Assembly (NCBI GenBank): GCA_905234075.1
Contig: CAJOGI010000001.1
Location: forward strand, 124,001 to 188,000
Length of the DNA stretch: 64,000 bases
Reading direction: 5' to 3'
From: an uncultured Synergistales bacterium
Lineage (GTDB): Bacteria; Synergistota; Synergistia; Synergistales; Aminobacteriaceae
Shown here: one piece after another, positions 1 through 64,000 of the stretch
How positions within the stretch are numbered: position 1 is the stretch's first letter
Layout: every line of letters begins with the position of its first letter
Notes under the pieces: model-generated
Database searches by the model: none
The model's input: the letters and a program-made list of their open reading frames with translations, nothing else
What the model was told of the DNA's origin: nothing
Position numbers and translations under genes: made by a program

Positions 1-520
1 CTGTCGCTGTTGTGTGCTGTTGTGTTGGTTCTGTTCTGTTGTGTTCTGTTGTGTTCTGTTGTGTTGTGTAGCCCTGTGACTCACGCGCTACACTCTTGCT
101 TGTCACGCGTGACTCACGCGCTACATGTTTCGATTTTTTTTCTTCAGTATTATTTTTTCTTCCTTTTGCCTGACGCTGACGGTTTTTCTCGCGCTTCTCA
201 ACGAGTCTTCCGCTGTACATTTCCCAATCGTGAACAAACATTCCTGACTCATTTTTTTCTATAAAGCCGTACGAACCTCCCGGTCCACATTCAATCATGG
301 CCTTCAAAAATTCTTCAGGATCTCCGTCCCACTGCGCGGCATCAGCTAAATCATCAGCATCGTATCGTGATAAATCTCCGTTTTCGGCATAGTCTAACGC
401 CCACCACCAGAACATAAATAAATGACCGACCGCCTGCGGTATTGAAATTTTCAACATTCTCGCAAAGCGTTTCGTTTTCGGGTGTCTCGGTAATTCCTGA
501 TGAGCTTCAATCCATGCCAT
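1..520 (-). CDS. Phage-type replication initiation/replisome-organiser-like protein, N-terminal part (runs off left edge)
   Basis: An open frame runs from ATG at 520 to the window edge without a stop (173 codons), so the C-terminus lies outside the window. AGGAGA sits about 10 bases upstream of the ATG. The first ~115 residues (starting MAWIEAHQELPRHPKTKRF, then a Trp-rich FWWWALDYAENGDLS stretch, an acidic DADDLADAAQW helix and HDWEMYSGRL) resemble the N-terminal winged-helix part of DnaD-like phage replication proteins, which load the host helicase on phage origins. After residue ~130 the protein becomes a low-complexity Thr/Gln/Asn linker, encoded by the CTGTTGTGTT-type repeats at 1-70, as is common between the N- and C-terminal domains of such proteins. 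This suggests a prophage or remnant to the left. Family assignment is from remembered motif pattern; exact function is inference. Confidence 0.6.
   Translation of the reverse strand, partial: MAWIEAHQELPRHPKTKRFARMLKISIPQAVGHLFMFWWWALDYAENGDLSRYDADDLADAAQWDGDPEEFLKAMIECGPGGSYGFIEKNESGMFVHDWEMYSGRLVEKREKNRQRQAKGRKNNTEEKKSKHVARESRVTSKSVARESQGYTTQQNTTEHNRTEPTQQHTTAT
76..125. repeat. Two direct copies of a 17-bp unit in the replication-gene linker
   Basis: GTGACTCACGCGCTACA occurs at 76-92 and again at 109-125, a 33-bp period. On the minus strand it encodes VARES twice in the linker of the phage-type replication protein. Its neighbour at 1-70 is an imperfect array of CTGTTGTGTT-like units encoding Gln/Asn/Thr. 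Such linker repeats probably vary in length by slippage. Confidence 0.6.
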
Positions 521-640
521 AATATTTTATTCTCCTGTTTTTTAATTTTTATTTTTTTTTAACTTAGCTGATTTAGAGAATATTATAACGGGGCAAAAAA
601 TTTACAACAGCGTAACAATAACGATTTTATTTTTCCTTTT

Positions 641-1093
641 CTAATGCAGTGCTTTTTCCAGAGCCGCCAGACCTTCCTGAGCCTTAGTAGAGCTCACTAT
701 GCAGATCGCGCTCTCTGAAGTTGAGTTAATAATTTCAATGTTCACGTTGACGGAAGCAAGAGCCGTAAAAATCTTCGCAAGTATTTGAGCTGCGTCCGAC
801 GGTGAATTAAGCCCGACCGTAATCGCCGCGACTTCTGTAGCGAAAGAAACGCCCTGACCGCCGACGTGTTCAGAAATTTTACGGCACACCGGGATAACTT
901 CGTCGAGTCTTTCTTTTTCAATTAAAAATGAAAGATCCGACCGTCCGCCCCTCATTGTGTTTTGAGTTACCATGCTGACGTTAATTGAAAGCTCTGAGAG
1001 CCTGTTAAAAATTTCGGCGGCAATTCCAGGAATGTTCGGAACTCCGAGAAAAACAACATGAACGCATTTATCATTAAAAATTATTTTGCTCAT
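641..1093 (-). CDS. Stand-alone tandem ACT-domain protein (aspartokinase-regulatory-like)
   Basis: The 150-residue protein has two ACT-like halves. The first (about residues 10-75) starts HVVFLGVPNIPGIAAEIFNR, the second (about 85-150) starts AAITVGLNSPSDAAQILAK. This pairing matches the C-terminal regulatory region of aspartate kinase, where ACT domains bind lysine or threonine, but no kinase domain is present. A free regulatory subunit, or a ligand-sensing protein acting on another enzyme, is possible. The ATG at 1093 is preceded by GGAAGG about 8 bases upstream. It is a single gene between the phage-type gene and the divergent antiporter operon. The family is clear; the ligand and partner cannot be read from sequence. 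Confidence 0.75.
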   Translation of the reverse strand: MSKIIFNDKCVHVVFLGVPNIPGIAAEIFNRLSELSINVSMVTQNTMRGGRSDLSFLIEKERLDEVIPVCRKISEHVGGQGVSFATEVAAITVGLNSPSDAAQILAKIFTALASVNVNIEIINSTSESAICIVSSTKAQEGLAALEKALH

Positions 1094-1433
1094 AAAAAAA
1101 TTTTCCTTCCCTGTCCTTAAAAAATAAATCTTAAAAATAAAATTAAAATCTTGAAATTTTTTTCTTCAATTATAAATTATTTATGCTAAAATTTATCCGC
1201 TTCAAAAATTTTCCCGGATCTGATAGAAATTTTGCAACTACATTTACACCTACAAAAATCTTAAAATTTTTCAGCGTCAATAATTTTTCACAAAGAACTT
1301 TTCAAAAATAGAATCGCAAAAAATTTTTCGCGCAATTTTTTTTAAGAGAGAAAATTTTTTTTGTCCTATGCTAAAATTAATTTCAACTTTCAAATCCAAA
1401 AAAATTTTTCAAATTTTAAGACTGGAGGAAAAA
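1094..1433. other. AT-rich divergent intergenic region upstream of the antiporter operon
   Basis: This 340-bp spacer is very AT-rich and holds no convincing gene. The 12-mer TATGCTAAAATT occurs twice, at 1182-1193 and 1367-1378, each with the form of an extended -10 box (TGC then TAAAAT). An in-frame ATG at 1368 exists but lacks a ribosome binding site, so translation probably starts at 1434. Confidence 0.5.
1182..1193 (+). promoter_or_regulatory. Candidate extended -10 box, antiporter operon
   Basis: TATGCTAAAATT carries TGC immediately before TAAAAT, the extended -10 form. An identical 12-mer lies at 1367-1378, closer to the first gene. No good -35 hexamer is present at 17 bases for either copy, so the assignment is weak. 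Confidence 0.25.
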
Positions 1434-1910
1434 ATGATCCTCGTATATTTTTCTTTATGGATAATATTTAATGGAAGAGTTACGCTCGAAATAGTTATTG
1501 TCGGCGCGTTGATTTCTTTCGTGCTCGACATGTTCGTGAAAAAAATTTTGAAAATAAAATTAAACGGCACGTTTTTTTTCAATATGTTGAAACTTTTTCC
1601 GGACGCTTTATTTTATGTTATTGTCCTTCTCTTTGAAATTATAAAGGCAAATTTATCAATAACTAAATTAATTTTTGCGCCCCAGATTGAAGTTGAGCCG
1701 TGTCTTGTGAGATTTAATACGCCGTTAAAGACTCAAGCCGCCAGAGTAGCCCTTGCAAATTCAATCACGCTTACGCCGGGAACAATTACAGTCTCGCTTG
1801 AAGGAAATGAATTTTTAGTTCACGCTCTTAATAAAGAAATAGCGGGCGGATTAGAAAATTCTCTTTTTGAGAGAATATTAAAAAGAATGGAGAGAAGAAT
1901 AAATGCCTGA
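1434..1910 (+). CDS. mnhE: Mrp/Mnh-type cation/proton antiporter subunit E
   Basis: This small membrane subunit of multisubunit Na+/H+ antiporters starts MILVYFSLWIIFNGR and has the hydrophobic N-terminal segments and the C-terminal SITLTPGTITVSLEGN motif typical of MnhE/MrpE (158 residues, normal length). I chose ATG 1434 because GGAGGAAAAA stands directly upstream. An in-frame ATG at 1368 has no ribosome binding site and would add 22 atypical basic residues. Its stop overlaps the start of the next subunit gene by 8 bases. It is the first gene of the operon that reaches 8397. Confidence 0.88.
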   Translation: MILVYFSLWIIFNGRVTLEIVIVGALISFVLDMFVKKILKIKLNGTFFFNMLKLFPDALFYVIVLLFEIIKANLSITKLIFAPQIEVEPCLVRFNTPLKTQAARVALANSITLTPGTITVSLEGNEFLVHALNKEIAGGLENSLFERILKRMERRINA

Positions 1911-2202
1911 TGAAAATTTAATTCAACATTATATTCTTATCGTGGCCGCGATATTTTTATCGGCATCGATTTTTATCTGTCTGATGAGAGCGACACTCGG
2001 ACCTCGTTTTTCTGACAGAATAATCGCTGCGAATATAGTCGGGACGAAAATAATTTTATTAATTGCGGTCTTGGCCGTGATAATCGGCGAAAGTTATTTA
2101 GCTGATGTATGCCTAGTTTACGCGATTATAAGTTTTCTTTCTATTGTAGTGCTTGGGCGTTCAGTGATTGAAAAGAGGGAGGAAAAAGAAATTCATGACT
2201 AG
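1903..2202 (+). CDS. mnhF: Mrp/Mnh-type antiporter subunit F
   Basis: The 99-residue protein has three hydrophobic segments (about residues 8-30, 38-60 and 65-85), including RATLGPRFSDRIIAANIVGT, the hallmark of MnhF/MrpF. It is one of the small membrane subunits that assemble the antiporter module. The ATG overlaps the end of mnhE, and the stop overlaps the start of mnhG, which points to translational coupling. It ends in a short charged tail (KREEKEIHD). Confidence 0.88.
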   Translation: MPDENLIQHYILIVAAIFLSASIFICLMRATLGPRFSDRIIAANIVGTKIILLIAVLAVIIGESYLADVCLVYAIISFLSIVVLGRSVIEKREEKEIHD

Positions 2203-2551
2203 AGTAATAATTGCCGGGATTTTTATAATTGCCGGGCTTTTCACGCTTGGGATTGCGGTTGTCGGGATTTTCAGATTTTCGACGATGTTAAACAGAATAC
2301 ACGTTGCGGCCAAGTGCGACACAATGGGAGCGTTATTAGTTTTGACGGGATTAATAATTTTGTCGGGATTAACTTTTTTTTCGCTGAAATTATTTTTAGT
2401 GATCGTGTTCTTGTGGCTGTGCAACCCGGCAGCGAGTCATTTAACCGCCCGTGCGGAAGTCATGACTAACCCGAACTTGAATTTAATCTGCGATTATGTT
2501 GACTTAACGAAAAAAAAAGAAGGGGAAGAAATTAAAAGTGATAATAATTGA
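2195..2551 (+). CDS. mnhG: Mrp/Mnh-type antiporter subunit G
   Basis: The protein starts MTRVIIAGIFIIAGLFTLGI and contains FRFSTMLNRIHVAAKCDTMG, the conserved loop of MnhG/MrpG, followed by a third membrane segment and NPAASHLTARA. Start at 2195 is preferred over an in-frame ATG at 2168 because GGGAGGAAAAAG lies just upstream of it and the upstream alternative adds nine very basic residues. It overlaps mnhF by 8 bases and the next gene by 14, consistent with one transcript. Confidence 0.88.
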   Translation: MTRVIIAGIFIIAGLFTLGIAVVGIFRFSTMLNRIHVAAKCDTMGALLVLTGLIILSGLTFFSLKLFLVIVFLWLCNPAASHLTARAEVMTNPNLNLICDYVDLTKKKEGEEIKSDNN

Positions 2552-2795
2552 GTGGCTGTTATTAATTTTTTTGATAGTCTGCGCTATTGCGGTTTCGATT
2601 TCAAAAAATCTGCTGAACTCCGTAATAATTTTCATGAGCTACAGCTTAGTCATGGCGGTTATATGGGTGTTACTGCGTTCGCCGGACTTGGCAATAACAG
2701 AAGCGGCGGTCGGAGCAGGAGTTACGAGCGTGTTATTTTTTCTTGCTTTAAGAAAAATCGGACAATTAGGGCATGAAAAAGAACATGAGGAATAA
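2538..2795 (+). CDS. DUF4040 / MbhD-like antiporter subunit (stand-alone MrpA fragment)
   Basis: The 85-residue, three-segment membrane protein contains SPDLAITEAAVGAGVTSVLF, the signature of DUF4040. That domain is part of the long MrpA subunit in classical antiporters, but is a separate subunit (MbhD) in membrane-bound hydrogenase-type complexes. The GTG start at 2538 overlaps mnhG; AGGGGAAG lies about 12 bases upstream. Its separate coding, and the E-F-G-D-B-C order of this cluster, suggests an Mbh-like arrangement of the ion-translocating half, without hydrogenase genes in this window. Confidence 0.8.
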   Translation: MIIIEWLLLIFLIVCAIAVSISKNLLNSVIIFMSYSLVMAVIWVLLRSPDLAITEAAVGAGVTSVLFFLALRKIGQLGHEKEHEE

Positions 2796-2830
2796 AAAAT
2801 AAAATTACGGTAAAAAAAATTTTTAATTAA

Positions 2831-3397
2831 ATGAAAAAACGTTCTGCTTACATAAATTTTATAGATATATTAGCGTTTTTATCCGGCGCGTTGATTGTAC
2901 TGGCAATTACGTGGGTGTTTTATTCAAAAGTTATCAATAAGACAAAAAATATCCCGACAGTGCAGGCACCTCCCAACGCCGAATATTTGAAGCCACTGCC
3001 GACTTTTGAGGACTATGAAAAAGCCGCTGAACAGGGGAGTACCGACGCTCAATATACTTTGGGACTTATTCATTATAAAGATCAAAATTACACCGAAGCC
3101 GCAGAGCAGTACCGCAAAGCCGCAGAGAAGGGAAACGCTAAGGCCCAATATGCGTTAGGCAACAGATATTACGAGGGCAAAGGCGTTAAGCAAAGTTATG
3201 AAGAAGCCTTCAAATGGTATAAAAAAGCCGCTGAACAGGGTCATGCACAGGCGCAGTTTAATTTAGGCTGTATGTACGGCAGAGGCGAAGGGGTCAAAAA
3301 AAATCATTTTGAAGCTATACAATGGATCAGCAAAGCCGCTGAACAGGGCAACGCCGACGCTCTGGAGCTTATGAAAAATTTTAGCAAAGTGCGATAA
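2831..3397 (+). CDS. Membrane-anchored Sel1-repeat protein
   Basis: One hydrophobic segment at about residues 10-30 is followed by a linker and then three to four Sel1-like (TPR-type) repeats from about residue 60 to 183, with the recurring pattern KAAEQG-A-AQ-LG-YG-GV. Sel1 repeats are protein-protein interaction scaffolds. No strong Shine-Dalgarno sequence precedes the ATG at 2831. The gene sits inside the antiporter operon, between the DUF4040 gene and mnhB, together with a toxin-antitoxin pair. It is not a known antiporter subunit, so this trio looks like an insertion into the operon. Its partner is unknown. Confidence 0.8.
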   Translation: MKKRSAYINFIDILAFLSGALIVLAITWVFYSKVINKTKNIPTVQAPPNAEYLKPLPTFEDYEKAAEQGSTDAQYTLGLIHYKDQNYTEAAEQYRKAAEKGNAKAQYALGNRYYEGKGVKQSYEEAFKWYKKAAEQGHAQAQFNLGCMYGRGEGVKKNHFEAIQWISKAAEQGNADALELMKNFSKVR

Positions 3398-3413
3398 TGA
3401 AAGGAGCAAAATT

Positions 3414-3671
3414 ATGACAGCAATAACAGCTCAAAAAGCATATGAGAAATTTTTTCAGCTCTTGTCAGATGTAAATGACAGCAGCACACCCATAATAATT
3501 GTGAATGACGACGAAAATAAAAACGCTGTGCTTGTTTCCGAAGATGACTGGAACTCTTTGCAAGAGACATTATATTTGTATTCTATTCCGGGAATGGTCG
3601 AGAGTATTATCAAAGCAGGAAAAGAACCTTTGTCAGAATATACACCATATGATCCAAATGAGGAATGGTAA
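3414..3671 (+). CDS. YefM/Phd-family antitoxin
   Basis: The 85-residue protein has the YefM layout: an N-terminal DNA-binding/dimerisation part (AITAQKAYEKFFQLLSDV), the central AVLVSEDDWNSLQETLYL motif and a C-terminal acidic, flexible toxin-neutralising tail (YTPYDPNEEW). It would bind and inhibit the toxin encoded directly downstream and repress the pair. AAAGGAG lies 8 bases before the ATG. Its stop abuts the toxin start with no spacing. It lies within the antiporter operon, 16 bases after the Sel1 gene. Confidence 0.85.
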   Translation: MTAITAQKAYEKFFQLLSDVNDSSTPIIIVNDDENKNAVLVSEDDWNSLQETLYLYSIPGMVESIIKAGKEPLSEYTPYDPNEEW

Positions 3672-3968
3672 ATGTATTTTGTTGAGTTAAGCAAGCAAGC
3701 AAAAAAAGATAAAAAATTTCTCAAAGCGGCAGGTCTTGAAAGGAAAGCTAAAAGTCTTTTAAGTATAATCGAAAGCAATCCCTTTCAGACTCCGCCTGCA
3801 TATGAAAAACTTTTATGGGATTTGCGAGGCAGCTTTTCAAGACGGCTAAACGATCAGCATCGTATTGTATACGATATTGTTGAAAATGCCGAAAATCTTT
3901 TAGACCCCAACGGAATCCCTTATGAAGGTATCGTTAGAGTGAAAAGAATGTGGACTCATTACGAATAA
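3672..3968 (+). CDS. YoeB/RelE-superfamily mRNA-interferase toxin
   Basis: The 98-residue protein matches the YoeB family: it has SRRLNDQHRIVYDI in the middle and ends VKRMWTHYE, which carries the His-Tyr pair of the YoeB active site. YoeB toxins bind the ribosome and cleave mRNA during translation. This copy has a slightly longer loop before the last strand (LDPNGIPYEG) than the E. coli protein. The ATG immediately follows the antitoxin stop. All expected active-site residues seem present, so the toxin is probably functional. Confidence 0.87.
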   Translation: MYFVELSKQAKKDKKFLKAAGLERKAKSLLSIIESNPFQTPPAYEKLLWDLRGSFSRRLNDQHRIVYDIVENAENLLDPNGIPYEGIVRVKRMWTHYE

Positions 3969-3995
3969 AATTTTTTACGAAAGGAGCCTCAAATT

Positions 3996-4943
3996 TTGAA
4001 CGAAGAATTAAAATTAATCTGGAAAAATTTTTTTAACTGGGTCATGGGCAACGGTCCGCGCCCTGAAAATGAAGTCGTCCCGCCTGAACCTCCGCCCGAC
4101 CTGCCTTTCACACAGAAGCCGAAGGATAAATATTCGCGCTTTCACGAAGCCACGCTCAAAGAACGCTATGATCAATGGCTCGAAATTCACGGCCTTCATA
4201 TTTTTTCGATTTTATATGCCGGCTTAAGCATCTTAACGTGCGTCGTAATCGTTGCGTTATTGCTTGCTACGGTCTCCGAGCTTCCGCCGTTCGGCGATGA
4301 GAATAACCCTGCAAATAACGTTGTAATTATGCGTTACGTCGAAAACGGAGGAGACGAGACTGGAGCCCAAAACATTGTCGCAGGATTAATTTTAGATTAC
4401 AGAGCCTTTGACACTTTCGGAGAGAGCGCAGTTTTATTCACTGCTGCCGTGAGCGTTTTAATGCTGCTGGGAGCGTCGAGACGAAATAAAAAATCAAAGC
4501 AAAAATTTTTATTGCGTCCTCACTCGTTAGACGAGCCGATTTTGCGCGGTGTCGCGTCGCTTTCAATCCCTGCGATTTTAATGCTTGGCTGCGTTGTCGT
4601 TATTAATGGACATTTATCGCCGGGCGGAGGTTTTTCGGGCGGAGCAATTTTAAGCACGGCTTTAATTCTTGCGGCTAATGCTTACGGCTTCGGGCGCGTT
4701 CATGAATTTTTCAACGAGCGAACTTTTATAATTTCAAGCTCTACAGCCTTAATGATTTACGCAGTTTCTAAAGGCTATTCATTTTTCACGGGAGCTAATA
4801 ATCTTCATTCAATAATTCCAAAGGGCACAATCGGAAATATTTTGAGCGCAGGTTTAATTCTTCCGCTTAATATTTGCGTGGGTCTGATTGTCGCGGGAAC
4901 TCTTTACGCTTTTTATGCCTTGTTCAGTGAGGGGGATTTTTAG
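3996..4943 (+). CDS. mnhB: Antiporter subunit: MbhE-like domain fused to MnhB
   Basis: Residues ~1-65 form a Pro-rich, charged cytoplasmic extension. Next comes an MbhE-like part with a membrane segment and NVVIMRYVENGGDETGAQ ... DYRAFDTFGESAVLF. The C-terminal ~150 residues are the MnhB domain with INGHLSPGGGFSGGAI and several membrane helices. Two subunits that are separate in hydrogenase-type complexes are thus one polypeptide. The start is TTG at 3996 with AAAGGAGCC about 9 bases upstream. It resumes the antiporter operon after the Sel1/toxin insertion. Confidence 0.85.
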   Translation: MNEELKLIWKNFFNWVMGNGPRPENEVVPPEPPPDLPFTQKPKDKYSRFHEATLKERYDQWLEIHGLHIFSILYAGLSILTCVVIVALLLATVSELPPFGDENNPANNVVIMRYVENGGDETGAQNIVAGLILDYRAFDTFGESAVLFTAAVSVLMLLGASRRNKKSKQKFLLRPHSLDEPILRGVASLSIPAILMLGCVVVINGHLSPGGGFSGGAILSTALILAANAYGFGRVHEFFNERTFIISSSTALMIYAVSKGYSFFTGANNLHSIIPKGTIGNILSAGLILPLNICVGLIVAGTLYAFYALFSEGDF

Positions 4944-4946
4944 AAC

Positions 4947-5384
4947 ATGCTCGAAAAAATATTATTAAATCATTACGAGGCCGCCGCTGTAATTTTATCG
5001 GGAATAGGTCTTACAAATTTATTACTGCAGCGGAACTTAATCAAAAAAATTATCGGCCTCAATATTATGGACACTGCCGTTTATTTATTTTTAGCGGCTA
5101 AGGGTTACGTAGAGGGACGAGCCGCGCCGATTTTGATTGAAAACGGTTCAGGGGGCTGGCTAAATTCTTCTTCTCTTTATGTCAATCCCGTTCCAGCCGG
5201 TCTTGTCTTGACGGGAATTGTCGTGAGCGTCAGCGTAACCGCTTTCGCCCTTGCTTTAACTCTGAAACTTTACGAAAATTACGGCACTCTTAATATCGAC
5301 GAGGCTCTATTAAAAATGACCGAAGAGCAGGAAGAATTAGAGACAACTATCGAAGAAGCTGAGGAGGACGTTTTATCATCATGA
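4947..5384 (+). CDS. mnhC: Mrp/Mnh-type antiporter subunit C (NuoK-like)
   Basis: The 145-residue protein has three membrane segments and the MnhC/NuoK features GIGLTNLLLQRNLIKKIIG, NIMDTAVYLFL and the downstream VNPVPAGLVLTGIVVSVSVTA. NuoK-like subunits carry conserved acidic residues used in proton movement. The C-terminal tail is unusually acidic (EEQEELETTIEEAEEDV). It follows mnhB after 3 bases and its stop overlaps the next ATG in an ATGA junction. Confidence 0.88.
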   Translation: MLEKILLNHYEAAAVILSGIGLTNLLLQRNLIKKIIGLNIMDTAVYLFLAAKGYVEGRAAPILIENGSGGWLNSSSLYVNPVPAGLVLTGIVVSVSVTAFALALTLKLYENYGTLNIDEALLKMTEEQEELETTIEEAEEDVLSS

Positions 5385-6907
5385 TAAATTCTTTTGCTTA
5401 TAACATTCCTTTCATCAGCATTTTTTTATTAATGACTGCCGCGATAATTACACCTGTTCTTCCGAAAAAAAACAGGCTCCCCGAAAAATTATCGTGCTAT
5501 GTAATCGGCACTGTCGCAATTTTATCTGCGTATCTTTTATATTCTCTGACAAGTTCCGGACAAAATTTAGCTTTCAATTTTCCGATGGGGCATTTCCCTG
5601 CTCCTTGGGGCAACGAGTTACGCGCCGGCCCTCTTGAAGCAGTCTTGGCTCTAGTGTTCTGCGTGTCCATGCTCTTATCATTGACAGGTAATTTTGCCTC
5701 AACAGCTGAAGACATTGCACCGAACAGAAGACAAATTTTTTGCGTGCTTGTGAATTTATTGACGGCCTCGTTATTAGCTTTAACTTACACGAATGATTTA
5801 TTTACGGCTTACGTTTTCATAGAGATTAACACGATTGCCGCGTGTGCCATTGTTGCTGTCAAAGAAGGAGCAGAGACAACACGCGCCGCCCTGCGTTATC
5901 TAATAATGAGCCTTGTCGGGTCGGGGCTTGTGATGATTGCGATCTGCCTTTTATATGATTTAACAGGACATTTATTAATGCAGCACATGCACGAGGCTAT
6001 AAAAGTCATAGTTGCTACGAAAAAATATTTAATGCCGCTGACGGTTTCGCTGGCATTGATAACAGTCGGGCTTGCGATAAAGAGTGCGCTGTATCCTTTT
6101 GCCTCGTGGCTTCCTGACGCTCACGGAAGTTCTACAAATGCTTCGAGCGCAATTCTTTCAGGGCTTGTCTTAAAGGGACATATTTTTACAATTATAAAAA
6201 TTTTTTACAGAGTCTTCGGCCTTGATGTAATTCATTTACTGCGAATGGACACGGCGATTTTTATTCTTGGAATTGCCGCAATGATTATGGGCTCCGTCCA
6301 CGCTCTTAGACAGACGAACGTTAAAAAAATGATCGCGTGGTCATCAGTCGCTCAGGTCGGATATATTTTTTTAGGCGTGGGTCTAAACACTACCGCCGGA
6401 ATCGCCGCCGCCTGTCTGCACATAATCGTACATGCCTGCATAAAGCCGATGTTATTCACGGCCGCAGGAGGCTTGAGCAACGCCGCAGGACATAAAAAAG
6501 GACTTCACTCTTTAATGGGAACTTTCTACGTAAACCGCTGGGCAGGCTTGGGATTAACCGCAGGAGCTTTTTCAATGATGGGTATTCCGGCCTTCGCAGG
6601 CTTTGCTTCAAAATTAAGTTTAACGTTGGCATCGTTCGACCACCCGTTTATAATTTTTTCACTGGCCGCGCTAGCTACAAGTTCCGTGTTAAATGCTTTA
6701 TATTACGTCCCGGCGGTCATTGTCGTTTTGACGCATACCCGCCTGCCGGACGGGCAGGATAAAGATGCTCATAAAAATTTCACTGCTCCTGCGCCTACGA
6801 ATTTATATAAAATTTCAATGTTTATATTTTTAGCTTTGAATTTTTATCTCGGCCTGTTCTGCGTTCCGCTTTTAAGATTAATTACAAGAGGGGTGAACGT
6901 TTTTTAA
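5381..6907 (+). CDS. mnhD: Mrp/Mnh-type antiporter large subunit (NuoM/NuoN-like), first copy
   Basis: The 508-residue polytopic protein is a proton_antipo_M family subunit. Landmarks are the Glu-containing helix (YVFIEINTIAACAIVAVKEG), the lysine helix SALYPFASWLPDAHGSSTN and the KKMIAWSSVAQVGYIFLG helix, which form the proton path. ATGA overlap with mnhC indicates coupling. Near residue 450 a loop THTRLPDGQDKD is encoded by a GC-rich palindrome (6738-6758) that also occurs elsewhere in the window, suggesting a small in-frame insertion. Together with the next gene it forms the core of the antiporter. Confidence 0.87.
   Translation: MINSFAYNIPFISIFLLMTAAIITPVLPKKNRLPEKLSCYVIGTVAILSAYLLYSLTSSGQNLAFNFPMGHFPAPWGNELRAGPLEAVLALVFCVSMLLSLTGNFASTAEDIAPNRRQIFCVLVNLLTASLLALTYTNDLFTAYVFIEINTIAACAIVAVKEGAETTRAALRYLIMSLVGSGLVMIAICLLYDLTGHLLMQHMHEAIKVIVATKKYLMPLTVSLALITVGLAIKSALYPFASWLPDAHGSSTNASSAILSGLVLKGHIFTIIKIFYRVFGLDVIHLLRMDTAIFILGIAAMIMGSVHALRQTNVKKMIAWSSVAQVGYIFLGVGLNTTAGIAAACLHIIVHACIKPMLFTAAGGLSNAAGHKKGLHSLMGTFYVNRWAGLGLTAGAFSMMGIPAFAGFASKLSLTLASFDHPFIIFSLAALATSSVLNALYYVPAVIVVLTHTRLPDGQDKDAHKNFTAPAPTNLYKISMFIFLALNFYLGLFCVPLLRLITRGVNVF
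6738..6758. repeat. GC-rich palindrome inside mnhD
   Basis: CCCGCCTGCCGGACGGGCAGG has CCTGCC and GGCAGG arms around a 5-base loop and stands out against the AT-rich background. It is read in frame as part of a loop of the antiporter subunit. A near-identical palindrome lies at 52636-52655. Confidence 0.6.
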
Positions 6908-6909
6908 TC

Positions 6910-8397
6910 ATGATCAACGCTATAATAACTTTAATGCCCGTTCTCTTTCCGATTGTTGCCGGCTTTGCTCTGTTCTCGCGGCCGATTTTTGAGGACAGGC
7001 ATATTTACGTCGGCGTTATGACATTCGCAGCGTCATTAATAACTTTTTTTGCGGCCTTCATGACGAGCGAAGAGTTAATAACTTTGTGGCGCGTTACTGA
7101 AAATTTATCAATCGCTTTCAGATTAGATTTCCCGGCGCGTGCTTTTTCATGCCTCGTCGCTTTTATATGGCCTTTAGTTACTATTTACGCTTTTGAATAT
7201 TTAAGGCGGCGGCCTCCGGTCGATAGATTTTACGCATTTTTTCTTTCAACGTTTGGAATTTTAATCGGCGTTGCCTGCGCAGGAAATTTATTGACGCTTT
7301 ATTTATTCTACGAGTTAATGACGTTCATGACTTTGCCGTTAGTCATGCACACTCAAAGACGGGACTCTATCCGCGCTACCGTAGTATATCTTTTATATTC
7401 ACTTATCGGCGCGGCTCTTGCACTGGGAGGATTTTTTTTCTTTCAGGTTTACGGAGTTTCAATGGACTTTACGCCGGGCGGAGTTCTCGACATTGCAAAA
7501 ATAACTTCAGAAAATAATCAGAGCATGATTTTAACCGTAACATTTTTAACTATTTTAGGCTTCGGAGCGAAGGCCGGATTAGTTCCCTTACATGCTTGGC
7601 TTCCGATTGCCCACCCTATGGCACCGACGCCGGCAAGCGCAGTTTTATCGGGCTTAATAACGAAGGCCGGAGTTATAGCGATGTTCAGAGTAGTTTATTA
7701 TGTAGTCGGAGCTGATTTCATTCGCGGCACTTGGGTGCAGACGACTCTTTTATACATGGCCTTATTAACTATATTCACCGGCTCTATGATGGCTTACGTT
7801 GAAAAGCACTTTAAGAAACGTATAGCGTGGTCGTCAGTCAGTCAGGTCTCTTATGTTGTATTCGCAATGATGCTGTTAAATCCGGCCGGTATTCGAGGAG
7901 CGGTTCTGCAGATTGCTGCTCATGCAATGTCAAAGAGCTGTTTGTTTTTGAGCGCGGGCGTTGTAATTTATTTCACCCTTCAGGGAGTTCATTATCACTA
8001 CGCCGATCAGCTTCTCGGAATAGGCAAAGAACTTCCGATAACGATGACGTGTTTCGCGCTTGCTTCGATTTCATTAATCGGGCTTCCGATTACAGGAGGC
8101 TTTACGGCAAAATGGTATATGGCTTCGGGCGCGTTAAGTCTCGGCGGTCTTGGAATTTTCGGGATAATTATTTTAATGGTCAGTGCGCTGCTTACAGCAG
8201 GATATTTATTGCCGATCGTAACGGACGCATTTTTTCCGGGCAGTGATTTTAATTACGAGAGAGTAAATTCAATCCGTCTATCATGGAACATGAAAATTCC
8301 GTTATTATTATTAAGTGCCGGAGCAGTCATGACGGGATTGTTCGCAGGAGCTTTAATTAATTTCGTTGACGCAAAAATTATCGCGTCGCTTTTATAA
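6910..8397 (+). CDS. mnhD: Mrp/Mnh-type antiporter large subunit, second copy
   Basis: The 495-residue proton_antipo_M protein has LYLFYELMTFMTLPLVMHTQ, the lysine helix GFGAKAGLVPLHAWLPIAHP and KKRIAWSSVSQVSYVVFAMM. It is a second NuoL/M/N-like channel and may take the place of the antiporter part of MrpA, whose DUF4040 piece is encoded separately at 2538. It follows the first copy after 2 bases and is the last gene of the operon; a strong terminator follows 24 bases later. I cannot decide from sequence which ion (Na+ or H+) each large subunit carries. Confidence 0.85.
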   Translation: MINAIITLMPVLFPIVAGFALFSRPIFEDRHIYVGVMTFAASLITFFAAFMTSEELITLWRVTENLSIAFRLDFPARAFSCLVAFIWPLVTIYAFEYLRRRPPVDRFYAFFLSTFGILIGVACAGNLLTLYLFYELMTFMTLPLVMHTQRRDSIRATVVYLLYSLIGAALALGGFFFFQVYGVSMDFTPGGVLDIAKITSENNQSMILTVTFLTILGFGAKAGLVPLHAWLPIAHPMAPTPASAVLSGLITKAGVIAMFRVVYYVVGADFIRGTWVQTTLLYMALLTIFTGSMMAYVEKHFKKRIAWSSVSQVSYVVFAMMLLNPAGIRGAVLQIAAHAMSKSCLFLSAGVVIYFTLQGVHYHYADQLLGIGKELPITMTCFALASISLIGLPITGGFTAKWYMASGALSLGGLGIFGIIILMVSALLTAGYLLPIVTDAFFPGSDFNYERVNSIRLSWNMKIPLLLLSAGAVMTGLFAGALINFVDAKIIASLL

Positions 8398-8421
8398 AAC
8401 ACTTATGATATAATAATCATC

Positions 8422-8455
8422 AAGCAGTTCTCTGAATGAAGAGGACTGCTTTTTT
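8422..8455 (+). terminator. Rho-independent terminator of the antiporter operon
   Basis: AAGCAGTTCTCT and AGAGGACTGCTT form a 12-bp stem (one G-U pair) around a GAATGA loop, followed by six T. It lies 24 bases after the last antiporter gene. Confidence 0.9.
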
Positions 8456-8519
8456 GGGCACTACAATGGGGACTACAAAGGTCTTAAAATTTTTCAGAGT
8501 TCATAAAAATTTACGAAGC
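8456..8519 (+). repeat. Dispersed ACTACA repeat, copy 1
   Basis: Two tandem units of (G)GGGACTACAAT (the first starts GGGCACTACAAT) are followed by a conserved tail with TTAAAATTTTT and CATAAAAATTTACG. The same arrangement occurs at 36986-37049, 26195-26256 and 59400-59460. It directly follows the antiporter terminator. Confidence 0.75.
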
Positions 8520-8598
8520 AAATTAAAAAAATAAGTTCACGAATTTTTTTTGCGCCGCTTAAAAATTTTTCTCTTAATTTTTTCACGTGCGTTTGTAA

Positions 8599-8632
8599 TA
8601 AAAAAGCTCCCTTGATTTTTTCAAGAGAGCTT
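8599..8632 (-). terminator. Rho-independent terminator of the surface-protein operon
   Basis: Read on the minus strand, AAGCTCTCTTGA and TCAAGGGAGCTT pair around an A-rich loop and are followed by a run of T. It lies 23 bases beyond the stop of the large surface-protein gene. Confidence 0.85.
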
Positions 8633-8654
8633 CTTTAATTTTTTATTGAGAATT

Positions 8655-11600
8655 TTATTTTTTAACTCGTCTCAAATTCACATACAGGCCAAGAATTAAA
8701 AGCAGGAACAAAAATAAACTCCTAACTCCTAACTTCTCACTCCTAACTGAAACACAGCCGCCTCCGCCGCCCGATGAGCCTGACGAAGCTGAACTAGCCG
8801 CGCTTGATTTTGTTCCCGAAGTTTTATTTTGCGCGTTAGTTGTCTGTGATGTTGTCGATGATGAGGCCGCATATTTTTGAGCGAGCCACATTGTGCCGTA
8901 GATTTCTCCGTCGTCTAAACCGTCAGGGACAACGAGCAATTTATTTCCGTTATTTCCTTCAACGAGCTGCGCCTGATTAGACGAAGCCTCAGAATTTACA
9001 ATCGTGCCGGAATAATTTGAGCTTGAGTTGACGTTTGCAACGTAAGCCGTAAGTTTCACTAGAAGCCCTTTTCCGTCATCGCTGGCAATAAGTTCGAGCG
9101 CGCCGCAGTCTAGGGCATCGAAAATATTTACCGCGCTGTTTGTGCCGAGAACGGGAACTGAAGAATTTTTGCCTTGAAATTCAAAACGAAGAGACTTGAA
9201 AATTTTTTCAGCCGCTGAATAATTCAAAGGTGCGTCAAATTCATATGACATTGCTAAATCTTCTTCAATGCTTGAATAAATTTCGCTGCCCAGTGCCGCT
9301 TTAAGTTCCGAGCCGGAAAATTCCCAAGGGAAAATTAACGGGAACATGTCGCCGGTATTAACTCCTGCGAAACTTACAGAGAAGCCTGCGCCCATTGAAG
9401 GCGTATAACCGTCCGAAGCAGAGTAAACAGTATTGAGATCAAATGCCGAATTTGTGAAGCTTGAAACGACAGCCGCAGAAGTTCCCCAGATTTTATTATA
9501 AATAGTCTGGAATATATCGCTTTGAACTATATCGAGATTGCTGTCAACAAGTCCGTAGCCGAGATTATATTCTTCAAAATTGTAGCGGAGTTCACGAAGC
9601 ATTAAGAGCGCGTCAGAATTTCCAGAGAGCGGCGAATTATTCAGATCTCCGAAAGTATATTCGGGGTCGATTTTTATTCTTGCGCTGTCTGAAGGATATT
9701 CGCCGGCACTGTTTGCGCGCTGTGTCGTTGCTGTAACGGTTACGTAAGTCTGCCCTGTCGTTACTCGTCTTGCTGTGATTATGCCGTTTTTATCGACAAC
9801 TAAATACCCCGTCGGACTGACTGACCAGTTGACGGCCTCTTCGCCCGAACCTGTGCCTGCATAAGCTGTAGTTCTGTTCGTGTAATATATTTTAGCGACA
9901 AGGCTTGCGGTCTGTCCTATACGCCTCATTGAATTAGGCACGCCGCTGAGAATTACGTATGATATTTCATAAGGGTGTGTATCGTCGCTCGTTCTCTCTA
10001 CAGAACCGAAAAATACCGGGCCTATGTCCAAGTCAGTACCCGGAGCCCGTCTATCGACTCCGCGCTGGTCATACTGCGGAAAACGGAAGCGTGCACTTCT
10101 ATACGGAATTATATTAATAGCTGTATATGTAAGCGCAAGATTTTCATCTTCTTTGAGCATAATAGTTTTAAGTCTTAAAGTCGAGTCGGCGAGCGTCGAA
10201 CCGATATAAGGCGGTACCGTGCTGCTCACTTCATTAACAGCAAGAGTATTGTCTGAATAAAATGTCGCCATTGTCCACGTGGTGTCTGACTCGTCGCCTG
10301 TTGCGCCCGGACCGGCCTTCCAGCCTGTTCTGCCCTGAACAGTCTCATAAATTCCTACTCTGTTATATCCGCCGGATCTGATTTCTTCATTAACTCTTGA
10401 GTAAACGTCGCTGGGAGCATTGTTGCCTACAACGAGAGTACCTAAAATTTCTACGGTGCCTGCCTCAACACAAACCCCTCCGCCCTGCGTTATGGCAGTA
10501 TTTTTCAAGAAAGCACTGCTTCTTATTGTTATGTTGCCCAATGCAGTCATGCCGCCGCCTGAACTTGAGCTGCTGCCGTTATTAGCCTGATTTTCAAAGA
10601 ATGTGCAGTTATCAACAAGTGTCTGCGTTGATGATGTGCCGTTAGAAACGTCGAGATATAAACCGCCGCCCTTTGCGTCCGTTCCGCCCATCGCGTTATT
10701 GGCGTAAAAAGTACAGCTGTCTATAGTCGCGCTGTCAGCCTCGATGAAAGCACCGCCGCCCTGACCGCCGTCAGCGACATTGCCCTCAAGCATTGATGAT
10801 TTTATGGCAAAACTAGTTCCTCTTCCGGTTTGTGAAAAATAAACCGCTCCGCCGTTTTGTGATGAGTGGTTGCCCTTAAAATAGCTTGTGTTTACTTGAA
10901 TACTTCCATAAACTTGAATCGCTCCGCCGTATTGTGCTTCATTAGTTTCAAAAGTAGATTTAGTAACGGTTGTAGTGCTTCCCTCAAGGTCTAAAGCACC
11001 GCCGCGAATTAATGCTGAATTATTCAAAAAATATGTGTCTGTAATATTGACCGTTGAAGTATCGGCGTAAACGGCACCGCCCGAACGCGATGTCTTATTA
11101 TTCGATAATGAAGAGCTGTTTATTGTTAATGCTCCGCCGGCAGGAGAATAGAGCGCACCGCCTCTTTGATTGAGCGAGGCATCTCCGTTAGTGTCAAAAC
11201 TTGATGAAGTAATGCCAATGTTAAGGGCATAAACGGCACCGCCGTCAACAGCGTTTTGATTTTGTACAGTTGAATTATTTACGGTAACAGTACCGGACGC
11301 TGAATAAACAAAACCGCCGCCTCCGTTAGTCGCCGTATTTACTTCAGATATTGTTAAGCCCTCAATAGTTACGCTTCCGCTGTTGGTAGCGATCGCGCCT
11401 CCGTTGTTATATGCAGTATTATTCGTAAAATTTATTTTGTCAGAGTCCATTAGAAGCGTATCAGTCCCGGCAAAATAGACAGCACCGCCGCTTCCTGCGT
11501 TATTCGATACGGTTGTCGAACCTCCGAGTGTCGCATTTTCTGAAAAAGTAATTTCTTCATCATCTGTTGTAGTAAAAGCCGTCTTAAAATCCGAGCCTTT

Positions 11601-13418
11601 ACCGCCCCAATAGACAGCACCGCCGTCTCCGTAATCAAGATTATCAATATTAGCTTGATTTTTAGTGAAAGTTGTCTTTGTTGCAAATTTTAGTGAGCCG
11701 TTCGATGTCGTGTAAACAGCACCGCCGCTGTCTAAGGCCGTATTATTTTGAAAATCGGTTGCGCCGTTGAAATTCAGTCCGCCTCTTTCGATATAAAGCG
11801 CACCGCCGACCCAAGCCGTATTTGCATTCTCTGTTCCGAATGAAGCCTCGCCGCTGATGCCGACTCTGCCGCTCCCTGTTGACGCAACAGCCCCGCCGGC
11901 TTGAGCTGTGTTTCCGTTAAACTTCACTGTCCCTAACGCTGATGTTCCTGAACTTGCAAAACAAATTGCACCGCCTAAGCCTGTTGCAGGATTTCCTCCG
12001 CTTGTAGGATCTGTTGTCACGGAACTGTAATCGCCTGCCTTATTGCCTGCGAAAACTAGAGTCGCGCTATTGTTGGCTATTCTTCCGCTACCTTCAGCGT
12101 AAACAGCACCGCCGCTGCCTGAGGCCGTGTTTGATGTAAATGTAACAGTTCCGCCCATAGTCGCAAGCCCTGAGCCTGTTATGAAAATCGCGCCTCCGTT
12201 TGTAGCTGCCGTGTTGCTCGTGAAAGTCGGATTGCCGCTGAAAGTAACGCCATCGCCTGTAGCTATATACAAGGCTCCTCCATTAGCCGCATTGTTGCCT
12301 GAAAAAGCGTAACTGCCTGAAAAAGTTGCTGCACCGCCTGCCGCATACAACGCACCTCCGGCAGTAGTTGCAGCATTATTTGTAAATGTGTTCGTGCCTG
12401 TAAACGACGCAGTCCCTCCGGCCTGATAAACCGCGCCGCCGTTCGTAACAGTATTGGCTGCGCTGAATGTATTTGTGCCGCCGAAACTTACATCGCCTGC
12501 TGCGATATAGACAGCACCGCCGTTTGTTGCTTTGTTAGTGCCGTTAAAAACGTTTGTTCCAGCCAAACTAACGCTTCCTGCTTCGATATAAATTACTCCG
12601 CCGTCTCCTGTAGCGGTATTCGTTCCGCTGAATGTATTTGTGCCGCTCTCAAATGAAACCGTGCCGGCCTTAACGTAAATTACACCGCCGTTTGCTGCCG
12701 TATATGTGCCGCTGAAAGTATTTGCGCCGGGAAAATTCACCGTGCCTCCTGCGATATAAACGGCACCGCCTTCTGAAGCAGTGTTAGTCGAAAAAGTATT
12801 TGTGCCTGCAAAACTGACAGTCCCTCCCGTTGCACCAACGTAGACGGCTCCTCCTGTTGTATTTGAAGGAGAAGCGTTGCCGGTAGCGTCAATATTATTA
12901 AACGTTACGCCGGTGAATGTTGTTGTACCGCCCGTATCAATCTGAACGCCGCCGCCGGAATTTCCTGCGAAGGTCTGATTATTGAAAGCAAGAGTAAAGC
13001 CGGATTTATCTACTATGAAATGCCTTCCGCCTGCAACATTGGTGATCGAATGGGCTCCTGAAAAACTCACGGAAGTAAGGCTGCCGTAATCGCTGAATGT
13101 TATAGCCTCCGTCAACGTTTCATCTTTCTCAAGAGTTATTGTAATATCAGGGAAGTTTACCGCCGAGTCGGTCAACGTCAGTCCCAAATAACCTGCCGGA
13201 TTGTTAGCAAATGAAAGAGCGTTTTTTATCGATGTGAATTTATACGGCGGAGAGTTCAGCGTATATATATCTTCGCTTGTTACATCATCGCTTGTGCCCG
13301 TATAAAGATCGCTGTCGCTTGCGCTTGATGTTACAACAAGACTCGTAGCTCCGTAGGCCGCTGAAAAATTCAAGACTAAAATTAAAGTCAATGAGAGCAA
13401 AAATTTTTTTATATTCAT
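8655..13418 (-). CDS. Giant Pmp-like repeat surface protein with Synergist C-terminal sorting signal
   Basis: The 1587-residue protein has a signal peptide (KKFLLSLTLILVLNFSAAYG). Residues ~150-1060 are dozens of repeats of GGAVY / F-G-NTFS-N-A / GGA type, the pattern of right-handed beta-helix Pmp and autotransporter passengers. A bacterial Ig-like segment follows around 1190-1280 (ASLVAKIYYTNRTT ... YVTVTATT), then a globular part, a Ser/Thr linker, and SSGGGGGC with a hydrophobic stretch and RRVKK. The last part matches the Synergist-type sorting tail. Between Cys and the membrane stretch is VSVRSEKLGVRS, encoded by a heptad repeat (8718-8750). It is cotranscribed with the next gene (6 bases apart); AGAGGTAA precedes the ATG. 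Likely a surface adhesin; the target is unknown. Confidence 0.8.
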   Translation of the reverse strand: MNIKKFLLSLTLILVLNFSAAYGATSLVVTSSASDSDLYTGTSDDVTSEDIYTLNSPPYKFTSIKNALSFANNPAGYLGLTLTDSAVNFPDITITLEKDETLTEAITFSDYGSLTSVSFSGAHSITNVAGGRHFIVDKSGFTLAFNNQTFAGNSGGGVQIDTGGTTTFTGVTFNNIDATGNASPSNTTGGAVYVGATGGTVSFAGTNTFSTNTASEGGAVYIAGGTVNFPGANTFSGTYTAANGGVIYVKAGTVSFESGTNTFSGTNTATGDGGVIYIEAGSVSLAGTNVFNGTNKATNGGAVYIAAGDVSFGGTNTFSAANTVTNGGAVYQAGGTASFTGTNTFTNNAATTAGGALYAAGGAATFSGSYAFSGNNAANGGALYIATGDGVTFSGNPTFTSNTAATNGGAIFITGSGLATMGGTVTFTSNTASGSGGAVYAEGSGRIANNSATLVFAGNKAGDYSSVTTDPTSGGNPATGLGGAICFASSGTSALGTVKFNGNTAQAGGAVASTGSGRVGISGEASFGTENANTAWVGGALYIERGGLNFNGATDFQNNTALDSGGAVYTTSNGSLKFATKTTFTKNQANIDNLDYGDGGAVYWGGKGSDFKTAFTTTDDEEITFSENATLGGSTTVSNNAGSGGAVYFAGTDTLLMDSDKINFTNNTAYNNGGAIATNSGSVTIEGLTISEVNTATNGGGGFVYSASGTVTVNNSTVQNQNAVDGGAVYALNIGITSSSFDTNGDASLNQRGGALYSPAGGALTINSSSLSNNKTSRSGGAVYADTSTVNITDTYFLNNSALIRGGALDLEGSTTTVTKSTFETNEAQYGGAIQVYGSIQVNTSYFKGNHSSQNGGAVYFSQTGRGTSFAIKSSMLEGNVADGGQGGGAFIEADSATIDSCTFYANNAMGGTDAKGGGLYLDVSNGTSSTQTLVDNCTFFENQANNGSSSSSGGGMTALGNITIRSSAFLKNTAITQGGGVCVEAGTVEILGTLVVGNNAPSDVYSRVNEEIRSGGYNRVGIYETVQGRTGWKAGPGATGDESDTTWTMATFYSDNTLAVNEVSSTVPPYIGSTLADSTLRLKTIMLKEDENLALTYTAINIIPYRSARFRFPQYDQRGVDRRAPGTDLDIGPVFFGSVERTSDDTHPYEISYVILSGVPNSMRRIGQTASLVAKIYYTNRTTAYAGTGSGEEAVNWSVSPTGYLVVDKNGIITARRVTTGQTYVTVTATTQRANSAGEYPSDSARIKIDPEYTFGDLNNSPLSGNSDALLMLRELRYNFEEYNLGYGLVDSNLDIVQSDIFQTIYNKIWGTSAAVVSSFTNSAFDLNTVYSASDGYTPSMGAGFSVSFAGVNTGDMFPLIFPWEFSGSELKAALGSEIYSSIEEDLAMSYEFDAPLNYSAAEKIFKSLRFEFQGKNSSVPVLGTNSAVNIFDALDCGALELIASDDGKGLLVKLTAYVANVNSSSNYSGTIVNSEASSNQAQLVEGNNGNKLLVVPDGLDDGEIYGTMWLAQKYAASSSTTSQTTNAQNKTSGTKSSAASSASSGSSGGGGGCVSVRSEKLGVRSLFLFLLLILGLYVNLRRVKK
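8718..8750 (-). repeat. Heptad array (TAGGAGT family) inside coding sequence
   Basis: On the minus strand the sequence runs CAGTTAGGAGTGAGAAG then TTAGGAGTTAGGAGT. Unlike all other copies in the window it is read through in frame, adding about 11 residues (VRSEKLGVRS) inside the sorting tail of the giant surface protein. Confidence 0.75.
11900..12900 (-). repeat. Degenerate coding repeats of about 66-69 bp
   Basis: Within the giant surface protein the 22-23-residue unit (for example GGAVYIAAGDVSFGGTNTFS) recurs about a dozen times between roughly residues 170 and 500, with the GTNTF, TNGGAVY and AAG cores best conserved. Neighbouring units are close enough to suggest recent duplication by recombination. 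Confidence 0.65.
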
Positions 13419-13424
13419 AAATTT

Positions 13425-15416
13425 TTACCTCTTTTCACGTTTCGCAAAAACAAAAAATCCGAAATCCAAAAATAAAAGAGAAAAGAAAATATTTCCCATT
13501 ACGCTGCAGCCGCCGCTGTTGGCACTTGATAGCCTTTTCGCAGTTGCTGAAGTATTGCCTGCACGTGAGCTTGTGTCAGCACTTGTTGTGTTGGAATTAT
13601 CTTTGTAGCCTGCCGGAGCAATAAAAAATGTCATCTTCCATCTGTTGTCATTGATGCCGTCGCGGATAACTATATAATCATTGTCAGAAGTTATTGAGTG
13701 ATCTTCAATAATGCTCAACTCCGGCCGGACTCCGTCGCGTGTTCCGTCCAATAGCATTGATATAAAACTCACTGTAATTACGCCTCTGTCGTTATCAGTG
13801 TTGGATACACCCCTGTCGCCGTCAAAAAAGACTTTAATTTGATTGTTATACTGTCCTTTTCTTTCAAGCTCCTGCGAAAGATTCCAAATATTATTAACAC
13901 CGTTTGTCTGTGTCAGTAAATACAGATGATACTTCTCAAAAAAAGTGTTCTCAAGATATTCACCGTTGCGCGACTTCGTTATCATGTCATTGAGCCAAAT
14001 TCTGTCGTCAATTAAAGTTATAGGAATATTCAGCGTTACATGAACGGGCAGCATTCCTTCATCAGTACCGTTTCTTAAATTTCCCGGTATGTTTTGATTG
14101 AGCGTGAAATGCTGCAGGATTGTGCTCGGCATAGTTTCATCGCGTGTAATTGAGCCTGTGCCGAATGATGAAGTCGTTGGAACTTTTATTGTGCCCGGAG
14201 CTTTTGTAATCGTCTGCAAATTATCATAAAAAGTGCTGCCTGCGACTTTAGGCTGGAACGCCGTAACTTCAAAGAGATTAAAATTTCCTTTAGGCGCAGG
14301 CTGTTTATAAGTAGCACCGAGCCTCTTCCCGTAAATAATTTTGTGGCTTAGTCTAAGCTCATGATTCCCTACTTCGGGAGCGTCAATAGGATAAAGAATT
14401 AACGGTCTTTTATTCTGTTCGTTGATGTCATAGCCGCGCTGGAAGACGGAGACAAGGCCGGGCGGAATATGAGCGTTCGCAGCAAGCTGGAAAGTGCTGT
14501 CGATGTACGTAGTTCCCTGCGAACGGTCGAGGTCAAATTTCCAATAGTCCGGGCGCGTGTAATCTCCGTAAGCGTCGTAGGTCGCCGCCGCATATCTCAC
14601 AGCCGTATGATTTATAACTTCGGTCGTAAGAAAATAATTTACAGTCTCGTTATCAATTAATAAATCGTCCTCAAGCGGAACAAAGACCCAATGTTTTCCG
14701 CCTGCCGTAATATTTCCCGTCATATCCCAAGTTACTCGGTCATAAGCTACTATGTTTGAGTTTTTTACTTTGTTGTCGCGCAGCGTCATTCTTAAAATCA
14801 AAGGCTCAAATTGAGCTGTCGCCGGCGCAACGTTTGAAATAATCAAAGGACGTTGAATAGTCTGCGAGGGAGTATTTTTAGGATTTTGATGAAAATTCAT
14901 GAGCTGTACAACGCTGTCGTATGTATTTGTGAGGGAGCGTTGAAAAGTAAAATTAAAACGCCTCCATGTCGCGTCCATGCTTGCAGGCTGCCCTACCGGC
15001 AATAATGCGTTCGTGTAAGTCGTCGTTCCTATGGTGCTGAAGCCGGGCGTAGGAGTGCTTATATCAAAGCTCATTTCTTCGGCCTTCATGTCCATGTAAA
15101 CGCGCCCTATTCCATTTACGGCAAGCAGGAATAAAACGTGGAGCTCTCTATCTTCTATTTCTTCGTCTGAATGTCCGTTAAGAATTTTTATAACTGAAGT
15201 GTCATCATAATTGCCAAGAACGTCAGTTTGAAATTGTATAGCCTCGTTAAATTTTCCGCCGAATGTCGCGCCGTTTCCGTCTATGGCCATCCACTGCGAC
15301 GTGTAGCCGTTGCCCATGAGGTCGTCAAATTCATAGCCTGCGTAGCAAACGCCTATAGACATGAACACAACCGCAAGCAATACAAAAATACCTGCGGTCT
15401 TTGCAATAGCTTTCAA
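13425..15416 (-). CDS. Secreted surface protein with Synergist C-terminal sorting signal
   Basis: The 663-residue protein has an N-terminal signal peptide (KTAGIFVLLAVVFMSIGVCY) and ends NSGGCSVMGNIFFSLLFLDF followed by KREKR, the Gly-Cys, hydrophobic, basic layout of the Synergist sorting tail. The body has no domain I recognise; it is rich in Asn, Thr and aromatic residues and looks like a beta-rich extracellular protein. The start is TTG at 15416 with AGGAGG 8 bases upstream. It is 6 bases upstream of the giant Pmp-like gene and probably expressed with it. The function is unknown. Confidence 0.75.
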   Translation of the reverse strand: MKAIAKTAGIFVLLAVVFMSIGVCYAGYEFDDLMGNGYTSQWMAIDGNGATFGGKFNEAIQFQTDVLGNYDDTSVIKILNGHSDEEIEDRELHVLFLLAVNGIGRVYMDMKAEEMSFDISTPTPGFSTIGTTTYTNALLPVGQPASMDATWRRFNFTFQRSLTNTYDSVVQLMNFHQNPKNTPSQTIQRPLIISNVAPATAQFEPLILRMTLRDNKVKNSNIVAYDRVTWDMTGNITAGGKHWVFVPLEDDLLIDNETVNYFLTTEVINHTAVRYAAATYDAYGDYTRPDYWKFDLDRSQGTTYIDSTFQLAANAHIPPGLVSVFQRGYDINEQNKRPLILYPIDAPEVGNHELRLSHKIIYGKRLGATYKQPAPKGNFNLFEVTAFQPKVAGSTFYDNLQTITKAPGTIKVPTTSSFGTGSITRDETMPSTILQHFTLNQNIPGNLRNGTDEGMLPVHVTLNIPITLIDDRIWLNDMITKSRNGEYLENTFFEKYHLYLLTQTNGVNNIWNLSQELERKGQYNNQIKVFFDGDRGVSNTDNDRGVITVSFISMLLDGTRDGVRPELSIIEDHSITSDNDYIVIRDGINDNRWKMTFFIAPAGYKDNSNTTSADTSSRAGNTSATAKRLSSANSGGCSVMGNIFFSLLFLDFGFFVFAKREKR

Positions 15417-15472
15417 CTCTATAACCTCCTAAAAATTTTTTTAGCTTTTTATTACGTATATTATATTATTTT

Positions 15473-17692
15473 TTATCTTGTTCTTGGCGGTCTGTGAGAA
15501 CGTGCGCTTCTTCTTTCAGCTCTCTCGGATCTCTCGGCTGCACTGGTTCTTTCTGTCCGCGCTGAACGTCTTGCAGCTCTTGCGGCACGTCTGTCTGTCT
15601 CGTGTCTTGTCTCGGTCTGTGCTGCGGGCTCCGGCTCTTCCGCGTTTAACTCTTCGTCCGTCGGAATGTGTACAGGCTCAGGAGCAGGCTCTGTTTTTTT
15701 CTTGATGGGCTGCCAAATTAAATCAGCTATCAGCAGCGACAAACAGGACAAAGGATTTTCAGACGCATAATGAGAAAAGCAGCCGATAATTTCCCGCGCA
15801 TAATCCGAATATTTTTTTTCTTCGAGAATTATTGCAAGCTCATTCAAAGCTATAGCCGCAAAAGCATTCGCAGAAGGCAGAGCGTTATCTTCAGCCGACT
15901 TCATTCTAATAAAAATATTCGGAGCGTTCTCAAGAGATAAATATAAACCGCCGTTTTTTTCGTCCCAAAATTTTTTAATCATTATTTCGGCAAGCGATTG
16001 CGCCATGTTTAACCAGTCGCTTAACTGCTTTTCGCCGGCATTGAAATGTTTAGCGGCCTTGTAAAGTTCAACTATTCCCCATAATAAAAAAGCGTAGTCT
16101 TCTGTTATGGCTTCTATCTCTGCGTGTCCGTCTATCCATACTCTGCGCCAGTTATTATTTTTATCGGGAAAATTTTTTTGAATGAATAATGCGGCTCTTT
16201 CGGCAATGTCGCGCCACTCTGATTGCTCAAACGCAACAGAAGCTCTCGCAAGTGCGCCTATAGTCAAACCGTTCCAGCCCATTAAAATTTTATTGTCGCT
16301 CGCTAACGGGTATCTTTTATCACGGACTGCGAGCAAAATTTTACGGCACTCGAATAACCTCCGCCCGACTTCCGCGCCTTTTATTCCGTAACGTTTGGCA
16401 AGGTCAGTAACTGTCGAAGCCTCATATAAAATATTCCAGCTCATTTGAGAACCGGCGAGTTCATTTCCGAAATTTCCGCTCGGTAAAACAGCATAAGCAG
16501 CGCAGAATAATCCCGCGTCGCCTTCTGGCAAAATTTTTTTCAATTCGTCCTCGTTCCATAAATAATAGCGTCCTTCGCCTTCAGGAGTGTCTCCGCCTAT
16601 CGCGGCCCTGAATCCCTGAGAATATGCAGTGCTGTCGGAAAAATCACGGGTGAGACAAAAAATTATATCTTCAGCCATTAATCTATGAAAAGAATTTTGA
16701 TTAAGTTCCTGAGATTTCGCGACAGTCAATAAAATCATGGCCTGATCGCATAATAATTTTTCAAAGTGGGGAACGAGCCAGCGTTCGTCAATCGCATAAC
16801 GTGAAAAGCCTCCGCCTAAATGGTCGTGAATGCCTCCGCGCCACATTCGCCGTAGAGTTATATCGACCATAGTTAGAGCGTCGGATTTATCTCGCTTTGA
16901 TGCGCCGGAATTTTCTTCAGCCTGTTTTAATAAAAATAATAATTTATTAGGCTCAGGAAATTTCGGAGCTTTTCCGAAACCGCCCCAGCGTAAATCAAAA
17001 ATTCTGCGCATGTCGCTCAATGCTTCGTAGGCTTTTATTTTTCCGATGCGTCCGCCCGTTTTATATTTTGCGCCTGAAAGAATTTCAAATTTTTGATTGA
17101 CGGCTAGTGCAAGTTCATTCGCTGCGCGTTCAACGTCATCGCGCTGTTTTGTCCAGAGCCATTTAATACGCGGAAATAAATCCGTAATTCCGGGCATCTG
17201 TCCCGTCGTTCTTTTGGGAAGCCAAGTCGTGCAGAAAAAAGGCCGTCCGTCAGGCAGCAAAAAAATATTCAGAGGCCAGCCCGCGCTCCCGTTTTGAATC
17301 CTGCAGACCTCCATAAATAAATTATCAAGTTCCGGGTGTTCTTCTCTGTCAACTTTAACGGGAATACAAGTTTCATTTATGAAGCCTGCGACTTCAGGAT
17401 CGCTAAAGCAGTCTCTGTTCATGACACCGCACCAGTGTTCGGAAGAATATCCGATTGATAAAAAAATCGGCCTGTCCTCGCGCTCTGCGGTCTCGAAGGC
17501 TTCATTTCCCCAAGCGTACCAGCCTACGGGATTTTTTGCGTGCTGTAAAAGGTACGGGCTTAACTCGCCTCCTAAATGATTTACAGGGACAAAAGATTTT
17601 TTTTCAACACGGGTGGCGGCTTCTTCGGTGTATTCACCGTAAGCAGCCAGATAGCCTAATTCATTTATAAAATTATTATCAGTCGGCGGCAT
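15473..17692 (-). CDS. DUF255 thioredoxin-fold / (alpha/alpha)6-barrel protein (YyaL/SPATA20 family)
   Basis: The N-terminal region (about residues 35-190) is the DUF255 thioredoxin-like domain: ELSPYLLQHAKNPVGWYAWG, then DRPIFLSIGYSSEHWCGVMN. The rest (~200-690) is a six-hairpin glycosidase-like barrel with WGGFGKAPKFPEPN and GGIHDHLGGGFSRYAIDERW. Most family members read CHWCHVM at the CxxC; here the first Cys is lost (SEHWCGVM), leaving one Cys. The last ~50 residues are a low-complexity Arg/Ala/Ser/Glu tail unlike the family. It overlaps the HAD gene by 14 bases. The biochemical role of the family is not settled. The start may be slightly downstream. Confidence 0.85.
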   Translation of the reverse strand: MPPTDNNFINELGYLAAYGEYTEEAATRVEKKSFVPVNHLGGELSPYLLQHAKNPVGWYAWGNEAFETAEREDRPIFLSIGYSSEHWCGVMNRDCFSDPEVAGFINETCIPVKVDREEHPELDNLFMEVCRIQNGSAGWPLNIFLLPDGRPFFCTTWLPKRTTGQMPGITDLFPRIKWLWTKQRDDVERAANELALAVNQKFEILSGAKYKTGGRIGKIKAYEALSDMRRIFDLRWGGFGKAPKFPEPNKLLFLLKQAEENSGASKRDKSDALTMVDITLRRMWRGGIHDHLGGGFSRYAIDERWLVPHFEKLLCDQAMILLTVAKSQELNQNSFHRLMAEDIIFCLTRDFSDSTAYSQGFRAAIGGDTPEGEGRYYLWNEDELKKILPEGDAGLFCAAYAVLPSGNFGNELAGSQMSWNILYEASTVTDLAKRYGIKGAEVGRRLFECRKILLAVRDKRYPLASDNKILMGWNGLTIGALARASVAFEQSEWRDIAERAALFIQKNFPDKNNNWRRVWIDGHAEIEAITEDYAFLLWGIVELYKAAKHFNAGEKQLSDWLNMAQSLAEIMIKKFWDEKNGGLYLSLENAPNIFIRMKSAEDNALPSANAFAAIALNELAIILEEKKYSDYAREIIGCFSHYASENPLSCLSLLIADLIWQPIKKKTEPAPEPVHIPTDEELNAEEPEPAAQTETRHETDRRAARAARRSARTERTSAAERSERAERRSARSHRPPRTR

Positions 17693-18329
17693 CCTTTTCT
17701 ACTATCTCTATTAATTCTTCGAGCGAGTCAATACTTTTCCACGCGCCTAATAAATTAAATTCTTCCGCAGTAAAATTCCCTTTTGTTATTCCGATACCGC
17801 GAACTTCCGCGCCGAGTGCCGTTAGAATATCAATGTCAGCGTCCCCGACGTAAACGGCATTTTCTTTTGAAATATTCAAGTGCTTCAAAAGTTCGTTAAT
17901 CATTGCCGGATTAGGTTTATAAGGCAATTTCCCGTAAGGTTCTAAAGCTCCGACAATCTCATCGAAATACTGCGCAAGCCCTGTGCGTTCGAGAACACTG
18001 CGCGGAGTTTCACGATTAGATACGACGGCTAATTTAACGCCCATCTCTTTAAGTTTTATTAATGTCGGCACGGTATCTTCAAATGGTTTTATTAATTCAC
18101 GTTCAAATTTTTTGCTGGCTTCGCGGTAAATTTTTATCCATTCGGGACGATACTCGCCTAAAAGTCCCTCACAAAATGTCGGGATAGGCGTTGCTATATA
18201 TTTCATTGTTAATTCATGAGAAACTTTCGGCAGTCCCTCATGCTCTGCTACGTAATTAAAACCGGCCATGATCGCATAACTTGAGTCTACAATCGTCATG
18301 TCGTGGTCAAAAATCATTAACTTAATCAC
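17679..18329 (-). CDS. HAD-superfamily phosphatase (phosphoglycolate-phosphatase-like)
   Basis: HAD motifs are all present: FDHDMTIVDS (nucleophile and acid Asp), VVSNRE (motif II), YKPNPAMI (motif III Lys) and YVGDADIDI (motif IV). The helical cap lies between motifs I and II. This layout fits Gph/PpaX-type small-molecule phosphatases; the substrate cannot be told. I chose GTG 18329 (216 residues, VIKLMIFDHDMT) because GGGGGAA lies 12 bases upstream and it overlaps the stop of the BrnA-like gene in a GTGA junction. An ATG nine codons upstream (18356) would also be open. It is translationally coupled to the antitoxin-like gene. Confidence 0.83.
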   Translation of the reverse strand: MIKLMIFDHDMTIVDSSYAIMAGFNYVAEHEGLPKVSHELTMKYIATPIPTFCEGLLGEYRPEWIKIYREASKKFERELIKPFEDTVPTLIKLKEMGVKLAVVSNRETPRSVLERTGLAQYFDEIVGALEPYGKLPYKPNPAMINELLKHLNISKENAVYVGDADIDILTALGAEVRGIGITKGNFTAEEFNLLGAWKSIDSLEELIEIVEKDAAD

Positions 18330-18586
18330 TGAATAAAATTTCCCCCTATGTTCCAAGCTGTCGAGGCTTGCTGCTTTTTGACGTAATCAGATAAGAATGA
18401 ATTTATTAAATCACTCATTCTATTAAGATATCCTTTGCCTGTATGCCGGAAGTGTTCTGCTACCCTTCTATTAATAGCGAGATACATTATTTCATTTTCA
18501 GGCGTACAGCTAAGCCAATTCGGACTATTTAATTCTTCTTCCGTAAGCTCCGGCATATCCGAGCAGTCAATGTCCTCATCTTTCAA
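18326..18586 (-). CDS. Orphan BrnA-like (ribbon-helix-helix type) antitoxin
   Basis: The 86-residue protein has the BrnA antitoxin pattern in its C-terminal half: LAINRRVAEHFRHTGKGYLN, then RMSDLINSFLSDYV. The N-terminal half is acidic (DEDIDCSDMPELTEEELNS). BrnA normally neutralises and represses a BrnT toxin encoded just upstream, but no BrnT-like gene is found here; the next upstream gene is a membrane protein. It may be a solitary DNA-binding regulator or a leftover of a lost pair. Its stop overlaps the start of the HAD phosphatase gene. Confidence 0.7.
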   Translation of the reverse strand: MKDEDIDCSDMPELTEEELNSPNWLSCTPENEIMYLAINRRVAEHFRHTGKGYLNRMSDLINSFLSDYVKKQQASTAWNIGGNFIQ

Positions 18587-18635
18587 AGTCAGTTGCCATC
18601 TTTCTTAATTTTTTCCATTCAAATTGTATTTTCTC

Positions 18636-19031
18636 TTACCTTCTCAAACTATTTCCCATGTTTCTAAGCATATCATTGCGGGATTGGGAATTACTGATTT
18701 GAGAATTAACGCTGGACTGGGACCAATATTTTTTTGCGAATATGCTGACCCAATTTACTCCGAACATTTCAAGGATCATCGTAACGCCAAAGAATACCCA
18801 GACGAGTACGGCAAGAAAAGCAATTATTCTGAAGCTCGCGCCTATCGTTCTGTCTGCGGCTCTCTCAAGCTCCTTTATTTCGTGTTCTGCGGCTTTCCGT
18901 TCTTCGCGGTTTAATTTTTTTTCTTCGCGCCTGATTCTGAATATCCTCCAAAGGCTTGCACCTCCCTGTGCCCATTGAAAGAGTCCTATCAAAAATATAC
19001 TCGCTCCGATAAATCCGGCTAAAAGCCCCAT
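18636..19031 (-). CDS. Small membrane protein with central coiled coil, unknown function
   Basis: The 131-residue protein has a hydrophobic segment at ~3-22, a charged coiled-coil-like stretch (RIRREEKKLNREERKAAEHE) at ~30-58 and a second membrane segment at ~65-90, then a Ser/Asn-rich tail. The ATG has a strong AGGAGGTG 7 bases upstream, so it is a real gene. I do not recognise the family. It may share a transcript with the BrnA-like and HAD genes 50 bases downstream. Confidence 0.6.
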   Translation of the reverse strand: MGLLAGFIGASIFLIGLFQWAQGGASLWRIFRIRREEKKLNREERKAAEHEIKELERAADRTIGASFRIIAFLAVLVWVFFGVTMILEMFGVNWVSIFAKKYWSQSSVNSQISNSQSRNDMLRNMGNSLRR

Positions 19032-19130
19032 AAATTTTCACCTCCTCAATTATTTTTATTTTCGTGATTTTCTATGTGTTATTATAACTTCAAAGAAAAA
19101 TTTTCACTCAGTCAGGCGGTTTTTAACAAA

Positions 19131-19826
19131 ATGAAATTTATTATTGCGGGCATAGGTCCGGGCAATCCCGATTTAATTACCCTGTCGGTTCTCAATGAAG
19201 CTGAAAGTTCTGATTTTATTTTAGTTCCGAGAGCTCATGATGATGACAAGCCCGGCATCGCTGAAAAAATTATTGCTCAACATTTGCCGGAGAAAAAGAT
19301 TATTCATATTTATTTTCCTATGACTAAAGATTCAAAACGGCGCGGAGAAATTATTTCTGAACAATTATTTAACATTGAAGATAAAATAGAATTTGCAAAA
19401 AAAATTTTCTTCCCTGTTATCGGCGACTCTATGCTTTATTCAACGGGCGCATATTTAATCGAAGAAGCAAAAAAAATTTTTCCTTATATCGAAGTTGATT
19501 TCATTCCGGGAATTTCTGCACATTCTGCCGCGTGCGCCTGCGCTCAAAGATTTATGGCAATGTCGGAAGAAATTTTCAGCGTCATTCCCGGCACAGCTGA
19601 TCCTGAAAAAATTTTGAGCGTCTTGAAAAATTCTGACGCAGCAGCAATATATAAGCCGACAGCGTTAAAAAATAAAAATATTATTAATTTCATAAAAAAT
19701 TCCTGCAAAAAAATTATTCGCGTTGATTTCGCCGGCATATCTGAAAAAGAAAAAATTTTTTACGGCTTTGAAGCCCTCGAAAATATTAACGAATATCTTT
19801 CAATAATTTTAATCTGGAAAAATTAA
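19131..19826 (+). CDS. cbiL: Precorrin-2 C20-methyltransferase
   Basis: The 231-residue tetrapyrrole methylase starts MKFIIAGIGPGNPDLITL, the SAM-binding N-terminus, and has VIGDSMLYSTGAYLIEE and DFIPGISAHSAACA, which distinguish the CbiL/CobI group. The enzyme adds a methyl group at C20 of (cobalt-)precorrin-2 in cobalamin synthesis. The family usually has GDP at the loop where this protein has GDS. The chosen ATG 19131 fits the family N-terminus; an in-frame ATG at 19074 would add 19 unrelated residues. No other cobalamin genes are in this window. The next gene follows after 6 bases. Confidence 0.82.
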   Translation: MKFIIAGIGPGNPDLITLSVLNEAESSDFILVPRAHDDDKPGIAEKIIAQHLPEKKIIHIYFPMTKDSKRRGEIISEQLFNIEDKIEFAKKIFFPVIGDSMLYSTGAYLIEEAKKIFPYIEVDFIPGISAHSAACACAQRFMAMSEEIFSVIPGTADPEKILSVLKNSDAAAIYKPTALKNKNIINFIKNSCKKIIRVDFAGISEKEKIFYGFEALENINEYLSIILIWKN

Positions 19827-19832
19827 AATTAA

Positions 19833-20708
19833 ATGCAAAATCTTTTGCGCGGCGAATTAAATTTAACGCTCGATATAATTTTAGGACTTGCAGTCGGCGA
19901 GATAATCATCAGGCTTGGGCTTGCTGATTTAATCCTAAAAAAAATTTCGCGTCTCAAAATTCCTCCCGTAACTGCCTTAGCCGTCGCTTTGAGCGCAGGT
20001 TCGTCAAAGACAGGAGCCGGTGTCATAGCGTCAGCTCTCGAAAAAAAACAAATTTCAGAGCGCACCGCTATATGGTCAGTTTTAATGCTTCCTTTTCCGT
20101 CATATTTAAGACGCTGGCCGGGAACTTTTGCTCTTGCTGTCGGAATGGCAGGAAATGCCGGAGCTTTTTTTGCGCTGTCTTTATTATTGCGGAGTGTCGC
20201 AAGATTTTTTTTAGCCTACTTGGCTGTAAGGGACGAACAAAATTCAGATTTAATTATTCCCGAAAAAAAAATTAAAGATAAATTTAATTTCGCAGTCATT
20301 AAAAAATTATTAAAAACTCTCCCGTATGCTTGGGGATTTTTCGCGCTTGCTTACTTGCTTGTGCCCCTGCTCAATAAATTTTTCGAGACTAATATAAAAT
20401 TTTTTTCGTTCCTTCCGTTAGCAGGCTGGACCGTCGCGGCAGGCTCGGTCGCTCACGTGTCGGCGGCTCTTGCTCTTGCCGGAGGCTCGCTCGCGTCAGG
20501 AGAACTTAACACGGCACAGACGGCCTTTGCGTTGATACTCGGCAGCGGACTCGGAACGGCAACTAGAATTTTACGACAGAACGCCGGATATTATTTCGGG
20601 CTTTTTCCTATCTCAACGGCAAAAAAAATGCTCCTCATGAATTTTGTTACAATCATGCCGCTGATTTTATTAAATTTGATTTTTGCAGGTTTAGCTTTAT
20701 TATTTTAA
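19833..20708 (+). CDS. Polytopic membrane protein, nucleoside-recognition (Gate)-like
   Basis: The 291-residue protein has about eight hydrophobic segments and the central SAGSSKTGAGVIASALEKKQ and YLRRWPGTFALAVGMAGNAG loops, which resemble the Gate/nucleoside-recognition transporter-like family. It is 6 bases after cbiL, so a link to corrinoid or cobalt movement is possible, but this is only neighbourhood inference. No clear ribosome binding site precedes ATG 19833, which suggests translation coupled to cbiL. Confidence 0.55.
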   Translation: MQNLLRGELNLTLDIILGLAVGEIIIRLGLADLILKKISRLKIPPVTALAVALSAGSSKTGAGVIASALEKKQISERTAIWSVLMLPFPSYLRRWPGTFALAVGMAGNAGAFFALSLLLRSVARFFLAYLAVRDEQNSDLIIPEKKIKDKFNFAVIKKLLKTLPYAWGFFALAYLLVPLLNKFFETNIKFFSFLPLAGWTVAAGSVAHVSAALALAGGSLASGELNTAQTAFALILGSGLGTATRILRQNAGYYFGLFPISTAKKMLLMNFVTIMPLILLNLIFAGLALLF

Positions 20709-20733
20709 TTAAATTTAGAAGTGAGGACTTTAC

Positions 20734-21390
20734 ATGAATATTAATATTTACGTGCAGGAAGAAAATTTAATTTCGGAAATAAAAAAGATTTTTAGCAGCG
20801 GCCTTACCTATAAATTTTATGATGAGTTGAATATTTTTGTTGCTAAAGATTTCTCTAAAATTCTTGACGCTTCAGCAGAGCGCGAACATCAAAAACGTTT
20901 GGTCGAAATGGCTCATCAGGATTATCTGACGGGCCTTGCTACGCGCTGGTATCTTCAGGAATATGTGCAGAACATTCAGCACGAAGAAAATTTGACGTGC
21001 ATTTATTTTGATTTAGATAATTTTAAGTATGTCAATGACACTTACGGACATCAGGCCGGAGACAGAGCTTTAGCCGCGACTGCTGAAATGATGCAGAGAG
21101 AATTTTCTGATGGGCTTGCCGCTCGAATGGGCGGCGATGAATTTATGGTAGTTCTGCCGGGCCTTAGGACTCTTGACGAAGTAGAAGCGAAAGTCAACAC
21201 ATTTATAAAAAATCTTTCTGATTATTATAAAACCATGCCGACGATGAAAAAACTTTCAGTGAGCGCAGGAATATCTCAAAAATTAAGCGGCTCGGAAAAA
21301 TCTATTGACGTTCTTATTCATGAAAGCGACACTGCTCTTTACGCCGCTAAAAAGTCAGGAAAAAATTGCTGTAGAATATATAACAGGTAG
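20734..21390 (+). CDS. GGDEF-domain diguanylate cyclase
   Basis: Residues ~65-215 form a GGDEF domain: DYLTGLATRWYLQEY, CIYFDLDNFKYVNDTYGHQA and the catalytic MGGDEF. The enzyme makes cyclic di-GMP from two GTP. The RxxD inhibitory site usually found five residues before GGDEF is not present, so product inhibition may be missing. The N-terminal ~60 residues (starting MNINIYVQEENLISEIKK) form a short input part without a known domain, and there is no membrane segment. AGTGAGGAC lies upstream of ATG 20734. The stop codon lies inside a heptad repeat (21385-21416). Confidence 0.88.
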   Translation: MNINIYVQEENLISEIKKIFSSGLTYKFYDELNIFVAKDFSKILDASAEREHQKRLVEMAHQDYLTGLATRWYLQEYVQNIQHEENLTCIYFDLDNFKYVNDTYGHQAGDRALAATAEMMQREFSDGLAARMGGDEFMVVLPGLRTLDEVEAKVNTFIKNLSDYYKTMPTMKKLSVSAGISQKLSGSEKSIDVLIHESDTALYAAKKSGKNCCRIYNR

Positions 21391-21416
21391 AGGTTAGGAA
21401 TTAGGAGTTAGGAATT
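21385..21416 (+). repeat. Heptad array overlapping the GGDEF gene stop codon
   Basis: CAGGTAGAGGTTAGGAA followed by TTAGGAGTTAGGAATT. The TAG stop of the diguanylate cyclase gene (21388-21390) is part of the first unit. Confidence 0.75.
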
Positions 21417-21479
21417 AAAAAAAACTAATTACTTAATTTTTACTTAAATAAAATTAATTTTTAGAGAGGAGTTTTCTAC

Positions 21480-23357
21480 GTGAAAATATTATTAGTTTTA
21501 TCGTTCGTTCTTTTGTTTTACTCGCAGGCATTCGCGGCTCTTCCTCCGTTAATTCCGATGGAGGACTTTTTCAAAAATGCTGAGTCGGCAGCCTTTGCAA
21601 TTTCCCCAGACGGAAAAAAACTGGCCTTCGTCCGTTCATGGGAGCGCAGAATGAACGTTTATGTCCGTGATATTGCGACAGGCGAAGAAAAAAGAATTAC
21701 ATCAGCAACTGAACGAGACATTGCCGGATTTTTCTGGAAGGGCAATGACAAAATCGTTTACGCTCAGGACGCAGGCGGCGATGAAAATTTCCATGTATAT
21801 ATAACTGACATAAAAGGCTCTAAAGTTAAAGATTTAACGCCGTTTGAAAAAGTCCGCGCAGGAATTATTGACGACCTTGAAGACGACCCTAATCACATGT
21901 TAATCGAAATGAACAGGAGAAACCCTGAAGTCTTTGACGTTTACAGATGCGATATAAATACGGGCGAGCTTGTGCAAATCGCTGAAAATCCCGGCGGAAT
22001 TATCGGCTGGATGACTGACCATGACGGAAAATTAAGAGCGGCTGTTGAAACAGACGGCGTGAATACTAGCTTTTTATACAGAACGACTGAAGACGAGCCC
22101 TTCAGAGTATTAAAGACTACGAACTTCAAAGAAACTTTCGAGCCTGCTCTCTTTGCTTATGATAATAAGATGATGTATATCGAGAGCAATTTAAGCAGCG
22201 ATAAGACAGCTATATATACTTTTGACCCCGAAGAAAATAAAGTGCTCGATTTAGTTTTCTCGCATGATCAAGTTGACGTAGGAAGCATTATGCACTCAAA
22301 GAAGCGCAAAAAAATCACGGGCGTAACTTTCACGACGGACAAGCGACACTATAAATTTTTTGACGAGGACAGACAAGAGCTACAAAAATCTATTGACGCT
22401 TTCTTCCCTAAATATGAAGCAGTCGTTTCCGACATGGACGATGACGAGCGCAGAGTTATCGTCAGAACTTACAGCGACAAGACACGCGGAGCTTATTATC
22501 TTTTTGATAGAAAAGACAACTCGATTTCAAAACTTGCGGAGCTTTCTACTTGGCTCAAAGAAGAGCAGATGGCTCCCATGAAAGCAATAACTTATAAATC
22601 ACGCGACGGCTTGACCATTCACGGCTATATAACAGTGCCGGAAGGTGTCGAGGCTAAAAATCTTCCCTTAGTCGTAATTCCTCACGGAGGTCCGAGCGCA
22701 AGAGATGTCTGGGGCTTTGACTCTGTAGCTCAATTCTTAGCGAACAGGGGCCTTGCAGTTTTACAGGTTAATTTTAGAGGCTCGACGGGCTACGGAAAAG
22801 CTTTCTGGCAGGCCGGTTTCAAACAGTGGGGCAGAAAAATGCAGGACGATGTTACTGACGGCGTATTATGGGCGGTCGAGCAGGGCATCGCGGATAGAAA
22901 CAGGCTTGCAATTTTCGGAGGAAGTTACGGCGGTTACGCGGCACTTGCCGGAGCGACGTTTACCCCTGATTTATACGCCTGCGCCGTAAGCTACGTAGGG
23001 CCTTCAAATATTTTCACTCTGCTTGAGACAATTCCGCCTTACTGGAAGCCTTTTATCGAAATGGAATACGAAGAGATCGGCGACCCCGTGAAAGATAAAG
23101 AACTTCTCGAAGCAATTTCGCCGGTGTTCCATGCGGAGAATATAAAAATTCCGCTCTTTGTAGCTCAGGGCGCGAACGATCCTAGAGTTAATAAAGCCGA
23201 GTCGGATCAGATTGTCGAGGCAGTAAGAAAAGCCGGAAAAGAAGTTATTTACATGGTAAAAGATAACGAAGGGCACGGCTTCCACAACGAGGAAAACAGA
23301 TTTGACTTCTTCAGGCAGATGGAAGAGTTCTTCAAAAAATATTTAGGCTCACGGTAA
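21480..23357 (+). CDS. Secreted S9-family peptidase (acylaminoacyl/dipeptidyl peptidase-like)
   Basis: A signal peptide (KILLVLSFVLLFYSQAFA) precedes a beta-propeller region (about residues 30-370) and a C-terminal alpha/beta-hydrolase domain. The catalytic triad is visible: Ser ~482 in GGSYGGYAAL, Asp ~567 in GANDPRV and His ~599 in EGHGFH. Also present is the oxyanion-hole motif IPHGGPSARD. It would cleave oligopeptides in the periplasm or outside the cell, in keeping with a peptide-fermenting lifestyle. The GTG start at 21480 follows GAGGAG by 9 bases. It is transcribed alone and ends at a bidirectional terminator. Confidence 0.9.
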   Translation: MKILLVLSFVLLFYSQAFAALPPLIPMEDFFKNAESAAFAISPDGKKLAFVRSWERRMNVYVRDIATGEEKRITSATERDIAGFFWKGNDKIVYAQDAGGDENFHVYITDIKGSKVKDLTPFEKVRAGIIDDLEDDPNHMLIEMNRRNPEVFDVYRCDINTGELVQIAENPGGIIGWMTDHDGKLRAAVETDGVNTSFLYRTTEDEPFRVLKTTNFKETFEPALFAYDNKMMYIESNLSSDKTAIYTFDPEENKVLDLVFSHDQVDVGSIMHSKKRKKITGVTFTTDKRHYKFFDEDRQELQKSIDAFFPKYEAVVSDMDDDERRVIVRTYSDKTRGAYYLFDRKDNSISKLAELSTWLKEEQMAPMKAITYKSRDGLTIHGYITVPEGVEAKNLPLVVIPHGGPSARDVWGFDSVAQFLANRGLAVLQVNFRGSTGYGKAFWQAGFKQWGRKMQDDVTDGVLWAVEQGIADRNRLAIFGGSYGGYAALAGATFTPDLYACAVSYVGPSNIFTLLETIPPYWKPFIEMEYEEIGDPVKDKELLEAISPVFHAENIKIPLFVAQGANDPRVNKAESDQIVEAVRKAGKEVIYMVKDNEGHGFHNEENRFDFFRQMEEFFKKYLGSR

Positions 23358-23360
23358 AAA

Positions 23361-23399
23361 TAAAAGTCCCCCCGAAATTTCGAGGGGATTTATTTTTTC
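23361..23399. terminator. Bidirectional Rho-independent terminator
   Basis: TCCCCCCGAAA and TTTCGAGGGGA form an 11-bp stem with one mismatch, with A-rich sequence on the left and a T-run on the right. It separates the convergent S9 peptidase and Rrf2 regulator genes. Confidence 0.85.
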
Positions 23400-23803
23400 T
23401 ATAACTTCATTAAATCTGCAATAGTTATTCCGTCAAAAAAATTATTTATGATGTCGCCGAGCTTCTGCCACATAGGAAGAGTTCTACAATTTTCAGCGCG
23501 CTGGCATTTATTAGGCTTGCATGTGAGGCACTGAACAGGAGCAAGATCTTCATTCATTGCCTCTAAAATTTCGCTGACCTTGCAGTCTTTAGGATTAATC
23601 ACGAGACGATATCCTCCGCCCTTGCCGTGCTGAGTGGCAACAAAATTATTTTTTGACAGCAAAGCCATTAAGCGTTCAGCATATTTTTGTGAGACTTCCT
23701 GATGGTCCGCAAGCTCTCGTGTTGAGATAAAGCCTTCGCCCTGATTTTCAGCCAAGTCGATTAAAAATCTCAGAGCGTATCTTCCGCGTGTTGAAATTAA
23801 CAT
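23399..23803 (-). CDS. Rrf2-family transcriptional regulator
   Basis: The 134-residue protein starts [20 protein letters not shown] and has the winged helix with [10 protein letters not shown], as in Rrf2 proteins (IscR, CymR, NsrR). Four cysteines in [15 protein letters not shown] fit the spacing of members that bind an iron-sulfur cluster, though CymR-like members sense cysteine-synthase complexes instead. Its ATG overlaps the last codons of the sulfhydrylase gene upstream by 7 bases, so it probably controls sulfur amino-acid genes; that is inference from context. Confidence 0.87.
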
Positions 23804-25077
23804 GCCTCGAAGCCTTGTTTCAAGTCCGCGATAATGTCATCAATATGTTCAATCCCGATTGAAAGCCTTATCGTCGTCGGACGTATTCCGCAAGCTAAAA
23901 GCTCTTCTTCTGAAAGCTGCGAATGTGTCGTTGATGCAGGGTGAATTACGAGCGATTTAACGTCGGCCACGTTCGCAAGCAGTGAGAAAAGTTTTAAGCT
24001 CTCAGTGAATTTTTTTGCGGTCTCGGCATCACCTTTAATGTCAAACGTAAAAATCGAGGCTGCCCCGTTCGGAAAATATTTATCGTAAAGTTCTTTGGCT
24101 TTTCCTGTTTCGAGCGAAGGGTGATTGACTTTTGCGACTTTTGGGTGATTTTTCAAAAAGTCAACGACTTTCAGAGCGTTCTCGACGTGGCGTTCAACTC
24201 TCAATGAAAGAGTTTCAAGCCCTTGAATTAACAGGAACGAATTAAACGGCGACTGGCACGCTCCCAAGTCTCTCATTAGAGTTGTGCGGAGCTTGAGAAT
24301 ATACGCGATCTTTCCTGCGGCTTGAGTGAAAACTATTCCGTGATACGAGGGATTAGGTTTTGAAAGTCCCGGAAATTTATCGTTCTGTGCCCAGTCAAAA
24401 TTTCCTCCGTCAACGATAACTCCGCCCATGACTGAGCCATGACCGCCGATAAATTTTGTCGCTGAATGAACAACAACGTCCGCGCCGTGTTCAATCGGCC
24501 TCAATAAAAACGGCGTTGCAAAAGTATTATCGATGATAAGCGGCAGTCCGTGCTTGTGAGCAATTTTTGCGACTGCTTCAATGTCAACTACGTCCGAGTT
24601 GGGATTTCCTAAAGTCTCTGCGTATAATAATTTTGTGTTGGGCTTTATGGCCTTCTCAAAATTTTCCGGCTCTGAAGGGTCGACGAAATCCGTCGTAATT
24701 CCTGCTTCGGGCAAAGTGTTCGCAAAAAGATTGAAAGTTCCGCCGTAAAGATTTACGGAAGATACGACATGATCTCCGGCCTTCGCAATATTTCTTACAG
24801 CGTAGTCGATTGCCGCCGAACCTGAAGCCGTAGCCAATGCCGCCGCACCGCTTTCAAGCGCAGCAACTCTCTTTTCAAAAACGTCATTCGTAGGATTCAT
24901 TAAGCGCGTGTAAATATTTCCCGGCTCCGTCAACGCAAAACGCCCTGCCGCAGTTGCGGAATTTTTGAAAACGTATGAAGTCGTCGCGTAAATCGGAACG
25001 GCTCTTGAATCCGTCGCCGGATCTGCACACTCTTGGCCTACATGAAGCTGAAGAGTTTCAAATTTATATTTGTTCAT
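23797..25077 (-). CDS. metY: O-acetylhomoserine aminocarboxypropyltransferase / sulfhydrylase
   Basis: The 426-residue PLP enzyme of the Cys/Met metabolism family starts [20 protein letters not shown], typical of the MetY group, with the PLP-binding lysine in [11 protein letters not shown] and the long insertion ([21 protein letters not shown]) of sulfhydrylases. It makes homocysteine (or methionine) from O-acetylhomoserine and sulfide or thiol. GGGAATG sits before the ATG with AAAGGG as the ribosome binding site. It is coupled to an Rrf2 regulator gene by a 7-base overlap. Confidence 0.9.
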
Positions 25078-25172
25078 AAAAATTTCATTCCCTTTCTCAC
25101 AAAATAAACATACTAAGCAAGTGTGAAATAAGTTGCTGAAATTTTACATGAAAATTTTTATAATGTAAATTA

Positions 25173-26102
25173 TTACCAGTTCTCGTAACGCTGATTTTTA
25201 TTCAGCTCCGAAAAAATTTTCATTTCCTCATCAGTCAGAGAGAAGTCAAAAATATTAATGTTCTCGGCAATGTGCGAGGGGTCTTTTGAGCCGGGAACAG
25301 TTACATAACCTGACTGAACGTGCCAACGCAAAATAACCTGTGCGCTAGTTTTTCCGTGAGCCTTTGCAATTTTCACAATCTCGGAATTATTAAAAAGTTC
25401 CTGAGTATGTCCGCGCCCTCCCAGAGGATACCAGCTCTCGACAATAACATTTTTAGAGGCAAGATAATTTTTCAGCTCCGTATTTTGATAATAAGGGTGA
25501 TTTTCATTTTGAACGACTGCCGGAACGATTGAAGCGTTTTTCGTAATTCTCTCAAATTCTTCTGGAGTATAGTAATTTGAAATTCCGATTGATTTAATTT
25601 TTCCTGACTGAACTCCGCGCTCAAGAGCTTTATAAACTTCTTCGTCGTTATAGCCGGGCTGATGAATTAACATCAAGTCAATATAATCAAGTCCAAGCGC
25701 ATTATTTGAAGCGTCAATGGCACTGTCAGGGTCGCTGTAATTGCCGGGCATTATTTTGCTAGTTATGAAAATATCTTCGCGGTTTATGATTCCTTCGCTG
25801 ATTGCTTTACGAACGCCGCGTCCGACTCCTGCCTCATTGCCGTAATATCTCGCAGTGTCGATTAATCTGTAGCCGTTTTTAATCGCAGTGTATACAGAAT
25901 TTTCAGCGGTCGAATTATCCTGCGTCCATGTTCCGAGCCCAAGCACGGGCATTTTATATCCGCTGTTGAGAGTTACGTAAGGGGCTTTGACTTCATTATA
26001 ACTATTCTCATTAAGTTTTTCAGTAGAGTTTGAATTTGAGCCTGACGAACAGCCTGCCGCAGAAAGCATAAAAATTGAAAGCAAGAAAAAAAATTTTTTC
26101 AT
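25173..26102 (-). CDS. Aldo/keto reductase lipoprotein
   Basis: The N-terminus is a lipoprotein signal (FFLLSIFMLSAAGCSSGS, lipobox SAAGC). The rest is a full aldo/keto reductase barrel: LGLGTWTQDN, the catalytic tetrad Asp (RLIDTARYYGNE), Tyr (ARYYG), Lys (FITSKI) and His (DLMLIHQPGY), and the C-terminal NADPH loop (VPGSKDPSHIAENINIFDF). Export of an NADPH-dependent enzyme is unusual, because cofactor is scarce outside the cytoplasm; lipoprotein forms do occur in anaerobes. It is a single gene with AAGGAGGA 6-8 bases upstream. Confidence 0.88.
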   Translation of the reverse strand: MKKFFFLLSIFMLSAAGCSSGSNSNSTEKLNENSYNEVKAPYVTLNSGYKMPVLGLGTWTQDNSTAENSVYTAIKNGYRLIDTARYYGNEAGVGRGVRKAISEGIINREDIFITSKIMPGNYSDPDSAIDASNNALGLDYIDLMLIHQPGYNDEEVYKALERGVQSGKIKSIGISNYYTPEEFERITKNASIVPAVVQNENHPYYQNTELKNYLASKNVIVESWYPLGGRGHTQELFNNSEIVKIAKAHGKTSAQVILRWHVQSGYVTVPGSKDPSHIAENINIFDFSLTDEEMKIFSELNKNQRYENW

Positions 26103-26194
26103 GTCAAAAAATCCTCCTTATATGAACTTGAAAATACAGTCAAAAATTTTCAATGAAGCAGAAAAAATTTTATACGCTTAGGAAAAAAATTATC

Positions 26195-26256
26195 GTTGTA
26201 AAAATTTATGGAAGCTAAAAATTTTTAATGTTTTTGTAGTGCCCATTGTAGTCCCC
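26195..26256 (-). repeat. Dispersed ACTACA repeat, copy 3 (reverse orientation)
   Basis: On the minus strand: GGGGACTACAAT, then GGGCACTACAA, then CATTAAAAATTTTTAGC and CATAAATTTTTAC. It lies in the 278-bp spacer between the aldo/keto reductase start and the hydrolase stop. Confidence 0.75.
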
Positions 26257-26332
26257 AAATCTCAACTCCCCCAAAATTTTTTAGAAAAGGTTAGAAGTAT
26301 TTTATCATAATTTTTTTGAGTGTAAAAAAGGA

Positions 26333-26364
26333 AAAAACAACCCCGCAGAATTTCTACGGGGGCA
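26333..26364 (-). terminator. Rho-independent terminator of the secreted hydrolase gene
   Basis: On the minus strand CCCCGTAGAA and TTCTGCGGGG pair with one mismatch and are followed by TTGTTTTTTCC. It starts ~20 bases after the hydrolase stop codon. Confidence 0.8.
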
Positions 26365-26380
26365 AGAGTTTTTTCAATAG

Positions 26381-27403
26381 CTATTTCAAATTTTTCTGAA
26401 AGAACGAAATTATTTTTGCGAACGGAATTTTTTCCATGTTGTCGTATAAATCAACGTGGGAAGCTCCCGGAATAATCACAAGCTCTTTGTTGTCGCCCTT
26501 CAATAAATTGAAAGTGTCCTCGCTGAAATATCTTGAGTGGGCTTTTTCGCCGTGAACAAGAAGAACGGGTGCTTCAATCTCTCCGATAAAAGCAAGCATG
26601 GGCATATTGACCATAGCAAGCGATGACGTTACCGTCCAGCCTTCGTTTGAATTAACGGAATTTTTGTGATAGCCGCGAGGCGTTTTGTAATAAGCGTAGT
26701 AATCTTTCACGAACTGCGGCGCGTCATCAGGAAGCGGATCGATAACTCCGCCGGCCTTTGCGTAAGTTCCTTTCTTATAATCTTCCGTGCGCTGTGCGTT
26801 GAGAGCTTTTCTAGCCGCTATTCGTTTCTCTGCGCTGTCGTCAGCGTCAAAATATCCGTTCGCAGCGACTCTCGACATGTTATACATCGTTGAAGCTACT
26901 GTCGCTTTAATTCTTGTGTCAGCCGCAGCCGCGTTCAAAGCAATTCCGCCCCAGCCGCATACGCCGATAATTCCGATTTTTTCCGCGTCAACAAAATCTC
27001 TAGTCGCTAAAAAATCTACAGCCGCTGAAAAATCTTCGGTGTTAATTTCCGGTGAAGGCAATGAACGCACAGCACCGCCGCTCTCGCCCGTGAATGAAGG
27101 GTCGAACGCAAGCGCGACAAACCCGGCCTTTGCCATCTCCTGAGCATAAAGCCCGGAGACCTGCTCTTTGACTGCACCGAACGGCCCTGCCACAGCAAGA
27201 GCCGCATATTTTTTCGACGCATCAAAATCTTTAGGCATATATAAATCGCCCGTTAAATCAATTCCGTAACGGTTATGAAAGTGAGCCTTCTCGACTTTGA
27301 TTTCCGGGTAAATCTTAAAAACTCTTGTGTCGTTTTCAAGAGCAAAGGCCATTGAAGCAAAGCACGAAAAAATTAATAACGCCGTTAAAAAAATTTTTGT
27401 CAT
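26381..27403 (-). CDS. Secreted dienelactone-hydrolase-like alpha/beta hydrolase
   Basis: A signal peptide (KIFLTALLIFSCFASMAFA) precedes an alpha/beta-hydrolase of ~320 residues. The nucleophile elbow reads GVCGWGGIALNAA, so the nucleophile is Cys rather than Ser, as in dienelactone hydrolases. Catalytic Asp and His are likely in PVLLVHGEKAHSRY and IPGASHVDLYD. The substrate is unknown. AGGAGAAA precedes the ATG. It is divergent from the iron-uptake operon, sharing a 240-bp promoter region that contains a palindrome. Confidence 0.82.
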   Translation of the reverse strand: MTKIFLTALLIFSCFASMAFALENDTRVFKIYPEIKVEKAHFHNRYGIDLTGDLYMPKDFDASKKYAALAVAGPFGAVKEQVSGLYAQEMAKAGFVALAFDPSFTGESGGAVRSLPSPEINTEDFSAAVDFLATRDFVDAEKIGIIGVCGWGGIALNAAAADTRIKATVASTMYNMSRVAANGYFDADDSAEKRIAARKALNAQRTEDYKKGTYAKAGGVIDPLPDDAPQFVKDYYAYYKTPRGYHKNSVNSNEGWTVTSSLAMVNMPMLAFIGEIEAPVLLVHGEKAHSRYFSEDTFNLLKGDNKELVIIPGASHVDLYDNMEKIPFAKIISFFQKNLK

Positions 27404-27466
27404 TTTAATTTCTCCTTTGATTAAAAATAAAAAGCACGTTGATTATTTTCACATATGAGAGCTAAA

Positions 27467-27483
27467 AAAAGTAACGTACTTTT
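27467..27483. promoter_or_regulatory. Perfect 17-bp inverted repeat, candidate operator
   Basis: AAAAGTA ACG TACTTTT is a perfect 7-bp inverted repeat with a 3-base spacer between the divergent hydrolase gene and the iron-uptake operon. Its symmetry and place suggest a repressor site; it does not match a canonical Fur box closely. Confidence 0.45.
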
Positions 27484-27584
27484 ATGAATTAAGATTAAGT
27501 ATGCTTCAAGTGATAAAATAAAAAATTTTTCGAGGCTAATATTTTTGCTTTTTATAAAAATTGTTTGCTAGTATTAACTTTTTC

Positions 27585-27613
27585 TTGACTGAATAAAAAA
27601 CTGCTGATAAAAT
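27585..27613 (+). promoter_or_regulatory. Sigma-70-type promoter of the iron-uptake operon
   Basis: TTGACT is followed after exactly 17 bases by TAAAAT, a near-consensus -35/-10 pair. It lies about 75-85 bases upstream of the permease start. Confidence 0.65.
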
Positions 27614-27686
27614 TCATCGCGAAAATAAATTCAAAATAAGTTTGATAAATATAATTTTCTTGAGGAATAAAAATTTTAGAAAGGAA

Positions 27687-29087
27687 ATGAATCACTTGTT
27701 GAAAGCAAGAAAGTATTTTGCTGAATTAACAGTGGCTGTGTTAGTTTTATGCGCTTTTATCTTTGCGTCAGCTGACACTTCCGAAGCCGCTAAAAAGAAA
27801 AAACATTATGATGACTGGCGCGGAGTTGCGGCGGATATGGCACTCGAATTTAACGCGGCCATAGAGGACGTGATCAATGATAAATACAGCGACGCTTATA
27901 AGCATGTTAATGACGCTTACTTCAAATATTATGAAGTTCAGGGCGTTGAAAGAACTGTCATGTATGCGATCTCGGCGGCGCGTGTCAATCACATTGAGGC
28001 GCAGTTTAGGGACATCAAACACGTTTTATTAGGCAATCAGGAGAAAGAAAAAAATTCTTTGCTTCAGCAAATTGAAGACTTAAAAATAAAAGTTTACAAG
28101 GACTCAATGGTTCTCGACGGCAAAGCAGATATTTCCGACCCTGACAGCGTTGGACAGGCAATTTATGCTGACACTAAAGTTCCCAAGCCTGACTTAATTG
28201 CAAGTGTTACGCCTCAAACAGAAACGCAAGAAACTGCTCCGTCTGTAGCGTCAGAACCTTCAGAGAAAAAAGCTCCTGTCAGCCGGGACTGGCTCACTTT
28301 TGTAACGGCGTTCGGTCTTTTGGTCCGCGAGGGGCTTGAAGCAATTTTAGTCATCGTTGCGATTGTCGCGTATTTAATCAAGACGGGCAATAAAAATATG
28401 CTGAAGGGTGTTTATCTCGGCTCATTCGCGGCAATCATAGCGAGCGTGATTTTAGCGTGGGCTCTCGAAGCTCTCATGGGCGAACAGAGCGGAGTTGCGC
28501 GTGAACTCTTAGAAGGCTGGACAATGTTTTTAGCTGTCGCAGTTTTATTTTACGTCAGCAACTGGATGCTCTCTAAGGCTGACACGATAGCTTGGGAAAA
28601 TTACATCAGCGGAAAAGTTCAGCAGTCAATCGACTCAAAAAGCCAATGGACTTTAATTTTCGCGGCCTTTATCGCAGTAATGAGAGAAGGAGCGGAATTA
28701 ATTTTATTTTATTCAGCAGCTTTCACGGGAGGCATGAGCAACCCGGCTTATATAGCTTACGGCATAGCTGCAGGCGTTCTCGTTCTCATTGCCGTTTGGG
28801 TGGCGTTTAGATATTTCAGCGTCAGATTGCCTTTGAGAGCCTTCTTTATGTTCACGAGCATTTTATTATTCTTAATGTGCATATCTTTCATGGGCAAGGG
28901 CGTTGTAGAACTCACAGAAGCCGACGTTATCACGGGACGGACAGTCATTCCGGCGATGAAAGGCTTTTCAATCGAAATTCTGAGCATTTACGACAGGGCA
29001 GAGACATTAATTCCTCAAATAATGCTTGTAATCGCGGCGTTATGGATAATGCTCCCTCACATGTTCAGAAAAAATAAAAAGGCATAA
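27687..29087 (+). CDS. FTR1/EfeU-family iron permease with periplasmic N-terminal domain
   Basis: A signal-like segment (residues ~12-32) precedes a helical extracytoplasmic domain of ~150 residues and a Pro/Thr/Glu linker. The C-terminal ~270 residues are the FTR1 permease with seven helices and both REXXE iron-binding motifs: REGLE (~213) and REGAE (~332). It would carry ferric iron inward. This domain order matches Campylobacter Cj1658/FetM. The start is uncertain: ATG 27687 is only 2 bases after AAAGG, so the in-frame TTG at 27696, with better spacing, may be used. It is the first gene of a P19-type operon. Confidence 0.87.
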   Translation: MNHLLKARKYFAELTVAVLVLCAFIFASADTSEAAKKKKHYDDWRGVAADMALEFNAAIEDVINDKYSDAYKHVNDAYFKYYEVQGVERTVMYAISAARVNHIEAQFRDIKHVLLGNQEKEKNSLLQQIEDLKIKVYKDSMVLDGKADISDPDSVGQAIYADTKVPKPDLIASVTPQTETQETAPSVASEPSEKKAPVSRDWLTFVTAFGLLVREGLEAILVIVAIVAYLIKTGNKNMLKGVYLGSFAAIIASVILAWALEALMGEQSGVARELLEGWTMFLAVAVLFYVSNWMLSKADTIAWENYISGKVQQSIDSKSQWTLIFAAFIAVMREGAELILFYSAAFTGGMSNPAYIAYGIAAGVLVLIAVWVAFRYFSVRLPLRAFFMFTSILLFLMCISFMGKGVVELTEADVITGRTVIPAMKGFSIEILSIYDRAETLIPQIMLVIAALWIMLPHMFRKNKKA

Positions 29088-29152
29088 ATTGCCCCGTTGC
29101 GAGCAGGGCATTTATTAAAAATAAATTTAATTTATTCAGGAGGTATTTTACT

Positions 29153-29749
29153 ATGAAAAAATTAGTTTTAGCAGTAGTGTTAATGGCTCTTTCAGTGAGC
29201 GCGGCATTTGCGGCAGGAGTTGCAGCTCCCGTTTCAATGAAGCCCGGCGAGGCCGGTTTTGAAGAAATCCCGATCGGCGAGACACAGGTCGGCCCTTACA
29301 ACGTCGCGGCGGTTTATTTCCAGGCTGTTGACATGTACCCGACAGGCAAAGGACTTTCACGCGAAGAGTCAGACATGCACCTTGAAGCTGACATTCACCT
29401 TAAACCCGAAGCGGCTATCCAGTACGGCTTTGGCAACGGCGAAGATATTTGGCCGGCTTATTTGACGGTTAAATATGAAATTTGCAAGATTGACGGCAAA
29501 GTTGTAATGGACGGCTCATTCATGCCCATGAACGCTGACGACGGCCCCCACTACGGCGCGAACATTGCAAAAGGTCTTCCCGTAGGTCCGTACAAACTTC
29601 GTTTTATCATTGAGCCGCCGACTGATTACCTGCTTCACATTGACGACGAGACAGGCGTACCTGCCAAAGAAGGCGCAAAAGAATTTTTCAAAACTCATAC
29701 AGTTGAGTTCGATTGGAACTATACAGCCGAGCAGTTACAGAACGATTAA
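29153..29749 (+). CDS. P19/FetP periplasmic iron-transport protein
   Basis: The 198-residue protein has a signal peptide (LVLAVVLMALSVSAAFA) and the Tp34/P19 domain: EIPIGETQVGPYNVAAVYF, SDMHLEADIHL and DGPHYGANIAKGLPVGPY, which carry the Met and His residues that bind copper and iron. P19 hands iron to the FTR1 permease encoded just upstream. A strong AGGAGGT lies 8 bases upstream. A heptad hairpin (29752-29806) follows immediately. Identification of the system rests on the gene order FTR1-P19-DUF2318-FtsX-FtsX-ATPase. Confidence 0.9.
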   Translation: MKKLVLAVVLMALSVSAAFAAGVAAPVSMKPGEAGFEEIPIGETQVGPYNVAAVYFQAVDMYPTGKGLSREESDMHLEADIHLKPEAAIQYGFGNGEDIWPAYLTVKYEICKIDGKVVMDGSFMPMNADDGPHYGANIAKGLPVGPYKLRFIIEPPTDYLLHIDDETGVPAKEGAKEFFKTHTVEFDWNYTAEQLQND

Positions 29750-29751
29750 AT

Positions 29752-29806
29752 CAGGTAGGAATTAGGAGGTAGGAGGTAGGAGGTTTTTTGCTTCCTGCCT
29801 CTTAAT
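29752..29806 (+). repeat. Heptad array with inverted partner (hairpin) after P19 gene
   Basis: CAGGTAGGAATTAGG then GGTAGGAGGTAGGAGG, TTTTTTG, and CTTCCTGCCTCTTAATT. The last 10 bases of the left arm pair with CTTCCTGCCT using G-U pairs. The array starts 3 bases after the P19 stop codon. A partial terminator or mRNA-processing hairpin is plausible. Confidence 0.7.
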
Positions 29807-29882
29807 TATTGTTGTAAGGGGGGAATGAAAAATTCTTAAATATCTTGTTGCGGTAACGGATCATTTAGCGGCTTTTGCTTTC

Positions 29883-31112
29883 ATGCTGGGAATAATTTTC
29901 AGCTTTTCCAATTCATTTACTCATCACAAAATAAAAAAATCAGCATTAATTTTTACTATCTTAGGATTTTTAGCCGGCGTTACGCTTTTGTGTGTCCGTC
30001 TATATGACCCTAAAGGCATGAATTTATTTTTAATGGCCTTCAACAGAAAATTAGTTGTAACTGTCGCAGGGCTTGGAGTGCTTGCGGTCTTGATGACGCT
30101 GATAAATTTTGTGATTGATAAAAAATTTCTAAGGCTTGCTAATCTTTTTTCGCTTTCTGTTTTAATTTTCGCCGCGCTTTCTTACTTAGTGCCTCCGATT
30201 TTGCAATACACACGCGAATTTATATATTTCGGTGAGGCAGGCATAAGCACTAATGCAATGCTAAGAGCGTTAGGTTTTACGCTGGGGATTTTTGTATGTT
30301 TGCTAATATCTTTGAGCGCGTATGAAGTTCATAAATCTCTACGCAATGACAAAGAGAAAAATATTTTTTTATTCTTGTCAGTTTTAATTTTTGCTCTCGA
30401 ATATTGCGCGGCGGCTGTGGCGGCGTTGCAGAGACTAAAAATTTTGAGAACATCTGACGCAATTTTTAATATCTCCGTTTTTGACGTAATGATATGGCGC
30501 GGAGCTAATCCCAACGCATTTTTATATGCGCAGTTAATTTTAGCGTTGATAATGCTCTTATTTGTAATAAAGACTCACATGAAGCCTTCGGGAAATTTTG
30601 CGAACAAGGCATTATTACGAAAAGAGAAGGCAAGATTGAGGGACTGCCGACGATGGTCATGGAGCTTGGCAGCGTGGGGAGCAATGGCAATTTTTATCGT
30701 CATCGTTCTGCATTATTACGACACAAAACCGCCTGCGGAAGTTCAGCCGGAGCCTTACGAAATTTCTGACGGGATAATCTCAATCGAGCTTTCAAAAGTT
30801 TCTGACGGGCATCTGCATAAATTTTCATACATCACGCCGAATAAATTTGACGTTAGATTTTTGGTCGTTAAAAAGCCTGCCGGGTCTGCTTACGGAGTCG
30901 GGCTTGACGCTTGCGATATTTGCGGCATAGCAGGATATTACGAGCGCGGAAATGATGAGGTCGTCTGCCGACGCTGTGATGTTGTCATGAACAAAAACAC
31001 TATAGGCTTCAAAGGCGGCTGTAATCCAGTTCCGTTTGAATATGAAATTAAATCAGGAAAAATTTTTATTGATGTCAAAGAATTAATAAAAGAAGAGGGG
31101 AGGTTCAAATGA
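29883..31112 (+). CDS. DUF2318 membrane protein of the P19 iron system
   Basis: About seven membrane helices (residues ~1-285) precede a C-terminal DUF2318 domain with two CxxC pairs (DACDICG and CRRCD) and GFKGGCNPVP, likely to bind metal or an Fe-S cluster. It corresponds to Cj1660/FetC in P19-type systems. The real N-terminus is probably upstream of ATG 29883, which has no ribosome binding site: the same frame stays open to 29832, reading KYLVAVTDHLAAFAF, but offers only ATT as a start. Removing one A from the A5 run at 29828-29832 would join this to ATG 29825. The stop overlaps a heptad array. Confidence 0.82.
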   Translation: MLGIIFSFSNSFTHHKIKKSALIFTILGFLAGVTLLCVRLYDPKGMNLFLMAFNRKLVVTVAGLGVLAVLMTLINFVIDKKFLRLANLFSLSVLIFAALSYLVPPILQYTREFIYFGEAGISTNAMLRALGFTLGIFVCLLISLSAYEVHKSLRNDKEKNIFLFLSVLIFALEYCAAAVAALQRLKILRTSDAIFNISVFDVMIWRGANPNAFLYAQLILALIMLLFVIKTHMKPSGNFANKALLRKEKARLRDCRRWSWSLAAWGAMAIFIVIVLHYYDTKPPAEVQPEPYEISDGIISIELSKVSDGHLHKFSYITPNKFDVRFLVVKKPAGSAYGVGLDACDICGIAGYYERGNDEVVCRRCDVVMNKNTIGFKGGCNPVPFEYEIKSGKIFIDVKELIKEEGRFK

Positions 31113-31137
31113 GTTAGGAGGTAGGAGTTAGGAGGTA
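31111..31137 (+). repeat. Heptad array at the DUF2318 gene stop codon
   Basis: GAGTTAGGAGGTAGGAG followed by TTAGGAGGTA. It begins inside the TGA stop (31110-31112). Confidence 0.75.
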
Positions 31138-31163
31138 AAAATGAAAAGGGAGGAAAATAAAAA

Positions 31164-32465
31164 TTGTTTTGGCGAATGATAATAAAAACTCTCGTCCGGC
31201 AGAAAAGTAAAATGCTGATGATCGCCTTCACCGTAATTTTAGGCGTGTCGCTCTCAACGGCCATGATGAATGTTATGCTGGGTGTGGGCGATAAAGTCAA
31301 CCGCGAATTAAAAGTCTACGGCGCAAATATTACAGTCAGGCATCAGGACGCGGCATTGATGAGCGATTTATACGGACTGACTGAAGGACTCGGAGTTAAT
31401 GATAAATTTTTGTATGAAGAAGATATTTTGAAATTAAAGACGATTTTTTGGGGCTTTAATATTTTGGACTTCGCTCCGATTTTGGAGGGCCGCGCAATTT
31501 TGAGCGTCAAAGGCCGGGCCGGGACAGCCGGTGAAGTTTCTTTGGCCGGAACGTGGACGGAGAAGCACGCAATTTTATCAACGGGCGAAGAATTAAATAC
31601 GGGTCTCAAATCTCTTAGAACATGGTGGGAAGTTGAGGGCGAATGGCTCGGCGAAGATGATAACAATTCCGTGATGGTTGGAAAATTATTGGCTTCAAAA
31701 AATAAAATTCGCGTCGGCGACGCTGTAACTTTAACGAGCAACAACGGAGCTGTAAAAAATTTTATCGTCAAAGGAATTTTTAATGACGGCGGAAACATGG
31801 ACGAAAAAATTTTAATGACGCTTCCGGCCGTTCAGGAGTTAATGAATCTGCACGGGAAAATTTCAAGCATTGAAGTTTCAGCCTTGACCACGCCCGACAA
31901 CGATTTAGCACGAAAGGCCGCGCAAGACCCCCGAAGCCTGTCGCCCGACGAGTACGAGACTTGGTACTGCACTGCTTACGTCAGCGCGATATGTCATCAA
32001 ATTCAGGAAGTCATTAGGGACGGAGTTGCTAAACCCGTTCGGCAGGTCGCGGAGTCCGAAGGCACAATACTAAATAAAACAACGCTGCTGATGATTTTAA
32101 TTACGATTTTAAGTTCTATAGGCTCGGCGTTGGCTATCTCAAATTTAATTACGGCAAGCGTCATTGAACGAAGCCAAGAGCTTGGATTATTAAAGGCACT
32201 CGGCGCGTATAACTGGCAGATCGTTTTGTTAGTTTTGATTGAAGTCATGATGACGGGACTTGCCGGCGGAGTAATCGGTTATTTCTTGGGCATCGGCTTC
32301 GCTCAGATTATAGGTCAGACAGTTTTCGGCTCTTACATCGAAATTGCACGAATGGTAATTTTAATCGTCGCAGTGATTTTATTCTTCGTAACTTTATTGG
32401 GAAGCGTCCCTGCTATTCGTTACTTAATGGCTCTCAAGCCTACGGAGGTTCTGCATGGCAAATAA
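31164..32465 (+). CDS. FtsX/MacB-like ABC permease of the P19 iron system, first copy
   Basis: The 433-residue protein has an N-terminal membrane helix (MLMIAFTVILGVSLSTAMMN), a large extracytoplasmic domain and three C-terminal helices ending in the FtsX motif SQELGLLKALGAYNWQ. It pairs with the next gene and the ATPase to form an ABC complex of the type found as Cj1661-Cj1663/FetD-F. The start is TTG at 31164 with GGGAGG about 10 bases upstream. The spacer before it carries a heptad array. Confidence 0.85.
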   Translation: MFWRMIIKTLVRQKSKMLMIAFTVILGVSLSTAMMNVMLGVGDKVNRELKVYGANITVRHQDAALMSDLYGLTEGLGVNDKFLYEEDILKLKTIFWGFNILDFAPILEGRAILSVKGRAGTAGEVSLAGTWTEKHAILSTGEELNTGLKSLRTWWEVEGEWLGEDDNNSVMVGKLLASKNKIRVGDAVTLTSNNGAVKNFIVKGIFNDGGNMDEKILMTLPAVQELMNLHGKISSIEVSALTTPDNDLARKAAQDPRSLSPDEYETWYCTAYVSAICHQIQEVIRDGVAKPVRQVAESEGTILNKTTLLMILITILSSIGSALAISNLITASVIERSQELGLLKALGAYNWQIVLLVLIEVMMTGLAGGVIGYFLGIGFAQIIGQTVFGSYIEIARMVILIVAVILFFVTLLGSVPAIRYLMALKPTEVLHGK

Positions 32466-32469
32466 AAAA

Positions 32470-32499
32470 CAGGTAGGAGTTAGGAGGTAGGAAGTAGGA
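32470..32499 (+). repeat. Heptad array that also supplies a ribosome binding site
   Basis: CAGGTAGGAGTTAGG then AGGTAGGAAGTAGGA runs directly into the ATG at 32500. The gene has no other Shine-Dalgarno sequence, so the repeat itself (AGGAGG/AGGAAG) must serve. Confidence 0.75.
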
Positions 32500-33693
32500 A
32501 TGAGAAAAGGCAACAGAAAAACTTTTTATCTAAAAATGGTATCGGGCTCGTTAATCCGCAGGGCTTCAAGATTAATTATTGCCGTGCTTGCGATTGCTAT
32601 CGGCGCGACGATTTTATCCGGGCTCGTTACGATTTATTATGACATTCCCGAACAATTAGGGCGTGAGTTCAGATCTTACGGAGCTAATTTAATCGTACTG
32701 CCCAGAGGCGACGCAAAGATAACACGCGAAACTCTTAGCAAATTAAAAAATTTAATAGGCTCAAATAAAATCGTGGGCATGGCTCCGTACCGTTATCAGA
32801 CCGTGAAAATTAATGAGCAGCCCTACATAATCGCAGGGACGGATTTAGAACAGGCCGAAAAAAACAGCCCCTTCTGGTATATCGAGGGCGAATGGGGAAA
32901 TTCTTTAGTCGGTCATGAAATTGCAGAGACATTAAATTTGAAGCTCGGCGACTCTTTCATGATTCAGGGCGTTAAATACGGCGAACAGGCCGAAGCGTCC
33001 GGGCAAAATCTTTCAGCGGCAGAAAATCAAAAACGCGACTTGGCCCGGCAGAATTTTCATAAGAGCTTGAAAGTTAAAGGCATTGTCTCAACCGGCGGAG
33101 CTGAAGAAGGATTTATTTTCACTGACATTGACGAACTTGATGAATTAATCGGCGACACTTTCAGAGCTGATGTCATTGAGTGCAGTATCATCGCTGACGC
33201 TAAAGAACTTTCGGACATCTCTAAAAAAATTGAAAAAGAAATACCGGAGTTACAGCCGCGTGCCGTGAGACGTTTAACGCAGTCGCAGGATATAGTGCTG
33301 GGAAAATTACAGGCTCTCGTCCTGCTCGTTACCGTTGTCGTTTTAATAATAACTATGATTTCAGTTTACACGACAATGATGGCAATGGTGGCTGAAAGAC
33401 GGCGCGAGATAGCTTTGAAAAAAGCATTGGGAGCTGAAAATAAATTAGTCATGAGCGAATTATTCGGCGAGGGCGTTTTGCTTGGGATCATCGGCGGAGC
33501 GTCGGGAGTTTTTCTCGGCTTCGAGTTCGCAATGCGGGTAAGCCTTAACGTTTTCGGACGCGGAATAAATTTTCAATGGGCCTTAATTCCTATCACGATT
33601 TTTATTTTTGTCGCAATAACTGTAGCCGCTTCGATAATTCCCGTGCGCAAAGTCATGGACATTCACCCTGCTATAGTCTTGAAAGGAGAATAA
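32500..33693 (+). CDS. FtsX/MacB-like ABC permease of the P19 iron system, second copy
   Basis: The 397-residue protein has the same layout as the first permease: N-terminal helix (LIIAVLAIAIGATILSGLV), an extracytoplasmic domain and three C-terminal helices with RREIALKKALGAENKLV and the family ending PVRKVMDIHPAIVLKGE. The two permeases probably form a heterodimer. The only visible ribosome binding site is in a heptad array abutting the ATG. The ATPase gene follows after 8 bases. Confidence 0.87.
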   Translation: MRKGNRKTFYLKMVSGSLIRRASRLIIAVLAIAIGATILSGLVTIYYDIPEQLGREFRSYGANLIVLPRGDAKITRETLSKLKNLIGSNKIVGMAPYRYQTVKINEQPYIIAGTDLEQAEKNSPFWYIEGEWGNSLVGHEIAETLNLKLGDSFMIQGVKYGEQAEASGQNLSAAENQKRDLARQNFHKSLKVKGIVSTGGAEEGFIFTDIDELDELIGDTFRADVIECSIIADAKELSDISKKIEKEIPELQPRAVRRLTQSQDIVLGKLQALVLLVTVVVLIITMISVYTTMMAMVAERRREIALKKALGAENKLVMSELFGEGVLLGIIGGASGVFLGFEFAMRVSLNVFGRGINFQWALIPITIFIFVAITVAASIIPVRKVMDIHPAIVLKGE

Positions 33694-33701
33694 ATTAAAA
33701 A

Positions 33702-34373
33702 ATGTCAAAGAAAATTCTTGAGCTTAAAGACGTATCGAAAATTTACGGCTCGTTAAAAGCTCTTGCGGATATAAATTTAAGCGTCAACGCCGGCGACTGG
33801 CTCTCAATCATGGGGCCGTCAGGTTCAGGAAAAACAACGATGATTAATTTAATCGGCTGCATGGATACGCCCTCAACAGGAAGCGTCATTCTTGACGGTG
33901 TTGACATAAGCAAAGAAAACGCCGCGAGCTTAACTCGAATAAGGCGCGATAAAATCGGCTTAATCTTTCAGCAGTTCCATTTAATAAGTTACTTAACGGC
34001 CGTAGAAAATGTAATGGTCGCGCAATATTATCACAGTATGCCGGACGAAGAAGAAGCAATGGAAGCTCTTGAGAAGGTCGGCTTGAAAGAAAGAGCCCGG
34101 CATTTACCGGCTCAATTATCCGGCGGCGAACAGCAAAGGGTCTGCATAGCGCGTGCATTAATTAATTCGCCTCAAATTTTGCTGGGCGATGAGCCTACGG
34201 GAAATCTTGACGAAGAAAACGAGGGAATTGTCGTAGATATTTTTAGGCGGCTTCACAGCGAAGGCGTTACGATTATCGTTGTTACTCATGACCCGGAGGT
34301 CGGGGACGTTGCTCAGCGAAAAATTATTCTTGAGCACGGAAAAATTGTTGACGACATCAATCAATCATTATAA
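33702..34373 (+). CDS. ABC ATPase of the P19 iron system (LolD/MacB type)
   Basis: The 223-residue ATPase has Walker A GPSGSGKTT, Q-loop FQQFHLISYLTAVENV, signature LSGGEQQR, Walker [14 protein letters not shown] and the H-loop VVTHD. The sequence belongs to the LolD/MacB/FtsE group that powers FtsX-like permeases, not importers. It would drive the two permeases just upstream. It is the last gene of the operon. Campylobacter P19 loci also have two thioredoxin-like genes after this point; here the convergent larC gene follows instead. Confidence 0.9.
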   Translation: MSKKILELKDVSKIYGSLKALADINLSVNAGDWLSIMGPSGSGKTTMINLIGCMDTPSTGSVILDGVDISKENAASLTRIRRDKIGLIFQQFHLISYLTAVENVMVAQYYHSMPDEEEAMEALEKVGLKERARHLPAQLSGGEQQRVCIARALINSPQILLGDEPTGNLDEENEGIVVDIFRRLHSEGVTIIVVTHDPEVGDVAQRKIILEHGKIVDDINQSL

Positions 34374-34378
34374 AAAAA

Positions 34379-34449
34379 TTAGGAGTTGGGGATTTTTTTA
34401 CCTCCTACCTCCTAACTCCTAACTCCTACTTGAATTAACTCCTAACTGA
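34379..34449. repeat. Inverted heptad arrays between convergent genes
   Basis: TTAGGAGTTGGGGA is separated by a T-run from ACCTCCTACCTCCTAACTCC and further reverse units. The arms can pair with a few mismatches, giving a hairpin between the ABC ATPase (+) and larC (-). On the minus strand the first unit contains the larC stop codon (TTC AGT TAG GAG). Confidence 0.72.
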
Positions 34450-35650
34450 AAAAAATTTTTTGCCTTGCCTCGAACATTGAAATATTATGAAGCATTGCAA
34501 TTTTTTTTACGTCCTCATATTCAGGAATTTTTCGGACTGTCTCGCCGTTAAGCTCCGTAACCTTCACGTGAATTTTTCCAAGCGGCGTTTCAACTTCTTC
34601 AATCTTCCATTTTAGGCGCAGTCTATCAAATTCAGAAAACCTCACGCCCTGCGAAGTCGTATTTTTCAAAATTATTTCAGAAAATTTCATGACATCTTCC
34701 GGCCTTGCAAGACAGCAGAGTTTTACGGCAGGACGATTTTTTTTCATGAAAATATTTTCCGTCCACACATCGAGAGCTTCAGCCGCGAATAATTTTTCAA
34801 TGACGCTTTCATAATCCTGCGGATTCATGTCGTCAATATTACATTCGAGCAAAGAAATTTTTTCGCGCACAAGACCGTTAATTTCAGTTTCTGATGACGT
34901 GTCGATTAATAACGCTCTCAAAGCGTTGGGCATGTCGTCAGATTCACGGTTGCCGAAGCCGAAGCCTGACGCAATTATTTTTCCGTTAGGAATTGCGCTG
35001 AAACCGTCCGCAAGAATTTTTGCTAATAATGCTCCCGTCGGCGTTGTACGTTCCATAGGCGAGCCCTGAGCAAAAATCGGAAGTCCATGCAATAAATATT
35101 CAGTCGCAGGAGCCGGGACGGGCAAAACTCCGTGTGCACATTCGACAGTTCCGGAGCCCGTGTTAATCGGCGAACAAAGCACTCGCGGCCAGCCTAGTGC
35201 CTCCATTAAAATAAATGCTCCTGTTATATCGATTATAGAGTCAACCGCGCCGACTTCGTGAAAGTGAATTTTATCGGGGGTCGTTCCGTGAACGTGGGCT
35301 TCAGCTTCAGCAAGAATTGAAAACGCCCTTAAAACTTCGCGCTTGACCGTCAAAGAAAGTCCGCTCGATGAAATCATTTCTTCGATGTCGGCCAAGTGCC
35401 TGTGATGATGTTCGTGATTATGCTCATGCTCATGATGATGTTCATGATTTAATTTAACGTCAAAATTTATTCCTGCAAGCCCGTTTTTAGTTGTCTCCTC
35501 GATAATTAATTCATACTCTTCTGGATTTAAGGCGTGAATTTTTTTTATGCCCTCAGCTAAAATTTTTTTATCAGGAACTAAATTTAACAACGCCCCGATG
35601 AACATATCTCCGGCAATTCCTGCGAAGCAGTCAAGATAAAGAGTCTTCAT
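34442..35650 (-). CDS. larC: Nickel insertion protein for the pincer cofactor (LarC)
   Basis: The 402-residue protein is a DUF111 family member starting MKTLYLDCFAGIAGDMFIGA, with FHEVGAVDSIIDITGA and ERTTPTGALLAKI. LarC inserts nickel into the pyridinium bisthiocarboxylate cofactor of lactate racemase-type enzymes. A His-rich stretch (HEHHHEHEHNHEHHHRH, about residues 71-87) may store or deliver nickel. The gene is one uninterrupted frame, unlike the frameshifted larC of Lactobacillus. larA, larB and larE are not in this window. It is 6 bases downstream of recA, so they are probably cotranscribed. Confidence 0.9.
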   Translation of the reverse strand: MKTLYLDCFAGIAGDMFIGALLNLVPDKKILAEGIKKIHALNPEEYELIIEETTKNGLAGINFDVKLNHEHHHEHEHNHEHHHRHLADIEEMISSSGLSLTVKREVLRAFSILAEAEAHVHGTTPDKIHFHEVGAVDSIIDITGAFILMEALGWPRVLCSPINTGSGTVECAHGVLPVPAPATEYLLHGLPIFAQGSPMERTTPTGALLAKILADGFSAIPNGKIIASGFGFGNRESDDMPNALRALLIDTSSETEINGLVREKISLLECNIDDMNPQDYESVIEKLFAAEALDVWTENIFMKKNRPAVKLCCLARPEDVMKFSEIILKNTTSQGVRFSEFDRLRLKWKIEEVETPLGKIHVKVTELNGETVRKIPEYEDVKKIAMLHNISMFEARQKIFFS

Positions 35651-35656
35651 AATTTT

Positions 35657-36802
35657 TTACTCCGCTTCAGAGTCAGAAATATCAAGCATGTCCTCATCTT
35701 CAAGATTTTCGAGCGGCGCGACAGGTTCCGCGTCATCATCGCCTTGAGCCATTTCCGAAGGGTCGGGAATAAATCCTATGCCCTTATTAACCTCGTTCAT
35801 AATTTCCTTAATGATTTCGTCCTGCAAATTTTTATTTTCAGAAAGGAATTTTGCGACGGTCTCTTTGCCCTGTCCGAGCGTTTCGCCTTTATAAGCGAGC
35901 CACGCGCCTTTTTTATTAATAACGCCGTAATCGACAGCCATGTCAACGACAGCAACGCCCATCGGAATACCCTTGCCGTAAATTAAACTTGCGTGCGCAG
36001 TTCTGAACGGGGGAGCGAGTTTATTTTTAACGACCTTCAAATAAAGTTCGTGGCCTATGGTAACGTCGCTCTTCTCTAATTTTTTGCCGCGCCTTACTTC
36101 TAATCTTACTGAGGCATAAAATTTCAAAGCCCTTCCGCCTGTCGTAGTCTCGCTTGGTCCGGGAGCATAGCCTGTTGAAATCATGGCTCGAAGCTGATTT
36201 ATGAAAATCACTATGCAGTTTGTCTTAGCGATTATTGAGGCAAGCCGTCTTAAAGAATACGACATCAAACGAGCTTGAAGACCTAACTGGCTTTCACCTA
36301 TGCGGCCGTCAATTTCCGCCTGAGGTGTCAGAGCCGCGACGGAGTCCACGACAACAATATCAACTGCGCCCGTTCTTACGAGCTGATCAAGAACATAGAG
36401 AGCCTGTTCGCCGCTGTCGGGCTGAGCGAGATATAAATCTTCAATATTTACGCCCAACGTTAAAGCAAGTCGGGGGTCGAGCGCGTGTTCAGCGTCAATA
36501 AATGCAGCAATGCCCCCTGCCTTTTGAGCTTCAGCTATAGCGCACAGAGCTATCGTAGTTTTTCCTGAGCCTTCAGGCCCGAAAATTTCAACTATCCTCC
36601 CCTTAGGGTAGCCGCCTATTCCTAAAGCAACGTCGAGGGGCAGAACGCCGCTTGAAATAACGTCAATGTTTTTTTTAGCGGTGTCTCCAAGCCTCATGAT
36701 CGCGCCGTCTCCGAATTTGCTGCGGATGTCGCCGATAGCTTCCTCTAAAATCTGCTCACGGGTCTGCGCGGCTTTTTTTACAGCTTTAGCCAGAGTAATC
36801 AC
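35657..36802 (-). CDS. recA: RecA recombinase
   Basis: Full-length RecA: Walker A GPEGSGKTT, VVDSVAALTPQAEIDG, the DNA-binding loop region GPSETTTGGRALKFYASVR and an acidic C-terminal tail (EDEDMLDISDSEAE). It forms filaments on single-stranded DNA for recombination and the SOS response. The start is odd: the outermost start, GTG 36802, overlaps the only good Shine-Dalgarno sequence (AAGGAG). The in-frame CTG at 36793 lies 8 bases after it and would give the more usual short N-terminus (AKAVKKAAQTREQ). larC follows after 6 bases. Confidence 0.95.
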   Translation of the reverse strand: MITLAKAVKKAAQTREQILEEAIGDIRSKFGDGAIMRLGDTAKKNIDVISSGVLPLDVALGIGGYPKGRIVEIFGPEGSGKTTIALCAIAEAQKAGGIAAFIDAEHALDPRLALTLGVNIEDLYLAQPDSGEQALYVLDQLVRTGAVDIVVVDSVAALTPQAEIDGRIGESQLGLQARLMSYSLRRLASIIAKTNCIVIFINQLRAMISTGYAPGPSETTTGGRALKFYASVRLEVRRGKKLEKSDVTIGHELYLKVVKNKLAPPFRTAHASLIYGKGIPMGVAVVDMAVDYGVINKKGAWLAYKGETLGQGKETVAKFLSENKNLQDEIIKEIMNEVNKGIGFIPDPSEMAQGDDDAEPVAPLENLEDEDMLDISDSEAE

Positions 36803-36844
36803 TCCTTCAAAAATTAAGATTGAAATAAAATTTTTTCGCGTTTA

Positions 36845-36853
36845 AGTATAGCA
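36845..36853 (-). promoter_or_regulatory. recA: Candidate extended -10 box of recA
   Basis: On the minus strand TGCTATACTTAA gives TGC directly before TATACT, 52 bases upstream of the start region. The same ten bases TGCTATACTT stand upstream of the GH13 gene at 59536. No clear -35 element is seen. Confidence 0.4.
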
Positions 36854-36985
36854 TTGGGGAAAATTTTTAATGGTCTCCGTAATGTCCGCAACACTTAGAG
36901 AAAAAATATTTTTTCGTGCTATAATTTTTTTTAACTTATCAAAAAATTTCAGAGACTTAATAAAAAATCCGAAGAAGAAAATTTT

Positions 36986-37049
36986 GGGGACTACAATGGG
37001 GACTACAAGAATGTTAAAAATTTTTAGCGGCCATAAATTTTTACGCGGC
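36986..37049 (+). repeat. Dispersed ACTACA repeat, copy 2
   Basis: GGGGACTACAAT and GGGGACTACAA in tandem, then GTTAAAAATTTTTAGCGG and CATAAATTTTTACGCGGC. This is the cleanest of the four copies. Confidence 0.78.
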
Positions 37050-37096
37050 TGAAAAAAATTAGAGTCATAAATTTTTTCGGAGAGATTAAATTTTTT

Positions 37097-37124
37097 GACC
37101 TCCTGCCTCCTAACTCCTACCTCA
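37097..37124 (-). repeat. Heptad array upstream of the ftsEX operon
   Basis: On the minus strand: ATGAGGTAGGAGTTAGG then AGGCAGGAGGTC. It is the one clear copy that does not abut a stop codon. Confidence 0.7.
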
Positions 37125-37174
37125 TCATGTTGTGCTATGATTATTACATTTTATTAAAGAGGTGAATTTATAAA

Positions 37175-38077
37175 TTGCTGCTCGAATTAATGTCCAATGG
37201 AACACTTGCTGAACTGCCGCCTGAAAATAAACCTGAAGGCATAACTGTATCTGACGAAAATTCAGTTATGTTATTGCTGCCTCACAATAAATATTTACTC
37301 GGAAAAGACGGAGGGCAATGGATATACGCAAGCAGCAGACCTGACGAACAGCCGCAGGGAGTTTATTTATACGAAGATCAAGTTTTGTCGTTGCTGAACG
37401 AAGGCACAACGCCCACGATAATTCCGGCCGACACTGTAAATTTTTTGAGGCGTGAATTATTTTCGTTAAGCGAACCTCCGGGACATCACGCGCCTACGGT
37501 TTTAATGCTAAAAACTTTCATGAGGGATAATTCAGTTTTTGATGACGAAAAAAATTTTCTTGATGAAGAAATTTTTTCGAGCTTCATGAAAAATGACGAG
37601 ATACTTTATAAAGCTTACTGGACCTTGAGATTTTCGCTGTCGCGCAGCGAACTTGAGACCGCCGGAAGATTAAAGGCATGGCTCAAAGCCGGCCCGGCAG
37701 TCTTTGAAGATCCTAAGCACGAAATGAAAATATGGTTTTCACTCTTAAAACTGCCGGACGCTGATGCAGTAAATGAGCTTGTCGAACTTTCATTTTCAAA
37801 GCTGGAATTAAATCACATAAGCCAGCAGTTTGCTTCGCCGCTTGTCGTTTATAATCCTGCTTCTGGCTGGCTCATAGTCGGACAGTTCGGACGAAAAATA
37901 AATGTAATTTTCAAGGCTTGGCTTTATCTTAATCACGAACTTTATCACGAGCTGAGAAATGTCAGAAAAATGACAGTGCATGATATTATTCTGGCGGTCT
38001 GGGGCGAGCACGAGACGCGGCAGGCAATGACGGAACGTGCAAAATATAAAGGAGCTGAAAAAATTAATTTACCATGA
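37175..38077 (+). CDS. Protein of unknown function at the head of the ftsEX operon
   Basis: The 300-residue protein has no signal peptide or membrane segment and no domain that I recognise. It is acidic, with a leucine-rich C-terminal part (VIFKAWLYLNHELYHEL). The start is TTG at 37175 with AGAGGTG about 9 bases upstream. Its stop overlaps the ftsE start in an ATGA junction, so it is made together with FtsE and FtsX. That coupling hints at a cytoplasmic role tied to cell-wall or division control, but nothing in the sequence proves it. Confidence 0.7.
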   Translation: MLLELMSNGTLAELPPENKPEGITVSDENSVMLLLPHNKYLLGKDGGQWIYASSRPDEQPQGVYLYEDQVLSLLNEGTTPTIIPADTVNFLRRELFSLSEPPGHHAPTVLMLKTFMRDNSVFDDEKNFLDEEIFSSFMKNDEILYKAYWTLRFSLSRSELETAGRLKAWLKAGPAVFEDPKHEMKIWFSLLKLPDADAVNELVELSFSKLELNHISQQFASPLVVYNPASGWLIVGQFGRKINVIFKAWLYLNHELYHELRNVRKMTVHDIILAVWGEHETRQAMTERAKYKGAEKINLP

Positions 38078-38757
38078 ATATAACTTTTTCAGAAGTAACA
38101 AAAACTTTTGAGCCTGATATTACCGCATTATTTGATATAAGCCTTAATATAGAGCAGGGAGAATTTGTTTATGTAATCGGGCAGACGGGGTCGGGAAAGT
38201 CAACGCTGCTTCGATTAATTACACGCGAGCTTTTACCTTCGGCCGGGACTGTAGCGGTCGGCGGCTTTGACCTTCGCAGAATGAGACGCGCCGATGTTCC
38301 GTATTACCGCCGCGATGTCGGACTTGTCGCTCAGGACTTCAAATTAATTTCGAGCCTCACTGTTTATGAAAATATTGCTTTCGTCATGGAGGCTATGTCA
38401 GTCCCGAAAAGAATAGTCGCGGAACGTACAAGAGATGTTATTAATCAGGTCGGCTTGTGGCGCAGAAGATTTATGAGGCCGGCACAGCTTTCGGGCGGCG
38501 AGCAGCAGAGAGTTGCAATCGCACGTGCTCTTGCTAATTCGCCGTCTCTATTCATCGCCGACGAGCCAACGGGAAATTTAGATTTTCATACGGCAGCAGA
38601 AGTCATGAAAATTTTATTTGCTATCAACGCCGCCGGAGTTACCGTCGTAATGTCAACGCATAATCAAAGCATAGTAAATTCTTCACGGCAGCGCGTCATT
38701 GAACTTGATAACGGAAAATTAATCCGCGACGAAAAAGGGGGCTTGTATCAAGCATGA
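38074..38757 (+). CDS. ftsE: Cell-division ATP-binding protein FtsE
   Basis: The 227-residue ABC ATPase has Walker [11 protein letters not shown]-loop [17 protein letters not shown], signature LSGGEQQR, Walker [13 protein letters not shown] and the H-loop STHNQ. Q-D-F-K-L and the following ftsX gene identify it as FtsE rather than LolD. FtsEX controls peptidoglycan hydrolases at the division site. It overlaps the gene before and ftsX after by four bases each. Confidence 0.93.
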
Positions 38758-39650
38758 CAACGTTCAAATATATTTTGCGCGATACGTGGCGGCTTATCGT
38801 TCATCATTGGGTGCTTGGCCTTCTTACTTTGATAACTGCCGGCGTTATGCTCTGGATTTTAGGTGTTACGACGTTGCTTTCATTAAATCTTGAAAATTTA
38901 TTGTCGCGTCTTGAAAGCGAGTTAGTAGTTCAGGCGTATTTAGTGAAAGATAACACGCTTGATGTTGAAGCCGTCGCGCAAAAAATTCAATCGCTCGAAT
39001 ACGTTTACGCAATGAAAATTTATTCGCCGGCTGATTCTTTAGCGAAGCTGCAGGAAAAAATGGGCTCGCAGTCCCGCGCTCTTGACATGCTCGGAGAAAA
39101 TCCTATTCCGTTTAATTTTGAAATTCATGTTCATAAAGCCGAAGATGTTGAGCATTTAGTCGATGAATTAAACGCTATGCCCGAAGTTGATGACGTAGTT
39201 TATGCCGGGCTTGTAGTAAAAAGAATTTCCGCGCTCTCTCGAATTTCATCGAGGGTTGCTTTAATAATGTTTATATTGTCCGTAATTATCACGGCTCTTG
39301 TCGTTTATAACACGATACATATTTCTTTATATTCGCGTCGTGAAGAAATAGGCATCATGTATCTTGTCGGAGCTACACGCGCATATATTGCGACGCCGTT
39401 CGTGCTCGAAGGGACTTTATTATCACTCTTGGGAGCATGTATAGCGGCGGCAGGAATTATCGGCGTGTATTTTCCCGGAATGGCAATGATACAAGCTAAC
39501 CTGCCTTTCTTACGCAACAGCATAATCACGGACAGAGCTGTAATTTTTAGATTTTGCGCACTTCTCACGGGATTTGGAGCGACTCTCGGCTGGGTTTGCA
39601 GTTACATAATCGTTGCAAGATTTATTAATTCAATCACGAAGCCGGAATGA
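38754..39650 (+). CDS. ftsX: Cell-division membrane protein FtsX
   Basis: The 298-residue protein has four membrane helices with the FtsX arrangement: N-terminal cytoplasmic tail, one helix (LGLLTLITAGVMLWILGV), an extracytoplasmic domain (~60-165) and three C-terminal helices with YSRREEIGIMYLVGATRAYI. Its extracytoplasmic domain would dock the coiled coils of the M23 proteins encoded next. The TGA stop is directly followed by a heptad array. Confidence 0.93.
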   Translation: MTTFKYILRDTWRLIVHHWVLGLLTLITAGVMLWILGVTTLLSLNLENLLSRLESELVVQAYLVKDNTLDVEAVAQKIQSLEYVYAMKIYSPADSLAKLQEKMGSQSRALDMLGENPIPFNFEIHVHKAEDVEHLVDELNAMPEVDDVVYAGLVVKRISALSRISSRVALIMFILSVIITALVVYNTIHISLYSRREEIGIMYLVGATRAYIATPFVLEGTLLSLLGACIAAAGIIGVYFPGMAMIQANLPFLRNSIITDRAVIFRFCALLTGFGATLGWVCSYIIVARFINSITKPE

Positions 39651-39676
39651 GGCAGGAGTTAGGAGTTAGGAGTTAA
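39648..39676 (+). repeat. Heptad array between ftsX and the first M23 gene
   Basis: TGAGGCAGGAGTTAGGAG then TTAGGAGTTAAG. It starts at the ftsX stop codon and its last GGAG is the only candidate ribosome binding site of the M23 gene at 39684. Confidence 0.75.
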
Positions 39677-39683
39677 GAAAATT

Positions 39684-40850
39684 ATGAGAAAGAAAATTTT
39701 TTTAGTCCTTATTCTGTTTTTAATAATCATTGCTCCGGCGCAGGTGTATTCAGCCTCGAAAAAAAATAAAGGGAGCATTGACTCTCAAATCGAGGCCGAA
39801 GAAAAAAAACGCGCTGATCTTTCAAGGCAGATTCAAAATTACAGAAAGCAAATTAAAGAAATGGGCGCGAAGGTTGAGGGGCTTTTAACTCAGGTTAATA
39901 CCCTTCAGCAGGACGAGAGCGTAGCGCGTCAGGAGCTTACGGTCTTGGAACTTCAAAATCAAAAAATTCAGGAAAATATTGACGTTCTTGACGAAAATAT
40001 AAAAGACGAGCAGGTAAAAATTAACGAGCTTTCCGAACAGATGAAGGACAGACTGCTTGACATGTATAAATACGGCGAAGTTGAGACAATGCGTACAATG
40101 TTCGCGTCCCGCAGTGTGTTTGAGGCTGTCGAGACGGCTCATTTATTAAGTCTTGTAAATCAACGCGACGCGGCGATTTTATCCCAGCTCCAAGCGCGTG
40201 TTCAAAACCTTGATTTATCTCGTCAGACAATGGACGAACAGCAGACGAAATTAAAAGAAAAAACTGAGGCCGTTCAATTACAGCGCGATAAATATAAACA
40301 GAGCATAAGGGACACGAATAATTTTATAAAATCCATTCAGCGCAAAAAAACTCTAGCAGAGAAGGCCGCCTTAGAAGCAGAGCAGGCGCAGAAGCAGGCC
40401 GGGCAGATGATAGCGGCTCTTCAAAAAAAACGCGCTCAAAGAAGTTATGTTACGGGCAAGGGCTCAATATTTAACTGGCCGATTCGCGGTCAGCTTGCAA
40501 GCCCCTACGGCTATCGGATACACCCGATATTAAAGCGGAAAATTTTACACTCTGGAATTGACATCGCTGCGCCTAACGGAACTGCCATTAAAGCTCCGGC
40601 TGCCGGCGAAGTAATTTATGACGGCTGGCTTAGAGGCTACGGGCGCGTTGTCGTTTTAGATCACGGTCGCGGCTTTTCGACACTGTATGCTCATCTTTCG
40701 GCGAGTTTAGTTAAAGAGGGCCAAGTCGTTAAGAACGGCGCAACTATTGCGAAAGTCGGCAAGACCGGCAACACTACCGGCTATCATCTTCATTTTGAAG
40801 TAAGGCGGTTTGGAACGCCCGAAAACCCTATAAAATTCTTGAAGCGTTAA
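39684..40850 (+). CDS. EnvC-like M23 murein hydrolase, intact zinc site
   Basis: A signal peptide (KKIFLVLILFLIIIAPAQVYS) precedes a long coiled coil (about residues 35-245) and a C-terminal LytM/M23 domain. The zinc ligands of M23 peptidases are present: His and Asp in LHSGIDIAAP, and His-x-His in YHLHFEVR. So it is probably an active endopeptidase. The coiled coil and the place after ftsEX match EnvC/PcsB-type proteins that FtsEX switches on at the septum. Expression is linked to ftsX by the heptad spacer of 33 bases. Confidence 0.88.
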   Translation: MRKKIFLVLILFLIIIAPAQVYSASKKNKGSIDSQIEAEEKKRADLSRQIQNYRKQIKEMGAKVEGLLTQVNTLQQDESVARQELTVLELQNQKIQENIDVLDENIKDEQVKINELSEQMKDRLLDMYKYGEVETMRTMFASRSVFEAVETAHLLSLVNQRDAAILSQLQARVQNLDLSRQTMDEQQTKLKEKTEAVQLQRDKYKQSIRDTNNFIKSIQRKKTLAEKAALEAEQAQKQAGQMIAALQKKRAQRSYVTGKGSIFNWPIRGQLASPYGYRIHPILKRKILHSGIDIAAPNGTAIKAPAAGEVIYDGWLRGYGRVVVLDHGRGFSTLYAHLSASLVKEGQVVKNGATIAKVGKTGNTTGYHLHFEVRRFGTPENPIKFLKR

Positions 40851-40863
40851 GGAGATTTTATGT

Positions 40864-42075
40864 ATGATGAAAAAAATTTTTGCTGTCATTTTAATTTTAG
40901 CTGTTTTCATGGATTTGACCGCATATGCCGCGAGTATCGATAGTCAGATAAAGTCCCAGCAGCGCAGTCAAAGCGACATGAAGAAAAAAATTCAAAAATA
41001 TAACGCCATAGCTCGTGAAAAATCTAAGCAGTCAAAAACTTTATTAGGCCAGCTTTCAAGATTGCGTCAGGACGCAAGTGCGTCTAAGGCAAAAATGGAT
41101 GACCTCGAAAAAGAAAATATAAAACTTCAAAACTCTGTTGGCGAGCTAAATAAAAATATTGCCCATGTACGTGATTCAATAAATGCAATTATCAGGACGT
41201 TACGCGCAAGAGTTTTAGATATTTATAAACATACTCCCGAAGAAAATTCTTTGAGCCTAATAATTACTTCAAACGGCCCTCATGACGCTTTGAACACGGC
41301 GTATATGTTGCAGTGTTTTGCCCGTCAAGACAGCGCAATGATTGAAGAGCTAGCCAAGCGCGAGGAAGAATTAAAAGCCGCAAAAAAACGCCTTGAAAAT
41401 AATAAGTCGCAGATTTTAAGGCAGACCGAAGAATTAAAAAAGAAACGCGCTGAATATGACAGCACGATTAAAAAAACTGACTCGCTATTAAAAAATGTTC
41501 AGAGCGAACAGAAACAAGCCGAAGCTGCTGCAAAAGAACTTGAGGCTGCTCAAAGAGCAGTAGGGAACAAAATAAATTCTTTGATGAAGCAGAAAAAAAA
41601 TAATGCCGCGAAAAAAAGTCAAAGCGCGGAAAAAAATTCTTCGTCAGCAAAATCGCAGTCAGCTCCGACAACTTCCAAAAGTTCCGTTAAAACTTTAATA
41701 TGGCCGGTGAATGGAACGGTAACGATGCAATACGGCTCAAGAGTTCACCCGGTATTTAAGACAAAAATTTTTAACTCGGGAATTGACATCAAGGCCGCTG
41801 CCGGAACTCCCGTTAAAGCCGCCGGGCCCGGAGAAGTTTTGTATCAGGGCTGGTTAAAAGGCTTTGGTCAAGTCATAATAATAGATCACGGCGGGGATTT
41901 GTCGACAGTCTACGCTCATTTAGGAGGCGCGTCAGTCCGTGAAGGAAGCACGGTAAAGGCAGGAACAGTCATCGGGCGCGTTGGAAATTCCGGAACTGAT
42001 TCAGAGTTCGGACTTCACTTTGAAGTCAGAAAGAACGGAAGTGCGCAAAATCCCATGAACTTTTTGAAGAAGTAG
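40864..42075 (+). CDS. EnvC-like M23-family protein, degenerate zinc site
   Basis: This 403-residue paralogue of the gene before has a signal peptide, coiled coil (~20-245), a Ser/Lys-rich linker and a LytM domain. Two zinc ligands are lost: NSGIDIKAA where the active copy has HSGIDIAAP, and FGLHFEVR where it has YHLHFEVR. Loss of these residues is the mark of EnvC/NlpD-type activators of amidases. So the pair may be one enzyme and one activator. AAGGAG stands upstream of the ATG. The TAG stop is the first three bases of a heptad array. Confidence 0.87.
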   Translation: MMKKIFAVILILAVFMDLTAYAASIDSQIKSQQRSQSDMKKKIQKYNAIAREKSKQSKTLLGQLSRLRQDASASKAKMDDLEKENIKLQNSVGELNKNIAHVRDSINAIIRTLRARVLDIYKHTPEENSLSLIITSNGPHDALNTAYMLQCFARQDSAMIEELAKREEELKAAKKRLENNKSQILRQTEELKKKRAEYDSTIKKTDSLLKNVQSEQKQAEAAAKELEAAQRAVGNKINSLMKQKKNNAAKKSQSAEKNSSSAKSQSAPTTSKSSVKTLIWPVNGTVTMQYGSRVHPVFKTKIFNSGIDIKAAAGTPVKAAGPGEVLYQGWLKGFGQVIIIDHGGDLSTVYAHLGGASVREGSTVKAGTVIGRVGNSGTDSEFGLHFEVRKNGSAQNPMNFLKK

Positions 42076-42159
42076 GAGTTAGGAGGTAGGAGTTAGGAAG
42101 TGAAAAAATACTTCCTACCTCCTAATTCCTAATTCCTACCTGATATTACTTCCTAACTG
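42072..42159. repeat. Long inverted heptad arrays (hairpin of about 29 bp)
   Basis: Four forward units ending TTAGGAAGT are followed by an 8-base loop and ACTTCCTACCTCC plus further reverse units. The arms pair over about 29 bp with four mismatched positions. The left arm contains the stop codon of the second M23 gene. It may terminate or attenuate transcription before ctpA. Confidence 0.78.
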
Positions 42160-42205
42160 TTATATAATTTCACGCGGATTAATTTAAGGCAGGTGCGTTT
42201 TTATA

Positions 42206-43423
42206 TTGAAAAGGGTTAAGACAAAAAGATATATATTAATTTTTTTCGTTCTAGTTTTTTTCGGATTTATTTACGGCTTGAAAGCACAGTCGGCGGATTT
42301 TTCAGAGGCCGACTTCAATAGAATATCGCCGTTTAACGTCAGGTCTTTGTGGCTTCTGCGTCAGGTACGTTACATAATAGAAAGCTATCAGGTAGACGCT
42401 GAAACGAAACCGGCAAACGAAGATGATTTACTGCACGGCGCAGCTAAAGGAATGGTCGAGGCATGGAAAGATCCATACACCCGTTTTGTGTCGCCATCGC
42501 AGTTAAAAGACGAAGAGATAGAACTTGAAGGACGTTACGGCGGTTTAGGAATGTACGTGGGCGACAGGGACGGGCAGATTTTAGTCATAAGTCCTATGGA
42601 GGACTCGCCCGCTGAAAAAGCCGGATTAAAACCTAAAGACCAAATAGTAAAAGTTGATGATGAAGTTGTCGTCGGCTGGACATCGGACAGGGTTGTTCAG
42701 AAACTGCGCGGAGAACCTGACACAAAAGTTACGGTGTGGGTGCGCCGTGAAGGAGAGGACGAGCTTTTAAGTTTTGAAATAACACGTGAAATTATTAACT
42801 TGAAGAGCGTCCGTTATGAAATGCTTTCTGATGATATAGGCTATTTGCGTTTGAGCCAGTTTAAGCACAACACCGCAGCTGACGCAAGGGAGGGCCTCCG
42901 CGATTTAATAAAGAAAGGCATGAAGGCTTTAATTCTTGATTTAAGAAATAACGGCGGCGGACTTCTTGACGCAAGCGTTAAAATTGTCAGCATGTTCGTA
43001 AAAAACGGCCTTGTCGTTGAAACTAAGGGACGCTCCGAACGTGCTAATGAAAAATATTACATCAATAAATCAGATTATTTAACTAATGTTCCTATGGTCG
43101 TGTTAATTAACGGCGGCAGTGCTTCGGCTTCTGAGATTGTTGCCGGTGCTTTGAACGACAGAGGACGCGCAAAATTAATCGGCGAAAAAAGTTTCGGCAA
43201 AGGAAGCGTACAGACTTTATTTCCATTAACTGACGGCTCTGGAGTTTACGTAACGATTGCAAGATATTACACGCCTTCGGGCAAAGTTATAGATCATGTT
43301 GGACTTTCTCCTGACATTGAAGTTAAGGGAGAACCGAACAAAGATAAAAGTAAAGATGAACAGCTTCAGCGTGCCATTGAAGAAGTTAAAAAAGAAATTT
43401 GTACAGTGGCGGGCAAAAGATAA
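42206..43423 (+). CDS. C-terminal processing protease (S41 family, CtpA)
   Basis: A membrane/signal segment (residues ~8-26) precedes a cap, a PDZ domain (~95-185, GRYGGLGMYVGDRDGQ ... GLKPKDQIVKVDDEVV) and the S41 protease domain with the Ser in NGGSASASEIVAGAL and the Lys in GEKSFGKGSVQT. Such periplasmic proteases often regulate murein hydrolases, which fits its position after the two M23 genes. The TTG start at 42206 has GGCAGGTG about 11 bases upstream. Confidence 0.92.
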   Translation: MKRVKTKRYILIFFVLVFFGFIYGLKAQSADFSEADFNRISPFNVRSLWLLRQVRYIIESYQVDAETKPANEDDLLHGAAKGMVEAWKDPYTRFVSPSQLKDEEIELEGRYGGLGMYVGDRDGQILVISPMEDSPAEKAGLKPKDQIVKVDDEVVVGWTSDRVVQKLRGEPDTKVTVWVRREGEDELLSFEITREIINLKSVRYEMLSDDIGYLRLSQFKHNTAADAREGLRDLIKKGMKALILDLRNNGGGLLDASVKIVSMFVKNGLVVETKGRSERANEKYYINKSDYLTNVPMVVLINGGSASASEIVAGALNDRGRAKLIGEKSFGKGSVQTLFPLTDGSGVYVTIARYYTPSGKVIDHVGLSPDIEVKGEPNKDKSKDEQLQRAIEEVKKEICTVAGKR

Positions 43424-43444
43424 TTAAGGGAGGATTTTTTTATT

Positions 43445-44731
43445 TTGAGTTCAAATAAAAACGTAGACCTTCTCGTCGGCGCACAGTGGGGCGATGAAGG
43501 CAAGGGCAAAGTTGTTGACATGTTAGGCTCTGAAGTTGATGTTTTCGTTCGTTTTCAGGGTGGAGCTAACGCAGGCCACACCGTAATTTCAGAAGGACAA
43601 AAAGTTGTCTTTCATTTGCTTCCGTCGGGAATGTTATATCCCGGTAAATTATGCGTGCTTGGTAACGGTCTTGTAATTGACCCGGAGCAATTTTTAGCAG
43701 AAACTTCAGAACTTTTTAATAAAGGCCAAGATAGGGCGCGTCTTGCCGTGAGCCCTCATGCCCATGTTGTCATGCCTTATCACAAAATGCTTGATAAATT
43801 GCAGGAAGAAGCTCGCGGAAAAGGACGCAAGATCGGCACAACAGGACGCGGAATAGGCCCGTGCTATGTCGATAAATATTCGCGCTCAGGCTTGAGAGTT
43901 GAGGATTTATTAAATCCTGACGTTCTTCGCGACAGACTTACATATATTCTCGAAGAAAAAAATCAGCTTTTCACAAAATTATATAATCAGAAACCGCTGC
44001 CGTTTGATGAAATTTACGAGCCCGCTAAAAAATGGGGCGAGGCTCTTGCTCCTTACGTTGCAGACACACGCGCATTATTAAGAAAAGCAGTTGACGACGG
44101 CCAGCACATTTTGCTTGAGGGTGCTCAGGCGGCTTTGCTTGATATCGATCACGGGACATATCCGTACGTTACAAGCTCATCGACTTCAGCAGCGGGTGCT
44201 TTCACAGGCACAGGGCTTGCACCTAATGATTTAACGAGAGTTATCGCGGTCGTTAAGGCTTATACAACGAGAGTGGGCGAAGGGCCATTCCCGACGGAAG
44301 ATTTTGAAGAGGCCGGAGAAATTTTGCGCAAGAACGGCGGCGAATACGGAGCGACTACAGGAAGGCCGAGACGCTGCGGCTGGCTCGATATTCCTGCTCT
44401 TAAATATTCAATGGAACTCAACGGCGCGACCGTCATCGCTTTAACAAAACTCGACGTATTAACTAACATGGGCGGAATAAAAGTCTGCACGGCCTACGAA
44501 CTTGACGGCGAAAAAATTACGTCATGGCCGACTGACACGCGAGTGTTAAGCGAATTAAAACCCGTCTATGAAATTTTGCCGGGCTGGAACGAAGATATTA
44601 CGAACTGCAAAACCTTTGAAGAACTTCCGGCAAACGCTCAGGCGTACGTGAAATATATTGAGCAGATGTTAAATACGCCTGTGTTTTTAATCGGAGTTGG
44701 AGCTGACAGAAATCAAACAATAGTCAGGTAA
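43445..44731 (+). CDS. purA: Adenylosuccinate synthetase
   Basis: The 428-residue protein has GAQWGDEGKGKVVD (phosphate loop), NAGHT, IGTTGRGIGPCYVDK and TTGRPRRCGWLD, all diagnostic for PurA. It joins IMP and aspartate with GTP on the way to AMP. The start is TTG at 43445 with AGGGAGG upstream. A reverse heptad array follows its stop after one base. Confidence 0.96.
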   Translation: MSSNKNVDLLVGAQWGDEGKGKVVDMLGSEVDVFVRFQGGANAGHTVISEGQKVVFHLLPSGMLYPGKLCVLGNGLVIDPEQFLAETSELFNKGQDRARLAVSPHAHVVMPYHKMLDKLQEEARGKGRKIGTTGRGIGPCYVDKYSRSGLRVEDLLNPDVLRDRLTYILEEKNQLFTKLYNQKPLPFDEIYEPAKKWGEALAPYVADTRALLRKAVDDGQHILLEGAQAALLDIDHGTYPYVTSSSTSAAGAFTGTGLAPNDLTRVIAVVKAYTTRVGEGPFPTEDFEEAGEILRKNGGEYGATTGRPRRCGWLDIPALKYSMELNGATVIALTKLDVLTNMGGIKVCTAYELDGEKITSWPTDTRVLSELKPVYEILPGWNEDITNCKTFEELPANAQAYVKYIEQMLNTPVFLIGVGADRNQTIVR

Positions 44732-44732
44732 A

Positions 44733-44764
44733 AACTCCTAACTCCTGCTTCCTACCTCCTACCT
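44733..44764 (-). repeat. Heptad array after purA
   Basis: On the minus strand: TCAGGTAGGAGGTAGG then AAGCAGGAGTTAGGAGT. It begins 1-2 bases after the purA stop and ends 8 bases before the next start codon. Confidence 0.73.
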
Positions 44765-44771
44765 GAATAAA

Positions 44772-45245
44772 ATGTATCTGCCTGAAATAAATTTTTTGAC
44801 TGCAAATAATATTCCTGACGTTTTGAGAATAAATGCACGGGCGGACTATGCTTGGCCGGAGAGCGTAATACGGGAGGATTTGCAGAACAATTCACAGAAC
44901 GAAATGACCTACATCGGGGCTTTCGCTACAACGACGGAAGCTCCGCTTTTAGGCTATGCCGTATTAGGGCGCGAAAAAAGGGTAGGGATTTTAATGTCCC
45001 TCATCGTTGACAGAGATTTTCAGCGACAGGGAGTCGGCACGCAGTTATTATTGGCCGTCGGCGACTGCGCAATGTATCTCCACATGAGAAGGCTGAGGCT
45101 GCGCGTCAAAAAATTCAACACCGGCGCAATCGCTCTTTATTCTAAAATGTCTTTCATCAGCGAAACTATACGGCACGGCTATTACTCAACCGGCGAGGAC
45201 GCTATCGAAATGAGCGCAGCTCTGCCGCTTAAAGTAAAATCATGA
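44772..45245 (+). CDS. GNAT-family N-acetyltransferase, RimI-like
   Basis: The 157-residue protein has the GNAT core: VGILMSLIVDRDFQRQGVGT (acetyl-CoA binding motif with RQGVGT) and RLRVKKFNTGAIALYSKMSF, a pattern typical of RimI-type protein or small-molecule acetyltransferases. The substrate is unknown. No forward ribosome binding site is visible. The stop overlaps the next gene's start in an ATGA junction. Confidence 0.8.
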   Translation: MYLPEINFLTANNIPDVLRINARADYAWPESVIREDLQNNSQNEMTYIGAFATTTEAPLLGYAVLGREKRVGILMSLIVDRDFQRQGVGTQLLLAVGDCAMYLHMRRLRLRVKKFNTGAIALYSKMSFISETIRHGYYSTGEDAIEMSAALPLKVKS

Positions 45246-45484
45246 GAGTTTATATCCCATTCAGCGACGGTTCTTCAGTTTCGTTCGACGGTAAAGAATT
45301 TATAATTCACAAAAAACCGAAAGATATTGACTCAGTGGACAAACCTGATCACAACGCCCCGAGCAAAGCTGAAAACGCATGGAATTTTCATTGGGAGGAG
45401 CTTGTCGGAGCGTTGCAGGCTGCGTGGAAAAAACAAGCAGATATAGAAAAACTTTCAGCGCACAAAAAAATTTATAAGCCCTAA
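45242..45484 (+). CDS. Small conserved-looking protein of unknown function
   Basis: The 80-residue protein starts MRVYIPFSDGSSVSFDGKEF and has a polar, charged C-terminal half with two Trp (AENAWNFHWEELVGALQAAW). No domain is recognised. It is coupled to the acetyltransferase gene by an ATGA overlap, which supports that it is a real gene. Its stop meets the convergent DtxR-type gene's stop with a 4-base overlap. Confidence 0.6.
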   Translation: MRVYIPFSDGSSVSFDGKEFIIHKKPKDIDSVDKPDHNAPSKAENAWNFHWEELVGALQAAWKKQADIEKLSAHKKIYKP

Positions 45485-46155
45485 TTTTTAGCCGCCTGTT
45501 GTATCCAGATTGTTGCAGCCTCGTTCAGCGAAAGTTCTATCGTATTTTTCCCGATTTTACAGGTAAAAATTTCTTTTTTAATTTCTTTTTCAGTGAGTTT
45601 TATTTCGACTCCGGGAGCAAATCCAAGATCAATTAATTTTTTTCGTAAAGGTTCGTCCGCAGTTAAACGCAAAATTACACCGGCGGAATTAGCTTCGCAC
45701 AGGGTGAGCGGAACAGGCACAAGCAATATGGGCCTCTCGATCGCTAAAAAAATTTCATCGACCCACGGCTGATGTTCGGCGCGTGCTTTTCTGAAATACT
45801 CTAAAAGAGCGTAGAGCCTTTCTTCAGTCGTATTGTCAACGTAATGTTCCATAGAGCAGGCCATGTCCGATGATTGTTCCCTGTCAAGCCCTAAAAGTTC
45901 ATGAAAGAATGCCCTGAAGCCCTCGTGCCGTCTGAAAACAGTCATGCCCTTTTCCCGTCCTGCCTCAGTAAGATGAAGCGTTCCGTAGCGTTCGTGATTT
46001 ACAAGTTCAAGTTCTACAAGTTTTTGAATAGTTGCAGTTACTGTCCCCTTAGTTATTTTTAAGCGTTCGGCCAAGTCCGTAACGGTAACGCTGCGCCCTG
46101 TGCTTTCAAGTAAAAATAATTCTTCGAGATAGTCTTCAATTCTTGCTGTAATCAT
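45481..46155 (-). CDS. DtxR/MntR-family metal-dependent regulator with FeoA-like domain
   Basis: Residues ~1-65 are the DtxR winged helix (RIEDYLEELFLLESTGRSV), ~66-140 the metal-binding dimerisation domain with EGFRAFFHELLG and DMACSMEHYV, and ~150-224 a FeoA/SH3-like domain (EPLRKKLIDLGFAPGVEIKL). Such repressors sense Fe(II) or Mn(II). The iron-uptake operon at 27687 is a plausible target, though it is distant. GAGGTG lies 11 bases before the ATG. Confidence 0.87.
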   Translation of the reverse strand: MITARIEDYLEELFLLESTGRSVTVTDLAERLKITKGTVTATIQKLVELELVNHERYGTLHLTEAGREKGMTVFRRHEGFRAFFHELLGLDREQSSDMACSMEHYVDNTTEERLYALLEYFRKARAEHQPWVDEIFLAIERPILLVPVPLTLCEANSAGVILRLTADEPLRKKLIDLGFAPGVEIKLTEKEIKKEIFTCKIGKNTIELSLNEAATIWIQQAAKN

Positions 46156-46179
46156 AAAATTTTTTCACCTCTTGGAAAT

Positions 46180-46185
46180 ATTATA
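46180..46185 (-). promoter_or_regulatory. Candidate -10 box of the DtxR-type gene
   Basis: On the minus strand CTGTATAATATT gives a perfect TATAAT ~25 bases before the start codon, preceded by GTTCACTG. No good -35 element. The longer string GTTCACTGTATAAT recurs with one change at 59500-59513. Confidence 0.4.
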
Positions 46186-46192
46186 CAGTGAA

Positions 46193-46231
46193 CAAAAAAT
46201 CCCGACGGACTTTTTATCGTCTATCGGGATT
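46193..46231 (-). terminator. Rho-independent terminator of the third surface-protein gene
   Basis: On the minus strand AATCCCGA and TCGGGATT pair (8 bp) around a 17-base loop and are followed by TTTTTTG. It lies about 28 bases past the stop codon at 46260. Confidence 0.75.
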
Positions 46232-46259
46232 AAGTGTATTGATAAGGAGTTGTTGATGG

Positions 46260-49091
46260 CTAATCTTTTCTTTTGCGAAGATACAGCGCACTTGCTGTAA
46301 ATGCCATTCCTAAAAATCCGAATAATGAACCGAAGCCGCCGTTACAGCCTACATTTGCAGGGCCGAGTTTTGAATCGGACGATATTACATCGGAAGATGC
46401 TGCCACTGCCGTGATTACCGGTGAATAGGCCGTATTTGCCTCGAGGTACGCCGCAATATTAATGCCATTGTCGCTGTTCGGCATCTTTATTATTTCGTTG
46501 CCGTTGTTATCAAACAGTGCGCTGTCAGCGTCTGCTGTAGCGGAGGCGTTGATACTTCCGGTGCTGCTTGTCTGCGGTCTCATGTGAATGAAAATAGGAT
46601 CGCTGTAGTTAAGAAGCCCTGCGTCAACAGCTGCCTTAAGCTGTGCGTAATCCACTGCAAACATGTACACTTTGCTTTCAGTTATCGCACTCGCAAGAAT
46701 TTCAGGGAATGCAAGTATCGGTATTTCGTCAGTTCCGGCATACTCAGCTCTAATCGCAGAGTCCGCGACAGTTTTTGTTGTTGAAGAGAACGCCGAAGTT
46801 GGAAGAGACGCAACACTAACATTGATTCCTAAGCTCCTGAAGAAAGTTGATACAGTGTTGGAAATTGCATTGAAAACGCTTTCAGATACCGCAATGGGCG
46901 TTGCGCTTGAATGATTATTTATGTAATCCTGCTGCACGTCGGTTGATGTGTTGCTTGTTACCGTTACGATAATTGAAACTGAAGCGGAATTTCCTGCCTT
47001 GTCAGTAGCTGTAACCGTAATAGGCGATTTTGTTCCGGCAGTAGCCGTCGTGTATACGCCGATCCGGGCAGTAGCTGAAGTGTTGCTTGTATTATAGACA
47101 TTAACGACAAGTCCCGTAGGAGCCGCGCTGTGTGTCCATGTAAGATCGCCGCTGTGTGTTCCGCCTGCCGTCAGTGTTATATCTCTGCTTCCTCCTGTCG
47201 GCAATGTTACTGCGGTGCTTGAGGCCGTCAATGTTACAGAATACGCGTCGCCCGAAACCGATGTTACGGTTACAGTGATTGAGACTTCGGCGGTGTTCCC
47301 GTCCTCATCTTCTGCCGTTACGGTCGCTATATATTCTCCGTCTTCTGTGTCATCGTCAACTGTAATCTCAATATCCGCTGAGCTCTCATTGCTTTCTGTA
47401 ATGTCGCAGGTTATGCCGTCGTCAGCTTCAACGTCCCATGACACGACGGTTCCGTTCTTTGCGGTTACTGTTACGGTGTCATAATATCCGGCTTCTAATT
47501 CGAGCGCAGTCTTATCTGCCGTAATTGTAAAAACGCTTTCAGTTACCGTTACGGTTAAGGTTACGCTGCCGCTGATGTTGTTCTCGCCGGTTGCGTTGAT
47601 TGTGATTGTTCTCGTTCCTGCCGTCGCGCTCTCGCCTGCGGTTACTCTGACAGTGGCCGATGTATCGTTGCTGGCAATGATTTCTGCTGTGATGTCGGAC
47701 GAAGTAGAGCCGACTTTCCAAGAAAGAACGGTTGCGTCCGCGCTCAATGTAATATCCTTTGATGCTCCGGCCTCTAACGAGAAACTCGTTGTATCGGCAG
47801 TAATTGACAAGGTATTGGTGTTGACCGTTATTGTAACGCTGACATCGAATGAGCTTCCCTGACTGCCCCAGAACACGAGATCGCCGTCATACGTAGCTGA
47901 GGTTACCGCCGCCGTGCTCACGCTTGAAGTTGCTTCCGGGATTGTAACTGTAATTGTAATTGTTCCAGTATCGCCGGAAATTGCCGTCCAGTCGGCGGAG
48001 ATAAGCGACGCACCCGTTCCTGAAATATCGCAGCTCTTTATGGATTCGCCGAGCAGTCCTGCATTGTACGTAATAGTTTTTGTTTCTTTTGATGTTGTTC
48101 TGTCTACGGGGAAGTTGAAGCTCACCTCCTTATCACCAGAAACGCCAAAAGGGCGGTCCTCCTTAGAAGCTGAATATGTTACAGGCCAGTATAGGACGAT
48201 GCCATTCTCACCGTTACTGACATCATAAAATGGGATATGCACAGTTCCTTTTGTACCGTCAGCGACTGTTACGTCTTTATTGATAGATATTGTTACTGAA
48301 GTTAAGGGATACCCGCCAAAATCCTTAGACTCTAAAAGTTCATCACTTTTTGCAAGATCTTCGGCTGTAGCATAAGTAACATTGCTGACAGTCAGCCATT
48401 CCGGAATGTCAACAACAAAGTTAGGGCCATCATCTTGCGACTGGATATAAGATAAATATTTCTCTGCAACATCGTTATATTCAGCATTTATTGTTACAGA
48501 ATAATTGGATTTTACCTCTGTTACTGTAACACCTTTGTCGAGCGAAACATATAAAATAAAATCATCTGATGAAGGAGTAACAGTTCCGGTATGATCTTCT
48601 TCTTTTTCCGGATCAATGTCATCGACATCAAAAACTGCAATTTCCCCCTCAGCACCTTTGTACCTACTAGGAGTTACATTTGTAACTGTAGCAACCACAT
48701 AAACGTCATAGCTTGTAGCAGGAACTATTCCGCTGATAATAAGAGCATCACCGCTGGCATCAGTTCCTTCATAGACCCTAAGCTCTGGTATATCCGGTGA
48801 AAGTGTCCATACAATGTCATATTTTGCTTTATCATTCAAATTAGTTCCAGCTTCTATATCTAGATTCTCTTTATCTTCTTCGTTTGTAAAATAATATAAT
48901 ATTAGTGACGGCAATGAATAAGTAGCTTTATAATTATAACCGATGTATGTATAGTCGGGCACTAAATGGCTTTCAAGCATATCATTATCATCACTATCAA
49001 CAAGCGCGTAATAATCTGCAGCACTTGACATCGAACACGCAAACATCATCACAACAAAAGAGAGCAACAGCACAAAAATTTTTTTGCTCAA
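46260..49091 (-). CDS. Surface protein with Ig-like repeats and Synergist C-terminal sorting signal
   Basis: The 943-residue protein has a signal peptide (FVLLLSFVVMMFACSMSSAA). Residues ~400-720 contain three Ig-like repeats of ~95 residues, each beginning like SITADTTSFSLEAGASKDIT and ending VSITVTVTS, which resemble BIG/hyalin-type stalk domains. The C-terminus reads NVGCNGGFGSLFGFLGMAF followed by RKRKD, the cleanest copy of the Synergist sorting tail in this window. It is monocistronic, with a terminator downstream. AAGGAGGAAT precedes the ATG. It is probably anchored at the cell surface; the ligand is unknown. Confidence 0.82.
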   Translation of the reverse strand: MSKKIFVLLLSFVVMMFACSMSSAADYYALVDSDDNDMLESHLVPDYTYIGYNYKATYSLPSLILYYFTNEEDKENLDIEAGTNLNDKAKYDIVWTLSPDIPELRVYEGTDASGDALIISGIVPATSYDVYVVATVTNVTPSRYKGAEGEIAVFDVDDIDPEKEEDHTGTVTPSSDDFILYVSLDKGVTVTEVKSNYSVTINAEYNDVAEKYLSYIQSQDDGPNFVVDIPEWLTVSNVTYATAEDLAKSDELLESKDFGGYPLTSVTISINKDVTVADGTKGTVHIPFYDVSNGENGIVLYWPVTYSASKEDRPFGVSGDKEVSFNFPVDRTTSKETKTITYNAGLLGESIKSCDISGTGASLISADWTAISGDTGTITITVTIPEATSSVSTAAVTSATYDGDLVFWGSQGSSFDVSVTITVNTNTLSITADTTSFSLEAGASKDITLSADATVLSWKVGSTSSDITAEIIASNDTSATVRVTAGESATAGTRTITINATGENNISGSVTLTVTVTESVFTITADKTALELEAGYYDTVTVTAKNGTVVSWDVEADDGITCDITESNESSADIEITVDDDTEDGEYIATVTAEDEDGNTAEVSITVTVTSVSGDAYSVTLTASSTAVTLPTGGSRDITLTAGGTHSGDLTWTHSAAPTGLVVNVYNTSNTSATARIGVYTTATAGTKSPITVTATDKAGNSASVSIIVTVTSNTSTDVQQDYINNHSSATPIAVSESVFNAISNTVSTFFRSLGINVSVASLPTSAFSSTTKTVADSAIRAEYAGTDEIPILAFPEILASAITESKVYMFAVDYAQLKAAVDAGLLNYSDPIFIHMRPQTSSTGSINASATADADSALFDNNGNEIIKMPNSDNGINIAAYLEANTAYSPVITAVAASSDVISSDSKLGPANVGCNGGFGSLFGFLGMAFTASALYLRKRKD

Positions 49092-49157
49092 AACAAAATT
49101 CCTCCTTAAAAAATAAAATTTTCTCTATGAAAAAAATCGGCGCATTTTATTCGGAAT

Positions 49158-49868
49158 TTAACCGCCTAAGTACGCCGCTCTAACTTTCGGATCGTTTAAC
49201 AATTCCGCACCCGTTCCCGAAAGTCCCACAGCTCCAACCTCAAGAACATCAAAGGCGTTCTGCTCAACAAGCAAAATCGTACGGCCCTGCGCGTTTATTT
49301 CCCTGATTATGCCGAAAACTTCATCGACTAAAATCGGAGCAAGTCCCAAGCTCGGCTCGTCAAGCATCAATAAATCAGGACGGCTCATTAACGCACGCCC
49401 CACCGCTAACATCTGCTGCTCGCCGCCGGATAACGTGCTGCCCTTTTGTTTTCTGCGTTCCTTCAAGCGCGGAAAGAGCGAGTATACATATTCCATGTCG
49501 TCCGAAATTCCTTTCGCATCGTCGCGGATATACGCGCCTAACGTTAAATTTTCTTCCACCGTTAATTGAGGCAAAATTCTCCGGCCTTCTGGGCTTAACG
49601 AAATTCCTAACTTAACGTGAGCTTCGGCAGGCTTGCCCTGTATCGATACGGGCTTGCCGTCGCGGGGCGATATGAACGTCATCTCTTCGGAATGAGATTT
49701 AACAAGGCCCATGATTGCGCGGATTATGCTTGACTTTCCTGCACCGTTCGCGCCGATTAACGTAACGATTTCACCGCGATTAATCGAAATTGAAACGTCC
49801 CGGACCGCCTGAATAGCTCCGTAATTTACATTGAGCTTCTCAATTTTTAGCATTGTTCTATCGTCCAT
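49158..49868 (-). CDS. livF: Branched-chain amino-acid ABC importer ATPase LivF
   Basis: The 236-residue ATPase has Walker A GANGAGKSS, the family motif ISLSPEGRRILPQLTVEENL, signature LSGGEQQM and Walker B LLMLDEPSLGLAP, all typical of LivF. It energises uptake of branched-chain or related amino acids with the fused LivM-LivG protein. The ATG follows the LivMG stop immediately, with GGAGGAG about 10 bases upstream. Confidence 0.93.
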   Translation of the reverse strand: MDDRTMLKIEKLNVNYGAIQAVRDVSISINRGEIVTLIGANGAGKSSIIRAIMGLVKSHSEEMTFISPRDGKPVSIQGKPAEAHVKLGISLSPEGRRILPQLTVEENLTLGAYIRDDAKGISDDMEYVYSLFPRLKERRKQKGSTLSGGEQQMLAVGRALMSRPDLLMLDEPSLGLAPILVDEVFGIIREINAQGRTILLVEQNAFDVLEVGAVGLSGTGAELLNDPKVRAAYLGG

Positions 49869-51704
49869 TTAGGCCGCTCCTCCTTCAGCCGCTCCTGCAC
49901 CCAAATACGCCTCGACAACTCTCGGATTAGCTTTGATTTCCGCCGGTGTTCCTTCGGCAATGTGAACGCCCTGATCTAAAACATGAATATAATCGCAGAC
50001 ATTCATAACTACTTTCATGTCATGCTCGATTAATAAAATCGTCAAGTCAAATTCATCACGCAAGCGGCGAATAAATTTCATCAGCTCTTCGCTCTCTTGA
50101 GGGTTCATTCCTGCAGCAGGCTCGTCTAATAATAAAAATCTCGGCCGCGTCGCCAACGCTCTTGCGATTTCAAGCCTTCTCTGCGCTCCGTAAGGCAGCG
50201 ATGATGCTTTTTCATCTGCGAATGCGTCAAGCCCTAACTGGTCTAATAAATTCATGGCCTGCGCCCTTGCTTCTGCGTCCTCTTTTATAACGTCAGTGAA
50301 TACAAACGGCAGCAGAGTCATCCACCACGAATATTTTTGCCTGATACGGCTGCCTATCATGACGTTCTGCAAAACTGTCTGATTTCCGAACAACCTTATA
50401 TTCTGGAAAGTTCTGCTCATTCCTGCCTTGCAGACTTCGTCGGGACTTAAACCGCCGATCGATTTTCCTAAAAATTTAATCGTGCCTGAAGTCGGTTTAT
50501 AAAATCCGCTTATGACGTTGAAGGCTGAAGTTTTTCCTGCGCCGTTAGGACCGATTAAGCCGACTATTTCCCAGTGTTTAATTTTCATGCTTAGATTGTC
50601 GATCGCAGAGAGGCCGCCGAATTTTAATTTAACGTTCTCAAGCTCTAACACCGTTTCAGTTTTTGAGCCAACGTCCGTAATTTTTTTCTTCGGGAAAAAG
50701 ATATTCCACGAAAATTCCCTCATGCCCATAATGCCTTCACGCCGGAAAATAATTACCATTATTAACAAAAGCGAGAAGATTACCATTCTCATTCCGGGTA
50801 TGCCGGGAATATTTATTGAGCCGATTGTTATCGGATTTTCAACGAAGCGAAGCCACTCTAACATCGTAGTAACGAGCACAGAGCCTATTAAAGAGCCTGT
50901 TACGGAACCGAGACCGCCGACAACGATAATCATCAGCACGTTATAGGTCTGCGTTATCATGAACATTCTAGGGTCAATCGTCGTGATTAAGTTACCCATT
51001 AATGCTCCTCCGAGACCTCCGCCGAAACAGCCTAGCGTGAACGCTATGACTTTAATTTTGAAGGTGTTGATGCCCATCATCTTAGCGGCGACTTCATCAT
51101 CACGGACAGCGCGCAAAACTCCGCCGAAGTTGCTTCGTAACATGCAGACCGTGCAGAGCAGAACTATGCCGAGACAGCTCCAGCTCATAAATAAAGTCGT
51201 GTACGCCGGAATACCTTTCAAGCCTAATGAGCCGTTTGTAAGGCGTGCGGTGTTCGTGATTAAAATTCGGATTATTTCAGCAAAACCGAGCGTCGCAATC
51301 CCTAAATAATCTCCGCCTAATCTTAAAACAGGAAGCGCGACTAAAAGCCCGAAGAACGCCGCGACAAGTCCGGCTATTATTAACGAGACTATAAAAGGAG
51401 CATTGACATTCAAAAGCCACGGATAAATGTCCTCTAAAATCCACATGGAATTTTTTTGCGCCGGGCTCAAGACTAACAAAGCCGAAACATACGCGCCTAT
51501 AGCCATAAATCCTGCGTGGCCAAGCGAGAACATTCCCGTAATTCCGTAAATTAAATTGAGGCTTAACGCTAAAATTGCATTGATTGCGATTAAGTTTAAT
51601 ATTCGCTGCCAGTAACCGTTTAATAATTCGGGTGCTTTATCGAGAAAGAAAGCGAATAAAACTACAGCTATTATCGTGAGAATTAAATTTCTTACGTTTC
51701 TCAT
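49869..51704 (-). CDS. LivM-LivG fusion: branched-chain amino-acid permease joined to ATPase
   Basis: Residues ~1-330 are a LivM permease (NLIYGITGMFSLGHAGFMAI and about nine helices). After a ~20-residue linker (REFSWNIFFPKKKITDVGS), residues ~350-611 are the LivG ATPase with Walker A GPNGAGKTS, MSRTFQNIRLF, signature PYGAQRR and Walker B LLLDEPAAGMNP. In E. coli these are two genes. The frame is continuous, so the fusion is real in this sequence. It overlaps livH by one base and abuts livF. Confidence 0.93.
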   Translation of the reverse strand: MRNVRNLILTIIAVVLFAFFLDKAPELLNGYWQRILNLIAINAILALSLNLIYGITGMFSLGHAGFMAIGAYVSALLVLSPAQKNSMWILEDIYPWLLNVNAPFIVSLIIAGLVAAFFGLLVALPVLRLGGDYLGIATLGFAEIIRILITNTARLTNGSLGLKGIPAYTTLFMSWSCLGIVLLCTVCMLRSNFGGVLRAVRDDEVAAKMMGINTFKIKVIAFTLGCFGGGLGGALMGNLITTIDPRMFMITQTYNVLMIIVVGGLGSVTGSLIGSVLVTTMLEWLRFVENPITIGSINIPGIPGMRMVIFSLLLIMVIIFRREGIMGMREFSWNIFFPKKKITDVGSKTETVLELENVKLKFGGLSAIDNLSMKIKHWEIVGLIGPNGAGKTSAFNVISGFYKPTSGTIKFLGKSIGGLSPDEVCKAGMSRTFQNIRLFGNQTVLQNVMIGSRIRQKYSWWMTLLPFVFTDVIKEDAEARAQAMNLLDQLGLDAFADEKASSLPYGAQRRLEIARALATRPRFLLLDEPAAGMNPQESEELMKFIRRLRDEFDLTILLIEHDMKVVMNVCDYIHVLDQGVHIAEGTPAEIKANPRVVEAYLGAGAAEGGAA

Positions 51705-52600
51705 TAGATTTTATCCTCCAGTTTTTCGCCTAATAAGCCCGTCGGCCTGAACAGTAAAATTAAAATCAAAAGCAAAAATGCAAACGCATCTTTATAACCT
51801 GAAAGCGTCGGGAAAAATGCAACTGACATTATCTCAACGAAGCCGAGAATTAATCCGCCGATCATTGCTCCCGGTACTGAGCCGATACCGCCGAAAACCG
51901 CCGCTATAAATGCCTTAATTCCCGGTGTCATTCCCATGAAGGGCTCAACACGCGGATAACGCAACGCCCACATTATGCCGGCGACCGCAGCTAACGCCGA
52001 GCCAAGTCCGAAAGCAAGAGCAATTATTTTATTGACTGACACGCCCATCATTCTTGTTGTCTCGATGTCAAAAGAAATCGCACGCATAGCCAAGCCCGGT
52101 TTCGTGCAGTATAAAAGCCATAACAAAGCACCGACTAATAAAAACGCTACGACAGGAACGAGAATACCAAGCGGAATTAATCTAACGCCGTTTGAAAATT
52201 CTATAGGCTTCATTAAAATCGGAGGCTGGACGACAGGGCGCGGCATTCCCGTGAAAACTACGACAGCAAAATTTTCAATGAAGAACGATACGCCGATCGC
52301 GCTGATTAACGCGGAAATTCTCGGAGCTTCACGAAGAGGCTTATACGCTATCCTGTCAACAAGAAGTCCGCAGATTGTCGTTAAGATTATCGCGATTACA
52401 ACACCCACGCCCCAGTTTAATTTATAAACGATCGTAGCGAAATACACAAAATACGCGCCGAGCATAAAAATATCTCCGTGCGCAAAATTTATTAGTCGCA
52501 ATATTCCGTAGACCATCGTGTAGCCCACCGCGACAAGTCCGTACAGCGAGCCTAAACTCAGGGCGTTTATAAAGTGCTGGACAAAAATATTTAATTCCAT
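51704..52600 (-). CDS. livH: Branched-chain amino-acid ABC importer permease LivH
   Basis: The 298-residue permease has about eight helices and the LivH motifs LGSLYGLVAVGYTMVYGILR, LINFAHGDIFMLGAY and FIAAVFGGIGSVPGAMIGG. It forms the membrane channel with the LivM half of the next protein. Its stop shares a base with the livMG start. A heptad array lies in the 84-base spacer between it and the binding-protein gene. Confidence 0.93.
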   Translation of the reverse strand: MELNIFVQHFINALSLGSLYGLVAVGYTMVYGILRLINFAHGDIFMLGAYFVYFATIVYKLNWGVGVVIAIILTTICGLLVDRIAYKPLREAPRISALISAIGVSFFIENFAVVVFTGMPRPVVQPPILMKPIEFSNGVRLIPLGILVPVVAFLLVGALLWLLYCTKPGLAMRAISFDIETTRMMGVSVNKIIALAFGLGSALAAVAGIMWALRYPRVEPFMGMTPGIKAFIAAVFGGIGSVPGAMIGGLILGFVEIMSVAFFPTLSGYKDAFAFLLLILILLFRPTGLLGEKLEDKI

Positions 52601-52609
52601 TTATTTTAA

Positions 52610-52684
52610 TTAGGGGTCAGGAATTTTTTTAACTCCCCGCCTGCGTCGGGCAGGCTAATTCCTAATCCCTAACTCCTAACTGAA
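52610..52684. repeat. Inverted heptad arrays with an embedded GC-rich palindrome
   Basis: On the minus strand, TTCAGTTAGGAGTTAGGG and TTAGGAATTAGCCTGCC are followed by a GC-rich palindrome (52636-52655) and CCTGACCCCTAATT. The array begins at the stop codon of the substrate-binding protein gene. The palindrome has interrupted the array. Confidence 0.72.
52636..52655. repeat. GC-rich palindrome inside a heptad array
   Basis: CCCGCCTGCGTCGGGCAGGC has GCCTGC and GCAGGC arms. It closely resembles the palindrome at 6738-6758 in mnhD, so both may be copies of one small mobile unit. Confidence 0.6.
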
Positions 52685-53815
52685 TTAAACTTCCGGGACA
52701 ACGATGCCGACAAAAGTTTTTTTGCCGCCCTTAATCTCGACGATGCCCATGTCCTTTTCTGCGTCGTGAGTGGCGTTGATTGTCGTCATTCCCGTAACTG
52801 TCGGAAGGTCTTTAATCGTCTCAAGAGCGTCGCGGATTTTTGCAGGCTCTGCGCTTCCGGCTCTCTCGATTGCGTCCTTCAGCATGATGTAGCAGTCATA
52901 GCCGAGTGCGCAGTTTACGTTAGGAGCCTTGTCAGGGTGAATCTTATTCCACTCTTCAGTGAAAGCCTTTGCAGTCGCGTTCATCTCCGGCATTGACGGA
53001 TCATAAGCGAACGTCGTGTGCATGAAACCTTCTACAGCTTCGCCGCCGAGCGTAACGATCTCAGGGTTATCCATTGCATCAGCTCCGATAAATTTGAAAG
53101 CCGCGCCGAGTTCTTTGGCCTGCTTCAAAACGATCGCACCTTCAGCAAAATATGCCGGAAGGAAAACGATGTCGGGCTTCGCATCAATTAATGCCGTAAG
53201 CTGTGCTGTGAAGTCGGTGTCGCCTGACTGATAGAAGAGGCTCGCAACGATGTCGCCGCCCATTTTCTTGAAAGAATCTCTGAAAAATTTTCCAAGTCCT
53301 ACGCTGTAGTCGTTCGACATGTCAACGAGAGTCGCCGCACGTTTGAGTCCTAAATTTCTGAAAGCGTAAGTCGCCGCGCCTGCACCCTGAAAAGGATCGA
53401 TGAAACATGCGCGGAAATAAAATTTCTTGTCCAGAGTTACAAGCGGGTTTGTGCATGAAGTTCCGATTACAGGTATTCCGGCCTTCTCAGCAACTTCTCC
53501 GCCGGCCATTGCAAGCGATGAGCCGTAAGTTCCGATTATGGCGTTTACTTTGTCGTTTTCGATTAAGCGCGTTACAGCGTTCGCGGCTTCAACCTTGTCG
53601 GATTTATTATCAACGATAATTAATTCGACTTTCTTTCCAAGTATTGTGGGGTTGAGGGTGTGAGCGAGCTGTGTGCCTTCAAGTTCAAGCTGACCGCCAA
53701 AAGCGTTCTGACCGGTTAAGCAGTTGAACACGCCGACTTTGATTGTGTCATCGTCAGCGGACGCAACAACACAAAGCATTAACACAAGCATTAACGCCGC
53801 TAAAAATTTCCGCAT
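52685..53815 (-). CDS. livK: Branched-chain amino-acid ABC importer substrate-binding protein
   Basis: The 376-residue protein has a signal peptide (RKFLAALMLVLMLCVVASA) and the type-1 periplasmic binding fold: DTIKVGVFNCLTGQNAFGGQ, NAIIGTYGSSLAMAGGEVAE and GIPVIGTSCTNPLVT. It delivers leucine/isoleucine/valine or similar amino acids to LivHM. I chose ATG 53815 because AAGGAG is 9 bases upstream; an in-frame TTG at 53824 touches the Shine-Dalgarno sequence. First gene of the importer operon. Confidence 0.92.
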   Translation of the reverse strand: MRKFLAALMLVLMLCVVASADDDTIKVGVFNCLTGQNAFGGQLELEGTQLAHTLNPTILGKKVELIIVDNKSDKVEAANAVTRLIENDKVNAIIGTYGSSLAMAGGEVAEKAGIPVIGTSCTNPLVTLDKKFYFRACFIDPFQGAGAATYAFRNLGLKRAATLVDMSNDYSVGLGKFFRDSFKKMGGDIVASLFYQSGDTDFTAQLTALIDAKPDIVFLPAYFAEGAIVLKQAKELGAAFKFIGADAMDNPEIVTLGGEAVEGFMHTTFAYDPSMPEMNATAKAFTEEWNKIHPDKAPNVNCALGYDCYIMLKDAIERAGSAEPAKIRDALETIKDLPTVTGMTTINATHDAEKDMGIVEIKGGKKTFVGIVVPEV

Positions 53816-53973
53816 AAAAAACAACTCCTTTATAAAAATGAAAAAAGCCTTTGAATTATAGCACGCTTCATATTTGAAGGAGAATAGCCGTGAATTTTTG
53901 TGCGGCCTATGAAATTTTATATTTTTAGCTTAAAATAAAAAATAAAAAAATTAAAAGGAGTAAAAAAATTTTT

Positions 53974-54042
53974 ATGTGAACAACTGAAACATTCAAAGAG
54001 CGTTGCTTTTTGTTGTTGCACTCCTGTTTTAATGCGGGGGTG
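53974..54042 (+). promoter_or_regulatory. Structured leader with ATG-TGA upstream of the selenium transporter
   Basis: ATG at 53974 is directly followed by TGA (53977-53979); AAGGAG lies 13 bases before it. Fifteen bases downstream of the TGA is a hairpin (CAAAGAGC, GTT loop, GCTTTTTG at 53994-54012) and later a second one (CACTCC with GGGGTG, 54019-54042), just upstream of the transporter's ribosome binding site. It could be a start-stop regulatory element, an attenuator, or a selenocysteine-reading leader peptide. All three are inference. Confidence 0.35.
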
Positions 54043-54082
54043 ATAAATAAATAAAATAATCTTTTAGGAGGTTTGATTTTTC

Positions 54083-55156
54083 ATGGACAAAATTTTAACG
54101 TCCAAACACGGCCCTTGGCTCGCCGGAGGCTTCATCGGTTTAATCGCTGTCGCGCTTGCAAATTTAGGCAACCCCGGCAACATGGGTTTCTGCGTAGCTT
54201 GTTTCACCCGCGACATCGCCGGAGCTTTAGGTTTTCACAGAGCCGGAGTTGTTCAGTACATACGTCCCGAAATTCCGGGATTCATTCTTGGTTCTTTTCT
54301 TTCGTCATTAATTTTCCGTGAGTATTCACCGCGTGGAGGTTCTTCGCCTGCTGTACGTTTCGGGCTTGGACTATTCGCTATGCTCGGCGCGTTAGTCTTT
54401 CTCGGCTGTCCGTGGAGGGCTTATCTGAGAGTTGCCGGCGGCGACTGGAACGCCCTGTACGGTGTCGGCGGATTGATCGTCGGCGTTTTCATTGGGATTT
54501 TATTTTTATGGAACGGCTTTAGTCTCGGAGCTGCTGAAAAAAATCCTAAAGGCGCAGGATTAATTATGCCCTTGATAGCGATCGCGCTGCTTGCGTTTTT
54601 ATTCTTAGCTCCCACGTTCGGAGAGAACGGCCCGATATTTTTCTCGACGAGCGGCCCCGGCTCACAACATGCGCCGGCATTGATAGCACTCGCGGCAGGA
54701 TTGATTGTCGGCTGGCTTGCACAGCGCAGCAGATTTTGCACGGTAGGAGCGATTAGAGATTTCCTTATGATGGGCGACGGGCATTTATTGAAAGGCATAA
54801 TAGCTTTTACTCTCGTGGCCTTCGCAGGAAATTACGCGCTCGGAAAATTTAATCCGGGCTTTGAGGGTCAGCCCGTTGCTCACACGAATGAATTATGGAA
54901 CTTCTTGGGCATGGTGCTTTCAGGCTTGGCCTTCACATTAGCTGGAGGCTGTCCAGGCCGTCAATTAATAATGGCAGGCGAGGGCGACTCCGACGCAGGA
55001 ATTTTTGTAATAGGAATGTTAGCAGGCGCGGCAGTAGCTCATAACTTTGCGGCTGCTTCGAGCGGAGCAGGCATTGGGCCTATGGGAATACATGTAACTG
55101 TAATCGGCTTGATCTTCTGCGCATTCGTGGGAATTTGTTTCAGAGACAGGGGGTAA
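54083..55156 (+). CDS. yedE: YedE-family selenium transporter
   Basis: The 357-residue membrane protein has about ten helices in two similar halves with conserved Cys motifs: GNMGFCVACFTRDIAGAL, FLGCPWRAYLR, RSRFCTVGAIRDFLM and LAGGCPGRQLIMAGEGD. These are typical of YedE (sulfur-transport DUF395 group), which occurs with selenium use and is thought to import a selenium compound. AGGAGG lies 11 bases upstream. YedF-like gene follows after 6 bases. Confidence 0.9.
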   Translation: MDKILTSKHGPWLAGGFIGLIAVALANLGNPGNMGFCVACFTRDIAGALGFHRAGVVQYIRPEIPGFILGSFLSSLIFREYSPRGGSSPAVRFGLGLFAMLGALVFLGCPWRAYLRVAGGDWNALYGVGGLIVGVFIGILFLWNGFSLGAAEKNPKGAGLIMPLIAIALLAFLFLAPTFGENGPIFFSTSGPGSQHAPALIALAAGLIVGWLAQRSRFCTVGAIRDFLMMGDGHLLKGIIAFTLVAFAGNYALGKFNPGFEGQPVAHTNELWNFLGMVLSGLAFTLAGGCPGRQLIMAGEGDSDAGIFVIGMLAGAAVAHNFAAASSGAGIGPMGIHVTVIGLIFCAFVGICFRDRG

Positions 55157-55162
55157 TTTTTA

Positions 55163-55381
55163 ATGAGCGATGTTATAACTGTAAACGCATCGGGGCTTTC
55201 ATGCCCTCAGCCGGTCATGATGACTAAGAAGGCACTTGCCGATTTAACGTCAGGGCGCGTTGAGGTTCTCGTAGACACAGCGACCTCGCGCAACAACGTC
55301 TTGCGCTTTGCTCAAAATAAAGGCTGGAGAGTCAGCACTGAAGAGCGCGACGGCGGCTATAAAGTAATTTTAGAAAAATAA
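55163..55381 (+). CDS. yedF: YedF/TusA-like sulfur (or selenium) carrier protein
   Basis: The 72-residue SirA/TusA-fold protein has the active-site motif GLSCPQPVMMTKKAL near its start, in which the Cys carries persulfide or selenium. In an operon with yedE this family is linked to selenium metabolism. It lacks the C-terminal domain found in the longer YedF proteins, so it could also be called TusA-like. Confidence 0.87.
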   Translation: MSDVITVNASGLSCPQPVMMTKKALADLTSGRVEVLVDTATSRNNVLRFAQNKGWRVSTEERDGGYKVILEK

Positions 55382-55599
55382 TTTTTTTCCTAACTCCTCA
55401 AAAATTTTCTTCCGCATATTAAATCTTTCAGCTTGTTAAACGCAAATTAAAAATGTAAAATTTTATAGTTTGTCCTTTAATTTTAGGGCAGGCAAAAAAT
55501 TTTAGCACCTCACGTAAAATTTTTTGAAACGTGAATTTCAATAATAAATTTCAGTTTTGAATTTGAATAAATAAATTTAGAAAGGACAAAATTATTATT

Positions 55600-57129
55600 A
55601 TGCAGTTTGTTTATGCATTGGTTTTTTTTATGGCCGGCTCTGGTGTCAGCTTCGCGGCCTTAAAATTTTGGGACAATTCGCGATTAAACAGCGTGGACAA
55701 TCAGATAGCGAACAGGCTCAAAGATTGCGAAGATAGAGAAGAGAGAATAAAGCAGTCAAAAGAAACAGAAGCCCGTACAGAAGTCAACCGCATGAGACAG
55801 GAAGCTCAAAAAGATATTAAGGAACGCCGCAACGAAATTCAGCGCACCGAGCGAAAACTCGAACAAAAAGAAGAAAATCTCGACAAAAAACTTGACAGAG
55901 TTTCACGCAAAGAAGACGAGCTGAAAACAAAACATGAGGAACTGGAAAAACGCCGCGCTGCCTTAGAAGCTGCCATTCAAAAACAGGAAGAAAAACTTCA
56001 GGAAATTTCCGGAATGAATAAAGAACAGGCTCAAGAAATTCTCCTCAAAAAAGTAGAACAAGACGCTAAGCACATGCTCGGAATGAAATTAAAAGATCTT
56101 GAAGAAAATTGTGCCCGCGAAGCCGAAAAAAAAGCACGCGACATAATTATCGGAGCTATGCAGCGTTGCGCCGTTGAAAGCGCAGGAGAGAGCAGCATCA
56201 GCGTCGTGCCGTTGCCTTCGGAAGAAATGAAAGGACGCATTATCGGACGCGAGGGACGAAATATCAGAACGTTTGAAAATTTAACGGGCGTTGATTTAAT
56301 TATTGATGACACTCCCGAAGCCGTAACCCTCAGCAGTTTTGACCCGATACGCCGTGAAATTGCCAGGCGTGCTATGGAACGCTTGGTCGTTGACGGACGC
56401 ATTCACCCGGCACGCATTGAGGACTTAATCGAAAGAGCCGCACGCGATATCGATGAAGAAATGATCACCGAAGGCGAGAATGCCGTTATGGAAATGGGAA
56501 TTAAGAACATGAACAATGAATTAATGCGGACGCTGGGGCAATTAAAATTCAGATTCAGCTACGGTCAAAATGTTTTGGCCCACAGCATGGAAGTAGCCCA
56601 GATCGCCGGGATAATCGCCGCAGAACTTGGCCTCGACGAAGAGACAGCACGGCGCGGAGGACTTCTTCACGACATCGGAAAAGCTATCGACCGTCAAATT
56701 GAAGGCCCTCACGCTGAAATCGGGGCGGACTTGGCAAAAAGGCTCGGCGAACGTCCCGAAATCGTAAGCTGCATAGCGTCTCATCATGATAATCTCGAAA
56801 TTAATTCAATTTATGAAGTCATTGTCGCGCTCGCGGACGCTATCAGTGCTTCAAGGCCAGGTGCTAGACGTGAGAGCCTTGACGCTTATATTAAACGTCT
56901 TGAAAATCTTGAGCAGATCGCTAAGAGTTTTGAGGGCGTGTCGAGTGCTTACGCCATTCAGGCCGGACGCGAGGTCAGAATAATTCTCGATGCAGCAAAA
57001 ACTGACGAAGGCTCTGTGCATAAACTTGCGTTTGATATTGCCAAGCGTGTTGAAGCAGAACTCAAATATCCCGGCCAAATTAAAATTAACGTCTCACGCG
57101 AGACAAAAGCCACAGAATTTGCAAAATAA
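55600..57129 (+). CDS. rny: Ribonuclease Y
   Basis: The 509-residue protein has an N-terminal membrane anchor (VYALVFFMAGSGVSFAAL), a long coiled coil (~30-190), a KH RNA-binding domain (~200-260, MKGRIIGREGRNIRTFE) and an HD domain with ETARRGGLLHDIGKAID. RNase Y is an endonuclease that starts mRNA decay at the membrane. Length is close to the usual 510-520. GAAAGGAC precedes the ATG. ymdB follows after 27 bases, the usual neighbour in many bacteria. Confidence 0.95.
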   Translation: MQFVYALVFFMAGSGVSFAALKFWDNSRLNSVDNQIANRLKDCEDREERIKQSKETEARTEVNRMRQEAQKDIKERRNEIQRTERKLEQKEENLDKKLDRVSRKEDELKTKHEELEKRRAALEAAIQKQEEKLQEISGMNKEQAQEILLKKVEQDAKHMLGMKLKDLEENCAREAEKKARDIIIGAMQRCAVESAGESSISVVPLPSEEMKGRIIGREGRNIRTFENLTGVDLIIDDTPEAVTLSSFDPIRREIARRAMERLVVDGRIHPARIEDLIERAARDIDEEMITEGENAVMEMGIKNMNNELMRTLGQLKFRFSYGQNVLAHSMEVAQIAGIIAAELGLDEETARRGGLLHDIGKAIDRQIEGPHAEIGADLAKRLGERPEIVSCIASHHDNLEINSIYEVIVALADAISASRPGARRESLDAYIKRLENLEQIAKSFEGVSSAYAIQAGREVRIILDAAKTDEGSVHKLAFDIAKRVEAELKYPGQIKINVSRETKATEFAK

Positions 57130-57156
57130 AAATTTAGGAAAAAATAAAATAAAAAA

Positions 57157-57948
57157 ATGAAAATATTATTTTCAGGCGATGTCGCATGGAATACTGGAAG
57201 GGCGGCTCTTGCGGCGGCTCTTCCGGAGATAAAAAAAAATTACGGAAGTTTTGACTTCACGATTATAAATTGCGAGAACGCCGCGCACGGAAAAGGAATG
57301 ACCGAGAGAATTTTTAATGATTTTATTTCGCTCGGCGTTGACGCTATGACATCAGGCAATCATATTTGGGACAAGCCTGATTTTTTTTCAACTCTTGACG
57401 CGGAAACACGGGTCTTTCGTCCTGCAAATTATGCACGCTCATGTCCCGGACGCGGTTACGGAATTATAGAACGCAAAGGAAAAAAACTCGGCATTATAAA
57501 TCTTGAGGGACAGGTCTTTATGCCGCCGATCGATTCGCCTTTCTCATGCGCTGATGATATTGTCGAGGAATTAAAATCTCAGGGCGGTGAGAATTTGCCG
57601 ATCTTTGTAGATTTTCATGCCGAAGCTACTTCAGAGAAACAGGCTCTCGCTTATTATCTTGACGGCCAAGTCAGCGCGGTCGTCGGAACTCACACTCACG
57701 TTCAAACGGCGGACGCAAAAATTTTACGGCACGGCACCGCTTATATCACTGATGCTGGAATGACGGGAGCCCACGAGGGAATTTTAGGCGTTAAATATGA
57801 ATCCGTTATGCAGAAATTTTTGACGGGTCTTCCGTGTAAATTCGAGGCAAGCGAAGAGGGAGCGGCCTTCAACGGAGTTGTTATTGAAATCGATGAAGTT
57901 ACAGGGCTCGCGCTGAATATTACGCCGCTTCAAATTTTTGTTGAATGA
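57157..57948 (+). CDS. ymdB: YmdB-family metallophosphoesterase
   Basis: The 263-residue protein starts MKILFSGDVAWNTGRAAL and has NCENAAHGKGMT, SGNHIWDK, DFHAEATSEKQA and VGTHTHVQTADAKIL, the metal-binding residues of the YmdB/TIGR00282 family. YmdB hydrolyses 2',3'-cyclic nucleotides and works with RNase Y in Bacillus; it is encoded next to rny here as well. Confidence 0.92.
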   Translation: MKILFSGDVAWNTGRAALAAALPEIKKNYGSFDFTIINCENAAHGKGMTERIFNDFISLGVDAMTSGNHIWDKPDFFSTLDAETRVFRPANYARSCPGRGYGIIERKGKKLGIINLEGQVFMPPIDSPFSCADDIVEELKSQGGENLPIFVDFHAEATSEKQALAYYLDGQVSAVVGTHTHVQTADAKILRHGTAYITDAGMTGAHEGILGVKYESVMQKFLTGLPCKFEASEEGAAFNGVVIEIDEVTGLALNITPLQIFVE

Positions 57949-57965
57949 AATTTTTTCCTCTCTTT

Positions 57966-57983
57966 CACCTCCTGCCTCTTCTA
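57966..57983 (-). repeat. Degenerate heptad array at the DnaJ-domain gene stop codon
   Basis: On the minus strand TAGAAGAGGCAGGAGGTG starts with the stop codon TAG of the DnaJ-domain gene. It is shorter and less regular than other copies. Confidence 0.5.
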
Positions 57984-58880
57984 GCTGCATTTTTTCGCCC
58001 ACGCTCTGACAGCTGCGACGGAATGATTTTCTAATTCTTTCAGTCTTTTTTTATTTTGAGCGGCCAAGTTCGGAAAATTATTTTTCATTACTGACAGAAC
58101 CGGGACTAAAACTCTAGCGTCGTCAGAAGATAAAAGTTTTCTTAAAACTCCGGCGTTCATAATTTTTTTCTCCGGCCAGCGTCTTAAAATCACGGCAACA
58201 TCATCGGGCCTCACGTACATTAAAAAACTTTCCATAACGTCAGCGTCAGGCTCGTTGCCTATCAGCGCGGTTATTAATCCCGTCGGAAAATTTGCGGCGT
58301 TGTTCGCAGAATCAAGTGCGATTAATTTTTTTGCGCCGTCCTCAAAAGGCAGAGAGTTTATAATTTCCGCAAGTCCTTCATCAATTTCTTTTTTGTTAAG
58401 AACTGCGGCGAAGGCTCTGCGAAATTCTACGCGGTTGACTAAATTTCCGGCATGTTTCAAAGCCGCGTTAATGACTTTAGGATTTTCGGACTTCAATCTC
58501 AAAATCAAAGCGTCCATGTCGAAATTTTCAAGTCCTGCACGGCCGGGATAAAAAGATTTCAGCTCGGCTTCATATTTATCGATTATTGCGTTAATTTTTT
58601 CGTCATTGATTTTATATTTTTTTCTGTCGCTGTAATAATCAAAAATATCTTTATTTTTAATGGGCTGTGAATTTAGCGCGTCAAGCTCTTCGGGCGTGAT
58701 ACTCTTCAAAAAAGTATATGCGCTTGTTATCTGCTTAAATCTGTAATCGCTTCTTGAGCCTGTGATGTCCGGGTGAAGTTCTCTTGCTAATTTTCTGAAA
58801 GCCGTGTGAATATCATCGGCAGTCGCTCCGGCATCAAGCCCTAAAGTTCTAAGGTTGCTTAAAATTTCTGTGTTGTTCAT
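57981..58880 (-). CDS. J-domain protein
   Basis: The first ~65 residues form a J domain (ILSNLRTLGLDAGATADDIH, then RKLARELHPDITGS with the HPD motif) that would stimulate an Hsp70. The remaining ~230 residues are helical with HEAT-like character (INAALKHAGNLVNRVEFRRA, VRAWAKKC) and no named domain. I chose ATG 58880, right after the DUF1232 stop. A TTG at 58928 would also be open and overlap that gene. Its client is unknown. Confidence 0.82.
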   Translation of the reverse strand: MNNTEILSNLRTLGLDAGATADDIHTAFRKLARELHPDITGSRSDYRFKQITSAYTFLKSITPEELDALNSQPIKNKDIFDYYSDRKKYKINDEKINAIIDKYEAELKSFYPGRAGLENFDMDALILRLKSENPKVINAALKHAGNLVNRVEFRRAFAAVLNKKEIDEGLAEIINSLPFEDGAKKLIALDSANNAANFPTGLITALIGNEPDADVMESFLMYVRPDDVAVILRRWPEKKIMNAGVLRKLLSSDDARVLVPVLSVMKNNFPNLAAQNKKRLKELENHSVAAVRAWAKKCS

Positions 58881-58884
58881 TTTT

Positions 58885-59277
58885 TTAATCAAGATTGTTT
58901 GAAGTTCCTGCGCCGAAAAATTTATCAATAATTTCTCTAGCCTGCATTTTTACGTTTTCGTCAACATAAAAATTTGCCATAACCAGAGCCGCTCCGATAG
59001 CCGCAAGGTCATCGCTGTATCCTGCAACGGGAATGAAGTCAGGAATAATATCAAACGGCAGTATAAAATATCCGAGCGTTGCCATAATAGCGGCCTTAAT
59101 GTGAATTGGAACTCCAGGCTTTTTCATGACATAATAGAGCTGCGCTGCTTTATAAATAACTTCGAGACCGGCACTCTTGAAAACTTTTGAGACCTTCTCC
59201 CAAAATCCGTCCTCCGAAAAATTTTTTACGTATTTTTCGCCAACAATCTGAACATCTATCACGTTGTCTTCGGACAT
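58885..59277 (-). CDS. DUF1232 (YkvA-like) membrane protein
   Basis: The 130-residue protein has the DUF1232 signature YFILPFDIIPDFIPVAGYSDDL in two membrane-associated segments. The N-terminal ~55 residues and the C-terminal ~30 are charged and probably cytoplasmic. The family function is unknown. It is followed by the J-domain gene, apparently in one transcript. Confidence 0.85.
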   Translation of the reverse strand: MSEDNVIDVQIVGEKYVKNFSEDGFWEKVSKVFKSAGLEVIYKAAQLYYVMKKPGVPIHIKAAIMATLGYFILPFDIIPDFIPVAGYSDDLAAIGAALVMANFYVDENVKMQAREIIDKFFGAGTSNNLD

Positions 59278-59399
59278 AATTAAATAAATCTCCCTGAAAA
59301 AATTTTTGAACGTGAAAATTATATTTTTTATTCTCTTAAAGTGTCAATGAAATTTTATGAGTCGCACAAAATTTTTTGATTCTATTTTTTTTATTAGCT

Positions 59400-59460
59400 C
59401 TGTGAATTTTTATGACAAGCAAAAATTTTTGAAGTTTTTGTAGTCCCCATTGTAGTCCCC
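59400..59460 (-). repeat. Dispersed ACTACA repeat, copy 4 (reverse orientation)
   Basis: On the minus strand GGGGACTACAAT and GGGGACTACAA in tandem, then CTTCAAAAATTTTTGC and CATAAAAATTCAC. Confidence 0.75.
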
Positions 59461-59535
59461 AAAAAAAATTTTTATCATGAAAAAAATTATTTTTTAAGAA
59501 TTATACAGCGAACATTAATTTTTTGAAAATCTTTT

Positions 59536-59544
59536 TGCTATACT
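59536..59544 (+). promoter_or_regulatory. Candidate extended -10 box of the GH13 gene
   Basis: TTGCTATACTTAATG contains TGC before TATACT, as upstream of recA. It lies 75 bases before the start codon. No convincing -35 hexamer. Confidence 0.35.
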
Positions 59545-59618
59545 TAATGCAGCTTAAAATCCAAGACCAGAAAATTTTTCAGAAAAAATTTTTTTAGAAA
59601 GAGAGTTGTTTTTTTGCC

Positions 59619-61460
59619 GTGAATGACTTTGAAAAAAGGCTCGCAAAAAATTATGATGAGCTTAAATGGCTTTACTATGAACTCTACGGAAATGATAAGC
59701 AGGCTTTTGATTACTTCTGCTCAATGTTAAAAAAGTGCTGGGAGTCGCGCAATGATTTATTAAAAGAACTCGACGAGGCCCGCGAAAAAGTTCCCGACTG
59801 GTACGCAGGCAATGATATTTTAGGCATGATGCTTTACACGGAGTGCTTCGCAAAAAATCTCAAGGGCGTTAAAGAACATCTTGACTATATTCAGGAATGC
59901 GGAGTTAGTTATCTGCATTTAATGCCTCTGCTTGACACTCCCAAAGGACGAAGCGACGGCGGCTATGCTGTCTCGGATTTCAGAAAAGTCCGGCCCGATT
60001 TAGGAACGATTGAAGATTTAGCGGACCTGTCTGAAAAATGCCATTCGCTTGGAATTAGCGTGTGCCTCGACTTCGTTATGAATCACACTAGCGAAGATCA
60101 CGAGTGGGCAATGAGAGCGAAGAAGGGCGAGAAAGAATTTCAGGACAGATATTTTTTCTTTGACACTTGGGAAATTCCGAACCAGTTTGAGCAGCACTTA
60201 CCCGAAGTTTTTCCGACGACAGCTCCGGGAAATTTCACTTTCAACGAAGAATCAGGCAAAGTTGTAATGACGACGTTCTATCCGTATCAATGGGACTTAA
60301 ATTACAGAAACCCCGTCGTCTTTAACGACATGACCGAGAATATGCTTTTCTTATGCAATCAGGGAATTGATATTATCAGGCTCGACGCTGTGCCTTACAT
60401 CTGGAAGACACTCGGAACAAATTGCCGCAACCTTCCGCAGGTTCATACTCTCGTCAGAATTATGAGAATGGCCGCAGAAATTGTTTGTCCCGGAACTTTA
60501 TTGCTAGGCGAAGTTGTAATGGAGCCTTCAAAAGTTGTGCCGTATTTCGGAACTGTCGAGAAGCCTGAGTGCAATATGCTCTACAACGTAACGACGATGG
60601 CAAGCACTTGGCACACAGTTGCAACGAAGGACACGCGCCTGATGAAGCACCAGTTAGCCAGCGTCTTCGCTCTTCCTAAAGAGTATGTTTTCTTGAATTA
60701 TTTACGCTGTCATGATGACATCGGCTGGGGGCTTGATTACGATTTTTTAAGAAATTTTGAAATTGATGAGGTCGCTCACAAAAAATTCCTGAATGATTAT
60801 TTCAAAGGGGATTTCAAAAATTCGCCCTCACGCGGTGAAACTTACAACGACGCTCCAGAACTCGGCGACGCTAGAATGTGCGGAACTACGGCTTCACTCT
60901 GCGGACTTGAGTCAAAAAATAAAGACATGGCCGTAAAACTTGATACTATGCTTCATGCGTTCTTATTAACCCAGAGCGGCATACCCGTTTTATACAGCGG
61001 CGATGAGGTCGGCCAGTTAAACGACTACACGTATCACGACGACCCGGATAAATCAGCGGACAGCAGATATATTCATCGCGGTGCTTTTAATTGGAAGAAC
61101 GCGGAGAAACGCCACGATAAAAAAACGCCTGAAGGAAAAATTTTTGCAGCTCTTCACAAGATGATAAAACTCCGCGACACTCAATCAGTTTTTTCAAATT
61201 CTGCTGACACTTGGCTGATTGAGACGGGAAATGATCACGTGCTTGGAATTGGAAGATATTACGGCGAAAAAACCCAGAAAGAAAAAATGCTCGCGTTCTT
61301 TAATTTCAGCGATGAGGCGCAGATTTTTACGCCTGACGAAATTTTAGGCGGCCTTTTCAATTACAGCGACATGATGACGGGCGAAAGGTTCACCGATAAA
61401 AATTCCGGCAAAATAAAACTTGAGGGCTATGAATTTAAGTGGCTCTTAGCGAATTTATAG
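59619..61460 (+). CDS. GH13 alpha-glucan enzyme, amylosucrase-like
   Basis: The 613-residue protein resembles GH13 subfamily 4 (amylosucrase/sucrose hydrolase): an N-terminal helical part, then the barrel with VSYLHLMPLLDTPKGRSDGG and LDFVMNHTSEDHEWA. Catalytic residues are Asp ~256 (IIRLDAVPYIWK), Glu ~298 (LLGEVVMEP) and Asp ~366 (RCHDDIGWGL). It acts on sucrose or alpha-glucosides; true amylosucrase activity cannot be read from the sequence. No signal peptide, so cytoplasmic. The GTG start has only a weak GAGAG upstream. The stop TAG is inside a heptad array. Confidence 0.87.
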   Translation: MNDFEKRLAKNYDELKWLYYELYGNDKQAFDYFCSMLKKCWESRNDLLKELDEAREKVPDWYAGNDILGMMLYTECFAKNLKGVKEHLDYIQECGVSYLHLMPLLDTPKGRSDGGYAVSDFRKVRPDLGTIEDLADLSEKCHSLGISVCLDFVMNHTSEDHEWAMRAKKGEKEFQDRYFFFDTWEIPNQFEQHLPEVFPTTAPGNFTFNEESGKVVMTTFYPYQWDLNYRNPVVFNDMTENMLFLCNQGIDIIRLDAVPYIWKTLGTNCRNLPQVHTLVRIMRMAAEIVCPGTLLLGEVVMEPSKVVPYFGTVEKPECNMLYNVTTMASTWHTVATKDTRLMKHQLASVFALPKEYVFLNYLRCHDDIGWGLDYDFLRNFEIDEVAHKKFLNDYFKGDFKNSPSRGETYNDAPELGDARMCGTTASLCGLESKNKDMAVKLDTMLHAFLLTQSGIPVLYSGDEVGQLNDYTYHDDPDKSADSRYIHRGAFNWKNAEKRHDKKTPEGKIFAALHKMIKLRDTQSVFSNSADTWLIETGNDHVLGIGRYYGEKTQKEKMLAFFNFSDEAQIFTPDEILGGLFNYSDMMTGERFTDKNSGKIKLEGYEFKWLLANL

Positions 61461-61522
61461 GTAGGAGTTAGGAGGCAGGAGGCAGGAGTTTTTTGTTATT
61501 AACTCCTAATTCCTGCCTGCTT
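61458..61522. repeat. Inverted heptad arrays between convergent genes, coding at both ends
   Basis: TAGGTAGGAGTTAGG and AGGCAGGAGGCAGGAG, a T-rich loop, then CTCCTAATTCCTGCCTGCTTA. The arms pair to make a terminator-like hairpin. The left arm starts with the GH13 stop codon; the right arm encodes the last residues (QAGIRS and stop) of RluD on the other strand. Confidence 0.78.
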
Positions 61523-62416
61523 AATGTATTCTATGAAACATTCCGGTATATTCTGTCTGAAAGTCATTCGCTCATTCGTGGCAGGGTGAACGAAACTTAA
61601 ACGCCACGAGTGTAAATATACCCGGCCTAGTTCTGCTTCTTCCTTCGGTGCTCCGTAAACAGCATCGCCGACGAGAGGACAGCCAAGCGCGGAAAAATGT
61701 ACGCGGATCTGATGAGTCCTTCCCGTGAATAATTTGAACTTGACCATTGAAATATTATTTTTTGTCCAGAGAACTTTATAGCCCGTTAATGACGACTTGC
61801 CGCCGAGAACGACAGCCATCTTCAAAAAATTATCCGGGTCTCTGTCGAGTGGGCCCGATATAGTTCCTTCGAGCCTCTTGGGTTTTCCGTGAGCAAGAGC
61901 GATGTAATTTTTATCGACTTCCCTGTCAGAAAATAATTTCTGAAGATCCTTACTCATTTTTTGAGTTCTTGCCACGACCATTAAACCCGAAGTCCCGGAG
62001 TCGAGTCTGTGAACTATTCCCGGCCTCAGCCAGTTCGTTAATAATTTTAATTCCGGGTAGCGGTACACGAGACCATTAACGAGAGTGTTGCGCCAGTTGC
62101 CCGGCGATGGGTGAACGACAAGCCCGGCAGGTTTATTAATCACTAATAAATATTCGTCTTCATAGACAACTTCAAAATCAACCGGCTCGGCTCGTAAATA
62201 CATGGCATTTTCAGAGACTTGGACATCAACGAGAAATTTATCGCCCTTCTGAACATTCATTGAGGACTTTAGCTTTCTTCCGTCGCTCCGTATGTGCCCG
62301 CGCTTGATTAAATTTTGTACGCGGTTGCGGGTAAATTCGAGCTCTTCAGCTAAAAATACGTCGAGCCTGTCAAAATTTTCTTCGGCTGTAACTTCTATTT
62401 TTTGTATCGTTGTCAT
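61499..62416 (-). CDS. rluD: Ribosomal large-subunit pseudouridine synthase, RluD-like
   Basis: Residues ~10-75 are an S4 RNA-binding domain (FDRLDVFLAEELEFTRNRVQ) and ~85-300 the RluA-type catalytic domain with HRLDSGTSGLMVVA (catalytic Asp) and FTGRTHQIRVHFSALGCPLV. It converts uridines in 23S rRNA. Its last six residues are encoded by a heptad array. It overlaps the AAA ATPase gene by four bases. Confidence 0.92.
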   Translation of the reverse strand: MTTIQKIEVTAEENFDRLDVFLAEELEFTRNRVQNLIKRGHIRSDGRKLKSSMNVQKGDKFLVDVQVSENAMYLRAEPVDFEVVYEDEYLLVINKPAGLVVHPSPGNWRNTLVNGLVYRYPELKLLTNWLRPGIVHRLDSGTSGLMVVARTQKMSKDLQKLFSDREVDKNYIALAHGKPKRLEGTISGPLDRDPDNFLKMAVVLGGKSSLTGYKVLWTKNNISMVKFKLFTGRTHQIRVHFSALGCPLVGDAVYGAPKEEAELGRVYLHSWRLSFVHPATNERMTFRQNIPECFIEYIKQAGIRS

Positions 62417-64000
62417 TTTTTCACAATCTCAAAGGCTTTTTCAAAATCAATAAACTTTAACAAAAAATTATTTTCATCGCGTTTCAAAGCCTCCATTGAA
62501 GCTCTGCGGCATATCAAAGAAATATCTCCGCCCGTAAAATTTTCGCTCATGTCCGCAAGTTTTGAGAGCTTTACGTTTTCATCGAGGGGCTTTTTGCGCA
62601 GGAGAATATCAAAAATTTTTTCGCGTGTTGCTTTATCCGGCAATGGCAGCTCAAATTTTAAGTCGAACACTCCAGAATTTAATAACGCTCTGTCGATTAG
62701 ATCAATCCGGTTTGTTGTCGCTATGACAGTAACGCCGTTAAGCTCTTCAATTCCGCGCATCTCCGCCGTAAATTGTCCCGTCAGTCTGCTTTCAGTCGAG
62801 GCGAACTGCGAGCCCGTTCCCCCTGAACGTTCCGGGAATAAATTTTCAATCTCGTCAAAGCATATTATCGAGGGCGCGGCCTGCTTTGCAATTCTGAAAA
62901 TATTTTTTAGAGCGCGTTCGGATTCGCCCAAGTAACGTGAAAGAACATTCGCGCTTTGAACGTTTATAAAATTCACTCCGCTTTCATGGGCCAGTGCCTT
63001 AACGAGCAAAGTCTTTCCTGTTCCCGATGCCCCGTGCAGTAAAATTCCCCGCGTTGCCTGAATACCATAGCGTTCAAAAATTTCAGAGCGTCTCATCGGC
63101 CACATAACGGCGTTCATTAATTCGTCTTTGATATTTTCAAGCCCTCCAACGTCTTCCCAAGTTGCTTCAGGAATTTCAACGAAGACCTCGCGTGTTGCGG
63201 ACGGCTCTGTCTCTAAGAGAGCGTTTAGAAAATGTTTCATGCCGACCTCTAAATTTGAAATTTTTTCGTAGGGAATTTCCTGGCTTTGAAAATTTACGTA
63301 GGGCAGAATATCCCGGACACAAGACATTGCCGCTTCTTTAGCTAACTCTTCGAGGTCGGCCCCGACATAACCGTGAGAGAGGTCAGCAATTTTTTTCAAG
63401 TCCACGTCTTTAGCCAAAGGCATTCCGCGAGTATGAATTTTTAGAATTTCCAAGCGTCCTTTTCTGTCAGGAATAGGAATAGAAATTTCCCTGTCGAATC
63501 TTCCCGGTCTCCTCAGCGCAGGGTCAAGAGCGTTAGGAATATTTGTCGCTCCGATTACGATTAACTGTCCGCGTGATTTCAAGCCGTCCATCAAGGCCAA
63601 GAGCTGTGCTACGACTCGACGCTCAACCTGTTTTTCTCCGCCCATGTCCTCGCGCTTCGGGGCAATCGCGTCAATCTCGTCAATAAAAATTATCGAGGGC
63701 GCACGATCTTGAGCTTCTTCAAAAATTTTCCGCAGACGTTCTTCGCTCTCGCCGTAAAATTTTCCGATTATCTCAGGCCCGGATATGTGAGTGAACCATG
63801 CGTCAGTCTCATTAGCAACCGCACGGGCGATTACAGTTTTTCCGGTGCCCGGAGGCCCGTACAGAAGCACGCCGCGCGGAGGCTGTATCCCTAATTTTTC
63901 AAAGATCTGCGGAAATCTTAACGGCAGCTCTATCATCTCGCGGACTTTTTTAATTTGCGAACTCAATCCGCCGATGTCCTCGTAAGAAATTTTATGAACG
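62413..64000 (-). CDS. Cdc48/VAT-type double AAA+ ATPase, C-terminal part (runs off right edge)
   Basis: The frame is open to the window edge (reading VHKISYEDIGGLSSQIKKV there), so the N-terminal domain lies outside. Two AAA modules are visible. D1 has Walker A GPPGTGKT, Walker B IIFIDEIDAIAPKRE and the arginine-finger stretch RRPGRFD. D2 has GASGTGKT and IICFDEIENLFPERSG, but where the arginine finger RPGRFD is expected it reads NSGVFD. D2 may therefore hydrolyse ATP poorly. Such ATPases unfold or extract proteins. It is upstream of rluD with an ATGA overlap. Confidence 0.9.
   Translation of the reverse strand, partial: VHKISYEDIGGLSSQIKKVREMIELPLRFPQIFEKLGIQPPRGVLLYGPPGTGKTVIARAVANETDAWFTHISGPEIIGKFYGESEERLRKIFEEAQDRAPSIIFIDEIDAIAPKREDMGGEKQVERRVVAQLLALMDGLKSRGQLIVIGATNIPNALDPALRRPGRFDREISIPIPDRKGRLEILKIHTRGMPLAKDVDLKKIADLSHGYVGADLEELAKEAAMSCVRDILPYVNFQSQEIPYEKISNLEVGMKHFLNALLETEPSATREVFVEIPEATWEDVGGLENIKDELMNAVMWPMRRSEIFERYGIQATRGILLHGASGTGKTLLVKALAHESGVNFINVQSANVLSRYLGESERALKNIFRIAKQAAPSIICFDEIENLFPERSGGTGSQFASTESRLTGQFTAEMRGIEELNGVTVIATTNRIDLIDRALLNSGVFDLKFELPLPDKATREKIFDILLRKKPLDENVKLSKLADMSENFTGGDISLICRRASMEALKRDENNFLLKFIDFEKAFEIVKK

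Follow-up and report, generated by a model that had tools for sequence, protein, structure and literature searches.

How does a short DNA repeat come to be read as protein inside a sorting signal, and does it alter the finished protein? The question is raised by a gene for a giant surface protein in the window (the whole stretch of 64,000 nucleotides that we analyzed, from the source genome G000). The end of this gene includes an array of heptads, which lies between a Gly-Cys motif and a hydrophobic segment.

A heptad array within a sorting signal

The protein has 1587 amino acids and is Pmp-like, as TIGR01376 also matches it in profile searches. It ends in ...SSGGGGGC-VSVRSEKLGVRS-LFLFLLLILGLYVNL-RRVKK* (translation of the ORF 13418..8655, minus strand). 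The tripartite C-terminus (GGGGGC, helix, and basic end) is conserved across orthologues. The features of the gene are:

8655..13418, minus strand: Pmp-repeat giant surface protein with a C-terminal GGxC/hydrophobic/basic sorting signal (ORF translation; PF02415, E 2.6e-21)
8754..8771, minus strand: codons of the GGGGGC motif, with the Cys codon at 8754-8756 (translation and direct reading of the sequence)
8718..8753, minus strand: linker VSVRSEKLGVRS, 12 residues; orthologues without the insert have about 4-5 at this place (orthologue comparison)
8720..8747, minus strand: heptad array GTTAGGA-GTGAGAA-GTTAGGA-GTTAGGA; in unit 2, GAG stands where TAG would be in frame (repeat search and sequence reading)
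8673..8717, minus strand: hydrophobic segment LFLFLLLILGLYVNL (translation)
8658..8672, minus strand: basic C-terminus RRVKK (translation)

Four heptads (8717-8750, minus strand) are translated in frame to VRSEKLGVRS, and TRF reports 4.6 copies of period 7 at 8717-8748. The repeat search and the translation reproduce the array, coordinates, frame, and peptide that an earlier note on this DNA had given. The codons of the linker are closer to the heptad than the amino acids demand: none of 2000 synonymous resamplings were as close. As with many intergenic copies, TCA precedes the array (8720..8747). No inverted second arm was found at this array, and folding gave no hairpin there (z -0.2).

Searching with the last 515 residues of the protein turned up relatives in most members of the genus, and we read 30 genus orthologues (tail lengths cover 29 of them). 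The compared genomes appear to be MAGs; two of them are listed in public records as MAGs of Synergistaceae from the rumen and reticulum of goats. After the Cys, the tail has 32 residues in G000, 31 in G014, 31 in G025, and 23 in the sister species G007. The other 25 orthologues belong to species in which heptads are few or absent; their tails have 17-23 residues (median 19) and lack the heptad peptide. The peptide sits at the identical place in the tails of G000, G014, and G025. Their best hydrophobic window begins at offset 12, as compared to 5 in G007 and 4-7 elsewhere. These comparisons bear out the main claim of the earlier note, which was that a heptad array turned coding and lengthened the sorting signal. 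Furthermore, the array-free orthologues do not have the array's residues, which is the point on which that note had said its claim could fail.

The suggestion that the insertion is recent was not supported, as the G014 orthologue is about 60% identical and bears the same array. Array-bearing Pmp orthologues come solely from four heptad-rich genomes. We considered that they might form a single clade, and a tree of the C-terminal domain does not group them: G000, G007, and G014 fall together, while G025 is in a neighbouring clade with the array-free G020, G042, and G008. Given this grouping and the shared array, the array would either predate the split of G000 and G014 or have arisen more than once (one gain plus losses, or two gains). 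The G007 orthologue, which is otherwise 94% identical, has kept a single heptad unit and lost three in frame, and its gene terminates in a second heptad stretch (EKVGIRN*). At this gene end, homology between G000 and G007 breaks off inside the array (window 8738; L106 = G007:C69 1925-1984), which makes a rearrangement at the array likely.

To which class does the signal belong? The focal tail did not match TIGR04564 (Synerg-CTERM; cut-off 22.5 bits), and the uninserted orthologues that were tested scored at most 13.2; two other proteins of the genome exceed the cut-off. We therefore call the signal Synerg-CTERM-like and do not file it as a member of TIGR04564. Synerg-CTERM signals are processed by the protease MrtS. 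The sole Rce1-like protein of the genome is a MrtS-type CPBP protease (G000:C3:34049-34315; L278), a fragment of which passes NF040589 (MrtS) at 138 bits versus a cut-off of 130. MrtS is a candidate processor of these Cys signals, and ordinary short-linker signals occur alongside the long-linker ones within the same genome.

The heptad repeat and its variation among relatives

In the window, there are 45 matches to two heptads (TTAGGAGTTAGGAG, with up to 3 mismatches) versus 3.1 expected, and 0 of 100 shuffles reach 45. The genome has 79 exact copies of GTTAGGAGTTAGGA versus none for the reversed control. Exact two-unit copies number 78 in G000, 77 in G007, 81 in G014, 30 in G025, 4 in G008, and 1 in G013, with none in the remaining 31 members of the genus or in 24 genomes of other genera. 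That is, the heptad is limited to about six of the 37 genus members checked and is not in the other genera sampled.

The element is an array of 3-5 heptads in tandem (G[TG]TAGGA), often with TCA in front (directly before 31 of 95 non-coding arrays), and about a quarter are followed by an inverted heptad arm. The arm is clear after 24 of 92 non-coding arrays and was found on the opposite side of 0 of 92. Folding predicts strong hairpins at the two-armed copies at 42071-42140 and 61460-61516, unlike at the focal array. The other arrays in the window are:

21393..21413, plus strand: heptad array after a stop codon; G007 has it too
29754..29781, plus strand: heptad array; one unit (7 bp) fewer in G007
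31113..31133 (= C1:155113), plus strand: heptad array; clean absence in G007, which is 48 bp shorter
32472..32499 (= C1:156472), plus strand: heptad array immediately 5' of a start codon; cleanly absent from G007 (36 bp)
34403..34430, minus strand: heptad array
37101..37121, minus strand: heptad array
39651..39678, plus strand: heptad array
42071..42140, unstranded: best two-armed element, an array and its inverted copy about a short loop; hairpin of -20.8 kcal/mol (z -7.0; folded stretch 42069-42142)
44735..44764, minus strand: heptad array (TRF)
52660..52680, minus strand: heptad array
61460..61516, unstranded: heptad array plus an inverted arm; folds as a hairpin (z -5.2)

Forty arrays could be compared between G000 and G007. 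Twelve have an equal number of units, several differ by 7 bp or multiples of it, and 8 of the 40 have no counterpart of at least two units in G007 (by our own criterion). These 8 include clean insertions relative to G007 at C1:155113, C1:156472, C12:34066, and C17:1780.

For G000, we sorted 107 arrays by context, taking those near the exact two-unit matches, in the window, and in selected further stretches; the majority are intergenic. Array positions rely on our own simple codon-usage gene calls rather than on a published annotation. Of the 67 arrays with an upstream neighbour on their own strand, 59 start in the interval from 19 nt inside that gene to 7 nt past its stop codon. The starts cluster at -5, -12, and -19 relative to the stop codon, so in these cases the gene is closed by the heptad's own TAG. 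We also considered that the array might be the ribosome-binding site of the next gene. However, this is not general: 11 of 47 arrays lie within 10 nt of a same-strand start, and the others are at least 28 nt away.

Neither a target-site duplication nor a mobilising enzyme was established for the element. Mobility of the RAYT/REP type was rejected because the main heptad genomes (G000, G007, and G014) have no Y1 transposase (PF01797) in a profile search. Two other repeats were observed. In place of a heptad element, G007 (L179:3261 and its allele of C3:29069) has a longer and different palindrome with CCTGCCTAAGGCAGG between the corresponding genes. And the 12-mer TTGTAGTCCCCA, with 8 matches in the window versus 0.08 expected, forms tandem pairs in AT-rich surroundings at 8455-8478, 26234-26257, 36985-37008, and 59438-59461.

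Coding copies and how they might be explained

Tandem GTTAGGA has a TAG in every frame within 21 nt. Among the units of non-coding arrays, 324/378 (85.7%) have TAG and 12/378 (3.2%) have GAG, and 67 of 73 non-coding arrays with at least four units have no open frame. The coding arrays that we inspected have GAG (the usual case) or another change where the in-frame TAG would be. An open frame in a coding array is partly a matter of definition; the informative part is how rarely random arrays have one.

Heptad-coded linkers behind the Cys of tails were found by sequence search in G000, G007, G014, G025, and G008. Comparing the rest of the proteins places them in at least 10 families (the search was aimed at Cys-type tails and gives no measure of enrichment). 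In a second family of surface proteins, the insert is in the tails from G000 and G007 and the G014 orthologue is without it. Enzymes have coded heptads as well: PurL carries them in two of its linkers and HisH in a single loop, all in frame. In both enzymes, the peptide is found solely in heptad-bearing species, and the insert sites vary among orthologues in sequence or length. Further candidates, which we name by motif, are CitG-like, Dus-like, and BtuF-like proteins, a 328-aa protein, and a RibD-like protein of G014 (L124, G014:C78, at about 24728), which has VRSEELGVRS in frame. Several seeming arrays within coding sequences fall in doubtful ORFs, and an array next to SecA (C8:48563) begins past the stop codon.

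We think it quite probable that the heptad is a lineage-specific small repeat element that is tolerated, in frame, in the Cys-to-helix linker of a Synerg-CTERM-like signal and is discarded with the helix. The element would multiply in intergenic DNA, chiefly at gene ends. Within genes, most pure arrays would close the ORF, and the survivors would be open, usually by TAG to GAG. Arrays would persist where protein length is unconstrained, as between the Cys and the helix or in variable loops of enzymes. According to the MYXO-CTERM model, cleavage by the protease is distal to a lipidated Cys (PMC11980579). By analogy, MrtS would process the signal at the Cys and the insert would be shed along with the helix; the joint loss of linker and helix would account for the tolerance of repeat DNA at this site. 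Probably, then, MrtS removes the portion of the tag that holds the insert, and the finished protein is unchanged. The insert looks like tolerated genomic clutter rather than an alteration of the mature protein. As for the changed anchoring that the earlier note proposed, the insert would by this analogy belong to the peptide that is cleaved away, and the G007 orthologue has lost three units of it.

Alternatively, after one founding insertion, whole C-terminal tails might have been copied between surface-protein genes by gene conversion or tail shuffling. This is a serious contender, which we nevertheless consider to be the less probable account. Nearly all of the Cys-tail linkers have a common frame, length, and GAG position, the Pmp and C142 tails of G014 have a common helix start (SVLLLAL), and there are sub-types C[ND]L and C[VAI]S, all of which speak for copying. 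But one pair (G007:C16/G000:C2) uses a second reading frame, CQLGLRSEELGG, with GAG in a different unit; the helices are mostly unlike one another; and enzymes without such a tail bear the same coded heptads. (We also considered that the membrane helix itself derives from the loop and second arm of the element, but this was unsupported: by synonymous resampling, just 1 of 15 tails had p<0.05.)

It is also conceivable, though we consider it unlikely, that a gene-end repeat was domesticated as a standard longer linker. The charged VRSEELGVRS spacer would then mark a second class of Cys signal, which selection maintains and which the protease handles differently or sends to another destination. 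The distance from Cys to helix is constant, and some tails (G000:C17, G007:C7) retain [VI][RK][SN]E[EDG]L even though their DNA has diverged from the heptad; this persistence of the peptide would leave some room for domestication. However, the G007 Pmp tail has lost three units, the linkers of the C2/C16 pair differ between G000 and G007, and ordinary short-linker signals are present in the same genome. Tolerance seems to account better than an essential role for the loss in G007 and for the occurrence of short as well as long linkers in one genome.

Finally, because the array is short and of low complexity, it could encode a repetitive peptide of unrelated origin with codons that resemble the heptad by chance, or be an artefact of assembly. 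We consider this very improbable: codon resampling and the shuffles speak against it, the coded copies are found solely in heptad-bearing species, the orthologue comparison contradicts it, and separate genome assemblies have the same structure.

Relation to known repeats and signals

The best-known case of small repeats fused in frame to conserved genes is Rickettsia. The gut bacteria studied here, of a different phylum, are likely a second such lineage, in which sister species show insertion, copy-number change, and loss. In the literature that we searched, we found no description of this heptad in Synergistota.

The Rickettsia palindromic elements (RPE) are the nearest relatives in behaviour. 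These small repeats are also both intergenic and fused in frame within conserved protein genes, and an RPE-containing Gmk product was shown to retain activity (PMC2229807, PMC10969869). The resemblance is in behaviour only: RPE are 105-146 bp long, encode a conserved peptide, and have terminal inverted repeats, whereas ours is built of heptads in tandem, varies in copy number, often lacks the second arm, and has the linker of a sorting signal as its recurrent coding site. In form, the nearest relatives are the TAACTGA heptamer arrays of Beggiatoaceae and cyanobacteria, which are short and scattered, change in copy number by 7-nt steps between close strains, and have an unexplained mode of spread (PMC4679880). 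They have a different heptamer, and they are nearly all intergenic and mostly just 5' of start codons, while the heptad arrays are mostly at stop codons and partly coding.

The signals share a Cys motif, a membrane helix, and a basic end with both Synerg-CTERM/MrtS and MYXO-CTERM/MrtX, and MrtS is encoded in this genome. Ordinary signals of these types have a linker of 4-7 residues, while a subset here have about 11-12 residues derived from repeat DNA. Together, the short- and long-linker signals are a natural series which could reveal what distances between Cys and helix a myxosortase-type protease accepts.
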